From: Umezawaea tangerina
GTDB taxonomy: Bacteria; Actinomycetota; Actinomycetes; Mycobacteriales; Pseudonocardiaceae
DNA: 37,797 bases
Reading direction: 5' to 3'
Assembly: GCF_003002815.1 (NCBI RefSeq)
Contig: NZ_PVTF01000021.1
Span: 1-37,797, forward strand
Shown here: positions 1-37,797 of the stretch, piece by piece
Layout: the number at the start of each line of letters is the position of its first letter
Numbering within the stretch: the first letter of the stretch is position 1
Program-made: the position numbers and the translations under genes
Notes under the pieces: generated by a model
What the model saw: only the letters and a program-made list of their open reading frames with translations
Told to the model about the DNA's origin: nothing
Databases searched by the model: none

Positions 1-96
1 GTGTGCGGATCGGATGCGTCAGACACATCCACTTCGCCCAGAGGTCCTCGCTTGTTCAACTCGACACGCCGTTCACAACCTCACTAGTCACAACAC

Positions 97-624
97 CTAG
101 CCGTCCAGCTCCCCGCGCATGCACCGCCGCGCGTCGTGGATCCGCGACTTCACCGTGCTCACCGGCACCCCGAGCACGTCCGCGATCTCCCCGTAGCCCA
201 GCTTGCACACGTCCCGGTACACCAGCGCCTCCGCCAACCGCGGCTGCCGCACGTGCAAGCGCTCCAACGCGCTCAGCAGGTCCAGCCGCGACCCCGCCAC
301 CACGCTCGTCCGCCGCGGGTCCACCAGGTCGCCCGGCACCGCGCCCGCGACCCCGCCCCGGTGCACCACCCGGAACCGCTGCCGGGCCACGTTCACCACG
401 ACGACGTACATCCACCCCCGGAACGACTCGCCGGACGGCCGCGCGGACAACGTCTCCGAGATCCGCAGCAACGCCTCCTGCGCGGCGTCCTCCACGTCCT
501 CGGGCACCTCCAGGAACCGGGCGCACGTCCGCAGCACCACCGGTCGGACGCGGTCCAGCAGGGCGTTCATCGCCGCCGCGTCCCCACCCGCGGCGGCCGC
601 CACCAGCGCGTCGAGCCCGGTCAC
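97..624 (-). CDS. ECF-type RNA polymerase sigma factor
   Basis: This 175-residue protein has the two-domain layout of extracytoplasmic-function sigma factors. An acidic sigma-2 segment (VPEDVEDAAQEALLRI, about residues 40-55) is followed by the SFRGWMYVVVVNVARQRFR core-binding/-10 region. A C-terminal sigma-4 helix-turn-helix (YGEIADVLGVPVSTVKSRI, about 143-161) would read the -35 element. The start is a GTG at 624 preceded by a GGGAGG-like ribosome site, which sits just past the stop of the upstream DUF4232 gene. The 15-nt gap implies one operon. No classical zinc-binding anti-sigma gene lies next to it; the only partner is the membrane-anchored DUF4232 protein. The targets are unknown. The family call is secure, but the stimulus is not visible. 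Confidence 0.93.
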   Translation of the reverse strand: MTGLDALVAAAAGGDAAAMNALLDRVRPVVLRTCARFLEVPEDVEDAAQEALLRISETLSARPSGESFRGWMYVVVVNVARQRFRVVHRGGVAGAVPGDLVDPRRTSVVAGSRLDLLSALERLHVRQPRLAEALVYRDVCKLGYGEIADVLGVPVSTVKSRIHDARRCMRGELDG

Positions 625-639
625 GCCACCGCCTCCCGG

Positions 640-1365
640 TCAGTACACATCGGACCCCGCGAACTCGGTCACCTCGAGCCGACCGTGGTCGCACACATTG
701 ACCCGCAGCGGCAGGTCCACCGCCCCCGCGTCACCCGGCGGCACCACCCTCAGCGCCCCGGTCGGCGGCTGGCACGGCCCCTGCGTCGGCTCGTCACCGG
801 TCGGCACGACCGTGTACGACACCCGCGCGTACGCCTGGCCGCCGGGTGCGAGCACGATCGTGTCCACAGCGGACCAGACCGTGTTGTGCTGGACGCTGCG
901 CATCGACTGGCCAGCGGCGTCCAGCAGCGAGTAGGTGCCGAACCCCAGCACCGAGCACGGCACACCGCCCGCGTTCGTCAGCACCACCAGGAAACCCCGG
1001 TGTCCCGCCGCGTCGAACCGGCTCGCGGGCGCGTCGATCCGCCCGCTCAGCCCCTGCGCCCGGCACGGCTGGACCACGGCGGTCGGCGGCGGGGCGGCAC
1101 TCGTGACCGAGGGCACGGGCACGTCCGGCACCGTGCCGACCGGGGAGGAGGGCGTGGGCGGCACCGAGGACGTGGACGACGGGACGGGTGAGGACGAGTC
1201 GACCGCGACCGGGCTGGTCGTGAGGGCGGGCAGCGGTGACGGGTCGCCCGCCAGCACGGTCGAGGTGCGCGCGGCCGGTGCCGACACCACGGCGACCACT
1301 GCGAGAAGCGCGACCGGCACGATCCCGGACAGGACCAGCGCCGTCCGCCGTGGAATTCCCGACAT
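640..1365 (-). CDS. Membrane-anchored DUF4232 domain protein
   Basis: This 241-residue protein has a short basic N-terminus (MSGIPRR), one hydrophobic segment (about residues 9-31) and no lipobox cysteine. A long Pro/Ser/Thr-rich linker follows (about 40-95). The C-terminal DUF4232-type beta domain carries four cysteines, in CRAQG, VPCSVL, GPCQPP and VNVCDHG contexts, consistent with two disulfides outside the cell. The start at 1365 was chosen because an AGGAGGG site precedes it and the hydrophobic segment follows at once; longer in-frame extensions run into the divergent kinase promoter. It lies directly upstream of the ECF sigma gene in the same operon. The DUF4232 function is unknown. A surface sensor role is inference, and it lacks the cytosolic domain expected of an ordinary anti-sigma factor. 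Confidence 0.85.
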   Translation of the reverse strand: MSGIPRRTALVLSGIVPVALLAVVAVVSAPAARTSTVLAGDPSPLPALTTSPVAVDSSSPVPSSTSSVPPTPSSPVGTVPDVPVPSVTSAAPPPTAVVQPCRAQGLSGRIDAPASRFDAAGHRGFLVVLTNAGGVPCSVLGFGTYSLLDAAGQSMRSVQHNTVWSAVDTIVLAPGGQAYARVSYTVVPTGDEPTQGPCQPPTGALRVVPPGDAGAVDLPLRVNVCDHGRLEVTEFAGSDVY

Positions 1366-1477
1366 CGCGTCCCGCCCTCCTGTTCCCCGGTGTTCCCGAT
1401 CGACCCTAGTGGCATTTCGGCATTCGGGTGAAACGGCGAATTCGGTAGCCGTCGTCCGGTGCTGCGATGCTGAGCGC

Positions 1478-2803
1478 ATGAGGACCGCGCCGCCGATCGT
1501 GAACGACCGCTTCCACCTGGAGGCGCTCCTCGGCGTCGGCGGGTTCGCCTCGGTCTGGTCGGCGCACGACACCGTCCTGGACGAGACGGTCGCGGTCAAG
1601 GTGCTCGCCGACAACTGGACCGCCGTGCCGGACGTCCGGGAGCGGTTCCTCGACGAGGTGCGGGTGCTGCGCCGGGTGTCGTCGCCGCACGTCGTGCGCG
1701 TCTACGACCTCGCGCTGGCCGCCGACGGCAGGCCGTACTTCGCGATGGAGCTGGCCGACCGGGGCACGCTGGAGGAGCGCACCGCGGCCGCGCCGATGGA
1801 CCTGCCCGCCGCGCTGGACGTGCTGGACCAGGTCTGCGCCGGGGTGTCCGCGCTGCACCGCGCGGGCGTCGTGCACCGCGACCTCAAGCCGTCGAACATC
1901 CTGCTCCGCCGGGACCCCGACACCGGGCGGGACGTGGCCGTCGTGGCCGACCTCGGGCTGTCGAAGTCGCTGGCCGACGGCTCCGGCTTCACGATGGCCG
2001 CGGGCTCGTCCGGCTACACCGCCCCCGAGCAGCGCGGACCCGGCGCGGTGGTGGAACGGCGGACCGACGTCTACGCGCTCGGCGCGCTCACCTACCGGGT
2101 GCTGACCGGCGCGAACCCGCCCGAGGACGGACCGCGCGACCGGATTCTGCGCACCCTGCCGCGAGGGATCGCCGCCGTCGTCGGCCGCGCGATGGCCCCG
2201 CTGCCCGCTGACCGGTGGGCCTCGGCGGACGCGTACGCCGCCGCGCTCCGGCACGCCGCGGGCGACCGCCGCGGCCTCCGGTGGTTCCGCGCCGCCGCTG
2301 TGCTGGTCGTGCCCGTCGCGCTCGTGCTGGGCCTGGCCTGCGCCGACGGGCCGCCGGGCAGCGCCGAGACGACCGTGGCCGCCCCGGACGGCGGCCTGCG
2401 GGTGACCGTGCCCGTGACGTGGGCGCGCCAGGTCAGGCTGGGCGGCTGGACCCCCGGCGCGGACGACCGGCAGCCCGCGATCGAGGCGGCGCCCGATCTC
2501 GGCCGCTTCCACGACCTCGCGGCGGACGCGCCGGGGGTGTTCGTCGGCCGGATCCGCGCGCGGGACGCGGCGGCGTGGGCGGGGGAGCGGACGCACGAGG
2601 GGTGCGGGGCCGCCGAGGAGTCGCGGTTCGACTCCCCGCGCTGGTCGGGAGTGGTGCGCCGGTGGGAGCGGTGCCCCGGCCGCAGCGTCGACGAGGCCGT
2701 GCTGACCGGTACCGGGGCCGACCCGGTGGTGCTCGTCGTGCAGGTCCGCGGTGGCGGTGGCGCGGCCGTGCGATGGCTGCTCGACGGCGTCCGAGCGGGC
2801 TGA
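1478..2803 (+). CDS. Transmembrane Ser/Thr protein kinase (Hanks type)
   Basis: This 441-residue kinase has a glycine loop LGVGGFASV (18-26), catalytic lysine K41 in VAVKVL, the catalytic loop HRDLKPSN (133-140), a metal-binding DLG (158-160, where most kinases have DFG) and a TAPEQRG activation-segment motif. The kinase domain ends near 265. A single membrane helix (about 277-295) leads to an extracellular region of about 145 residues with two or more cysteines, and there are no PASTA repeats. The ATG at 1478 begins immediately before the kinase fold. The gene is divergent from the DUF4232/sigma operon and upstream of two more DUF4232 genes, so phosphorylation-linked envelope signalling is a reasonable inference. 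The extracellular domain was not assigned to a family. Confidence 0.93.
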   Translation: MRTAPPIVNDRFHLEALLGVGGFASVWSAHDTVLDETVAVKVLADNWTAVPDVRERFLDEVRVLRRVSSPHVVRVYDLALAADGRPYFAMELADRGTLEERTAAAPMDLPAALDVLDQVCAGVSALHRAGVVHRDLKPSNILLRRDPDTGRDVAVVADLGLSKSLADGSGFTMAAGSSGYTAPEQRGPGAVVERRTDVYALGALTYRVLTGANPPEDGPRDRILRTLPRGIAAVVGRAMAPLPADRWASADAYAAALRHAAGDRRGLRWFRAAAVLVVPVALVLGLACADGPPGSAETTVAAPDGGLRVTVPVTWARQVRLGGWTPGADDRQPAIEAAPDLGRFHDLAADAPGVFVGRIRARDAAAWAGERTHEGCGAAEESRFDSPRWSGVVRRWERCPGRSVDEAVLTGTGADPVVLVVQVRGGGGAAVRWLLDGVRAG

Positions 2804-2938
2804 ACGCCATTTCCGACCGCTTTCGGCGGCGGAAGTTGGTGGGGTGTGACAAGCCTCAAGAAAGGTGTGTGGCGAATAGTCGTCGGGCATATCCCTGGTG
2901 AAAGCGCTCGTCCACGTACAAAGCGTCAGGAGAATGCC

Positions 2939-3436
2939 ATGAGCAATCGCGTCAGCGCCGGAGTCGTCCTCGCGGTCGCGTCCACGGCCGTCTTCACGGG
3001 AGTCGCCAGCGCCATGCCCAGTGACATCGCGGCCTGCGGCGCTACCGACGTCGACGTGTCCGTCGCCAAGAGCCCTGAGCACGCGGCGGGCCACTCCGCC
3101 TTCGTCCTGCGCTACGCGGCCGCCTCGGACACGACGGACTGCACGCTCGCGGGTGTGCCGACCGACACCGTCTTCTTCGGACCCGACGGCGACACCGCGC
3201 CCGGCGTCTGGACCACGCCGCAGCCGGGCGCGACCGCTACAGCGGTGACCATCACGCCTGGTCACGCCGGGATCTCCTACCTGGTCGAACGCACCGACGA
3301 GCAGGCCGACCCGGTCTCCGCGCTCGCGTTCCGACTGCCTTCGACGGGCGCGGACACCTCCGTGCGGGTCCAGTGGCCCGCCGAGCCCGTCACCGGTGCC
3401 GAGCTCCAGCTGAGCCCGGTCACCGCCGAGAACTGA
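2939..3436 (+). CDS. Secreted DUF4232 domain protein
   Basis: This 165-residue protein has a cleavable-looking signal peptide (basic MSNR, hydrophobic core, GVASA near residue 22) and then a single DUF4232-like domain. Its conserved features include CGATDVDVSV, a central DCTLAGVP and a conserved LVERTD-type strand. The start at 2939 has an AGGAG site 6-8 nt upstream; a longer in-frame extension to 2846 adds a basic stretch with no signal character and was rejected. It is 135 bp downstream of the kinase gene and 31 bp upstream of the next DUF4232 gene. It most likely forms an operon with that gene. The molecular role is unknown. Confidence 0.85.
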   Translation: MSNRVSAGVVLAVASTAVFTGVASAMPSDIAACGATDVDVSVAKSPEHAAGHSAFVLRYAAASDTTDCTLAGVPTDTVFFGPDGDTAPGVWTTPQPGATATAVTITPGHAGISYLVERTDEQADPVSALAFRLPSTGADTSVRVQWPAEPVTGAELQLSPVTAEN

Positions 3437-3467
3437 CGCCCGTCAGCACCATCCAGGAGGTTCAACC

Positions 3468-4088
3468 GTGAACACCACCGGCAAGACGTCACTCGCGGTC
3501 GCGGCCGCCTCGGTCGCCCTGCTCAGCGCGTGCGCGGGGCAGAGCGGCACCGCGGCCCCCAGCGCCCCGGCGTCCGCCGCGGTCCGCTCGCTGTCCCCGT
3601 CCGCCTCGTCCTCGGCCCCCAGTGTCGCCCCGTCCACGCCCGCCGCGCCGCAGGCCGCGTCCGGCCCGGTCGGGTGCAAGTCGGCGGACCTCGGTGTCGC
3701 CCTGAACCCCGACCAGGGCGGGGGAGGCATGAACAAGACCCGGTTCACGCTGGCGTTCACGAACAAGGGCACGGTCGAGTGCACGCTCCAGGGCTCGCCC
3801 GGCGTCTCGTTCGTGACCGGTGACAACGGTGCCCAGGTCGGCGCCCCGGCGACCAGGGAGGCCGACGGCGGGCCCGTCGTGCCGCTGGCGCCCGGCGCGA
3901 CGGCCACCAGCACCCTGTCGATCACCAACGCCGGTGTGTTCGACCCGGCCGAGTGCAAGCCCGCGGACGTGCGGGGCCTGCGCGTCTACCCGCCGGGCGA
4001 GACCGCGGCCGTGTTCGTGCCGCACGACCAGCAGACGTGTTCCGGCGCGGACAAGTCCACGATGGTGGTTGGCCAGGTCACGGGCTGA
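3468..4088 (+). CDS. DUF4232 lipoprotein
   Basis: This 206-residue predicted lipoprotein starts at a GTG behind a near-perfect AGGAGG site. The lipobox LSAC places the acylated cysteine at residue 22. It is followed by an Ala/Pro/Ser-rich tether (about 23-65) and a DUF4232 domain whose cysteines occur in GCKSADL, ECTLQG, ECKPAD and QTCSG. It would be anchored to the outer face of the membrane. It is the second gene after the kinase in the apparent DUF4232 pair and ends at a strong bidirectional hairpin. It is similar in design to the proteins at 640-1365 and 2939-3436, which suggests local duplication followed by different anchoring (membrane helix, free secretion, lipid). Confidence 0.87.
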   Translation: MNTTGKTSLAVAAASVALLSACAGQSGTAAPSAPASAAVRSLSPSASSSAPSVAPSTPAAPQAASGPVGCKSADLGVALNPDQGGGGMNKTRFTLAFTNKGTVECTLQGSPGVSFVTGDNGAQVGAPATREADGGPVVPLAPGATATSTLSITNAGVFDPAECKPADVRGLRVYPPGETAAVFVPHDQQTCSGADKSTMVVGQVTG

Positions 4089-4094
4089 GCCCCG

Positions 4095-4128
4095 GTGGGC
4101 GCTGTCCGGGTTGTCGGACGGCGCTCAC
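4095..4128. terminator. Bidirectional terminator hairpin
   Basis: A 14-bp stem (4095-4108 with 4115-4128, two G-U wobbles) closes a 6-nt loop. It lies between the convergent DUF4232 lipoprotein gene (ends 4088) and the regulator gene ending at 4125. Its right arm overlaps that regulator's stop codon. There is no U-tract, as is usual in high-GC actinobacteria. Confidence 0.7.
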
Positions 4129-4976
4129 CGCTCCGCGTGGCGCTCCCGGTGGGAGGCGGGTGCCAGGATCGAGGAGCCGAGCAGCGCCAGCTTCTCCTCG
4201 GCGTCCGAGCCGGCGTCGGGGTGGTAGACGACGAGCATGATGCCCTCGGTGCCGCTGACCAGCAGCTTCTCCCGGTTCAGCCGCAACTCGCCCACCTGCG
4301 GGTGCTGGAAGGGCACCACGGCGCCCGCCCGGTGGCGCACGTCGTGGCGGGCCCACAGCCGTCGGAAGAGCGGGCTGACCAGGGACAGCTCGCCGACCAG
4401 CTCGATGAAGCGCGGGTTGTCGGTGTCGGTGCCGACCGCTTCGCGGAAGCCCGCGACCAGCGCGGCGGCGGCCCGCTCCGTCTGCGGGAACATGGCCTGC
4501 TCGGCCGGGTCGAGGAACACGTCCCGCAGCCGGTTGCCGCCGACCACCAGCCGTGGTGAGAGAGCGGTGGCCAACGGGTTGGCGGCCAGGACGTCGAGGT
4601 AGCGCCCCTCGACGAACGCGGGCAGCGGGAGCATCGCGACGAGCTTGGCCGTGCCCGGCGGGACGACCTCCTTCTGCGGCCGCCGCACGCGCCGGGGCTT
4701 GTCGGCGGCAAGGCTCAGCAGGTACGCCTTGCTGTCCTCGTCCAGGCGCAGCACGCGGGCCAGCGACTCGAGGACCTGCACCGACGGCTTGCGGTCGCGA
4801 CCGCGTTCCAGCCGCAGGTAGTAGTCGGCGCTGATGCCCGCCAGCATCGCCACCTCCTCGCGGCGCAGCCCCTTCACCCGCCGCACGCCCAGCGCGGGGA
4901 TGCCCGCCTCCTCGGGCGTGACGAGCTCGCGGCGGGCGCGCAGGAACGCGCCCAGCAGGTTCGGCTCCTCGGTCAT
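4125..4976 (-). CDS. XRE-family regulator with MmyB-like ligand domain
   Basis: This 283-residue regulator has an N-terminal Cro/CI-type helix-turn-helix (about 10-85) containing the typical VKGLRREEVAMLAGIS and YYLRLERGRD motifs of MmyB-like proteins. A C-terminal MmyB-type domain (about 105-270) follows; in related proteins it binds a small hydrophobic ligand, probably a fatty acid. The ATG at 4976 has no Shine-Dalgarno, so a leaderless transcript is likely. It is divergent from the epimerase/reductase gene at 5122, the common arrangement in which MmyB-like regulators control a neighbouring oxidoreductase. A GGGGTACTGG element in the intergenic region also appears upstream of the second MmyB-like gene of this window (18496-19386). 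Confidence 0.9.
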   Translation of the reverse strand: MTEEPNLLGAFLRARRELVTPEEAGIPALGVRRVKGLRREEVAMLAGISADYYLRLERGRDRKPSVQVLESLARVLRLDEDSKAYLLSLAADKPRRVRRPQKEVVPPGTAKLVAMLPLPAFVEGRYLDVLAANPLATALSPRLVVGGNRLRDVFLDPAEQAMFPQTERAAAALVAGFREAVGTDTDNPRFIELVGELSLVSPLFRRLWARHDVRHRAGAVVPFQHPQVGELRLNREKLLVSGTEGIMLVVYHPDAGSDAEEKLALLGSSILAPASHRERHAER

Positions 4977-5121
4977 GCCGTCAACGGTAGGCGCGGGGAC
5001 GCGCCCGTGCCTGGCCCTGCCACACCCCTGGCTCGCCGGGGTACTGGTTCGGTCCGCCGGTCCGCCGGATCGTGGTCGTCAGCACTCCAGCCCATCCCAC
5101 CGAACAACCGGGGCGACCACC

Positions 5122-6162
5122 ATGACCACCACCCAGCAGCGCGTCCTCGTGACCGGAGGGTCCGGTTTCATCGCCGGGCACTGCGTCCTGCAGCTCCTCG
5201 ACCAGGGCTACCTCGTGCGCACGACCGTGCGGTCGTTGACGAGGGAGGATGCCGTACGCGCCGTGCTCACCGACGCGGGAATGGTCCACGGCGACGCGCT
5301 GAGCTTCGTCGCCGCGGACCTGACGAGCGACGACGGGTGGGCCGATGCCGTGAGCGGCTGCGACTTCGTGCTGCACGTGGCCTCCCCGGTCCACATCGGA
5401 CACGTGCAGGACGAGGACGACGTCATCGTCCCGGCCCGCGACGGCGCCCTGCGCGTGCTGCGTGCGGCCCGTGACGCGGGGGTGAAGAGGGTCGTGCTCA
5501 CGTCGGCGTTCCACGCCGTCGGCTTCGGCCACCCGCACACCGACCACACGTTCACCGAGGACGACTGGTCCGTCCTCGACGGACCGGGCGTTGACGCCTA
5601 CGGCCGGAGCAAGATCCTCGCCGAGCGCGCCGCGTGGGACTTCGTGGCCGCCGAGGGCGGGTCGCTGGAGCTCGTCACGATGCTGCCCGTGGCGGTGATG
5701 GGTCCGGTGATGGGCAAGGAGATCTCCGGCGCGAACCACCTCATCCAGCGCAGTCTCGACGGGGCGATGCCGGGTTATCCGAACGTGTGGATCCCGATCG
5801 TGGACGTGCGGGACGTGGCGAGCGCGCACATCCTCGCCATGACCGCCAGCGGTGCCGCGGGTCAGCGGTTCCTCGTCTCCAGCGGACCCGTGGTCGCGCT
5901 CAAGGAGATCGGGGCCATCCTCAAGGAGCACTTCGGCGACGCCGCGAAGCGGGTGCCGAGCCGGTCGATCCCCAACGTGGTGGTGCGGCTCGCCTCCTTG
6001 TTCGGCAAGGAGTTCCGCTCGATCGTGCCCGACCTGGACCACGTGAAGAAGGTCTCGAACGAGAAGGCGCGCCGCGTGCTGCGGTGGGAGCCGCGCGAGT
6101 CCGAGGACGCCATCGTCGCCAGTGCCGAGAGCCTGATCCGCAAGTCGCTCGTCAAGGCCTGA
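5122..6162 (+). CDS. NAD(P)-dependent epimerase / dihydroflavonol-reductase-like extended SDR
   Basis: This 346-residue extended short-chain dehydrogenase has an N-terminal Rossmann motif, TGGSGFIAGH (11-20), and the catalytic Tyr-x-x-x-Lys as YGRSK (Y160, K164), with LTSAF at about 126-130 in the catalytic Ser/Thr position. The overall fit is best to the dihydroflavonol-4-reductase/cinnamoyl-CoA-reductase/aldehyde-reductase group, which reduces ketones or aldehydes with NADPH. The substrate cannot be told. The start at 5122 follows the divergent promoter region shared with the MmyB-like regulator, which probably controls it. Confidence 0.9.
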   Translation: MTTTQQRVLVTGGSGFIAGHCVLQLLDQGYLVRTTVRSLTREDAVRAVLTDAGMVHGDALSFVAADLTSDDGWADAVSGCDFVLHVASPVHIGHVQDEDDVIVPARDGALRVLRAARDAGVKRVVLTSAFHAVGFGHPHTDHTFTEDDWSVLDGPGVDAYGRSKILAERAAWDFVAAEGGSLELVTMLPVAVMGPVMGKEISGANHLIQRSLDGAMPGYPNVWIPIVDVRDVASAHILAMTASGAAGQRFLVSSGPVVALKEIGAILKEHFGDAAKRVPSRSIPNVVVRLASLFGKEFRSIVPDLDHVKKVSNEKARRVLRWEPRESEDAIVASAESLIRKSLVKA

Positions 6163-6356
6163 ACGGCCGGGCGCCGAGACCCGCACGCTCACGACGACCG
6201 TTGGCGGACCCGAACCGGCCGCGCGGCGGTGCTGGGCGCTGTTCCGGCGGCGTGAAGGTAGGTCTGGGATTCCTAGGGAGGCGAAGACGACCGAACTCCG
6301 CCGAAGTGCCCGTAGACCTGGTCCCACAGCCGAAGACACGGACCAGGAGCCCCGCC

Positions 6357-7277
6357 ATGACCGAGTGGAACGCCAGCCGGATCCCCGACCAGGGCGGCCG
6401 GGTCGCCGTCGTGACGGGTGCGAACTCGGGGCTGGGCCTGGTGACCGCCACCGAGCTGGCCCGGCACGGGGCACGGGTCGTGCTCGCCGTGCGCGACACC
6501 GCGGCGGGGGAGCGGGCCGCGGCGTCGATCCGCGGCTCCGTCCCCGGTGCCGATCTCGACGTGCGGGAGCTGGACCTCGCCTCGCTCTCGTCGGTCCGGA
6601 CGTTCGCCAAGGAGCTGACCACCGACTTCCCGGTGGTCGACCTGCTGGTCAACAACGCCGGGGTGGTCCACCTGGGACCCGCCCGCACGACCTCCGACGG
6701 GTTCGAGCTCCACCTCGGCACCAACATGCTCGGCCACTTCGCCCTCACCGGGCTGGTGCTCGACGCGCTGGAGCGCGCGGAGGCGGCCAGGGTGGTCGCG
6801 CTCAGCTCGATCACCCACAAGAACGCCCACCTCGACTTCGACGACCTGATGTCCAGGCACGACTACGACGCCGGCCGAGCCTACGGCCGCTCCAAGCTCG
6901 CCACCACCGCCTTCGGCCTCGAGCTGGACCGCCGCCTGCGCGCCGCGGGCTCACCCGTCGTCGGCGTCCTCGCGCACCCAGGCCTGTCCAACACGAACCT
7001 CACCCCGCGGGCGTGGCAGGACAACGGCGCGGTCGGCAGGGCACTGGGGCGGGCCTTCCTCCTGCTGACCCAGCCGGTCGAGCGCGGGGCGCTGCCGCAG
7101 TTGCACGCCGCGACCGCGCCGGGTGTCCGGGGCGGTCAGTTCTTCGGGCCCGCGAACCTGCGGGAGACGCGCGGCCCGGTCACCGAGGTCCGGCCCAGCG
7201 CCGAGGCGGCCGACCCCGCGGTCGGGCGACGGCTGTGGAGCGCCGCCGAGCGCCTGACCGACGTCGCCTACCTCTGA
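6357..7277 (+). CDS. Short-chain dehydrogenase/reductase (retinol-dehydrogenase-like)
   Basis: This 306-residue classical SDR has TGANSGLG (20-27) for cofactor binding, NNAG (99-102), serine at 150-151 and YGRSK (Y176, K180). The R46 region after the second beta strand suggests NADP preference. The length and the LSNTNLTP segment fit the oxidoreductase group related to retinol dehydrogenases and WW-domain oxidoreductases. The ATG at 6357 has an AGGAG site at proper spacing. A 194-bp gap separates it from the upstream epimerase, so it may have its own promoter. It ends 10 bp from the convergent TetR gene at 7288. Confidence 0.9.
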   Translation: MTEWNASRIPDQGGRVAVVTGANSGLGLVTATELARHGARVVLAVRDTAAGERAAASIRGSVPGADLDVRELDLASLSSVRTFAKELTTDFPVVDLLVNNAGVVHLGPARTTSDGFELHLGTNMLGHFALTGLVLDALERAEAARVVALSSITHKNAHLDFDDLMSRHDYDAGRAYGRSKLATTAFGLELDRRLRAAGSPVVGVLAHPGLSNTNLTPRAWQDNGAVGRALGRAFLLLTQPVERGALPQLHAATAPGVRGGQFFGPANLRETRGPVTEVRPSAEAADPAVGRRLWSAAERLTDVAYL

Positions 7278-7287
7278 CGCCGGGCGG

Positions 7288-7851
7288 TCACGGACCGAAG
7301 GCGCGGCGGACGGCGGCGGCGAGGCTCGCGCGGCGGCGGTCGTGGTCGGCCTCGGCGTCCGCGGTGGTGGCGGTGTAGGTGAGGCTGCTGGGGGACCAGG
7401 TCATGGCCAGCGAGATGACCATGGAGTGCACGTCGGCCGGGGGCAGCGACGGGTCGACGTGGCCCGCCCGCTGCGCGCGGGCGATCGCGTCGGTCTTGGG
7501 CGTCTCGTCGGCCTCGGTGAACAGGTGGCCCTCGGGCGTGCGCTCCAGCCGTGCCCAGGTGGCCAGCCGCACGAGTCGCGGGCGGTCGAGGTAGGCGTCG
7601 TAGAGGCGGACTGCGTAGCCGGGCAGGTCCTCGGCGGTCAGGGGAGCGGCGTCGAGGATCCCGCTGACCTGGTCGTGCAGGACCGCGTCGAACAGGGCCT
7701 CCTTGCTGCCGTAGTAGGCGTAGAGCTGGGCCTTGCTCACCTTCGCCTCGGCCGAGATCCGGTCGACGCGCCCGCCCGCGATGCCGTGCTCGGCGAACTC
7801 GACGGCGCCCGCGTCCAGGAGCCGTCGCCTGCTGGCCTGTGCCTTGTCCAC
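7288..7851 (-). CDS. TetR-family repressor of the aldehyde dehydrogenase gene
   Basis: This 187-residue TetR-type regulator has an N-terminal helix-turn-helix (about 10-55, with VDRISAEAKVSKAQLYAYYGSKEALFDAVL) and a helical ligand domain. It starts at a GTG at 7851. The first of two matching palindromes begins 12 bp upstream, so the repressor probably controls itself as well as the divergent aldehyde dehydrogenase. The inducer is unknown; by position it could be an aldehyde or a precursor handled by the dehydrogenase. Confidence 0.92.
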   Translation of the reverse strand: MDKAQASRRRLLDAGAVEFAEHGIAGGRVDRISAEAKVSKAQLYAYYGSKEALFDAVLHDQVSGILDAAPLTAEDLPGYAVRLYDAYLDRPRLVRLATWARLERTPEGHLFTEADETPKTDAIARAQRAGHVDPSLPPADVHSMVISLAMTWSPSSLTYTATTADAEADHDRRRASLAAAVRRAFGP

Positions 7852-7862
7852 CGGTCCAGTCT

Positions 7863-7880
7863 AAACGAACTGGTTCGTTT
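7863..7880. promoter_or_regulatory. TetR operator O1
   Basis: Inverted repeat of 8-bp arms and 2-bp centre (AAACGAAC, TG, GTTCGTTT). It overlaps the -35 region of the divergent aldehyde dehydrogenase promoter and lies just upstream of the TetR start codon. It shares the core AACGAAC-N2-GTTCGTT with O2 at 7917-7934. Confidence 0.8.
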
Positions 7881-7907
7881 GCATACCTCGCCCGACCGGG
7901 TTACGGT
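7879..7907 (+). promoter_or_regulatory. Candidate promoter of the aldehyde dehydrogenase gene
   Basis: A TTGCAT element (7879-7884), a 17-bp spacer and TACGGT (7902-7907) form a sigma-70-like promoter lying between the two operators. Repressor on O1 would cover the -35 and on O2 the start region. Confidence 0.5.
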
Positions 7908-7916
7908 CGAAGAGGA

Positions 7917-7934
7917 GAACGAACCAGTTCGTTC
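7917..7934. promoter_or_regulatory. TetR operator O2
   Basis: A perfect 8-2-8 inverted repeat (GAACGAAC, CA, GTTCGTTC), centre to centre 54 bp from O1. It sits about 10-27 bp after the predicted -10 box and 18 bp before the aldehyde dehydrogenase start. Confidence 0.82.
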
Positions 7935-7952
7935 CGCTACCGAGGAGAGCAC

Positions 7953-9434
7953 ATGAGCACGCCTTTGACCCTCGACGCCGGTGCCCGGCCGACACCCGCG
8001 TTCCTGGACGGCCCGACCAAGGGGCTGCTGATCGACGGCGCTTGGACGGCCGCGCGCTCGGGCGTCGCGTTCGACACCCGCGACCCCGCGACGGGGGAGG
8101 TCCTGGCCTCGGTCTCCGCCGCCGGGGCGGAGGACGTGGACCTCGCGGTGGCCGCCGCCCGCCGTGCCTTCGAGGACCCCTCGTGGGCCGACATCACCCC
8201 GTACCGGCGCAGCCGGATCCTGCTGCAGATCGCCGACGTGCTCGAGGCGCACACCGAGGAGCTGGCGGTCCTCGACTCGCTGGACATGGGCGGTCCGCTG
8301 TGGATGACCCGCTGGCTGGTGGAGCACTCGGTGGAGGTCTTCCACCACTACGCGGGCTGGCCCACCAAGATCTACGGCCAGACCGCTCCCTCGGCCCCGT
8401 CGGTGTTCAGCTACACCCTGCGCCAGCCGCTGGGCGTGGTCGGCGCCATCACCGCGTGGAACGGCCCGGTCCTGCAGCTGGCCTGGAAGCTCGGGCCCGC
8501 GCTCGCGACCGGCAACACCGTGGTCGCCAAGCCAGCCGCGTGGTCGCCGCTGACCGCGCTGCGCATCGGCGAGCTGCTGCTGGAGACCGACCTGCCCCGC
8601 GGCGTGGTCAACATCGTCACCGGTGACGGCACGACCGGCGAGGCCATCACGAACCACCCGGACGTGGACAAGATCTCGTTCACCGGGTCGCTCGCGGTGG
8701 GCAAGCGCATCCTCGAGGTCTCCAGCAAGGACCTCAAGCGGGTGACCCTGGAGCTGGGCGGCAAGTCACCGACGATCGTGTTCGACGACGCCGACCTGGA
8801 GGCCGCGGCCAGGGGCGCGGTCGCCGGGTTCGCCCAGGGCAGCGGCGAGGGCTGCGTGGCGGGCACGCGGATCTTCGTCCAGGAGTCCGTCCGCGAGCGG
8901 TTCCGCGAGCTGCTGGTCCGCGAGATGGCGGCGTACGCGCTCGGCGACCCGTTCCACCCCGACACCCGGATGGGTCCGCTGGCCTCTCCCCAGCACTTCG
9001 CCCGCGTGTCGTCCTACCTGGACGTCGCCCGCGCGGAAGGCGGTGTCCTGACCACGGCGGGCGAGCTGGGCCACGGCCTGTACATGCCGCCGACGCTCGT
9101 CGAGAACGTCGGCGCCGACGCCCGTGTGGTCCGCGAGGAGATCTTCGGCCCGGTCGCGGCGCTGATGACGTTCACCGACACCGAGGACGCCGTCGCGCAG
9201 GGCAACGACACCATCTACGGCCTCTCCGCCTCCGTGTGGACCACGAACCTCGAACGCGCCCACCGGGTCGCGAGTGGACTGCGGGTCGGGACGGTCTGGG
9301 TCAACGCCTACGCCGACATGACCGCGGGCAGCGTGCCCTTCGGCGGATTCAAGCAGTCCGGCATCGGCCGCGAGCACGGCATCGAGGTCCTCGACGCCTA
9401 CACCGAGACCAAGACCGTCACCGTCCACCTCTGA
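7953..9434 (+). CDS. NAD(P)-dependent aldehyde dehydrogenase
   Basis: This 493-residue enzyme of the full-length ALDH superfamily oxidises an aldehyde to the acid in the cytosol. Visible elements are the AWN oxyanion asparagine (N170), the cofactor-binding KPAAWSP lysine (K193), FTGS (243-246), catalytic Glu268 in LELGGKSP, catalytic Cys301 in GEGCVAGTR and the EEIFGP motif (395-400). The usual Gln before the cysteine is replaced by Glu-Gly, a mild variant. GAGGAG precedes the ATG. The flanking repressor and two operators mark it as an inducible single-gene unit. Together with the nearby Baeyer-Villiger operon it could finish oxidation of an alcohol or aldehyde released from an ester. That link is inference. 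Confidence 0.95.
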   Translation: MSTPLTLDAGARPTPAFLDGPTKGLLIDGAWTAARSGVAFDTRDPATGEVLASVSAAGAEDVDLAVAAARRAFEDPSWADITPYRRSRILLQIADVLEAHTEELAVLDSLDMGGPLWMTRWLVEHSVEVFHHYAGWPTKIYGQTAPSAPSVFSYTLRQPLGVVGAITAWNGPVLQLAWKLGPALATGNTVVAKPAAWSPLTALRIGELLLETDLPRGVVNIVTGDGTTGEAITNHPDVDKISFTGSLAVGKRILEVSSKDLKRVTLELGGKSPTIVFDDADLEAAARGAVAGFAQGSGEGCVAGTRIFVQESVRERFRELLVREMAAYALGDPFHPDTRMGPLASPQHFARVSSYLDVARAEGGVLTTAGELGHGLYMPPTLVENVGADARVVREEIFGPVAALMTFTDTEDAVAQGNDTIYGLSASVWTTNLERAHRVASGLRVGTVWVNAYADMTAGSVPFGGFKQSGIGREHGIEVLDAYTETKTVTVHL

Positions 9435-9448
9435 CCGCCGGTCCCGCC

Positions 9449-10021
9449 TCACCCCGCCGCGGTGGGCACGATCGTGGCGAGCAGGGACAGCGCGGTCGTG
9501 GTCAACGTCGGCAGGTCGGCGTCGTCGTCACCGTCGAGCCACTGCCGGTAGGCCGTGCGGAACACGTCGATCCCCACGCGCGCCGCGAGGTCCGCGACGT
9601 CGGGGTCGACCCCGTTGCGCTGGAGCGCGTCGCTGATCCCGTCGGCGATCCGCCGCTGCTTGATCAGGTCGCGTTCCAGCAGGCCGGGGTGGGACGCGAT
9701 CATCGCGTCCCGGCGGTGCTGGGACTCCCGCGAGCCCAGGCGCTCCCAGTCGAACCCCGCCAGTGCCAGGGTCACCACCCGGAGCGGCTCCGCGACGTCG
9801 GTCGTCCGCAGGACCCCCTCGACGAGGGCGTCGTGGAGCACCTCCTGGTCGGCGAAGAGCACTTCCTCCTTGTCGGAGAAGTACCGGAAGAAGGTCCGGG
9901 TCGTGACGCGGGCGCGCTCCGCGATCTGGACGGCGGTCGTGCCCTCGAAACCCTGCTCCGCGAACAGTTCCATGGCGGCCTGCTTCAGCCGCTCCTCGCT
10001 GCCCTGCTCCCACCGTGGCAT
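9449..10021 (-). CDS. TetR-family regulator, probable repressor of the monooxygenase operon
   Basis: This 190-residue TetR protein has its helix-turn-helix at about 15-60, with the segment TTAVQIAERARVTTRTFFRYFSDKEEVLF. It ends 14 bp from the convergent aldehyde dehydrogenase gene and is divergent from the Baeyer-Villiger-type operon. The ATG at 10021 lacks a Shine-Dalgarno, consistent with a leaderless message. Three palindromes at 10152-10230 between the two transcription units are its most likely targets; they sit next to the operon rather than next to its own start. Confidence 0.92.
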   Translation of the reverse strand: MPRWEQGSEERLKQAAMELFAEQGFEGTTAVQIAERARVTTRTFFRYFSDKEEVLFADQEVLHDALVEGVLRTTDVAEPLRVVTLALAGFDWERLGSRESQHRRDAMIASHPGLLERDLIKQRRIADGISDALQRNGVDPDVADLAARVGIDVFRTAYRQWLDGDDDADLPTLTTTALSLLATIVPTAAG

Positions 10022-10151
10022 GGGGTGATGGTAACGCCCGTGATGACATGCCGGGACAACGTGGAGCCGCTGCTCAGGGCGCGGTGAGCGTCACGTCGAC
10101 GCCCGGACGAGCCTTCCCGGTACGCCTCGTCGGGTCTCTCGCCACGTGTTC

Positions 10152-10230
10152 GATGTCACGACAAGACATCAACCTCGAGGTGATGTCACTTCGCGACATC
10201 GGTGCTACGGTGATGTCGCGCCGCGACAAC
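10152..10230. promoter_or_regulatory. Three operator palindromes at 30-bp spacing
   Basis: Three copies of GATGTC-N7-GACATC lie at 10152-10170, 10182-10200 and 10212-10230 (last arm GACAAC). Their starts are exactly 30 bp apart, close to three helical turns. Within the spacer the inner bases also agree, giving GATGTCRC-N3-RMGACATC. A TACGGT -10-like box (10206-10211) lies between copies 2 and 3, so bound repressor would occlude the promoter of the operon starting at 10252. The divergent TetR is the obvious binder, but this is inference. Confidence 0.75.
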
Positions 10231-10251
10231 AGCTACGAGTGAGGGGCCGTC

Positions 10252-12078
10252 ATGGACGACAGCGCCGGCAGTGGCCGGGTTCCGCCGAGCGGGGGAGACC
10301 CGGCCCTGCTGCGGCAGAAGTACCGGCAGGAGCGGGACAAGCGGCTGCGGCCGGACGGGAACGCGCAGTACCTGGACGTCACCGGCGACTACGCCGACTT
10401 CGCGGACGACCCGTACCTGGAGGCGAGCCCCGGCGGTCGGCCGCGGCGGGCACGGGTGGCCGATGTGGACGCGCTCGTCCTCGGCGGGGGCTGGTCCGGA
10501 CTGCAGATGGCGGTGCGGCTGGACGAGGCGGGGGCCACCGACTTCCTGATCGTCGACCAGGCGGGCGACTTCGGCGGTGTCTGGTACTGGAACCGGTATC
10601 CGGGCGTGCGCTGCGACATCGAGTCCTACATCTACATGCCGCTGCTCGAAGAGGTCGGGACCGTGCCGACGGAGAAGTACGCGGGCGGCCCGGAGATGCT
10701 GGCGCACGCCCGTGCGGTGGGACGCCACTACGACCTCTACTCGCGGGCACTGCTCGGCACGACGGTCACCTCGGTCGCCTGGAACGAGGAGCGGTCGAGG
10801 TGGGCGGTCGCCACGAACCGGGGCGACCTGCTCCACGCGCGGTTCGTGACGGTGGGGACCGGCCCGTTGAACAGGCCCAAGCTCCCCGGCATCAAGGGGA
10901 TCGAGAGCTTCCGCGGGAAGGCCTTCCACTCCAGCCGGTGGGACTACGGCGTCACCGGCGGCGACTGGAGCGGCGGCCTGGACAAGCTGGCGGACCAGCG
11001 CGTCGCGCTGATCGGCACCGGCGCGAGCAGCGTCCAGATCCTCCCGCACCTGGCCGCGAGCGCGCGGCACGTGCACCTGTTCCAGCGCACTCCGGCGACG
11101 GTCAACGCCCGTGACAACAGGCCGACCGACGTGGAGTGGTTCCGCGGCCTGGAGCCGGGGTGGCAGCGCAGGCGCATGGACAACTACGTGGAGGTCATGG
11201 CCGGGCGGCCGGTGGAGGTGGACCTCGTCGACGACGCGGGCACCGAGATGGGCAAGCGGGTGGCTGCGGTGGCCAGGAGCGGCCCCGGCGGAGCGCCGGA
11301 CCCCGCCGCGGTGCTGGCGGTCGACCTCGGCAAGATGGAGGAGATCCGCGCGCGGGTGGCCGGGACCGTGCGGGACGAGGCCACGGCGCGGTCGTTGCGG
11401 CCCTGGTACGGCTACTTCTGCAAGCGGCCGCTGTTCAGCGACGACTACCTCCCGGCGTTCAACAGCGCCAACGTCACCCTCGTCGACACCGACGGCCGCG
11501 GCGTCGACCACGTCACCGAGCGGGGGATCGTCTTCGACGGGGTCGAGTACGAGGTCGACCTCATCGTCTACTCCACCGGGTTCGACGCGGTCGCCTACAC
11601 CGACAAGTCCGGCGGCTACCGGCTCACCGGGCGGGGCGGGGTGACGCTGGGCGAGCACTGGCGCGACGGGATGCGCAGCCTGCACGGCATGATGACCAGC
11701 CGGTTCCCGAACCTGTTCATCATCGGCGGCGTCGAGCAGGCCGCCATCTCGATGAACTTCCCGCACGTCGCCTCGCGCCAGGCCGAGCACGTCGCGGCGT
11801 TGGTCGCGCGCCTGCTGCGGGAGGGGGTCGCGGTCGCCGAGCCCACCGCGGAGGCCGAGCGGCGGTGGGCCGACGAGCTCGCCCGCGTCCACGTCGACCT
11901 CTCCCGCTACGAGGCGGAGTGCACTCCGAGCTACTACAACAACGAAGGCGCCCTGGACGACCGGAAGCCGACGGTCGCGGGCGGCCAGCACGGCGGCGGC
12001 CCCATCGGCTACCTCGCCGCCCTCCAGGAGTGGACCGCCGCCGGCGCGGACCGCGACCTCAGCACCACGACGGCGTGA
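10252..12078 (+). CDS. FAD-dependent Baeyer-Villiger-type monooxygenase
   Basis: This 608-residue flavin monooxygenase inserts oxygen next to a ketone, giving an ester or lactone, using NADPH and O2. Visible motifs are the FAD-binding GGGWSG (78-83), WYWNRYPGVRCD (111-122), the Baeyer-Villiger fingerprint FRGKAFHSSRWD (220-231), the NADPH-binding GTGASS (255-260) and the late YSTGFD motif. It has an N-terminal extension of about 70 residues before the first Rossmann motif, as in cyclopentadecanone/steroid-type enzymes. GAGGGG precedes the ATG at 10252. It is the first gene of a three-gene operon with a SnoaL-like protein and a quinone-oxidoreductase-like enzyme. The substrate is unknown; a large hydrophobic or cyclic ketone is plausible from family membership. 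Confidence 0.93.
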   Translation: MDDSAGSGRVPPSGGDPALLRQKYRQERDKRLRPDGNAQYLDVTGDYADFADDPYLEASPGGRPRRARVADVDALVLGGGWSGLQMAVRLDEAGATDFLIVDQAGDFGGVWYWNRYPGVRCDIESYIYMPLLEEVGTVPTEKYAGGPEMLAHARAVGRHYDLYSRALLGTTVTSVAWNEERSRWAVATNRGDLLHARFVTVGTGPLNRPKLPGIKGIESFRGKAFHSSRWDYGVTGGDWSGGLDKLADQRVALIGTGASSVQILPHLAASARHVHLFQRTPATVNARDNRPTDVEWFRGLEPGWQRRRMDNYVEVMAGRPVEVDLVDDAGTEMGKRVAAVARSGPGGAPDPAAVLAVDLGKMEEIRARVAGTVRDEATARSLRPWYGYFCKRPLFSDDYLPAFNSANVTLVDTDGRGVDHVTERGIVFDGVEYEVDLIVYSTGFDAVAYTDKSGGYRLTGRGGVTLGEHWRDGMRSLHGMMTSRFPNLFIIGGVEQAAISMNFPHVASRQAEHVAALVARLLREGVAVAEPTAEAERRWADELARVHVDLSRYEAECTPSYYNNEGALDDRKPTVAGGQHGGGPIGYLAALQEWTAAGADRDLSTTTA

Positions 12079-12128
12079 CCCGCCCCTTTTCCCCGTCCTC
12101 GAACGACAACCGACCGAAGGAACGCGAC

Positions 12129-12566
12129 ATGACGACCTTGACCCTCCAGGACCGCTACGAGATCACCGAGACCCTTTCCCTGCTGGGGCACGTCATCGAC
12201 AGCGGCAGGCTCGACCGGCTCGAGGAGGCCTTCACGCCGGACGCCGTCTACGACCTCTCCGCCGCGGGCGTGGGCGCGGTCGAGGGGATCGACGCGATCC
12301 GCGCCGCCGCCCTGCGGATCGGCGCGCACGGCCCCGTCGCCCACCACCTGACCAACGTCGTCATCACCGCCGAGGACGACGACACGGCGACCGTCCTGTC
12401 CAAGGGCCTCATCCTCATGCCCGACGCAACGGTGCAAAGCCTGGTGCACCACGACGTCGTCCGACGCCACGGCGGCGGGTGGCGCGTCGCCCGGCGCGTC
12501 ATCGAGCCGCAGCGCACCCCGATGAGCGGGAACTTCCCCGCCGCCGAAGTCCCGGTCGCGCACTAG
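12129..12566 (+). CDS. SnoaL-like / NTF2-fold protein
   Basis: This 145-residue protein has the alpha+beta-barrel pattern of SnoaL-like polyketide cyclases and bile-acid-dehydratase-like enzymes. It begins with LQDRYEITETLSLLGHVIDSGRLDRLEEAFTPDAVYDLS and continues with GPVAHHLTNVVI and VVRRHGGGWRVARRVIEPQRT. The Asp after FTP and the HH pair are in positions often used by this fold. It starts 50 bp after the monooxygenase with an AAGGAA site, 30 bp before the next gene. In such operons it may dehydrate, isomerise or hydrolyse the oxygenated product. The reaction is not deducible from sequence alone. Confidence 0.85.
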   Translation: MTTLTLQDRYEITETLSLLGHVIDSGRLDRLEEAFTPDAVYDLSAAGVGAVEGIDAIRAAALRIGAHGPVAHHLTNVVITAEDDDTATVLSKGLILMPDATVQSLVHHDVVRRHGGGWRVARRVIEPQRTPMSGNFPAAEVPVAH

Positions 12567-12596
12567 TGCGCCGCGGCGAGTGAAGAGGAGGACATC

Positions 12597-13517
12597 GTGA
12601 AGGCGATCCGGTTCGACCGCTTCGGCCCACCCGAGGTGCTCGCCCTGGTCGACGTCGACGAGCCGCACCCGCGACCCGGCCAGGTGCGCGTCGGGGTGCG
12701 CGCCGCGGGCGTCAACGGCCTCGACTGGAAGATCCGCGCGGGGCTCATGCGGGACTTCTTCCCGGTGGAACTGCCCAGTGGCACCGGTTCGGACGCCGCG
12801 GGGGTCGTCGACGAGGTCGGCGACGGCGTGACCGACGTCCGGGTCGGCGACCGCGTGTTCGGCGTCGGTACCAACGCGTTGGCCGAGCACGCGGTCCTCG
12901 ACGCCTGGGCGCTCATGCCGGACGGGCTGTCGTTCGAGGAGGCCGCCGGCTACCCGATCCCGGTCGAGACGGCACTGCGCGTCCTCGGCCTGGTCGACCT
13001 CCGGCCGGGCCGGACCCTGCTCGTCAGCGGTGCCTCCGGTGGGGTGGGCACCGCCGTGGTGCAGATCGCGCGGGACCGGGGCATCACCGTCATCGGCACC
13101 GCGAGCGCCGCCAACGAGTCCTACCTGCGCAAGCTGGGCGCCGTTCCCACGACCTACGGCGACGGGCTGGTCGACCGGGTCCGCGCACTGGCCCCGGACG
13201 GCGTCGACGCGGCACTCGACATCTCCGGTTCGGGCGTCGTCGCCGACTGCGTGGCGCTCACCGGCGACCCGGCGAAGGTGGTCTCCATCGCGGACTTCAC
13301 CGCTCCGCAGCACGGCGCCCGGGTCTCGTTCCACGCGCTCGACATCGCCGCAGCCCTGCGCGAAGCTGCCCGGCTGCACGCCGAAGGTGTGCTCCACATC
13401 CCCGTCGAGGCCGCCTTCCCGCTGTCCGAGGCCGCCGCCGCACAGGCCCGCAACCAGACCGGTCACGCCGCGGGCCGCACCGTCGTGACCATCCCCGGTC
13501 CCGTGGCACGGAGCTGA
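12597..13517 (+). CDS. Zinc-independent NADP-dependent quinone oxidoreductase-like enzyme (MDR family)
   Basis: This 306-residue medium-chain reductase has an N-terminal GroES-like domain (MKAIRFDRFGPPEVL) and a Rossmann domain with VSGASGGVGT (143-152). The cysteines and histidines of the zinc-binding alcohol dehydrogenases are absent, which places it with quinone oxidoreductases/enoyl reductases using NADPH. The GTG at 12597 follows an AGAGGAGG site. It is the last gene of the monooxygenase operon, and the operon ends at the strong hairpin at 13560-13593. It could reduce an enone in the pathway. Confidence 0.92.
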   Translation: MKAIRFDRFGPPEVLALVDVDEPHPRPGQVRVGVRAAGVNGLDWKIRAGLMRDFFPVELPSGTGSDAAGVVDEVGDGVTDVRVGDRVFGVGTNALAEHAVLDAWALMPDGLSFEEAAGYPIPVETALRVLGLVDLRPGRTLLVSGASGGVGTAVVQIARDRGITVIGTASAANESYLRKLGAVPTTYGDGLVDRVRALAPDGVDAALDISGSGVVADCVALTGDPAKVVSIADFTAPQHGARVSFHALDIAAALREAARLHAEGVLHIPVEAAFPLSEAAAAQARNQTGHAAGRTVVTIPGPVARS

Positions 13518-13559
13518 TCCCGGCCCGTGGCACGCGGGTCCGCGCGGGCCCTTCCGCGA

Positions 13560-13593
13560 GCCGACCGGGCCAGGCCGCCCTGGCCCGGTCGGC
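13560..13593. terminator. Bidirectional terminator hairpin
   Basis: A perfect 15-bp GC-rich stem (13560-13574 with 13579-13593) with a CCGC tetraloop lies between the operon ending at 13517 and the convergent TetR gene ending at 13601. Confidence 0.88.
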
Positions 13594-13600
13594 CTTGCAG

Positions 13601-14188
13601 TCAGTTTCGGCTGTGCGCGGCGACGGGGCGCCTGTCGGCGATCTGGTCGTCGAGCGTGGCGATGAACTGCGCGAACGCGGCGTTGGTCCGGGCGCTGTCG
13701 CCGGTGGTGTCCAGGTCCATGAGCAGGCCGTGGAAGACCGCGAGGACGAGGGTGGCGAGCTCCGGGCGGTCGACGCTGCGCAGGCCCTCCTCCAGCGGTC
13801 CGAGCCAGTCGGTGGTCGCCGCCCTGCGGAAACCGGGCAGCAGTCGTTGGGCGTCGCTGTCCCGGAACTGCCCGAACATCCGCAGGTAGGGCTGCGCCTC
13901 GGGGCCGGTGATGAAGGTCCAGGCGTTCACCAGCGTGGTGGTGAAGGGCTCGCCCGGTCGCACGCGCAGCAGGTCGCCGAACACGGTGAGCTGGCGTTGC
14001 CGCGCACGTTGGAGGACGGCGCGCAGCAGGACGTCGCGGGTGCCGAAGTGGTAGATGAGCATGCGGGTCGAGGTGCCCGCGGCGCGCGCCAACGGGTCGA
14101 GCTTGTCGGGCAGGCCGTGCTCGAGCGCGTGATCGGCGCAGAGGTCGAGCAGCCGGTCCTTGATCTCTGGTTGCGGTCGTCGTCCCAC
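13601..14188 (-). CDS. TetR-family regulator
   Basis: This 195-residue TetR-type protein has a helix-turn-helix at about 8-55, reading LDPLARAAGTSTRMLIYHFGTRDVLLRAVL, and a helical C-terminal domain. It starts at a GTG at 14188 without a clear ribosome site. It is divergent from the secreted hydrolase at 14271, with only 82 bp between them, and a candidate palindrome lies in that gap. It probably represses the hydrolase, itself, or both. Confidence 0.9.
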   Translation of the reverse strand: MGRRPQPEIKDRLLDLCADHALEHGLPDKLDPLARAAGTSTRMLIYHFGTRDVLLRAVLQRARQRQLTVFGDLLRVRPGEPFTTTLVNAWTFITGPEAQPYLRMFGQFRDSDAQRLLPGFRRAATTDWLGPLEEGLRSVDRPELATLVLAVFHGLLMDLDTTGDSARTNAAFAQFIATLDDQIADRRPVAAHSRN

Positions 14189-14202
14189 CGGAGCACTTTT
14201 TC

Positions 14203-14220
14203 ACGTAATTCCCGCTACGT
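14203..14220. promoter_or_regulatory. Candidate TetR operator
   Basis: An inverted repeat ACGTA-N8-TACGT lies between the divergent TetR and hydrolase genes. The arms are short (5 bp), so this is only a candidate site. Confidence 0.35.
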
Positions 14221-14270
14221 CTACCGTCGGTCGCACTGCAACGTCGTTCGACAACTCGGGAGTACCGAAG

Positions 14271-15749
14271 ATGACCGGAACACTCACGCGCGCCGTGGTC
14301 GGCGTGATCGCGGGTGCGTTGATCCTGGGCGGCACACCCGTCATGGCTCACGCCGACGCGCCCCCGGTGCCGTCGCTGGCGTGGACGGACTGCGGCGACG
14401 GCTTCCAGTGCGCCACCGCCGACGTGCCGCTGGACTACCACGACCCCGGCGGTCCCAAGATCGGGCTCGGTGTCACCCGCAAGCAGGCCGGCGACCCGAC
14501 CCGGCGGATCGGGTCGCTGTTCCTCAACCCCGGTGGGCCCGGCGGCGGCACCGACGACCTGGTGCGCCTCTTCAGCACCACGGGCCCCGCCGAGCTGCGC
14601 GAGCGGTTCGACATCATCGGGTTCGACCCCCGTGGTGTGGCCCGCAGCTCACCGCTCGCGTGCCAGTCGCAGGACGAGTACACGCAAGCGTGGTCGCGGG
14701 CCAGGAGCAGGCCCGCGCCGGGCGCGTTCGACCGCGCCCTGGCGCAGGGCAAGGAGTTCGCCGACGCGTGCGAACGGGAGAGCGCGCGGCTGCTGCCGTT
14801 CGTGGGCACCGAGTACGTCGCCCGCGACCTCGACCTGATGCGCCAGGCCGTCGGCGACGAGAAGCTGAGCTACTTCGGCATCTCCTACGGCACCTACATC
14901 GGCACGGTGTACGCGAACCTGTTCCCGGACCGGGTCCGGGTGCTGGCGCTGGACGGCGCCTACAACCCGGAGACCTACGCGAACCGGCCGTACCGCTACG
15001 ACTTCGGCCAGTTCGTCGCCGTGGAGTCCGCGCTGACCCGCCTGTTCGACTGGTGCCGCCGGACCCCGGCTGAGTGCGGGTTCGGCGACGGCGACCCGCG
15101 CGCGGCGTTCGTGGCGCTGCAGAACAGCCTCGACGCCGAGCCGGTGCGGGCCGCGGACGGCGCGTTCGTCGGCAACGGCGCCACGCTCACGTTCAACGTC
15201 GTGCGCGCGCTGGGCGGCGGACTGGCCGCCTGGCCGGAGATCGCGCAGGGCCTGCTGGCGGCCCAGCGGGACCGTTCCGGTGGACTGCTCGAAGCTCCGC
15301 CCGCGTCGTTGCTGGCCGCGAACACCTCGGTCGAGTGCGCCGACCGCCTGTTCCCCACGGGCAAGGCGCAGCTGCGCGTCCAGCTGACCCTGGCGTCGGT
15401 GGTGGCCCCGCTGACGGGACCCGCGATGGCCTACGCGGTGCCCAGCTACGACCACGCGCACGCCACCGCCTGCACGCAGTGGCCGGTGCGTTCGCGCTCC
15501 CGCTTCGCCGGGCCGTTCGACGCCCCCACCGCGCCGCCGATCCTCGTGGTGGGCTCGACCGGCGACCCGGACACCCCGTTCCCGGACGCGGTCGCACTGG
15601 CCTCGACGCTGCACGGCGGCAGGCTGCTGACCTACCGGGGTGAGGGTCACACCGGGTTCCTGAACAGCAGGCAGTGCGTCGGCGAGCACATCGTGGCCTA
15701 CCTCCTGGACGGCACCCTGCCCGCCGAGGGAACCACTTGCGAGGACTGA
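14271..15749 (+). CDS. Secreted alpha/beta-hydrolase, tripeptidyl-aminopeptidase (SlpD/TAP) family
   Basis: This 492-residue exported serine hydrolase has a signal peptide (about 1-29, cleavage near AHADA). The family motif NPGGPGGG (86-93) forms the oxyanion region, GISYGT (203-208) holds nucleophile Ser205, STGDPDTP (429-436) supplies the acid and GEGHTG (457-462) holds His460. The C-terminal TAP-type domain is present. Relatives remove tripeptides or hydrolyse small amide/ester substrates outside the cell. The ATG at 14271 has GGGAG upstream; an in-frame extension to 14160 has no signal character. A divergent TetR gene suggests inducible control. Confidence 0.92.
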   Translation: MTGTLTRAVVGVIAGALILGGTPVMAHADAPPVPSLAWTDCGDGFQCATADVPLDYHDPGGPKIGLGVTRKQAGDPTRRIGSLFLNPGGPGGGTDDLVRLFSTTGPAELRERFDIIGFDPRGVARSSPLACQSQDEYTQAWSRARSRPAPGAFDRALAQGKEFADACERESARLLPFVGTEYVARDLDLMRQAVGDEKLSYFGISYGTYIGTVYANLFPDRVRVLALDGAYNPETYANRPYRYDFGQFVAVESALTRLFDWCRRTPAECGFGDGDPRAAFVALQNSLDAEPVRAADGAFVGNGATLTFNVVRALGGGLAAWPEIAQGLLAAQRDRSGGLLEAPPASLLAANTSVECADRLFPTGKAQLRVQLTLASVVAPLTGPAMAYAVPSYDHAHATACTQWPVRSRSRFAGPFDAPTAPPILVVGSTGDPDTPFPDAVALASTLHGGRLLTYRGEGHTGFLNSRQCVGEHIVAYLLDGTLPAEGTTCED

Positions 15750-15757
15750 GAGCCGAC

Positions 15758-15787
15758 CCGCCGTGGCACTTCCGGGTGTCACGGCGG
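15758..15787. terminator. Terminator hairpin after the hydrolase gene
   Basis: An 11-bp stem with one G-U pair (15758-15768 with 15777-15787) and an 8-nt loop lies 8 bp after the stop codon at 15749. Confidence 0.6.
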
Positions 15788-15815
15788 ACCGCGGCTTCCC
15801 CGGAGTTCCGCGAAC

Positions 15816-15832
15816 CCCAGGGCAGCCCTGGG
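15816..15832. promoter_or_regulatory. Small hairpin upstream of the DinB-type gene
   Basis: CCCAGGG-CAG-CCCTGGG lies 31 bp before the GTG at 15864. It could be an operator or a second terminator element; nothing distinguishes these. Confidence 0.35.
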
Positions 15833-15863
15833 TGGGGATCGAAATCGGCTAGCGTGGACCGGC

Positions 15864-16364
15864 GTGGAACCTGCCAAGACGTTGACCGGGCCCGCGGAGC
15901 TGCTGGCCGGCTACCTCGACCACTACCGCGCGGCGGTGCTGGAGAAGGTGGACGGTCTGTCCGAGGCCGAGCTGCGTCGCAGCCTGGTCCCGTCGGGGTG
16001 GTCGCCGCTGGAGCTGGTGAAGCACCTGGCCCACGTCGAGCTCCGCTGGTTGCGCTGGGGCTTCCGCGCCGAGCCGGTCGAGAACCCCTGGGGCGACCAC
16101 ACCGCGGACCGGGGGCGCTGGGCGCTCGCGCCCGAGGACACCGCGGCGAGCGTGGTGGCGTACTTCCAGGAGCAGTGCGAGCGGTCGCGGGTGATCGTGG
16201 CCGAGTCGTCCTTGGACGACGTCTCGGCTGAGGGCGGCCGTTTCCAGCCTGGTGACGAGCGCCCCACGCTCGCCTGGATCCTGTTCCACGTGCTTCAGGA
16301 GTACGCGCGGCACGTCGGCCACCTCGACATCGTGCGCGAGCTGTCGGACGCACGGGCGGACTGA
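15864..16364 (+). CDS. DinB superfamily protein (DUF664, mycothiol-transferase-like)
   Basis: This 166-residue protein has the four-helix DinB fold with metal-binding histidines in KHLAHVE (H54, H57) and QEYARHVGHLD (H150, H153). SGWSPLELVKHLAHVELRWL is characteristic of the DUF664 branch. In actinobacteria related proteins transfer mycothiol to electrophiles, which would suit detoxification, but the exact activity here is not shown. The GTG at 15864 has no ribosome site, and a TAGCGT box 8-14 bp upstream fits a leaderless transcript. Confidence 0.88.
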   Translation: MEPAKTLTGPAELLAGYLDHYRAAVLEKVDGLSEAELRRSLVPSGWSPLELVKHLAHVELRWLRWGFRAEPVENPWGDHTADRGRWALAPEDTAASVVAYFQEQCERSRVIVAESSLDDVSAEGGRFQPGDERPTLAWILFHVLQEYARHVGHLDIVRELSDARAD

Positions 16365-16366
16365 CT

Positions 16367-16389
16367 CCCTGAGGTCCACGGGCTCAGGG
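16367..16389. terminator. Candidate terminator between convergent genes
   Basis: A 7-bp stem (CCCTGAG, 16367-16373, with CTCAGGG, 16383-16389) and a 9-nt loop lie 2 bp after the DinB-type stop. The next gene is convergent. Confidence 0.45.
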
Positions 16390-16430
16390 CAGCAGGACGT
16401 GGCCACCTTCGAGCTGGTCGAAGGGGCTCG

Positions 16431-16952
16431 CTAGACCAGGTGCATCGCGGCCCACACCGTCTTGGTGCGCCCGGACTCGAGAACTCCCCACGAGCTCGAC
16501 AGGGCTCGTACCAGCCGCATTCCCCGCCCCCGGTAGGGGGCCGAGACGGAGCGGTCGAGCAGCGGGACCAGCTCGCGGGAACCGTCCAGGACCTCGATCA
16601 CGACCTCGCCCAGAGCGGTGTCCTCGGTCGCGTAGCCGGTGACGGTCACCCCGCACGGCGGCCGGGCGTGCTCCAGGGCGTTGGCCAGCAGTTCGGTGGT
16701 CACCAGCTCCACGTCCTGCACCACGTCCGGATCGCACCCGTGCAGCACGTGCCGCAGCCGGTTGCGCACGATGGCCACGTCGTGGTGGGAGGTGACCGAC
16801 ATGGCCACCAGCACACTGCTCCGCGCACCCCGCGCCGGTTGGTAGGGGGCGTCCCCCGGCGTCCGCGGCTGTGCCGGGAACAGGGACCGCCCTGTCGGCG
16901 TGTCTGCGGACGTGGTGGGCCATGAGCGTGCTTTGAGGTCGGACTCGGCCAT
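16431..16952 (-). CDS. Anti-sigma-factor-type ATP-binding protein (RsbW-like HATPase)
   Basis: This 173-residue protein has a HATPase domain at about 50-173. Its N-box is ELVTTELLANALEHA (N91), the ADP-contacting strand is VVIEVLDGS (118-125) and the glycine loop is YRGRGMRLVRAL (140-151). Such single-domain proteins bind and inhibit SigB-type sigma factors or act as small serine kinases on anti-anti-sigma proteins. Here no sigma or antagonist gene is adjacent, as is common for the many orphan copies in actinomycetes. The ATG at 16952 has an AGGAG site; longer in-frame starts add a low-complexity segment and were rejected. The first 45 residues are poorly conserved linker. The membrane kinase gene lies 157 bp upstream on the same strand. 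Confidence 0.88.
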   Translation of the reverse strand: MAESDLKARSWPTTSADTPTGRSLFPAQPRTPGDAPYQPARGARSSVLVAMSVTSHHDVAIVRNRLRHVLHGCDPDVVQDVELVTTELLANALEHARPPCGVTVTGYATEDTALGEVVIEVLDGSRELVPLLDRSVSAPYRGRGMRLVRALSSSWGVLESGRTKTVWAAMHLV

Positions 16953-17109
16953 CGTCGTGCTCCTCACATCCACCACGGGCGGACCACCATCGGGGTTGGT
17001 GGTCGACGTGGCTCGGTTACCCGGAAAGTCGTCGGGCCACCCCTTGTCACGGGAACGGGTGACGTCATCCGGTGAACGGGGTGGCGGTCGAGCGTGCTGA
17101 GCGGACCGC

Positions 17110-18378
17110 TCAGGGCTTGCCCTTCCTGGCGCCGCCGGGATGAGCCGGGGTGCGGTCCTTGCCCGGCCCGCGCTGCTCACCCGGTCCGGGCTTCACCCCT
17201 GGTGCTGGTCCCGGCCTCATGCCTGGTCGTGGTCCTGCTCCTGGCAGGGATCCCTTGACCTGGTCGTGCTCGGGCTCCTGCTGCGGCACGGCCGCGGGCT
17301 CGACCACGTCGGGTGCCTGCTGTTCGGTCACCGGCGGAGCGGTGGAGATCGCGACGAGCTGCACCGGTGTCTCCGGCGTGGTCGAGGTGACCGGCGCGCT
17401 CGACTGGACGACGGCGGGTCTCGCGGCACCAGGGGGCTCGGACACCGGCGCGACGGGGCCCGGTGCGACGGCCCAGCCGATGCCGACGGCCCCGAGCAGG
17501 CCCGCGGCGGCGACGAGCACCCTCCGGCGCGGCCGCGGCAGCGGGACCGCCGTGACAGCGGTGGGCTGACCGGTGCGCAGGGCTTCGGCGCACTGGCGCG
17601 CACCGGGGCGGTCGCCGGGGGACTGCTCGGTCATCAGCGCCAGCAGCCGGGCCAGGTCGGCGGGCAGGTCGTCGGGGATGACCGGGGCCCGGTGCAGGCG
17701 GGCCACGATGGCCTCGACGTCGCTGCCGGTGTACTCGAACCGGCCGGTCAGGCATTCCAGCAGGACCAACCCGAGGGCGTAGACGTCGGCGGGGGAGTCC
17801 ACGTCGGCGCCACGCACCTGTTCGGGGGCGATGTAGGCCGCCGTGCCGACCAGCAGGCCGGTGCGGGTGAGCCGGGTGCTGCCGACCGAGTGGGCCAGAC
17901 CGAAGTCGGCGAGGTACGGCACACCGTCTTCGTCCAGCAGGATGTTGGACGGCTTCACGTCGCGGTGGACCACACCCCGTGCGTGCACGTAGGACAGCGC
18001 GTCCGCCACCGCCGCTCCCACCGACCGGACCTCGTCGACCGGCAGAGGACCGTCGGCCATGCGGTCGCGCAACGTCCGCCCCTCGACCAGGCGCAGCACG
18101 ACGAACGGCCTGCCGTCCGGCGAGGTGCCCGCGTCGTGCACGGACACCAGACCGGGGTGGTGCAGTCCGGCCAGGGTGCGGACCTCGTTGTCGAACCGGC
18201 GGGCGTTGGCGAGGTCGCCGTGGGCCGCGCACAGCTTGATCGCGACCTGGCGGTGCAGGCGGGTGTCCCAGGCCCGGTAGACCGTGGCCACTCCACCGAC
18301 CCCGATCACCTCCCCGAGTCGGTACCGGCCGGCGAGCGGTTCGTCATTCACGGGCAGTGGCACGGCCGGACCTCTCAT
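17110..18378 (-). CDS. Transmembrane Ser/Thr protein kinase
   Basis: This 422-residue kinase has an IGVGGVATVY glycine loop (25-34), catalytic K48 in VAIKLC, HRDVKPSN (138-145), DFG (158-160) and an IAPEQVRG activation segment. The kinase domain ends near 270. One membrane helix (about 287-304) leads to an extracellular tail of about 115 residues rich in Pro, Thr, Gly and Lys, with no PASTA or other recognisable sensor. The ATG at 18378 has a GAGG site. Unlike the kinase at 1478-2803, its outer part is low-complexity and has no cysteines. The neighbouring RsbW-like protein could be part of the same signalling route, but that is only a positional guess. Confidence 0.93.
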   Translation of the reverse strand: MRGPAVPLPVNDEPLAGRYRLGEVIGVGGVATVYRAWDTRLHRQVAIKLCAAHGDLANARRFDNEVRTLAGLHHPGLVSVHDAGTSPDGRPFVVLRLVEGRTLRDRMADGPLPVDEVRSVGAAVADALSYVHARGVVHRDVKPSNILLDEDGVPYLADFGLAHSVGSTRLTRTGLLVGTAAYIAPEQVRGADVDSPADVYALGLVLLECLTGRFEYTGSDVEAIVARLHRAPVIPDDLPADLARLLALMTEQSPGDRPGARQCAEALRTGQPTAVTAVPLPRPRRRVLVAAAGLLGAVGIGWAVAPGPVAPVSEPPGAARPAVVQSSAPVTSTTPETPVQLVAISTAPPVTEQQAPDVVEPAAVPQQEPEHDQVKGSLPGAGPRPGMRPGPAPGVKPGPGEQRGPGKDRTPAHPGGARKGKP

Positions 18379-18495
18379 CGCAACCTCAGGGCAAGCCCGG
18401 TCTTCCCCACCGAGGGCGCCCGCAAACCGCTGTCATGTGATCTTGACCGGACAGCTCGGCCCGCCCGCGCGTTGCCAGTACGTCGGACCGGTTTT

Positions 18496-19386
18496 TCAGC
18501 CGAGTGCCCGTGTTTCGGTCGCCAGCTCCTCCTGGTCCGCCGCCCAGGACGCCAACAGGGCCAGGCCGTCCGCACTCGCCGTGCCGGCGGGCGCGGTGTA
18601 GACGTTCAGCAGCAGGCCGGGTTCGACGGGCAGCTCCATCGACTCGACGTCCAGGTCGAGCCTGCCCACCACCGGGTGGTGCACGCGCTTGTGGCCGGAC
18701 CGGTGCAGCCGCACGTCCTGGGACGCCCACCGGTGCCGGAACAGCTCACTGCGCGTCGACAGCTCACCGACCAGGGCGATCAGCTCCTCGTCGTGGGGAT
18801 CGCGGCCTGCTTCCAGGCGCAGCTTCGCGGCCACGTCGGAGGCGATCCGGTCGTAGTCGACGAAGAACGCCTCCGCCGCCTCGGGATCCAGGTACACGAA
18901 CCGCGCGGTGTTCGCCGGCCGCCGGACGTCGGCGAGCACCGGTGAGTACAGCGCGCGGGCGAGGTGGTTCATGGCCAGCACGTCGTAGCGGCCGTTGCAG
19001 ATCCACGCCGGCGCGTCGGTGAGGGCGTCGAGCACCCGCCGGAGCGCAGGACGCACCGTCACGGCCGCTCGCCTGCGGCGTGCACCGCCGGGCGTCCTGG
19101 ACCGCCGCGCGAGGCGGAACAGGTGATCGCGCTCGGCCTCGTCGAGCTGCAAGGCGGTGGCCAACGCGTCGAGCACGCCGTCGGAGGTGCCCGCGAGGCT
19201 GCCGCGCTCCATGCGGACGTAGTAGTCGACCGACACCCCCGCCAGCAGTGCCACCTCTTCGCGCCGCAGACCCTTGACCCGGCGGTTGCCGCCGTAGGCG
19301 GGCAGCCTGGCCTGGTCGGGCGTGATCCGCGCGCGACGGGAGCTCAGGAACTCCTTGATCTCGGTGCGCAGGTCGGTCGTGGCCAC
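18496..19386 (-). CDS. XRE-family regulator with MmyB-like ligand domain
   Basis: This 296-residue paralogue of the regulator at 4125-4976 has a helix-turn-helix at about 10-90 with VKGLRREEVALLAGVS and YYVRMERGSL. An MmyB-type ligand domain follows (about 115-280), containing APAWICNGRYDVLAMN and FVYLDPEA. The GTG at 19386 gives MATTDLR, the usual N-terminus of this family; an in-frame extension to 19572 overlaps the upstream SDR. It lies 88 bp downstream of the SDR on the same strand and probably regulates it. A CCGGTACCCC element in the gap matches (inverted) the GGGGTACTGG element by the other MmyB-like gene. Confidence 0.9.
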   Translation of the reverse strand: MATTDLRTEIKEFLSSRRARITPDQARLPAYGGNRRVKGLRREEVALLAGVSVDYYVRMERGSLAGTSDGVLDALATALQLDEAERDHLFRLARRSRTPGGARRRRAAVTVRPALRRVLDALTDAPAWICNGRYDVLAMNHLARALYSPVLADVRRPANTARFVYLDPEAAEAFFVDYDRIASDVAAKLRLEAGRDPHDEELIALVGELSTRSELFRHRWASQDVRLHRSGHKRVHHPVVGRLDLDVESMELPVEPGLLLNVYTAPAGTASADGLALLASWAADQEELATETRALG

Positions 19387-19474
19387 CTCGTCACCGTAAG
19401 CCCCGGCCGCGGGCGGAGGGAGGTCCTGCCGGTACCCCGCACGCGGCCGGAGTCGTAGCGGGAAAGGCGGCGTC

Positions 19475-20278
19475 CTACGTGCCCGTCGCGGTCGTGGCGA
19501 TACCGCCGTCGACCGGGATGATGCTGCCCGTGAGGTAGGAACCGGCGCGGCTGGCCAGGAACACGGCGACACCCGCCATGTCGTCGTCGCGGCCGAGCCT
19601 GCGCAGAGGGGCCTTCGCGGTGATCCTGTCGCCGATGGCGTCCAGCGTGGACGCCATCATCTGCGACGGGAACGGTCCTGGTGCCACCGCGTTCACCGTG
19701 ATGTGCTGCGGGCCCAGTTCCCTGGCGAGCACCCTGGTGAGCTGGTGCAGCGCCGCTTTGCTGCCGGCGTAGGAGTAGTTGGGCGACTCGGCGACGTGGA
19801 TGGCGGCGATGCTGCCGATGTTGACGACCCGCGCGGGGTCGTCGGCGGTGCCCGCCTTGCGGAGTGCGGGGAGCAGCGCCTGCACGAGCCAGAACGGCGC
19901 CTTGAGGTTGATGTCGACCACCGCGTCCCAGGCCTCGGCCGGGAACGTCTCCAGCGGTTCGCGCCACATCGCGCCCGCGTTGTTGACGAGGATGTCCAGG
20001 CGTTCGGAGTCGGCGGTGACGAGATCGGCGAGGCGCCGGCATTCGCTGTACTCGGACAGGTCGGCGGGGATCGCCTGGACGTCGCCGAACTCCGACAGCA
20101 GGTGCTGCGCCTTCGCGCACGCGTCCACGTCGCGTGAGCTGATGACGACACGGGCGCCCGCCTGCAGGAGGCCGCGCGCGATCATCATCCCGATGCCCTT
20201 GGTGCCCCCGGTGACGAGTGCGTACTTCCCGCTCAGGTCGAAGAGGTCCGCGTGGGTGGTGAACTGGCTGTCCGCCAT
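19475..20278 (-). CDS. Short-chain dehydrogenase/reductase (classical SDR)
   Basis: This 267-residue SDR has TGGTKGIG (23-30), NNAG (99-102), catalytic Ser156 region, YAGSK (Y170, K174) and a C-terminal VDGG motif. The C-terminus and length fit the gluconate-5-dehydrogenase/3-oxoacyl-reductase-like group; the substrate is unknown. The ATG at 20278 was preferred because the fold begins about 20 residues later. The ribosome site is weak. The MmyB-like regulator gene lies directly downstream. Confidence 0.92.
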   Translation of the reverse strand: MADSQFTTHADLFDLSGKYALVTGGTKGIGMMIARGLLQAGARVVISSRDVDACAKAQHLLSEFGDVQAIPADLSEYSECRRLADLVTADSERLDILVNNAGAMWREPLETFPAEAWDAVVDINLKAPFWLVQALLPALRKAGTADDPARVVNIGSIAAIHVAESPNYSYAGSKAALHQLTRVLARELGPQHITVNAVAPGPFPSQMMASTLDAIGDRITAKAPLRRLGRDDDMAGVAVFLASRAGSYLTGSIIPVDGGIATTATGT

Positions 20279-20792
20279 TGATTTTTCCCGTTCTGGTCGT
20301 GGGCGCCTCCCGTGGATCCACCGCTTTTCCACCGCGTGGCCGGGAGCCGACTCGACCAGGTTGGCAGTCGTCCCGGACGGCGGGGAGATCCTGGTGGTAC
20401 AGGTACTGCGAGAGCCTCCCTGGTCCGGTGTGCGGATTCGAATCGTCACAATCCCCTCGAACAGCGCAGGAGGAAGTCGGGTTGCGATATCGGACATCGG
20501 CCGACGAAGCTCCGTGAACGGTTCGACAACCGGACTGACCCCGTCGCGGGGCGTTCAACAGGGGGTTCGGGGCGGCGACGGCACCGTGAAAGGTCCGTGC
20601 AAGGTCGTCTTGTTCCACTTCGGGTGCCACTCGAACGGGGATGACCTGTGCACCCGCGGGGTGAGTCCCTTGCCGGTGTGGCCGTGGTGGTGGGTGAAGT
20701 CGATCGCAGGGGGGATCACCAGTGGGAGCGTGGCTGGATCGCAAGTACCGGTTCGAGGGTTCGCGGTGTCCGGTGGCCTCGGGGGGAGGCGA
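20279..20792. other. 514-bp intergenic region between SDR and StrR-like regulator
   Basis: No convincing coding signal is seen in either strand. It must hold the SDR promoter (minus strand) and the promoter of the StrR-like gene (plus strand). A direct repeat GGTACA/GGTACT (20396-20407) lies about 120 bp upstream of the SDR, and a small CCCCG-TCG-CGGGG hairpin is at 20539-20551. The StrR-type inverted operator was looked for and not found as an inverted repeat. Confidence 0.5.
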
Positions 20793-21791
20793 ATGAACAG
20801 CACCCGCGGCGGTGGTCCGCCGGTGCGGGAGGTCGTGGCACGGGTCGCGGTCACCGCTTTGCGCCCGTCGGACACGCCGCGGCTGACGGGTACCAAGGAC
20901 GAGCACGTGGACGTCCTCGTGGGATCGGGCGCGGAGCTGCCCCCGATCCTGGTGCACCGCGCCACGATGCGGGTGGTCGACGGGATGCACCGGCTCCGCG
21001 CCGCCCAACGGCGTGGTGAGGACATGATCGACGTCCGCTACGTCGACGGCAGCGAGGACGACCTCTTCGTGATCGCCGTCCGGGAGAACATCGCGCACGG
21101 GTTGCCGCTCACGTTGGCCGACCGGCGGGCGGCCGCCGAGCGGATCCTGATGACGCGGCCGACCTGGTCCGACCGGGCGATCGCGGCGTCGGCGGGACTG
21201 TCGCCGAAGACCGTGGGCGCGTTGCGGCGCCGCCGGTCCGACGAGCTCGGGGACGCGCAGGCCCGGCTGGGGATCGACGGTCGGCTGCGCCGGGTGAAGT
21301 CCGGTGCCGCCGACCCGTCGGCGAACGGCCGTCCCGCCGAACGGGCCGACGTGCCGACGCGGCGGCGAGCCGAGCCCCGCACGGACCCGTCACCGGGCCC
21401 ACGTCAGCCGGAGCACGTCCGCGGGGAGGCCGCACGAGAGCACGTCCGCGGGGAGGCCGCACGAGCGGGTGGGCATCCGCACGCCGTCGCGCCGTCGGAA
21501 GCCGGCGCCGCCGAGATCCTGCGCGTCCTGCGCGGTGACCCGTCGCTGCGGTTCACCGAGAGCGGGCGCACGCTGATCCGGGCGTTCGAGGCGCAGCTGA
21601 CGTGGGCCTCGAACGCCGAGGACCTGGTGGCGAACCTCCCGGCGCACTGCCTGAAGATGGTGCAGGACATGGCCTGGACCTGTGCGGGCACGTGGCGCGG
21701 GTTCGCCGAGGGTGTGCGGACACGGGAGCGCGGACTGTCCGCCGAGGGCGACGACGTGATCGGGCACTCGGCTCGGCGGCTTGCCAACTGA
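20793..21791 (+). CDS. StrR-like ParB/Spo0J-domain transcriptional regulator
   Basis: This 332-residue protein resembles the StrR/NovG/TeiR15-type pathway activators of antibiotic clusters. It has a ParB/sulfiredoxin-like N-terminal domain (about 10-105, with LPPILVHRATMRVVDGMHRL and VRENIAHGLPLT). A helix-turn-helix follows (about 108-145, LADRRAAAERIL, WSDRAIAASAGLSPKTVGALRRR). The basic linker (about 150-225) contains a 9-residue tandem duplication, and a C-terminal conserved domain (about 228-332) follows. The ATG at 20793 has a GGGGGGAGG site. Such regulators usually bind operators inside a biosynthetic cluster. Here the genes next to it are broken ATP-grasp-like and formyltransferase-like remnants, so it may be the surviving regulator of a lost pathway. 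Confidence 0.87.
   Translation: MNSTRGGGPPVREVVARVAVTALRPSDTPRLTGTKDEHVDVLVGSGAELPPILVHRATMRVVDGMHRLRAAQRRGEDMIDVRYVDGSEDDLFVIAVRENIAHGLPLTLADRRAAAERILMTRPTWSDRAIAASAGLSPKTVGALRRRRSDELGDAQARLGIDGRLRRVKSGAADPSANGRPAERADVPTRRRAEPRTDPSPGPRQPEHVRGEAAREHVRGEAARAGGHPHAVAPSEAGAAEILRVLRGDPSLRFTESGRTLIRAFEAQLTWASNAEDLVANLPAHCLKMVQDMAWTCAGTWRGFAEGVRTRERGLSAEGDDVIGHSARRLAN
21411..21464 (+). repeat. 27-bp in-frame tandem duplication
   Basis: Two identical 27-bp copies (21411-21437, 21438-21464) encode EHVRGEAAR twice in the linker of the StrR-like regulator. Identity suggests a recent duplication; the reading frame is kept. Confidence 0.9.
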
Positions 21792-22175
21792 GGAAATTCC
21801 CCAGTTGACGGCACGCCGAGCGGGCCCGGCCCGACGACTGGTCGCGGCGTGACCGCGAGGTCGAACGCGCGCCGGAGCACGTTCTCGTAATTCGTCGCGA
21901 GGTTGTCCGTGGTAATTGGCGATGATTCAGCGGTCATGGGCGGCGACTTTACTGGGAAGGTCTTCGAAACAATTCCGTGTGGATCCTCGACAATGGCCGG
22001 GATAGCAACGTTTGACGTCGTTCGAGTCGGCATGGGAATGTGAATGGTGAGGCGTTCCGCGCTGGTGGAATTGTGTTCCGGGTACTGCTTGCATTCCACT
22101 GTCTGGACCGGCACGATCCGAGTTGCCCGCACTGGTGGCGAATTCCGTTGTTTGCCCATTTGTGTGCAGGGTGCG
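21792..22175. other. 384-bp region with no secure gene
   Basis: The base composition is lower in G+C than the flanks, especially 21880-22170. On the minus strand a frame starting ATG at 21937 (MTAESSPITTDNLATNYENV) shows coding-like third positions for about 45 codons. It then runs on antisense into the StrR-like gene to a stop at 21404. It has no ribosome site and could be a remnant of a small gene or chance. On the plus strand nothing recognisable precedes the ATP-grasp-like fragment that begins near 22176. Confidence 0.4.
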
Positions 22176-22405
22176 TTTCCGCTGTTCCTCGGCCGGGCGG
22201 AGCTCGACCGCGTGGTGGCCGACCTGGAGAACTTCCGCACGGCGCTGCTGAGCCAGCCCGACAGGCTGTTCGGCGGGGACCTGGGTGCGTTCGCACGGGC
22301 CACCGGCTGACCGAGGTCGAGGTCGCCGCGGTCCTGCGCGGCGCGGGCGGACCGGTCAGCCGACTGGCGCGGGTGGACCTGTGCCTCGACGAGACCGGCT
22401 TCAAA
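22176..22405 (+). pseudogene. Fragment of an ATP-grasp-like (preATP-grasp) gene, frameshifted
   Basis: Two reading frames give one continuous conserved segment. Positions 22176-22307 encode FPLFLGRAELDRVVADLENF and continue through LLSQPDRLFGGDLGAFARATG, then stop at 22308-22310. The frame from 22307 continues with LTEVEVAAVLRGAGG and ARVDLCLDETGFK. Restoring one lost base near 22306 joins them as ARATG-LTEVEV. The pattern (arginine-aspartate strand, then DETGFK, normally followed by LLEFN) resembles the N-terminal part of ATP-grasp enzymes of the glutathionylspermidine-synthase/peptide-ligase type. The ATP-binding core itself is absent, and the sequence shifts frame again after 22405. The family guess is inference; that the gene is broken is visible. 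Confidence 0.55.
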
Positions 22406-22410
22406 CCGCG

Positions 22411-22788
22411 GTGGCGGCGTCGCACGGAGTGGGGCGCACCGACCACTTCCTGGACGACGTCTTCGACCTGGTCGACTGGTACCCCTGGGACCACGGGACC
22501 CCGCACACCCGCTCGTTCGACGGCTGGACGGGCTGCGACCTGCTGCTGTCGTTCAAGGCCGACTTCGTCATCCCGGACCGAATGCTGTCCGGGGTCAGGG
22601 GGCACGCGGTGAACGTCCACCCGTCCGTGCCGCGCTACCGGGGGATCGGCGGCTACCGCGTCGCGACCGCCGTCAGCCAAGGCCGGGAGCTGGTGCCGGA
22701 CGACCGGGAACGGTGGGGGCGGCGCCTGTACACGCGGGCGGACCTGGCGGCCTACCGCGACGACCGGCTGGCAGGCGTGCGGAAGTGA
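22411..22788 (+). pseudogene. Truncated formyltransferase-like gene remnant
   Basis: The frame through GRTDHFLDDVFDLVDWYP, CDLLLSFKADFVIP and VNVHPSVPRYRGIGG carries the HPSxPxYRG loop of methionyl-tRNA/folate-dependent formyltransferases. The Asn and His of that loop (in VNVHPS) are kept. The N-terminal part is much shorter than the usual 90-110 residues before this loop. After the loop the sequence jumps almost directly to the C-terminal WGRRLYTRADLAAYR, so about 70 residues, including the catalytic aspartate region, are missing. It ends at a TGA 2 bp before a perfect terminator stem. No start or ribosome site could be assigned. Confidence 0.65.
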
Positions 22789-22790
22789 CC

Positions 22791-22823
22791 GGGTCCGGGC
22801 GGCCACCCCGGCCGCCCGGACCC
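22791..22823. terminator. Bidirectional terminator hairpin
   Basis: A perfect 14-bp stem (22791-22804 with 22810-22823) with a 5-nt loop lies between the formyltransferase remnant (stop 22788) and the convergent MFS gene (stop 22828). Confidence 0.9.
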
Positions 22824-22827
22824 GCGC

Positions 22828-24129
22828 TCAGCCCGCCGCCGTCACCTCGTCGACGGGCACGTCCAGCACGTGCAGGCCGGAGGCCAGGACGGTGCTGACC
22901 GCGAGGGCGGCCTGGATCCCGGCGAAGCCGAGCATGGCCGCCGTGGGGCCGAAGGCCGACGCCAGCGCCCCGGCGACGAGCGGCCCGAGCCAGCGGATCG
23001 ACACCGCGCCGAAGTTGATCGCGCTCGACACCCGCCCCATCAGCGCGTCCGGGATCAGCCGCACCTCGTAGGTGCCGAAGACGACGTTGAGCGGCGCGAT
23101 GAAGACGAAGACCAGCGCGAGCAGCACGCCGATGGCCCACGGGGCGGGTACGAGCGCGATGCCGACCAGCGCCGCGACCACCATCCACGACACGGCGACC
23201 ACGAGCAGCCGTCCCGGTACCTTCCTGGCGATCCGGCCGGACACGGCGGCCCCGACCAGCCCACCCAGCGCGCCGAGCGAGGTGACCGCCCCGACCAGGG
23301 CCGGGTCGCCGCGGCGGTCGGTGATCAGCAGGACGACCGACAGCAGCAGCCCGCCGGTGATGGCGTTGGACAGCGCGCACCACACGGTCAGGTAGCGCAG
23401 GTAGGCGTTCGAGCGGATGAACCGCAGGCCCTCGGCGATGCTGGTGGGCAACGGCTCGCGCCGGGCTTCGCGCTGCTCGGGGTCGGGGCCGAGCGGCCTG
23501 CGGACGAGCGCCGCCCCCAGCGCGCCGACCAGGAACGAGACGACGTCGCCGACGAACGGGAACCAGCGGGCGAGCCCGAACAGGACACCACCGGTGGACG
23601 GACCGACGAGCCGGATGGCCATGTCCCGGCCCTGCACGAGGGCGAAGGCGGTCGCCAGCCGCTCCTCCGGGACCAGGCGGCGCAGCACCGGGAGCTCGGC
23701 GCCGTTGGCGACGCCCACGGCGAGCCCCTGCACGAGGCCGACGACCGCCACGTGGACGATGCCGATGTGGTCGGTCAGCACGGCGACGACCACGGTGCTC
23801 ACCGCCACGGCCTGGACGAGCGGACTGGCCACCAGGATGGCGCGACGGGAGACCCGGTCCACGAGCGCTCCGCCGACCAGCATCGTGGCGAGCGTGCCGA
23901 TGCCCTCGGCCGACGCGACGATCCCGGCGCTCGCGGACGAGCCGGTGACGGACAGGATGAGCAGCGGGTACGCGAACGCGGCCAGCGCGCTGCCGTAGCC
24001 GGAGACCGTGGTGCCGATCCACCAGGCCGTGTAGTCGCGGTCGCGGAACAGCGAACCGCCCCGTTTGGCCGCCCCGACAGCTCGCGGGCCACTCGTGTCC
24101 TTCTCCGGTACCACCTGGAACATCCCCAC
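22828..24129 (-). CDS. MFS transporter (EntS/MFS_3-type exporter)
   Basis: This 433-residue integral membrane protein has about 10-12 hydrophobic helices in two bundles. The opening FRDRDYTAWWIGTTVSGYGSALAAFAYPLLI and the loop GGALVDRVSRRAIL (the MFS GxxxDRxxRR-type signature between helices 2 and 3) fit the drug/siderophore exporters of the MFS_3 family. The start is a GTG at 24129; an ATG two codons later is equally possible. It could export the product of the eroded locus beside it or give drug resistance. The gene seems intact. The 3' end abuts a shared terminator. Confidence 0.93.
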   Translation of the reverse strand: MGMFQVVPEKDTSGPRAVGAAKRGGSLFRDRDYTAWWIGTTVSGYGSALAAFAYPLLILSVTGSSASAGIVASAEGIGTLATMLVGGALVDRVSRRAILVASPLVQAVAVSTVVVAVLTDHIGIVHVAVVGLVQGLAVGVANGAELPVLRRLVPEERLATAFALVQGRDMAIRLVGPSTGGVLFGLARWFPFVGDVVSFLVGALGAALVRRPLGPDPEQREARREPLPTSIAEGLRFIRSNAYLRYLTVWCALSNAITGGLLLSVVLLITDRRGDPALVGAVTSLGALGGLVGAAVSGRIARKVPGRLLVVAVSWMVVAALVGIALVPAPWAIGVLLALVFVFIAPLNVVFGTYEVRLIPDALMGRVSSAINFGAVSIRWLGPLVAGALASAFGPTAAMLGFAGIQAALAVSTVLASGLHVLDVPVDEVTAAG

Positions 24130-24202
24130 CGTGTCCGAGCGCCCCCCGGCGCGACTGCGTCCTGCTTGCGGTGCAAGGAAACCGCGCCTGGCCCACTGTA
24201 TG

Positions 24203-24245
24203 GCACGGAGCGAGGCGGTCCCGTGGGAACCGCCTCGCTCCGTGC
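24203..24245 (-). terminator. Terminator of the lectin-hydrolase operon
   Basis: A perfect 17-bp stem (24203-24219 with 24229-24245) lies 8 bp beyond the stop of the gene ending at 24253. It is one of the strongest hairpins in the window. Confidence 0.9.
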
Positions 24246-24252
24246 TGCCGGA

Positions 24253-25749
24253 TCAGGAGGCGTTGCCGCCCCAGTCGTTCTGCTGCCCGCCTTCCTGCGG
24301 TGTCCACCACCAGTGGTAGAGCGTGTTGCGAGCCGAGGTCGCGAAGATCTGCTGCTGGTCCCCGTAGACGAACGCGACCGGGTCGCCGTAGGCCTGGCCG
24401 CCCCAGTCGGCGAAGGTGACCTGGCCGGTGGCCTGGTCCCACCACCAGTGGTACAGCGTGTTGTTCGGGCCCCGCGCGACCACGTGCTGCTGGTTGCCGA
24501 AGGAGTACCCGAACGGCGTCCCGACGAAGGTGCCGGGTGCGCCGGACCAGGTCACGGTGTGCACCTGGTGGTCGGTGGGGTCCCAGAACCAGTGGAACAG
24601 CTGGCCCGCGGCGTTCTTGGCGAAGATGTGCTGCTGTCCGTTCCAGACGAACGCGGTGGGGTCGCTGTAGGCCTGGCCGCCCCAGTCGGCGAAGGTGACC
24701 TGGCCGGTGGCCTGGTCCCACCACCAGTGGTACAGCGTGTTGTTCGGGCCCCGTGCCACCACGTGCTGCTGGTTCTTGTAGGCGAAGGACGACAGGCCGC
24801 CCACGAACGCGCCGGGTGCGCCGGACCAGGTCACCGTGTGCACCTGGAGGTCGGTGGGGTCCCAGAACCAGTGGAACAGCTGGCCCGCGGCGTTCTTGGC
24901 GAAGATGTGCTGCTGTCCGTTCCAGACGAACGCGGTGGGGTCGCCGTAGGCCTCGCCGCCCCAGTCCGCGAAGTGCAGCCCGGACCCGTCGTCGATCCAC
25001 CACCAGTGCAGCAGGGTGTTGTTCGGACCCCTGGCGAAGACGTGCTCCTGGTTGCCGTAGGCGAACCCGGTCGGCTCACCGACGACCGTGCCGCCCCAGG
25101 AGTCCGACCTGGTGCCCTCGCCGGGAATCCAGTACCAGTGGTGCAACGCGCCGTCGGTGCCGCGGGAGAAGATCAGCTGCTGGTCGCCCCACTTGAACGC
25201 CCTGGCGCCGCCCACGCCGTCGACGGTGCCGGAACCGGCCACCTCGGCCAGCAGCGACTGGGCCTTGGCCTGGGCGTCGGCGTAGGCCTGCGGGCAGCAG
25301 GAGCGCTGCACGTCCCAGGCGATCTGGGCGGCGGAGTACGCGGGGTGGTTGCGCTCGCTGTTGATGGCGCGGGTGAAGTACGACGTCGAGGCGTGCCGGA
25401 CGTCCATGATCTCCGCGGGCGTGCCCCACCCCTGGCTGGGGCGCTGCTGGAACACGCCGAGCGAGTCCCGGTCGCCGCAGGGCAGGTTGTTCATGTGCGA
25501 CTCGACCCAGCCGGTCTCGAACCCGGACAGCATGACCGTGTCCGAGACGCCCAGGTCGAGTCCGACCTGGTGCACGGTGGTGGTGACGTCGAGGTCGCGG
25601 TCGGGCGGGATCGACGGGCAGTTCGCCGGCATGACCACGCCCGCGGGCACCCGTGTGGTGTCGGGTTGCGCGCCGGCGGTCGGCGCGCCGAGCAGTACCG
25701 CGGTCGCCAGCAGGCTCGCCGCGACGGCGATCAGTCGTGTGGTTCTCAT
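24253..25749 (-). CDS. Secreted lysozyme/transglycosylase-like protein with seven-repeat lectin propeller
   Basis: This 498-residue exported protein has a signal peptide at 1-27 (AGA-Q). A lysozyme-like domain (about 40-170) contains SGFETGWVESHMNN and GDRDSLGVFQQRPSQGWG. Glu83 (or Glu78) is in the position of the catalytic glutamate of lytic transglycosylases, followed by the GxFQQ helix; four cysteines in this domain suggest disulfides. Residues 185-498 hold seven Trp-rich repeats of about 44 residues of the type QQ-(I/V)-FA-(R/K)-x(5)-L-x-H-W-W-W ending in DWGG. These resemble DUF346/PLL-type fucose-binding propellers, which fold as seven blades. The ATG at 25749 overlaps the stop of the upstream gene (ATGA), so translation is coupled. 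I infer a cell-wall hydrolase aimed by a sugar-binding domain. The sugar is unknown. Confidence 0.85.
   Translation of the reverse strand: MRTTRLIAVAASLLATAVLLGAPTAGAQPDTTRVPAGVVMPANCPSIPPDRDLDVTTTVHQVGLDLGVSDTVMLSGFETGWVESHMNNLPCGDRDSLGVFQQRPSQGWGTPAEIMDVRHASTSYFTRAINSERNHPAYSAAQIAWDVQRSCCPQAYADAQAKAQSLLAEVAGSGTVDGVGGARAFKWGDQQLIFSRGTDGALHHWYWIPGEGTRSDSWGGTVVGEPTGFAYGNQEHVFARGPNNTLLHWWWIDDGSGLHFADWGGEAYGDPTAFVWNGQQHIFAKNAAGQLFHWFWDPTDLQVHTVTWSGAPGAFVGGLSSFAYKNQQHVVARGPNNTLYHWWWDQATGQVTFADWGGQAYSDPTAFVWNGQQHIFAKNAAGQLFHWFWDPTDHQVHTVTWSGAPGTFVGTPFGYSFGNQQHVVARGPNNTLYHWWWDQATGQVTFADWGGQAYGDPVAFVYGDQQQIFATSARNTLYHWWWTPQEGGQQNDWGGNAS
24388..24945 (-). repeat. 279-bp tandem duplication encoding two-blade units
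   Basis: Units 24388-24666 and 24667-24945 are nearly identical apart from a block of about 45 bp, and a third diverged copy starts at 24946. The period of exactly 279 bp is 93 codons, i.e. two propeller repeats. Blades 3/5 and 4/6 of the lysozyme-like protein are therefore recent copies of each other. Confidence 0.92.
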
Positions 25750-27263
25750 CCGAGGGTCCCGCCCCAACTCGTGGTGTGCGTGCCGGTACCGTCGCTGATC
25801 CACCACCAGTGGAACAGCGAGTTGTCGGTGGTCTTGGCGAACACGTGCTGCTGGTTGTCGTAGGCGAACGCCGACGGGTCGTCGGTCAGCTGGCCGCCCC
25901 AGGAGTCGCGGTGGGTGCCCTCGCCGCTGATCCACCAGTAGTGTTGGAGGGTGCCGTCGGAGCCGCGGGCGAATACCAGCTGCTGGTCGCCCCACACCAT
26001 CGCCGCGGGCCTGCCGACGATCTGGCCGCCCCAGGAGTCGTGGTGCGTACCGGAGTCGGGCATCCACCAGTAGTGCTGCAACGTGCCGTCGGAGCCGCGG
26101 GCGAACACCAGCTGCTGGTCACCCCAGACCATCGCGGCCGGGTCCCCGCCGAGCGAGCCGCCCCACGAGTCGTAGTGCAGGCCGGTGCCGTCGTTGATCC
26201 ACCACCAGTGGTGCAGCTGGTTGTCGGAGCCGCGGGCGAAGATCAGCTGCTGGTTGCCGTAGGAGATCGCGGACGGCTTGCCCGCCAGCTCCCCGCCCCA
26301 GTCGGCGACGTGCAGGCCGTCCTGCGGGGTCCACCACCAGTGCTCCAGCGTGCCCGACCGGGAGCGGGCGAAGATGTGCTGCTGGTCGCCCCACACCACC
26401 GCGGTCGGGTCGGAGGTCAGTTCCCCGCCCCAGTCGGCGAAGTGCACGCCGCTGCCGTCGTCGATCCACCACCAGTGCTGGAGGGTGCCGTTGACGCCTC
26501 GGGCGAACACGTGCTGCTGGTTGCCGTAGACGAACCCGGTGGGCTGGCCCACGATCTGGCCGCCCCAGGAGTCGTGGCGCGTGCCCTCGCCGGGGATCCA
26601 CCAGTAGTGCTGCAACGTGCCGTCGGAGCCGCGGGCGAACGACAGCTGCTGGTCGTTGTACCGGTAGGAGGCCGAGCCGGGCAGCGGGTCGGGGGAGCTG
26701 TCGACGATGTTCTTGTAGCGCACCGGGGTGAAGGTGTTGGCGTAGGAGGCGGGCCAGGTGACCTCCTCGGCGAACTTGCCGTCCTCGGGTTCCTGGCGCA
26801 CCACCGGACTGGTGCGGGCGGCGTCCGCCCAGCGGATGAACAGCCCGATGTGCTGCACGGCGGAGTCGCGTCGCCAGAGCGCGTCGCCCGGCTTGAGGTC
26901 GCCCCGCGCGATGGTGTCGGTGACCTGGGTGATGGTGGCGGTGCTGTAGTCGCCCCCGCCGGGCAGCTTGGGCAGGTGCCAGGCCATGGAGACGTAGCCC
27001 GAGCAGTCCTGCCGGTAGGTGCCGTTGGCGTCGGTCCAGGAACGGGACTGGCTGTAGGGCACGTGCTCGTCGATCCAGTCCTGGGCCCGCGACAGGACCT
27101 CGTCCCTGGTGATCGCGCCGCCGACCGAGCTCGCCGGAGCCGCGGTCGCGGATGGCGCGCCCGCGCTCAGCCCGCTCACCAGGAGGCCCGCCGCGGTGAG
27201 CAGGCAGGCGAGTGCGCGTCTGCCACGCCCCCTGCGCCGTTGGATGGTTGGTGTCTGCGTCAT
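25746..27263 (-). CDS. Secreted NlpC/P60-like peptidase with seven-repeat lectin propeller
   Basis: This 505-residue exported protein has a signal peptide at about 1-42 (basic start, hydrophobic 18-40, ATAAPA). An NlpC/P60-like papain-fold domain (about 50-190) begins ITRDEVLSRAQDWIDEHVPYSQS and has the nucleophile in YRQDCSGYVSMAW (Cys87) and a histidine in VQHIGLFIRW (His138). Such domains cut peptidoglycan stem peptides. Residues 199-505 contain seven Trp-rich repeats of about 44 residues like those of the downstream protein. The start at 27263 was preferred over upstream in-frame options because the signal peptide begins there. Its stop overlaps the next start by 4 nt. Together the two proteins would attack both glycan and peptide bonds of a wall recognised by the propeller; that cooperation is inference. 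Confidence 0.87.
   Translation of the reverse strand: MTQTPTIQRRRGRGRRALACLLTAAGLLVSGLSAGAPSATAAPASSVGGAITRDEVLSRAQDWIDEHVPYSQSRSWTDANGTYRQDCSGYVSMAWHLPKLPGGGDYSTATITQVTDTIARGDLKPGDALWRRDSAVQHIGLFIRWADAARTSPVVRQEPEDGKFAEEVTWPASYANTFTPVRYKNIVDSSPDPLPGSASYRYNDQQLSFARGSDGTLQHYWWIPGEGTRHDSWGGQIVGQPTGFVYGNQQHVFARGVNGTLQHWWWIDDGSGVHFADWGGELTSDPTAVVWGDQQHIFARSRSGTLEHWWWTPQDGLHVADWGGELAGKPSAISYGNQQLIFARGSDNQLHHWWWINDGTGLHYDSWGGSLGGDPAAMVWGDQQLVFARGSDGTLQHYWWMPDSGTHHDSWGGQIVGRPAAMVWGDQQLVFARGSDGTLQHYWWISGEGTHRDSWGGQLTDDPSAFAYDNQQHVFAKTTDNSLFHWWWISDGTGTHTTSWGGTLG
25749..26669 (-). repeat. Seven propeller repeats (about 132 bp each)
   Basis: Seven successive repeats of 40-45 codons with the pattern QQ..FAR....LxHxWW....DSWGG. 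Repeats 5 and 6 (about 25960-26130) are nearly identical. The count equals a complete seven-bladed ring. Confidence 0.85.
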
Positions 27264-27330
27264 GGCGACAGCGTCGCCGGGCGCCCTTCCCGATTCCTGC
27301 GCGGTTTCTGCTCGCCCGCCGCAGGTTTCC

Positions 27331-27359
27331 TTGACACCGCTCAGACCCCTCACCATGAT
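27331..27359 (+). promoter_or_regulatory. Promoter of the SARP-type regulator gene
   Basis: A consensus TTGACA (27331-27336), 17-bp spacer and CATGAT (27354-27359) lie 24 bp before the GTG at 27383, with a purine-rich ribosome site between. The region is shared with the divergent lectin-hydrolase operon. Confidence 0.6.
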
Positions 27360-27382
27360 TCGCGGCGGGGGAGGGGGAGCGT

Positions 27383-30300
27383 GTGGACATCTGCGTCTTG
27401 GGGCCCGTGCAGGCCCGTCGGGACGGTGGGGAAGTACCGATCACGGGCCGCAAACCCAAGGCACTGCTGGCTGTGCTCGCGGTCGACGCGGGACGGGTCG
27501 TGTCGGCCGACGCGCTGATCTCCGCGCTGTGGGGCGACGACCTGCCCGCCGATCCGAGGGCCCGCCTGCACAGCCTGGTGTCCGCGGTCCGCACGGTGCT
27601 CGGCGGCGAGGCGGTGGCCCGTCGGTCCGCCGGTTACGTGCTGGTCGGCGACCGGGTGCGGGTCGACGCCCACGTGTTCGCCGAGCAGTCGTCCGCGGGC
27701 AGGCGGTTGCTGGGCGAGAACAGGTTCGGTCCCGCGGCCGACCTGCTGCGCGCCGCCCTGGACCTGTGGACCGGCCCCGCTCTGCTCGACGTGGACGGCG
27801 AGTGGGCCGAGGCCGAGCGCGCCCGCCTGGCGGAAGCGCGGTTGGCCGCCGTCGAGGACCTGACCGACGCGCGCCTGGCAATGGGGGAGGGCGCGGAGCT
27901 TGTCGCCGAGCTGACCGGGCTGGTCGCCGGGCACGCCGAACGGGAACGCCTGCGCGGCCTGCTGATGCTGGCGCTGCACCAGGCGGGCCGCACCGCCGAG
28001 GCGCTGCGCTGCTACGAGGAGGGGCGCACGCTCCTGCGCGACGAGCTGGGGGTCGATCCCGGCCCGGAGCTGCGGGCGGCGCACGCCAGGGTGCTGCGCG
28101 GCGAGGGGCGGCGACGCGTCGAACGGCGGCACGCCGTTCCGGTGCTCGCCCAGCTGCCACCGGACATCTCCGACTTCACCGGCCGCGAGGACGAGGTCGC
28201 GCGGCTGGCCGGGCACCTGCTCACCCGACAACCCGCCGTGGTGGTCGGCGCCATCGCGGGCAAGCCGGGATCGGGGAAGAGCTCGCTGGCCGTCCGGGTC
28301 GCGCACCTCGTGCGGGCGGACTTCCCCGGCGGCCAGCTGTACGTCAACCTGCACGGAGCCACCGCCGCGCCGCAGCAGCCCTCCGTTGTGCTGTCGCGGT
28401 TCCTGCACGCACTGGGCGTGTCGGAGGACGACGTTCCCGGTGGCGTCGAGGATCGGGCCGCGCTGTTCCGCTCCCTGCTCGCCGGGCGCCGCACGCTGGT
28501 CGTGCTCGACGACGCCGCCGACGAGGAGCAGGTGCGTCCGCTGCTGCCCGGCACCGAGGGCTGCGCGGTCCTGGTCACCGGTCGGCGGCGCCTCGGCGCG
28601 ATGGCGGGGGCCGTGCACGTGGACCTGCCCATGTTCGCCGACGAGGAGGCCCTGGCGCTGCTGGAGTCCCTGGCCGGCCGGGAACGCGTTGCGGCGCAAC
28701 GGGACCAGGCCGCGGACATCGTGCGGCTGTGCGGCTACCTGCCGCTGGCGGTGCGGATCGTCGGGGCCAAGCTGGCAGCGCGGCCGCGGTGGCCGATCGC
28801 CGAGCTGCGGGGTCGGTTGCGCGCGCAGCACCGCCTGCTCAACGAGCTGGTGCTGGGCGACCTCGCGGTTCGCGGCAGCCTGCTGCTCAGCTACGACGGG
28901 CTCGGCGAGCTGGAGCGGACCGCTTTGCGGCGACTGGGCCTGCTCGGGGTCACGGACTTCTCCGGCTGGCTGGTGGCCGCCCTGCTCGACGTGTCCCCGC
29001 AGGCCGCCGACGAGGTCCTCGAACGCCTCGTCGACGCCACCCTGGTGGACACCGCCGCCCCGGACGGCACCGGAGCGGTCCGCTACGCGCTGCACGACCT
29101 GGTCCGCGAGTTCTGCGGCGAGCAGGCGCAACGCGACGTCGAGCCCGAGGTGGTGGAGCGCTGCGCCCGGTACGCCGCCGCGCTCGTGGAGTACGCCACC
29201 AACCACATGCCCCGCGGGACCGCGCCGCAGCTGACCCGGCACCTGGGCCGGGTCGCGCTCGACGAGGGGGTCACCCGCAGGTTGCGGACCAACCCCACGG
29301 CCTGGTTGGACGCCGAGGGCGTCGTGCTGGTCGGCCTGGTCGAGCGGGCCTCGGAACTGGGCTTGGCCGCCCCGGCGGCGACGCTGGCCGCCACGTTGTC
29401 CTCCTCCGCCTTCACCGTGCGCGACCACTTCAGCCACTGGTGGCACGCGCACGCCACGGCGCTCGACGCCGTGCACCGCGCCGGGGACCGCTCCAGCGAG
29501 GCCTCCTTGCTCGTCGGGCTGGGCAACCTGCGCTTCGAGCAGGACCGGTTGGAGGAGGCGGTGGGCTACCTGGAGCGGGCGCGGGACGTCTACGCGGAGG
29601 TCGGCGACGACTACGGCCGGGCGGTCGCCCAGCTGAAGCTGTCCAGCGCCCAACGCGAATGGGGACGACTGCGGGTCACGCTCTCCACGTTGGAGGACCT
29701 GACGCCCGTGCTGAGCTCCCTGAGCGAGCCCCAGTTGACCGCGCGGGCGACGCACAACCGGGCGATGACCCTGATCGAGCTGGGCCACCTGCCCGCCGCC
29801 ATCGAGGAGTGCGGACGCGCCGTCGCCGCGTACCGCGACCTGGACGACCGCTTCGGCCAGGCCCTCGCCACCCGCTCGACCGGCATCGCCCACCGGGCCG
29901 CGGGCGAGCTCGACCACGCCGAACGCGCGTGCGAGTCGGCGCGCCGCACGCTCACCGAGATCGGCGACCAGCACATGCTCGCCTACGCCACCCAGTCGCT
30001 GGCCAAGGTGCTCATCCGCCAGGGACGCGGAGCCAGGGTCCTCGGCTGGCTCACCGACTGCCTGCGGACCTGCCACGAGTTCAAGGACGGCTTCGGACAG
30101 GCCCTGGTCCTGCGCACCCTCGGTGAGCGCGAGCTCGCCGTCGGCAGCCCGGAGGCCGCCCTGGGCCACTTCGACCGATCCCTGCAGTGGTGGACCGGGC
30201 TCGACCTGCCCCTGTGGCGGGCGCGCACGCTGCGGGACGTGTCCGGTGCGCTGGCCATGACCGGCGACGCGCCCGGCTCCCGCGCGGCCTGGGCGGAGGC

Positions 30301-30385
30301 GCTCGCGACGTTTGAGGCGCACGGGAGCCGGGAGGCAGGGGAGGGCAGGCTCGAACCGCGGTGGTGCCTGGGACGGGCGGGCTGA
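27383..30385 (+). CDS. AfsR/SARP-family regulator with NB-ARC and TPR domains
   Basis: This 1000-residue regulator has an N-terminal OmpR-type winged helix (about 1-92, MDICVLGPVQARRDGGEVPITGRK...LISALWG) and a bacterial transcriptional activator domain (about 97-242). A STAND NB-ARC ATPase (about 265-600) follows, with P-loop GKPGSGKSS (293-301) and Walker B-like LVVLDDAAD. A C-terminal tetratricopeptide array (about 700-980) completes the order, which is that of AfsR and similar pleiotropic activators of antibiotic and development genes. The GTG at 27383 follows a GGGGGAGGGGG site. It is divergent from the lectin-hydrolase operon with 119 bp between them, and is the obvious candidate to control that operon. 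The ligand sensed by the TPR part is unknown. Confidence 0.93.
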   Translation: MDICVLGPVQARRDGGEVPITGRKPKALLAVLAVDAGRVVSADALISALWGDDLPADPRARLHSLVSAVRTVLGGEAVARRSAGYVLVGDRVRVDAHVFAEQSSAGRRLLGENRFGPAADLLRAALDLWTGPALLDVDGEWAEAERARLAEARLAAVEDLTDARLAMGEGAELVAELTGLVAGHAERERLRGLLMLALHQAGRTAEALRCYEEGRTLLRDELGVDPGPELRAAHARVLRGEGRRRVERRHAVPVLAQLPPDISDFTGREDEVARLAGHLLTRQPAVVVGAIAGKPGSGKSSLAVRVAHLVRADFPGGQLYVNLHGATAAPQQPSVVLSRFLHALGVSEDDVPGGVEDRAALFRSLLAGRRTLVVLDDAADEEQVRPLLPGTEGCAVLVTGRRRLGAMAGAVHVDLPMFADEEALALLESLAGRERVAAQRDQAADIVRLCGYLPLAVRIVGAKLAARPRWPIAELRGRLRAQHRLLNELVLGDLAVRGSLLLSYDGLGELERTALRRLGLLGVTDFSGWLVAALLDVSPQAADEVLERLVDATLVDTAAPDGTGAVRYALHDLVREFCGEQAQRDVEPEVVERCARYAAALVEYATNHMPRGTAPQLTRHLGRVALDEGVTRRLRTNPTAWLDAEGVVLVGLVERASELGLAAPAATLAATLSSSAFTVRDHFSHWWHAHATALDAVHRAGDRSSEASLLVGLGNLRFEQDRLEEAVGYLERARDVYAEVGDDYGRAVAQLKLSSAQREWGRLRVTLSTLEDLTPVLSSLSEPQLTARATHNRAMTLIELGHLPAAIEECGRAVAAYRDLDDRFGQALATRSTGIAHRAAGELDHAERACESARRTLTEIGDQHMLAYATQSLAKVLIRQGRGARVLGWLTDCLRTCHEFKDGFGQALVLRTLGERELAVGSPEAALGHFDRSLQWWTGLDLPLWRARTLRDVSGALAMTGDAPGSRAAWAEALATFEAHGSREAGEGRLEPRWCLGRAG

Positions 30386-30418
30386 CCGGGGAGCCATCCC
30401 CGGTACACCCGCCCGTCC
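30371..30418. terminator. Bidirectional terminator hairpin
   Basis: An 11-bp outer stem (30371-30381 with 30408-30418), a 3x3 internal loop and a 7-bp inner stem (30385-30391 with 30398-30404) lie between the convergent regulator and hydrolase genes. The left arm overlaps the regulator's last codons. Confidence 0.85.
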
Positions 30419-30423
30419 TCGGG

Positions 30424-31815
30424 TCAGCCCACGCACACCTGCCCGACCGGCGGGAGCGCGCCGTCGACGAAGAACCGGTCGACGGCCGTGGTGACGCAGT
30501 CGGTCTTGCCGTAGGCGCCGTGGTCGGTGGCCCGGCGCGTCAACAGCCTGCCCGTGCCCAGGTTCTCCGCCGCGCGCACCGCCCAGTCGTACGGGGTGGC
30601 GGTGTCGTGCGTCGTGCCGACGACCAGGACCAGGACCGGGACCGGTGCGGTGATCCGGTGCGGCCGGTAGGTGGCCGGCGCGGGCCACCGGTTGCACACC
30701 GTGGTGGCGGCGAACAGCCTGCCGAAGAGCGGGTAGCGGTCCGCCGCGAGCGCGCTGTCGTCGACGACCTGCCGCGCCGACCGGTGATCGGGCACGTCGA
30801 GGCAGTTCACGTCGTCGTTGAGCACGTCACCGGAGACGTCGGGGCCTTCCTCCGGTTGGTAGGTGCCCGCGAGGACCTTGGTCAGGTGCTCGTCGATCTT
30901 CGGCCAGGACGCGGGGGAGGTCAGGTCGCCGACGATCTCGCCGCCGACGGCGGGTTCCTCGGCGATGAGGGGGACCAGCCGGGACCGCACGTCCGGCAGC
31001 GTCATCCCGGTCAGCGGGCACCCTGCGCGGTCCGCGCAGGTCGCGACGTAGTCGGCGAACGCCTCTTCCTTGGCGCGCGCCGCGCCGTCGACGAACTCCG
31101 CGTTCTGGCTGGTGGTGTCGACCACCGAGTCGATCGTCATGCGACCGACCCGGTCCGGGAAGAGGTCGGCGTAGAACTGCCCGATGCGGGTGCCGTAGGA
31201 CACCCCGTAGTAGTTGAGCTTCCTCTCGCCCAACTGCCTGCGCAGCTGGTCGAGGTCCCGCACGGTGCTCACGGTGTCGACGGTGTCGAACAGCGGCCCC
31301 ACGGCGTCGCGGCACGCGGTGGCCCAGGTGGCGGTGGCCTGCTCGAACCGCTCCCGCTCGGTGACCGATGCGGGGACGTCACCGGAGTCCCTGGGGATGC
31401 CGGGGCAGCCGATCGGGGCCGACTCGCCGACGCCGCGCGGGTCCCAGGAGACGATGTCGAAGGACGAGCGCAGCGCGGTGCCGAACCTGGTCGCGTAACC
31501 GACCAGGAACCGGGTGCCGGGGATGCCGGGGCCGCCGGGGTTGACCACCACCGACCCGAGCCGCCTGCCGGTCGCGGGGAGGCGGGCGACCTTGAGGGAG
31601 ATGGTGCCGCCGTCGGGTTTCCGCCAGTGGACCGGCACCGTCACCCGGCCGCACTCGAGGGCGACGTCGCCGGTGGGGCAGGGCTGCCAGGCGATGGCGC
31701 CCGCACCGTGCTCCGCGGTGTTCGCGGCGTTCGTCTCGGCCAAGGCCACACCGGTCGCCGCCGCGGCGATCGCGGTGACGCCGACGACGATGAGCACTGT
31801 CGTTCTGCGGATCAT
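30424..31815 (-). CDS. Secreted alpha/beta-hydrolase, tripeptidyl-aminopeptidase (TAP) family
   Basis: This 463-residue exported serine hydrolase has a signal peptide or membrane anchor at about 1-27. NPGGPGIPG (92-100) forms the oxyanion region, GVSYGT (204-209) holds nucleophile Ser206, and VGTTHDTATP supplies the acid; the histidine lies in RATDHGAYG. It has the C-terminal TAP-like domain. Six cysteines in the cap and C-terminal part are typical of secreted members. It is the second member of this family in the window (see 14271-15749); the two differ in cap length, so they are paralogues rather than a recent copy. The ATG at 31815 has a GAGGAG site. The peptide substrate is unknown. Confidence 0.92.
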   Translation of the reverse strand: MIRRTTVLIVVGVTAIAAAATGVALAETNAANTAEHGAGAIAWQPCPTGDVALECGRVTVPVHWRKPDGGTISLKVARLPATGRRLGSVVVNPGGPGIPGTRFLVGYATRFGTALRSSFDIVSWDPRGVGESAPIGCPGIPRDSGDVPASVTERERFEQATATWATACRDAVGPLFDTVDTVSTVRDLDQLRRQLGERKLNYYGVSYGTRIGQFYADLFPDRVGRMTIDSVVDTTSQNAEFVDGAARAKEEAFADYVATCADRAGCPLTGMTLPDVRSRLVPLIAEEPAVGGEIVGDLTSPASWPKIDEHLTKVLAGTYQPEEGPDVSGDVLNDDVNCLDVPDHRSARQVVDDSALAADRYPLFGRLFAATTVCNRWPAPATYRPHRITAPVPVLVLVVGTTHDTATPYDWAVRAAENLGTGRLLTRRATDHGAYGKTDCVTTAVDRFFVDGALPPVGQVCVG

Positions 31816-31929
31816 GACGCTCCTCGGACGCAGGTGACGTTCTGCACGGAGGAGATGGTGCTCGCCGTACGGATCGTCACGCGTCCGACCGCGGTCGCCT
31901 TCCCGCCTACGACCTCAGGATGAAGCGCC

Positions 31930-31975
31930 TCCAACGGGGGCGGCGTTGGACGAGGTCGTCCTGGGGCGGCGCCCC
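31930..31975 (-). terminator. Candidate terminator hairpins after the glycoside hydrolase gene
   Basis: Two hairpins, TCCAACG/CGTTGGA (31930-31936, 31944-31950) and GGGGC-GGC-GCCCC (31963-31975), lie 14-60 bp beyond the minus-strand stop at 31989. They also fall in the promoter region of the hydrolase starting at 31815. Confidence 0.45.
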
Positions 31976-31988
31976 TGGACCGCTGTGG

Positions 31989-34016
31989 TCACGAGCCGCT
32001 GTAGCCGAGCCAGTCGAGGTTGACCCTCCCGGTGTCGGCCGCCCCGTAGGAGAACGTCACCACCGGGTCGAGCCCGCTCACCGGCACGCCGTCGAAAGTC
32101 GCGGTGCCCCAGGCGTCCCAGCTGTCCGAGACCTTCGGGAAGCTCACCTGCCGCACCGCGCGACCGTCCACCGACAGCGTCATCGTGCGCGCGTCGCTGT
32201 TGGCGTTCGCGTACCTCAGGGTGACCGAACCGGTGCCCTGCCCGGCCGACGCGCGGTGCACCGTGAACGACGACGCGGCGCCCTGAGCCCAGAACCCGTC
32301 GACGAAGGCGCGGCCGGAGTACCCGGTGTGGTTGTCGTTGGTCTTGACGCCGCCGGTGTTGCGGGCGTCCTCCGCGTCCAGCCGAGCCGGTGACGGGCAA
32401 CCGGAGACCGGGCCGCCGATGTCGGAGCAGCGGTCCTGCGCGTCGGGCACCCCGTCGCCGTCGCGGTCACCGGCGGCCGCTCCCGTCAGCGTGATCTCGA
32501 CGGTGTGCGCGCCCGTGAGCGAGGCGGGGATCTCGGCGCGGGCCTGCTGACCGTCGACCTTCACCGAGCCGATCGTGGTGCCGGCTCCGCGCAGGGTGAT
32601 GGTCAGGTCGGCGTCGCGGTAACGCAGGTTCTGCAGGGTCACGTCGCCCCAGCCCGCGGGCAGGTTCGGCGCGAAGGTCAGCGCCTGGTCGGTGGGCCGC
32701 AGGCCGAACAGTCCGGTGTGGACCATGTCGAGGAACGCCGTGGCGGACCAGGTCTGGTCGGGTTCGGAGCCCCAGTGGAACTTCACCGTGTCCCCGAGCC
32801 TCTGGTAGCCGCCGTCGACGACGCCGGTGTTGCCGTTGTAGATCTCCCAGAAGCCGCTGTTGTTGTTCGCCAGCTTCGCCAGCCGCGTCACCTCCGCGGC
32901 GAACCCGCTCTGGTTTCCCTGACGCGCCAGCGCCTTGGCCCACAGCCCCTGGACCAGCGGCCAGATGATCGCGTTGTGCCTGCCGGGCTGCGCGTCGGAG
33001 TAGCGGTCCCAGTTCGGGTAGGTGTCGGGCATGCCCCACGTCATGGAACGGGCGCGCGAGATGATCGACTGCGCCTGCGCCGGGGTCGCGATGTCGAAGA
33101 GCAGCGCGAACGCGAGCCCGGTGCCCTCCTGGTAGGCACCGGGCGTCCCGTTCGCGAGCAGCTGGTAGTTGTACAGCCCCGTCTGGGCGTTCCAGAAGTA
33201 CCGGTTGATCGCGGTCTTGAGCGCCGCCGCCTTGGTGCGGTAGCCGGCGGCGTCCTGCGACTGCCCCACCCGGTCGGCCATGTTCGCCGCGTTGACGTAC
33301 GCGGCGTAGTAGACCTCGTTGGTGCTCAGGTACATCCCGCTCGCCACACCGGGCCACGGCATGCTGCCGGTGCTGACCGACTCGGTCGCGTCGGCGGGCG
33401 GAGCGGGGTAACCGGCGATGCCGTCGTTGAAGAACGAGGCGCCGACGAACAACCCGTAGGTGGCGTTGAAGCCCGCCGAGCCCGCGCGTTCGCGGATCGC
33501 CAGGGTGTTCTTGGCGGTGCGGTAGGCGTTGTCGAGGAACGCCCGGTCGCCGGTGACGAGGTAGTGGTTCCACGCTGCGGTGAGCCAGATGACCTGGTCC
33601 CACTGCTGGTCGTCCTGCTGCACGCGCAGAGCGCCCGCGGAGTCCTTGTCCACCACGGCCCACAGCGTGTTCTCGGCCAGTGCGGGCGACAGCAGACTGG
33701 TGGCGTTCCAGCTGTTGACCGACGCGTCGCGGGTCCACGGCTGCTGGTAGCCACCACCCGCGCGGACGAAGCCGACCGCCGGGTCCTGCAGGCCGCTCCG
33801 GTTGTAGCGCGAGTCGTAGCCCAACGTGTTCACCCGCAGCAGGTTGTCCAGCGCGGCCGCGTACGCGTTGCCGTACAGCTCCTGGCTCGACGGGTTCGCG
33901 AACCGGAGCGACGGTGCCTGCGCGGCTCCCGCCGTCCCCGGAGGCACACCGATGACCACGCCGCACATCGCCACGATCACCAGCAGGACACGGTGGATCC
34001 GCCGCCGAAGGCTCAT
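31989..34016 (-). CDS. Secreted glycoside hydrolase ((alpha/alpha)6 type) with thrombospondin-3 and CBM35-like modules
   Basis: This 675-residue exported enzyme has a signal peptide at about 1-32. A toroidal (alpha/alpha)6 catalytic domain (about 38-490) has motifs such as PWTRDASVNSWNAT, QDDQQWDQVIWLTAAW, WDRYSDAQPGRHNAIIWPL and HWGSEPDQTWSATAFLDMV. It resembles trehalase/GH63-like and rhamnosidase-like enzymes, and the exact family and sugar are uncertain. A calcium-binding DRDGDGVPDAQDRC thrombospondin-type-3 repeat (about 517-535) precedes a C-terminal CBM35-like domain (about 544-675, AEDARNTGGVKTNDNH...LDWLGYSGS). The ATG at 34016 follows a GGAGAGG site; an earlier in-frame start adds no signal character. 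It appears monocistronic. Confidence 0.88.
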   Translation of the reverse strand: MSLRRRIHRVLLVIVAMCGVVIGVPPGTAGAAQAPSLRFANPSSQELYGNAYAAALDNLLRVNTLGYDSRYNRSGLQDPAVGFVRAGGGYQQPWTRDASVNSWNATSLLSPALAENTLWAVVDKDSAGALRVQQDDQQWDQVIWLTAAWNHYLVTGDRAFLDNAYRTAKNTLAIRERAGSAGFNATYGLFVGASFFNDGIAGYPAPPADATESVSTGSMPWPGVASGMYLSTNEVYYAAYVNAANMADRVGQSQDAAGYRTKAAALKTAINRYFWNAQTGLYNYQLLANGTPGAYQEGTGLAFALLFDIATPAQAQSIISRARSMTWGMPDTYPNWDRYSDAQPGRHNAIIWPLVQGLWAKALARQGNQSGFAAEVTRLAKLANNNSGFWEIYNGNTGVVDGGYQRLGDTVKFHWGSEPDQTWSATAFLDMVHTGLFGLRPTDQALTFAPNLPAGWGDVTLQNLRYRDADLTITLRGAGTTIGSVKVDGQQARAEIPASLTGAHTVEITLTGAAAGDRDGDGVPDAQDRCSDIGGPVSGCPSPARLDAEDARNTGGVKTNDNHTGYSGRAFVDGFWAQGAASSFTVHRASAGQGTGSVTLRYANANSDARTMTLSVDGRAVRQVSFPKVSDSWDAWGTATFDGVPVSGLDPVVTFSYGAADTGRVNLDWLGYSGS

Positions 34017-34233
34017 CCCGCACACCTCTCCGGCACCGGTACCCCGCGGCCGGGCCGCGGACCAGTGCACCACGAAACGGTGCTCACGGAACGTGTCGAC
34101 AACGATCCTGTCCGTTCCTGTCAGGCTGGCGTGTGGACCGGCGGACAGCCCGGTTCCCGCCGCCGGGTCCACCTCCCCGCCGGGTCGAGCCGATCCACGG
34201 CCCGGCCACCCGGATCGTTTCCCGTCCGGGGTG

Positions 34234-34986
34234 TCAGACCGCCCTCGCCAATCGGCCGCCGTCCACGACGATGGTCTGGCCGGTCAGGAAGCTCGCGCGG
34301 TCGCTCGCGACGAAAACGACGACCTCGGCGATTTCCTCCGGCGTGCCGAGACGGCCTAGCGGATTGCTTTCGGCCATTGTCCGGAATTCCTCGGCGCCCA
34401 TGAACTCGGTCACGTTCTCACTCGCCACCGTGCCCGGCGCGACGGAGTTGACCCGGACGTTGTCGGGACCCCATTCGGTGGCCCACGACCTGGTGTAGGA
34501 CTCGATCGCCGCCTTTTGCGCGCCGTAGGTGGACATGTGCGGCATGTGACGCGCGCCGGCGATGCTGCTGATGTTGATGACGGCGCCGCCGCCACGGGCG
34601 GCCATTCCCCTGGCGAAGCCCGCGGTCAGGGCGAAGGCCGCCCGGATGTTGACGTCCCAGGACTCGGCGTTCGCGTCGAGGTCCTGGTCGAGGCTCGGCC
34701 TGACGCTCTCCCGGTAGCTCGCCGCGTTGTTGACGAGGACGTCGACGTCACCGGCCTCCTTGACGAGCCGGTCGACCTCGGCGGGGTCAGCGAGGTCGGC
34801 GAGGATGAACCGGGCCTCACCGCCCGCCGCGACGATGTCGGCGACGACGCCGTCCCCGCGCTCCCGGTGCCGTCCCGTGATCAGCACCACGGCGCCGTCA
34901 CGGGCGAACGCGTGCGCGATCGCGGAGCCGATTCCGCCCCGTGATCCCGCTCCGGTGATCAGGACGTTCTTCTTCGTCGAGCTCAT
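34234..34986 (-). CDS. Short-chain dehydrogenase/reductase (classical SDR)
   Basis: This 250-residue SDR has TGAGSRGGIG (11-20, an insert of Arg-Gly compared with the usual motif), NNAAS (86-90), Ser140/141, YGAQK (Y154, K158) and VDGG near the end. The family reduces 3-oxoacyl or other carbonyls with NAD(P)H. The ATG at 34986 begins just before the Rossmann strand. It is divergent from the LysR-type regulator at 35176, and a palindromic operator lies between them, so it is probably that regulator's target. Confidence 0.92.
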   Translation of the reverse strand: MSSTKKNVLITGAGSRGGIGSAIAHAFARDGAVVLITGRHRERGDGVVADIVAAGGEARFILADLADPAEVDRLVKEAGDVDVLVNNAASYRESVRPSLDQDLDANAESWDVNIRAAFALTAGFARGMAARGGGAVINISSIAGARHMPHMSTYGAQKAAIESYTRSWATEWGPDNVRVNSVAPGTVASENVTEFMGAEEFRTMAESNPLGRLGTPEEIAEVVVFVASDRASFLTGQTIVVDGGRLARAV

Positions 34987-35130
34987 GGCTTTGTTCGGCC
35001 TTTCTGGTGTGGCGCGCGTCGGTGGACGCGAGCGCCATTGTCGGGAGGCGCGGTCATTCCGCGCTTTTCCCGGATCGGCTGTGCAATTCAGAAGGTACGC
35101 AAGTAGTCGACATAGGCGCAAAGAGTCGCT

Positions 35131-35161
35131 TGCTATGATTCACATAGAACACTTCTATGTG
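35131..35161. promoter_or_regulatory. LysR-type operator and extended -10 promoter
   Basis: A perfect 9-bp inverted repeat CACATAGAA-CAC-TTCTATGTG (35141-35161) contains the LysR T-N11-A motif (T35145, A35157). A second half-site CTATG (35133-35137) pairs with the CATAG at 35143-35147. An extended -10 (TGCTATGAT, 35131-35139) for the LysR gene overlaps it, suggesting autoregulation. Confidence 0.78.
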
Positions 35162-35175
35162 GCGAGGCGGCTCCG

Positions 35176-36078
35176 ATGAACCTGCGGCAGTACGAGTACG
35201 CGCTTACCGTGGCCGAGGAGGGCAGCATCACGGCGGCGGCCGAGCGGCTGGGGGTGGCGCAGCCCTCGCTGTCCCAGCAGATCGGCACGCTGGAGAAGCA
35301 GGTCGGGGTGCGCCTGTTCACCCGGACCCCGCAGGGGATGCTGCCGACGGCGGCGGGCCGGGCCTTCCTGGTGGAGGCGGAGGTCGCCACCACCGCGTCC
35401 CGGCGCGCGCTCACGGCCGCCCGCTCCGCCGACGCCGACCTGACGGGCGAGCTGGTCATCGCCGTCTACCTGGGACTCGGGACCCGCGTGCTGCCGCGCG
35501 CACTCGGCGAGCTGCGCCGCCGTCACCCCCACCTGGAGGTGACGATCCACGAGGAGCCCGACCCCGCCGACATGGAGCGGCTCACGCGCCTGGGCACGCT
35601 CGACATGGTCCTGGTGCACGAGATCCCGTCCGGGTGCACCTTCGACGTCCACCCGCTGGGCAGGGAGTCCTACGTCGCCGTGCTGCCGGAGGGCCACCCG
35701 CTGCTGCGCCGGGACAAGCCGCTCCTCCTCGAGGACCTGGCCCACGAGGGGTGGGTGCGCTTCCGCCGCGGCAGCAAGCTCGACGAGTACCTGGCGGGCC
35801 TGCTCGCCGGTCGCGGCCCCGCCCCGCGGACGGTCGGCCGGGCCTCGCAGATCTCCACCGCGGTGCGGCTCGCCGCGGAAGGCCTCGGCGTCACCGTCGC
35901 GCCGTCCTCCGCGATCCCCGACGGCTTCGAGCACCTGACCCGTCCGCTCCGCCCGAACCTCTCCGAGCCGGTGATCGCGGGTCTCCGCCCCTCACCGGGC
36001 CGGGCCGAGATCGCCCTGCTGGACCAGCTGAGCCGGCAGGACTGGTCGGGCGGCGGGGTCGGCGCGTCCCGGCGTTGA
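35176..36078 (+). CDS. LysR-family transcriptional regulator
   Basis: This 300-residue LysR-type regulator has a winged helix-turn-helix at 1-62 (MNLRQYEYALTVAEEGSITAAAERLGVAQPSLSQQIGTLE) and a periplasmic-binding-like effector domain (about 92-295). The ATG at 35176 has GAGGCGG upstream. It is divergent from the SDR at 34234-34986. Its own promoter overlaps the palindrome at 35133-35161. The co-inducer is unknown. The C-terminal tail (SGGGVGASRR) is not conserved. Confidence 0.95.
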   Translation: MNLRQYEYALTVAEEGSITAAAERLGVAQPSLSQQIGTLEKQVGVRLFTRTPQGMLPTAAGRAFLVEAEVATTASRRALTAARSADADLTGELVIAVYLGLGTRVLPRALGELRRRHPHLEVTIHEEPDPADMERLTRLGTLDMVLVHEIPSGCTFDVHPLGRESYVAVLPEGHPLLRRDKPLLLEDLAHEGWVRFRRGSKLDEYLAGLLAGRGPAPRTVGRASQISTAVRLAAEGLGVTVAPSSAIPDGFEHLTRPLRPNLSEPVIAGLRPSPGRAEIALLDQLSRQDWSGGGVGASRR

Positions 36079-36094
36079 GCGCTGCCGCGACAGC

Positions 36095-36112
36095 CTCGTC
36101 GGACTCGACGAG
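36095..36112 (+). terminator. Terminator hairpin after the LysR gene
   Basis: A 7-bp stem CTCGTCG-GACT-CGACGAG lies 17 bp beyond the stop at 36078. Confidence 0.5.
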
Positions 36113-36267
36113 CGCCTGATCCGCTGTCGATGCCGTCCCACATCCCGGTGCCGGGACGTGCTTGGTCGCGGGAGGGCGGAAGCCCGACTTCCGGCCCGTT
36201 GATCGGGTTCGGGACGGGCCGGCAGGTTGTCATGGAGGGTGCTTGTCGATGCCTGCCGGTGGTCATG

Positions 36268-36281
36268 CCGGGTTAACCCGG
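36268..36281. promoter_or_regulatory. 14-bp perfect palindrome upstream of phospholipase C
   Basis: CCGGGTTAACCCGG lies 50 bp before the phospholipase start at 36331. It is a possible operator. The GTTAACC core resembles one half of a Pho box, but no 11-bp-spaced direct repeat was found. Confidence 0.35.
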
Positions 36282-36330
36282 TGCGGTGAGCATCGCCGGG
36301 CGCCGCCCTGCGCCCGGACGAGGAGATGTG

Positions 36331-37797
36331 ATGAAACGCCGTTCCCTGCTGAAGGCCGCCGCCGCGGGTTCCGGGTTGGCCCTGTTGCCGGTCAGCCTGC
36401 GACGGGCACTGGCGATGGAGGCTCCCGCGGGCGGGTTGGACGCGGTGGAGCACGTGGTGGTGTTCATGCAGGAGAACCGGTCGTTCGACCACTACTTCGG
36501 CACGTTGCGCGGGGTGCGCGGGTTCAACGACCCGGTGGCGATCACGCTGCCCGACGGCGGTCCGGTGTTCCGCCAGCCCAACGGGTCCGGGCACCTGCTC
36601 CCGTACCGGGTGGGCGACGAGTTCATGTCGGGGACGCCGCACGGGTGGGCGGACGGGCACCGGGCCTGGAACGACGGGCGGCACGACCAGTGGGTGGCGC
36701 AGAAGGGGGTGCGGACGATGACGCACCTGGATCGCGCGGGCCTGCCGTTCTACCACGCGTTGGCCGACGCGTTCACGGTGTGCGACGCCTACCACTGCTC
36801 GGAGGCGGGACCGACGAACCCGAACCGCTTCTACCTGTTCTCCGGGACGATCGGCTACGAGCCGGGCACCACGAAGCGGGCGATCGGCAACGACAGCTGG
36901 CAGAACCCCGGCCACACCGGGTACACGTGGACGAGCTACGCGGAGCGGTTGCAGCAGGCCGGGCGGTCGTGGCGGGTGTACCAGGAGTGGGACAACTACG
37001 GCGACAACTCGTTGGACTACTTCGCGTCGTTCCTCGCGGTGGGGCGCAAGGCGTTGGCGGCGACGAAGGACTCGGCGGGCAAGGCGTACGCGAAGCTGGA
37101 GTACTTCTACTACGACGTGGCCTCGGCCTCGGCGGCGCGGCGGGAGGAACTGCTGGCGCAGCTGGACAAGGGCGTGGCGGCGTTGTCCGCGGCGGACCGG
37201 TCGCTCTACGACCGGGGGCTGGCGCGGCAGCGGACGGGGGAGCTGGCGTCGGTGTTCCGGGCGGACGTCGCGGCGGGGCGGTTGCCCGCGGTGTCGTGGG
37301 TGGTGGCGCCGGAGTCGCAGAGCGAGCACCCGGACTGGGGGCCGAACACCGGGGCCGAGCTGGTGAAGCGGGTGCTGGACGCGATCGCGGCGAACCCGGA
37401 GGTGTGGCGCAAGACGGTGTTCCTGCTCAACTACGACGAGAACGACGGGTTCTTCGACCACGTCCCGCAGCCCGCGCCGCCGGTGTCGCCGTCGCAGGGG
37501 CTCTCCACGGCGGCGGTGGCCGACGAGATCTACGACGGGTGGCCCATCGGGCTGGGGCAGCGGGTGCCGCTGCTGGTGGTGTCTCCCTGGAGCCGCGGTG
37601 GGAAGGTGTGCTCGGAGGTGTTCGACCACACGTCGGTGCTGCGGCTGTTGGAGCGCTGGACGGGTGTCGCCGAGCCGAACATCTCGCCGTGGCGGCGCGC
37701 GGTGTGCGGCGACCTGACCTCGGCGCTGGACCTGTCGGGGACGGGGACCTGTCCGGCGTTGCCCGCGCCGGTGCCGACGTCCGGACCGCGGCCCACC
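36331..37797 (+). CDS. Phospholipase C, phosphocholine-specific type (partial at 3' end)
   Basis: The first 489 codons of a Tat-exported phosphoesterase are in the window, and no stop is reached. MKRRSLLKAAAAGSGLAL is a twin-arginine signal with the R-R-x-L-L-K pattern. The phosphoesterase motif ENRSFDHYFG (48-57), EAGPTNPNRFYLFSG, and NYDENDGFFDHV are diagnostic of the bacterial non-haemolytic phospholipase C/acid phosphatase family (AcpA-PlcC), and the region after FDHTSVLRLLERWTGV matches the end of the catalytic domain. Full-length relatives are about 680-700 residues with extra C-terminal domains. It would release phosphocholine or phosphate from lipids outside the cell. The ATG at 36331 has an AGGAG site. 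Confidence 0.92.
   Translation, partial: MKRRSLLKAAAAGSGLALLPVSLRRALAMEAPAGGLDAVEHVVVFMQENRSFDHYFGTLRGVRGFNDPVAITLPDGGPVFRQPNGSGHLLPYRVGDEFMSGTPHGWADGHRAWNDGRHDQWVAQKGVRTMTHLDRAGLPFYHALADAFTVCDAYHCSEAGPTNPNRFYLFSGTIGYEPGTTKRAIGNDSWQNPGHTGYTWTSYAERLQQAGRSWRVYQEWDNYGDNSLDYFASFLAVGRKALAATKDSAGKAYAKLEYFYYDVASASAARREELLAQLDKGVAALSAADRSLYDRGLARQRTGELASVFRADVAAGRLPAVSWVVAPESQSEHPDWGPNTGAELVKRVLDAIAANPEVWRKTVFLLNYDENDGFFDHVPQPAPPVSPSQGLSTAAVADEIYDGWPIGLGQRVPLLVVSPWSRGGKVCSEVFDHTSVLRLLERWTGVAEPNISPWRRAVCGDLTSALDLSGTGTCPALPAPVPTSGPRPT

What the first reader, a model, noticed from the sequence alone, without database searches (positions are those of the whole stretch)
24253..27263. Coupled pair of secreted wall hydrolases, each fused to a seven-repeat lectin-like propeller
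The two adjacent genes overlap by ATGA. One has an NlpC/P60-like domain (Cys87, His138), the other a lysozyme/transglycosylase-like domain (Glu83). Both then have exactly seven Trp-rich repeats of about 44 residues ending D(S/W)WGG. Seven repeats equal one closed propeller. Cutting both glycan strands and stem peptides with the same type of targeting domain, made at fixed ratio by translational coupling, would form a two-enzyme lysis or remodelling system. I do not recall this pair being described as a unit. The repeats are seen; the propeller fold and the cooperation are inference from DUF346/PLL-type proteins.
Basis: partly seen in the sequence, partly recalled or inferred. Interest (0 to 1): 0.78.

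Follow-up and report, generated by a model that had tools for sequence, protein, structure and literature searches.

The report
Paired wall-cutting enzymes sharing one targeting module
Two adjacent genes of a soil actinomycete encode what look like secreted enzymes for cutting the two different parts of a bacterial cell wall, both ending in the same lectin-like module, and a number of relatives repeat this pattern with other enzymes and other modules, which suggests that matching modules send cooperating enzymes to one target.

Summary
Two overlapping minus-strand genes (ATGA) encode an NlpC/P60-like protein (C87, H138) and a lysozyme-like protein (E83), each with seven DUF346 repeats. AlphaFold models match seven-bladed PLL/PHL lectins (Foldseek E 1e-18 to 1e-21). 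The lysozyme-like domain is nearest to GH184 muramidases.

The DUF346 pair is rare: 2 of 297 family genomes, the window's and Kutzneria viridogrisea. But it fits a wider pattern. Of 49 lysozyme-gene relatives with a long C-terminus, 29 have a neighbour within about 6 kb with the same C-terminal module, against 3 of 273 other genes. In 27 of the 29 loci a matched partner belongs to a peptide- or amide-cutting class; ten module clusters occur. From the NlpC side, 7 of 20 loci have a matched glycan cutter. Some modules evolve in concert, others do not. A SARP-type regulator flanks the pair in both genera.

Best reading: co-addressed glycan and peptide cutters for wall demolition, probably of other cells. 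Activity, ligand and target are untested. Seven open-access searches aimed at the pattern showed no description.

The parts
25746..27263 (-). gene A: probably secreted NlpC/P60-like enzyme with C-terminal seven-repeat DUF346 propeller, 505 aa
   Evidence: signal peptide by eye
26694..27137 (-). NlpC/P60-like catalytic domain of gene A (C87, H138)
25758..26678 (-). seven DUF346 blades of gene A (residues 196-502)
25746..25749 (-). ATGA stop/start overlap of the two genes
   Evidence: the same overlap in Kutzneria
24253..25749 (-). gene B: probably secreted lysozyme-like (GH184-related) enzyme with C-terminal seven-repeat DUF346 propeller, 498 aa
   Evidence: signal peptide by eye
25231..25635 (-). 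lysozyme-like catalytic domain of gene B (E83)
24265..25215 (-). seven DUF346 blades of gene B
24203..24245 (-). perfect 20-bp hairpin after gene B, probable transcript end (inferred)
27383..30385 (+). divergent SARP-type regulator (BTAD, NB-ARC, TPR), kept beside the pair in Kutzneria (77% over 987 residues); below the NCBIfam AfsR cut-off
27289..27310 (-). candidate regulator site: two 11-bp direct repeats (8 of 11 identical here, 10 of 11 in Kutzneria at the same place), 25 nt before the start of gene A
   Evidence: function inferred

Best explanation
The two genes are one instance of a module-matched wall-hydrolase cassette of actinomycetes. One protein cuts the peptidoglycan glycan strand (GH184-related muramidase-like head) and the other the stem peptide (NlpC/P60-like head). 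Both carry the same kind of C-terminal module, here a seven-bladed PLL-type propeller, so both are addressed to the same surface glycan and act on the same patch of wall, where cutting both polymer types is more destructive than cutting one. An ATGA overlap probably couples their translation, and a divergent SARP-type regulator probably controls the operon. Because the pair is rare and related cassettes can carry arabinan-degrading heads or lie on plasmids, the likeliest target is the wall of other bacteria (competition or feeding) rather than housekeeping of the producer's own wall. Shown: gene structure, predicted folds, kinship and recurrence. Inferred: activity, ligand, cooperation, regulation and target.
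For: Fold: PLL/PHL lectins are the top Foldseek hits for both models. Recurrence: 29 of 49 long-C-terminus relatives of the lysozyme gene have a module-matched neighbour, against 3 of 273 control genes (matched partners were left out of the control). In 43 of 45 lysozyme/hydrolase neighbour pairs the modules fall in one cluster; shuffled loci gave a mean of 14.6 and a maximum of 29 in 20,000; 32 of 34 without the nine seed genes and the two DUF346 pairs, and 29 of 31 if three further NlpC genes that also fed the NlpC model (L081, L088, L094) are subtracted. Complementarity: 27 of 29 matched loci have a matched peptide or amide cutter (Amidase_2, M15-like, NlpC-like, M23, CHAP, VanY-like). Reciprocal: 7 of 20 NlpC loci have a matched glycan cutter, lysozyme-like in 5 and GH73 in 2 (one of the 7, L170, was known beforehand). 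The window's own genome has a second such cassette, NlpC + GH73, modules 71% identical. Three of five Streptomyces plasmid stretches opened carry NlpC + PF06737 transglycosylase with modules 97, 97 and 99.5% identical. Concerted evolution in two Streptomyces/Actinomadura groups. Accessory: 2 of 297 genomes, absent from the two congeners held. Regulator conserved with the pair.
Against: 20 of 49 long-C-terminus lysozyme genes have no matched neighbour within about 6 kb, including the two other DUF346 cases (L083, whose contig ends with the gene, and L096). 13 of 20 NlpC loci have no matched neighbour, three of them because they have no C-terminus of 60 residues to test. In the window the two modules are only about 50% identical, so they need not bind the same sugar. 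Of six paired NlpC-like proteins scanned, only L101 passes the Pfam NlpC/P60 cut-off. The M15-like class is named from a recalled motif. 14 of 29 matched loci share one FG-GAP module cluster, so the loci are not independent. No activity, secretion or binding data.
Confidence: 0.6

Rival explanations
1. Own-wall remodelling: the pair acts on the producer's wall, for example in hyphal lysis, branching or spore germination, much as RipA and RpfB do in mycobacteria (recalled).
For: Same enzyme classes as RipA/RpfB (recalled). Some relatives carry LGFP repeats, known from corynebacterial wall proteins (recalled). SARP-type regulators, which can be developmental (recalled), lie nearby.
Against: The DUF346 pair is in 2 of 297 family genomes and absent from the two congeners held, and similar cassettes lie on Streptomyces plasmids. 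Housekeeping remodelling should be more conserved.
Confidence: 0.25
2. The matched modules are assembly domains: the two proteins form a mixed oligomer through their propellers, so the match serves complex formation and not a common ligand.
For: PLL-family lectins occur as monomers, dimers or tetramers (passages of PMC12203525, and PMC6943638), and near-identical modules would allow mixed oligomers.
Against: The match also occurs with LGFP and FG-GAP-type modules, which I do not know as oligomerisers. The window propellers are only about 50% identical. No complex was predicted here.
Confidence: 0.15
3. No function in the match: a module-bearing gene was duplicated in tandem and one copy took another catalytic head; young duplicates still look alike.
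For: Modules are often very similar within a genome. In several FG-GAP groups the modules are no more alike within a genome than between species, for example L110/L114: 85.5-87.6% within, 92.5-96.6% between.
Against: In L078/L082/L087 and L086/L091/L109 the modules are more alike within than between genomes although the heads are alike between species (72-95%), which needs repeated homogenisation. The window pair kept two complete seven-blade rings despite 50% divergence. Matched partners include a peptide or amide cutter in 27 of 29 loci.
Confidence: 0.12

Closest known systems
PLL/PHL seven-bladed lectins of Photorhabdus (DUF346)
   Same: Seven DUF346 repeats; Foldseek E 1e-18 to 1e-21 and target TM 0.80-0.86 to the PLL/PHL structures.
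   Different: There the lectin stands alone; here it is the C-terminal half of two wall enzymes. Identity is only 19-28%; by sequence alone gene B finds PLL2 (2e-10) but gene A finds no lectin. Ligand unknown.
GH184 muramidases (KsGH184; PMC10394673, passages read)
   Same: Profile match E 1.6e-6 and 1.8e-6, over 71-75 positions including the DxDS(I/L)GxFQQR stretch.
   Different: The paper says that bacterial members lack a cell-wall-binding domain and does not discuss them. Here the domain carries a C-terminal propeller. The catalytic Glu lay outside the local alignment.
NlpC/P60 endopeptidases (MepS/Spr, CwlO)
   Same: DCSG...H core; profile E 7.7e-6 to Spr and 1.1e-5 to MepS.
   Different: Below the Pfam cut-off in the window protein, and with a propeller module.
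RipA-RpfB of mycobacteria (recalled)
   Same: A glycan cutter and an NlpC peptide cutter acting together.
   Different: Those are reported to interact directly and share no C-terminal module (recalled). The plasmid NlpC + PF06737 cassettes look like the same enzyme classes but share a module.
CwlT-type bifunctional hydrolases and two-headed phage lysins (recalled)
   Same: Muramidase and NlpC/P60 heads combined with one targeting region.
   Different: One polypeptide there; two genes with a module each here.

Membership tests
PLL-type DUF346 lectin | seven DUF346 repeats | tested here: met
   seven stretches in each protein
PLL-type DUF346 lectin | seven-bladed propeller fold | tested here: met
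   AF2 models, mean pLDDT 83.7 and 81.9; Foldseek top hits are PLL/PHL structures over 329-350 columns; prediction, not experiment
PLL-type DUF346 lectin | binds fucosylated or O-methylated sugars | not testable with these tools
   needs binding assays; specificity of known members from passages of PMC12203525
NlpC/P60 | conserved Cys and His | tested here: met
   invariant in 12 rows of A4
NlpC/P60 | Pfam PF00877 above the curated cut-off | tested here: not met
   14.4 bits against 23 for the window protein; of five paired relatives scanned only L101 passes, 29.5 bits
NlpC/P60 | profile kinship to solved members | tested here: met
   Spr/MepS E 7.7e-6 to 4.8e-4
NlpC/P60 | third catalytic residue in place | not tested
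   no superposition was run
GH184 muramidase | sequence kinship | tested here: met
   profile E 1.6e-6 and 1.8e-6 to 8b2h and 8b2e
GH184 muramidase | catalytic Glu equivalent to Glu41 of KsGH184 | tested here: inconclusive
   E78 and E83 are invariant in 8 rows and lie in helix 70-87 of the model, but the alignment begins after them
GH184 muramidase | muramidase activity | not testable with these tools
   needs enzyme assay
RipA-RpfB-like interacting pair | direct binding of the two enzymes | not testable with these tools
   no complex prediction was available
Polymorphic toxin system | pretoxin or HINT domain, variable C-terminal toxin | tested here: not met
   no such Pfam domain in the two window proteins; immunity genes were not searched for

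The most novel reading that the evidence does not exclude
Actinomycetes have a modular, addressable wall-demolition system. A catalytic set that cuts complementary bonds (glycan cutters of at least three classes: lysozyme-like, GH73, PF06737; peptide or amide cutters of about six; sometimes arabinanase-like heads) is given one common, exchangeable C-terminal address module. Modules are swapped between target types and, in some lineages, homogenised across the set by gene conversion, so that the enzymes of one cassette keep the same address; SARP-type sensor-regulators often stand beside the set and may switch it on. The window's DUF346 pair is one address type of this code.
Probability: 0.45. 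Interest if true: 0.86.

Novelty: new variant of a known kind. Interest (0 to 1): 0.72.

Why it matters
If true, the modules are a readable address code: each cassette names a surface glycan and supplies the enzymes that open that wall. It would give matched pairs of glycan and peptide cutters to study on chosen bacterial walls, a way to assign ligands to orphan propeller and repeat modules such as DUF346, and a clear case of gene conversion keeping parts of different enzymes alike so that they work together. It also makes a concrete question testable: do complementary wall enzymes need a common address to synergise?

Tried and rejected
Phage or plasmid origin of the window pair: no phage record covers 80% of gene B and no plasmid record 80% of gene A (0 of 128 and 0 of 27 matching records; the two other combinations were not searched). 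Unusual DUF346 abundance in the genome: only these 14 repeats. Conservation of the pair in the genus: absent from both congeners held. The MFS gene downstream as part of the unit: a hairpin lies between and it has no match in the 20-kb Kutzneria region. A single-linkage grouping of modules at E 1e-8 merged 86 of 94 modules and was replaced by a 45% identity, 70% coverage rule. The lysozyme tree has few columns and many open forks: 23 changes for 18 labels, least possible 17, so I claim no number of independent swaps. A structural second look (pdb_via) was not available. The 'M15-like' class rests on a recalled motif; neither Pfam, NCBIfam nor PDB sequences named it. SARP proximity is weak on the lysozyme side: 10 of 79 loci L072-L150, several by partial matches. 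Gene A alone finds no lectin by phmmer.

Circularity and selection: nine of the partner class models are single sequences of partners that had been found by their matched modules, and the NlpC model was built from genes of known pairs, so 43 of 45 is inflated; one search gives 32 of 34 without the nine seeds and the two DUF346 pairs, and subtracting L081, L088 and L094, whose duplicates fed the NlpC model, leaves 29 of 31. The control leaves the matched partners out. The 80 named loci are the best of 294. The NlpC loci L151-L170 were picked by me from the higher rows, not in strict order; L170 was known to be a pair. NlpC and lysozyme hits lie side by side in ten genomes of 297 (by coordinates); all ten feed the profile A4, the lists are cut and one search scored at most five candidates per genome outside the small ones, so this is neither independent nor complete. 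Two of the three control hits are one pair counted twice.

Literature: ten searches of the open-access library. Seven were aimed at the pattern (listings and starts of abstracts seen) and listed no paper that presents itself as describing module-matched hydrolase cassettes; three looked for GH184, D-arabinan enzymes and PLL lectins. Of five papers I saw passages. Subscription papers and preprints are not covered.

Full report
What is there. Two minus-strand genes, 25746-27263 and 24253-25749, overlap by ATGA. The upstream protein (505 aa) has an NlpC/P60-like domain with C87 and H138; the downstream one (498 aa) a lysozyme-like domain with E83. Both have N-terminal stretches that look like signal peptides (my reading, not computed) and both end in seven DUF346 repeats. 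A perfect 20-bp hairpin lies just behind the second gene.

Fold and families. AlphaFold models (mean pLDDT 83.7 and 81.9) match the Photorhabdus lectins PLL, PLL2-5 and PHL at the top of the PDB list with E from 1e-18 to 1e-21 and target-normalised TM 0.80-0.86. By sequence alone the second protein finds PLL2 at 2e-10; the first finds no lectin (best hit a ciliary protein at 0.036). A profile of the lysozyme-like domain finds the GH184 muramidases 8b2h and 8b2e at 1.6e-6 and 1.8e-6; in KsGH184 Glu41 is essential, and the authors state that bacterial members exist but lack a wall-binding domain (passages of PMC10394673). The alignment starts after the catalytic Glu, so E83 as catalyst rests on invariance (E78 is invariant too), a recalled 'ES' motif and its place in helix 70-87. 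The NlpC profile finds Spr/MepS at 7.7e-6 and 1.1e-5; of six paired NlpC-like proteins scanned, the window's included, only L101 passes the Pfam cut-off. A relative of the lysozyme-like domain lies in tape measure proteins of Streptomyces phages (38-42% identity in the seven annotated records at the top of the list), which fits a wall-cutting role.

Distribution of the pair. It has the same gene order, the same ATGA overlap and, in divergent orientation, a relative of the window's SARP-type regulator (77% over 987 residues); no other called window gene of 100 aa or more had a match in the 20-kb Kutzneria region. The regulator has BTAD, NB-ARC and TPR domains but is below the NCBIfam cut-off for AfsR itself (541.7 of 1430 bits). 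The two congeners held lack the pair.

The wider pattern. A scan of named genomes with the lysozyme domain gave 294 relatives; the best 80 were kept. With the window, 77 of 81 loci had a complete lysozyme-like ORF, and 49 of these had at least 100 residues after the domain. Of the 49, 29 have a neighbour within the fetched 6 kb whose C-terminus matches (at least 40% identity over at least 60%). Of 273 other genes in the same loci, matched partners left out, 3 do; two of those three are the two members of one pair beside a contig-end lysozyme gene in Amycolatopsis arida. Of the 20 unmatched, ten form one Lentzea group, and in one (L083) the contig ends with the gene.

What the partners are. Pfam names Amidase_2, Peptidase_M23, CHAP, NlpC/P60, VanY (below cut-off), DUF2961, GH43 and DUF4185 heads. 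Matched partners by class: Amidase_2 12, M15-like 7 (a recalled motif; unnamed by the libraries), NlpC-like 6, DUF2961 5, M23 3, GH43 3, an unnamed class 3, DUF4185 2, CHAP 1, VanY 1; 27 of 29 loci hold a matched peptide or amide cutter, L076 and L127 do not. DUF2961 (GH172) and DUF4185 (GH183) include D-arabinan-cutting enzymes (passages of PMC10115798), so some cassettes could dismantle arabinogalactan as well as peptidoglycan. Modules fall into ten clusters among the 29 loci. The modules of the lysozyme gene and its neighbour agree in 43 of 45 pairs; shuffling loci gives a mean of 14.6 and a maximum of 29 in 20,000; without the dominant FG-GAP cluster 15 of 15 agree, mean 2.1, maximum 9. 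Without the seed genes it is 32 of 34, or 29 of 31 when three more NlpC seeds are subtracted. For 24 of 29 loci the own partner is the best match among all 45 partners; in five, including the Kutzneria pair, a partner from another locus wins. 40 of 43 matched pairs are on one strand.

The other side. Twenty NlpC-type loci from the family (L151-L170, picked by me from the higher-scoring matches) were fetched. Seven have a neighbour with a matching module: lysozyme-like heads in L152, L153, L162, L165 and L170 (the last known before), and GH73 glucosaminidase heads (PF01832, E 2e-31 and 1e-29) in L155 and L158. Thirteen have none; three of these (L154, L167, L168) have no C-terminus long enough to test. 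The window's own genome has a second cassette elsewhere, NlpC plus GH73, with modules 71% identical over 308 residues and a SARP-type gene upstream. Of five Streptomyces plasmid stretches opened, three carry NlpC plus a PF06737 transglycosylase with modules 96.8, 97.2 and 99.5% identical; the other two have NlpC-ricin genes beside tectonin proteins, one of these with HINT and RNase A domains, without a shared module.

Concerted evolution. In L078, L082 and L087 (Streptomyces) modules of one genome are 95.4-99.7% identical (four-fold sites 85-99%), but corresponding modules of different species 81.4-88.0% (four-fold sites 49-60%), while the heads are 85-95% alike between species. L086, L091 and L109 behave alike (87.6-96.0% within, 76-82% between). 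Other groups do not: L110/L114 are more alike between species than within, and L075/L080, L141/L143 and L123/L134 show little or no difference; modules on M23, DUF2961 and GH43 heads are 54-76% identical to the lysozyme's in the same genome. The window pair is not homogenised either: 52% within, 90-91% between window and Kutzneria. So homogenisation is seen in some lineages only; the window's propellers look like an old matched pair that has diverged.

Regulation. Across 107 loci searched with the first 480 residues of the regulator, hits lie in 9 of the 20 NlpC loci (one partial) and 10 of 79 lysozyme loci. The genome has 77 such matches in 10.68 Mb, about 0.1 per 14 kb. In ten further genomes, chosen because they hold cassette loci, its three best relatives are the Kutzneria gene, one about 0.9 kb from a lysozyme-domain hit in G157 and the one in L162. 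In the intergenic DNA two 11-bp direct repeats stand 25 nt before gene A, 10 of 11 identical in Kutzneria (7 of 5000 single-base shuffles reach this) and 8 of 11 in the window. Eleven-base spacing is typical of SARP sites (recalled), so this is a candidate operator, no more.

Mechanism and limits. The best-supported account is co-addressed complementary wall cutting. It rests on kinship, predicted folds and the repeated pairing. No activity, ligand or target was tested, the loci are related to each other, and the choice between foreign and own walls rests on patchy distribution, plasmid carriage and arabinanase-like companions in relatives. The rivals are own-wall remodelling, mixed oligomers and neutral duplication.

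Novelty. The enzyme heads and modules are known kinds; cooperation of lysozyme-type and NlpC-type enzymes is known (RipA-RpfB, recalled). What seven aimed searches did not show is the matched, exchangeable module as a general rule. I therefore file it as a new variant of a known kind, with the addressed-cassette reading as the novel case.

Noticed in passing
G000:C5 (L067:6533-10589): A second module-matched cassette in the window's own genome: NlpC-like plus GH73 glucosaminidase, C-termini 71% identical over 308 residues, with a SARP-type regulator gene upstream.
   Followed up: partly
L171, L173, L174: Streptomyces plasmids carry NlpC-like plus PF06737 transglycosylase genes with 97-99.5% identical C-terminal modules; in L173 a third gene has an Exo_endo_phos head and FG-GAP repeats.
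   Followed up: partly
L172 and L175: NlpC-like genes with ricin-type lectin ends stand beside tectonin proteins; the one in L172 has HINT and bacterial RNase A domains.
   Followed up: no
phage records H1-H7: A relative of the lysozyme-like domain sits inside tape measure proteins of Streptomyces phages (38-42% identity).
   Followed up: no
L056, L058, L060: Other DUF346 seven-repeat proteins of the family have trypsin-like heads.
   Followed up: no
window:24265-25215 minus: Blades 3 and 5, and 4 and 6, of gene B are nearly identical, as after duplication of a two-blade unit.
   Followed up: no
L075, L076, L079, L080, L092, L099, L110, L150: FG-GAP cassettes combine lysozyme-like, Amidase_2, M23, DUF2961, GH43 or DUF4185 heads: possible arabinogalactan-peptidoglycan demolition sets.
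   Followed up: partly
L112, L125, L126, L130, L131, L137, L138, L142, L145, L146: A Lentzea group of lysozyme-like genes has a module of its own but no matched neighbour within about 6 kb.
   Followed up: no
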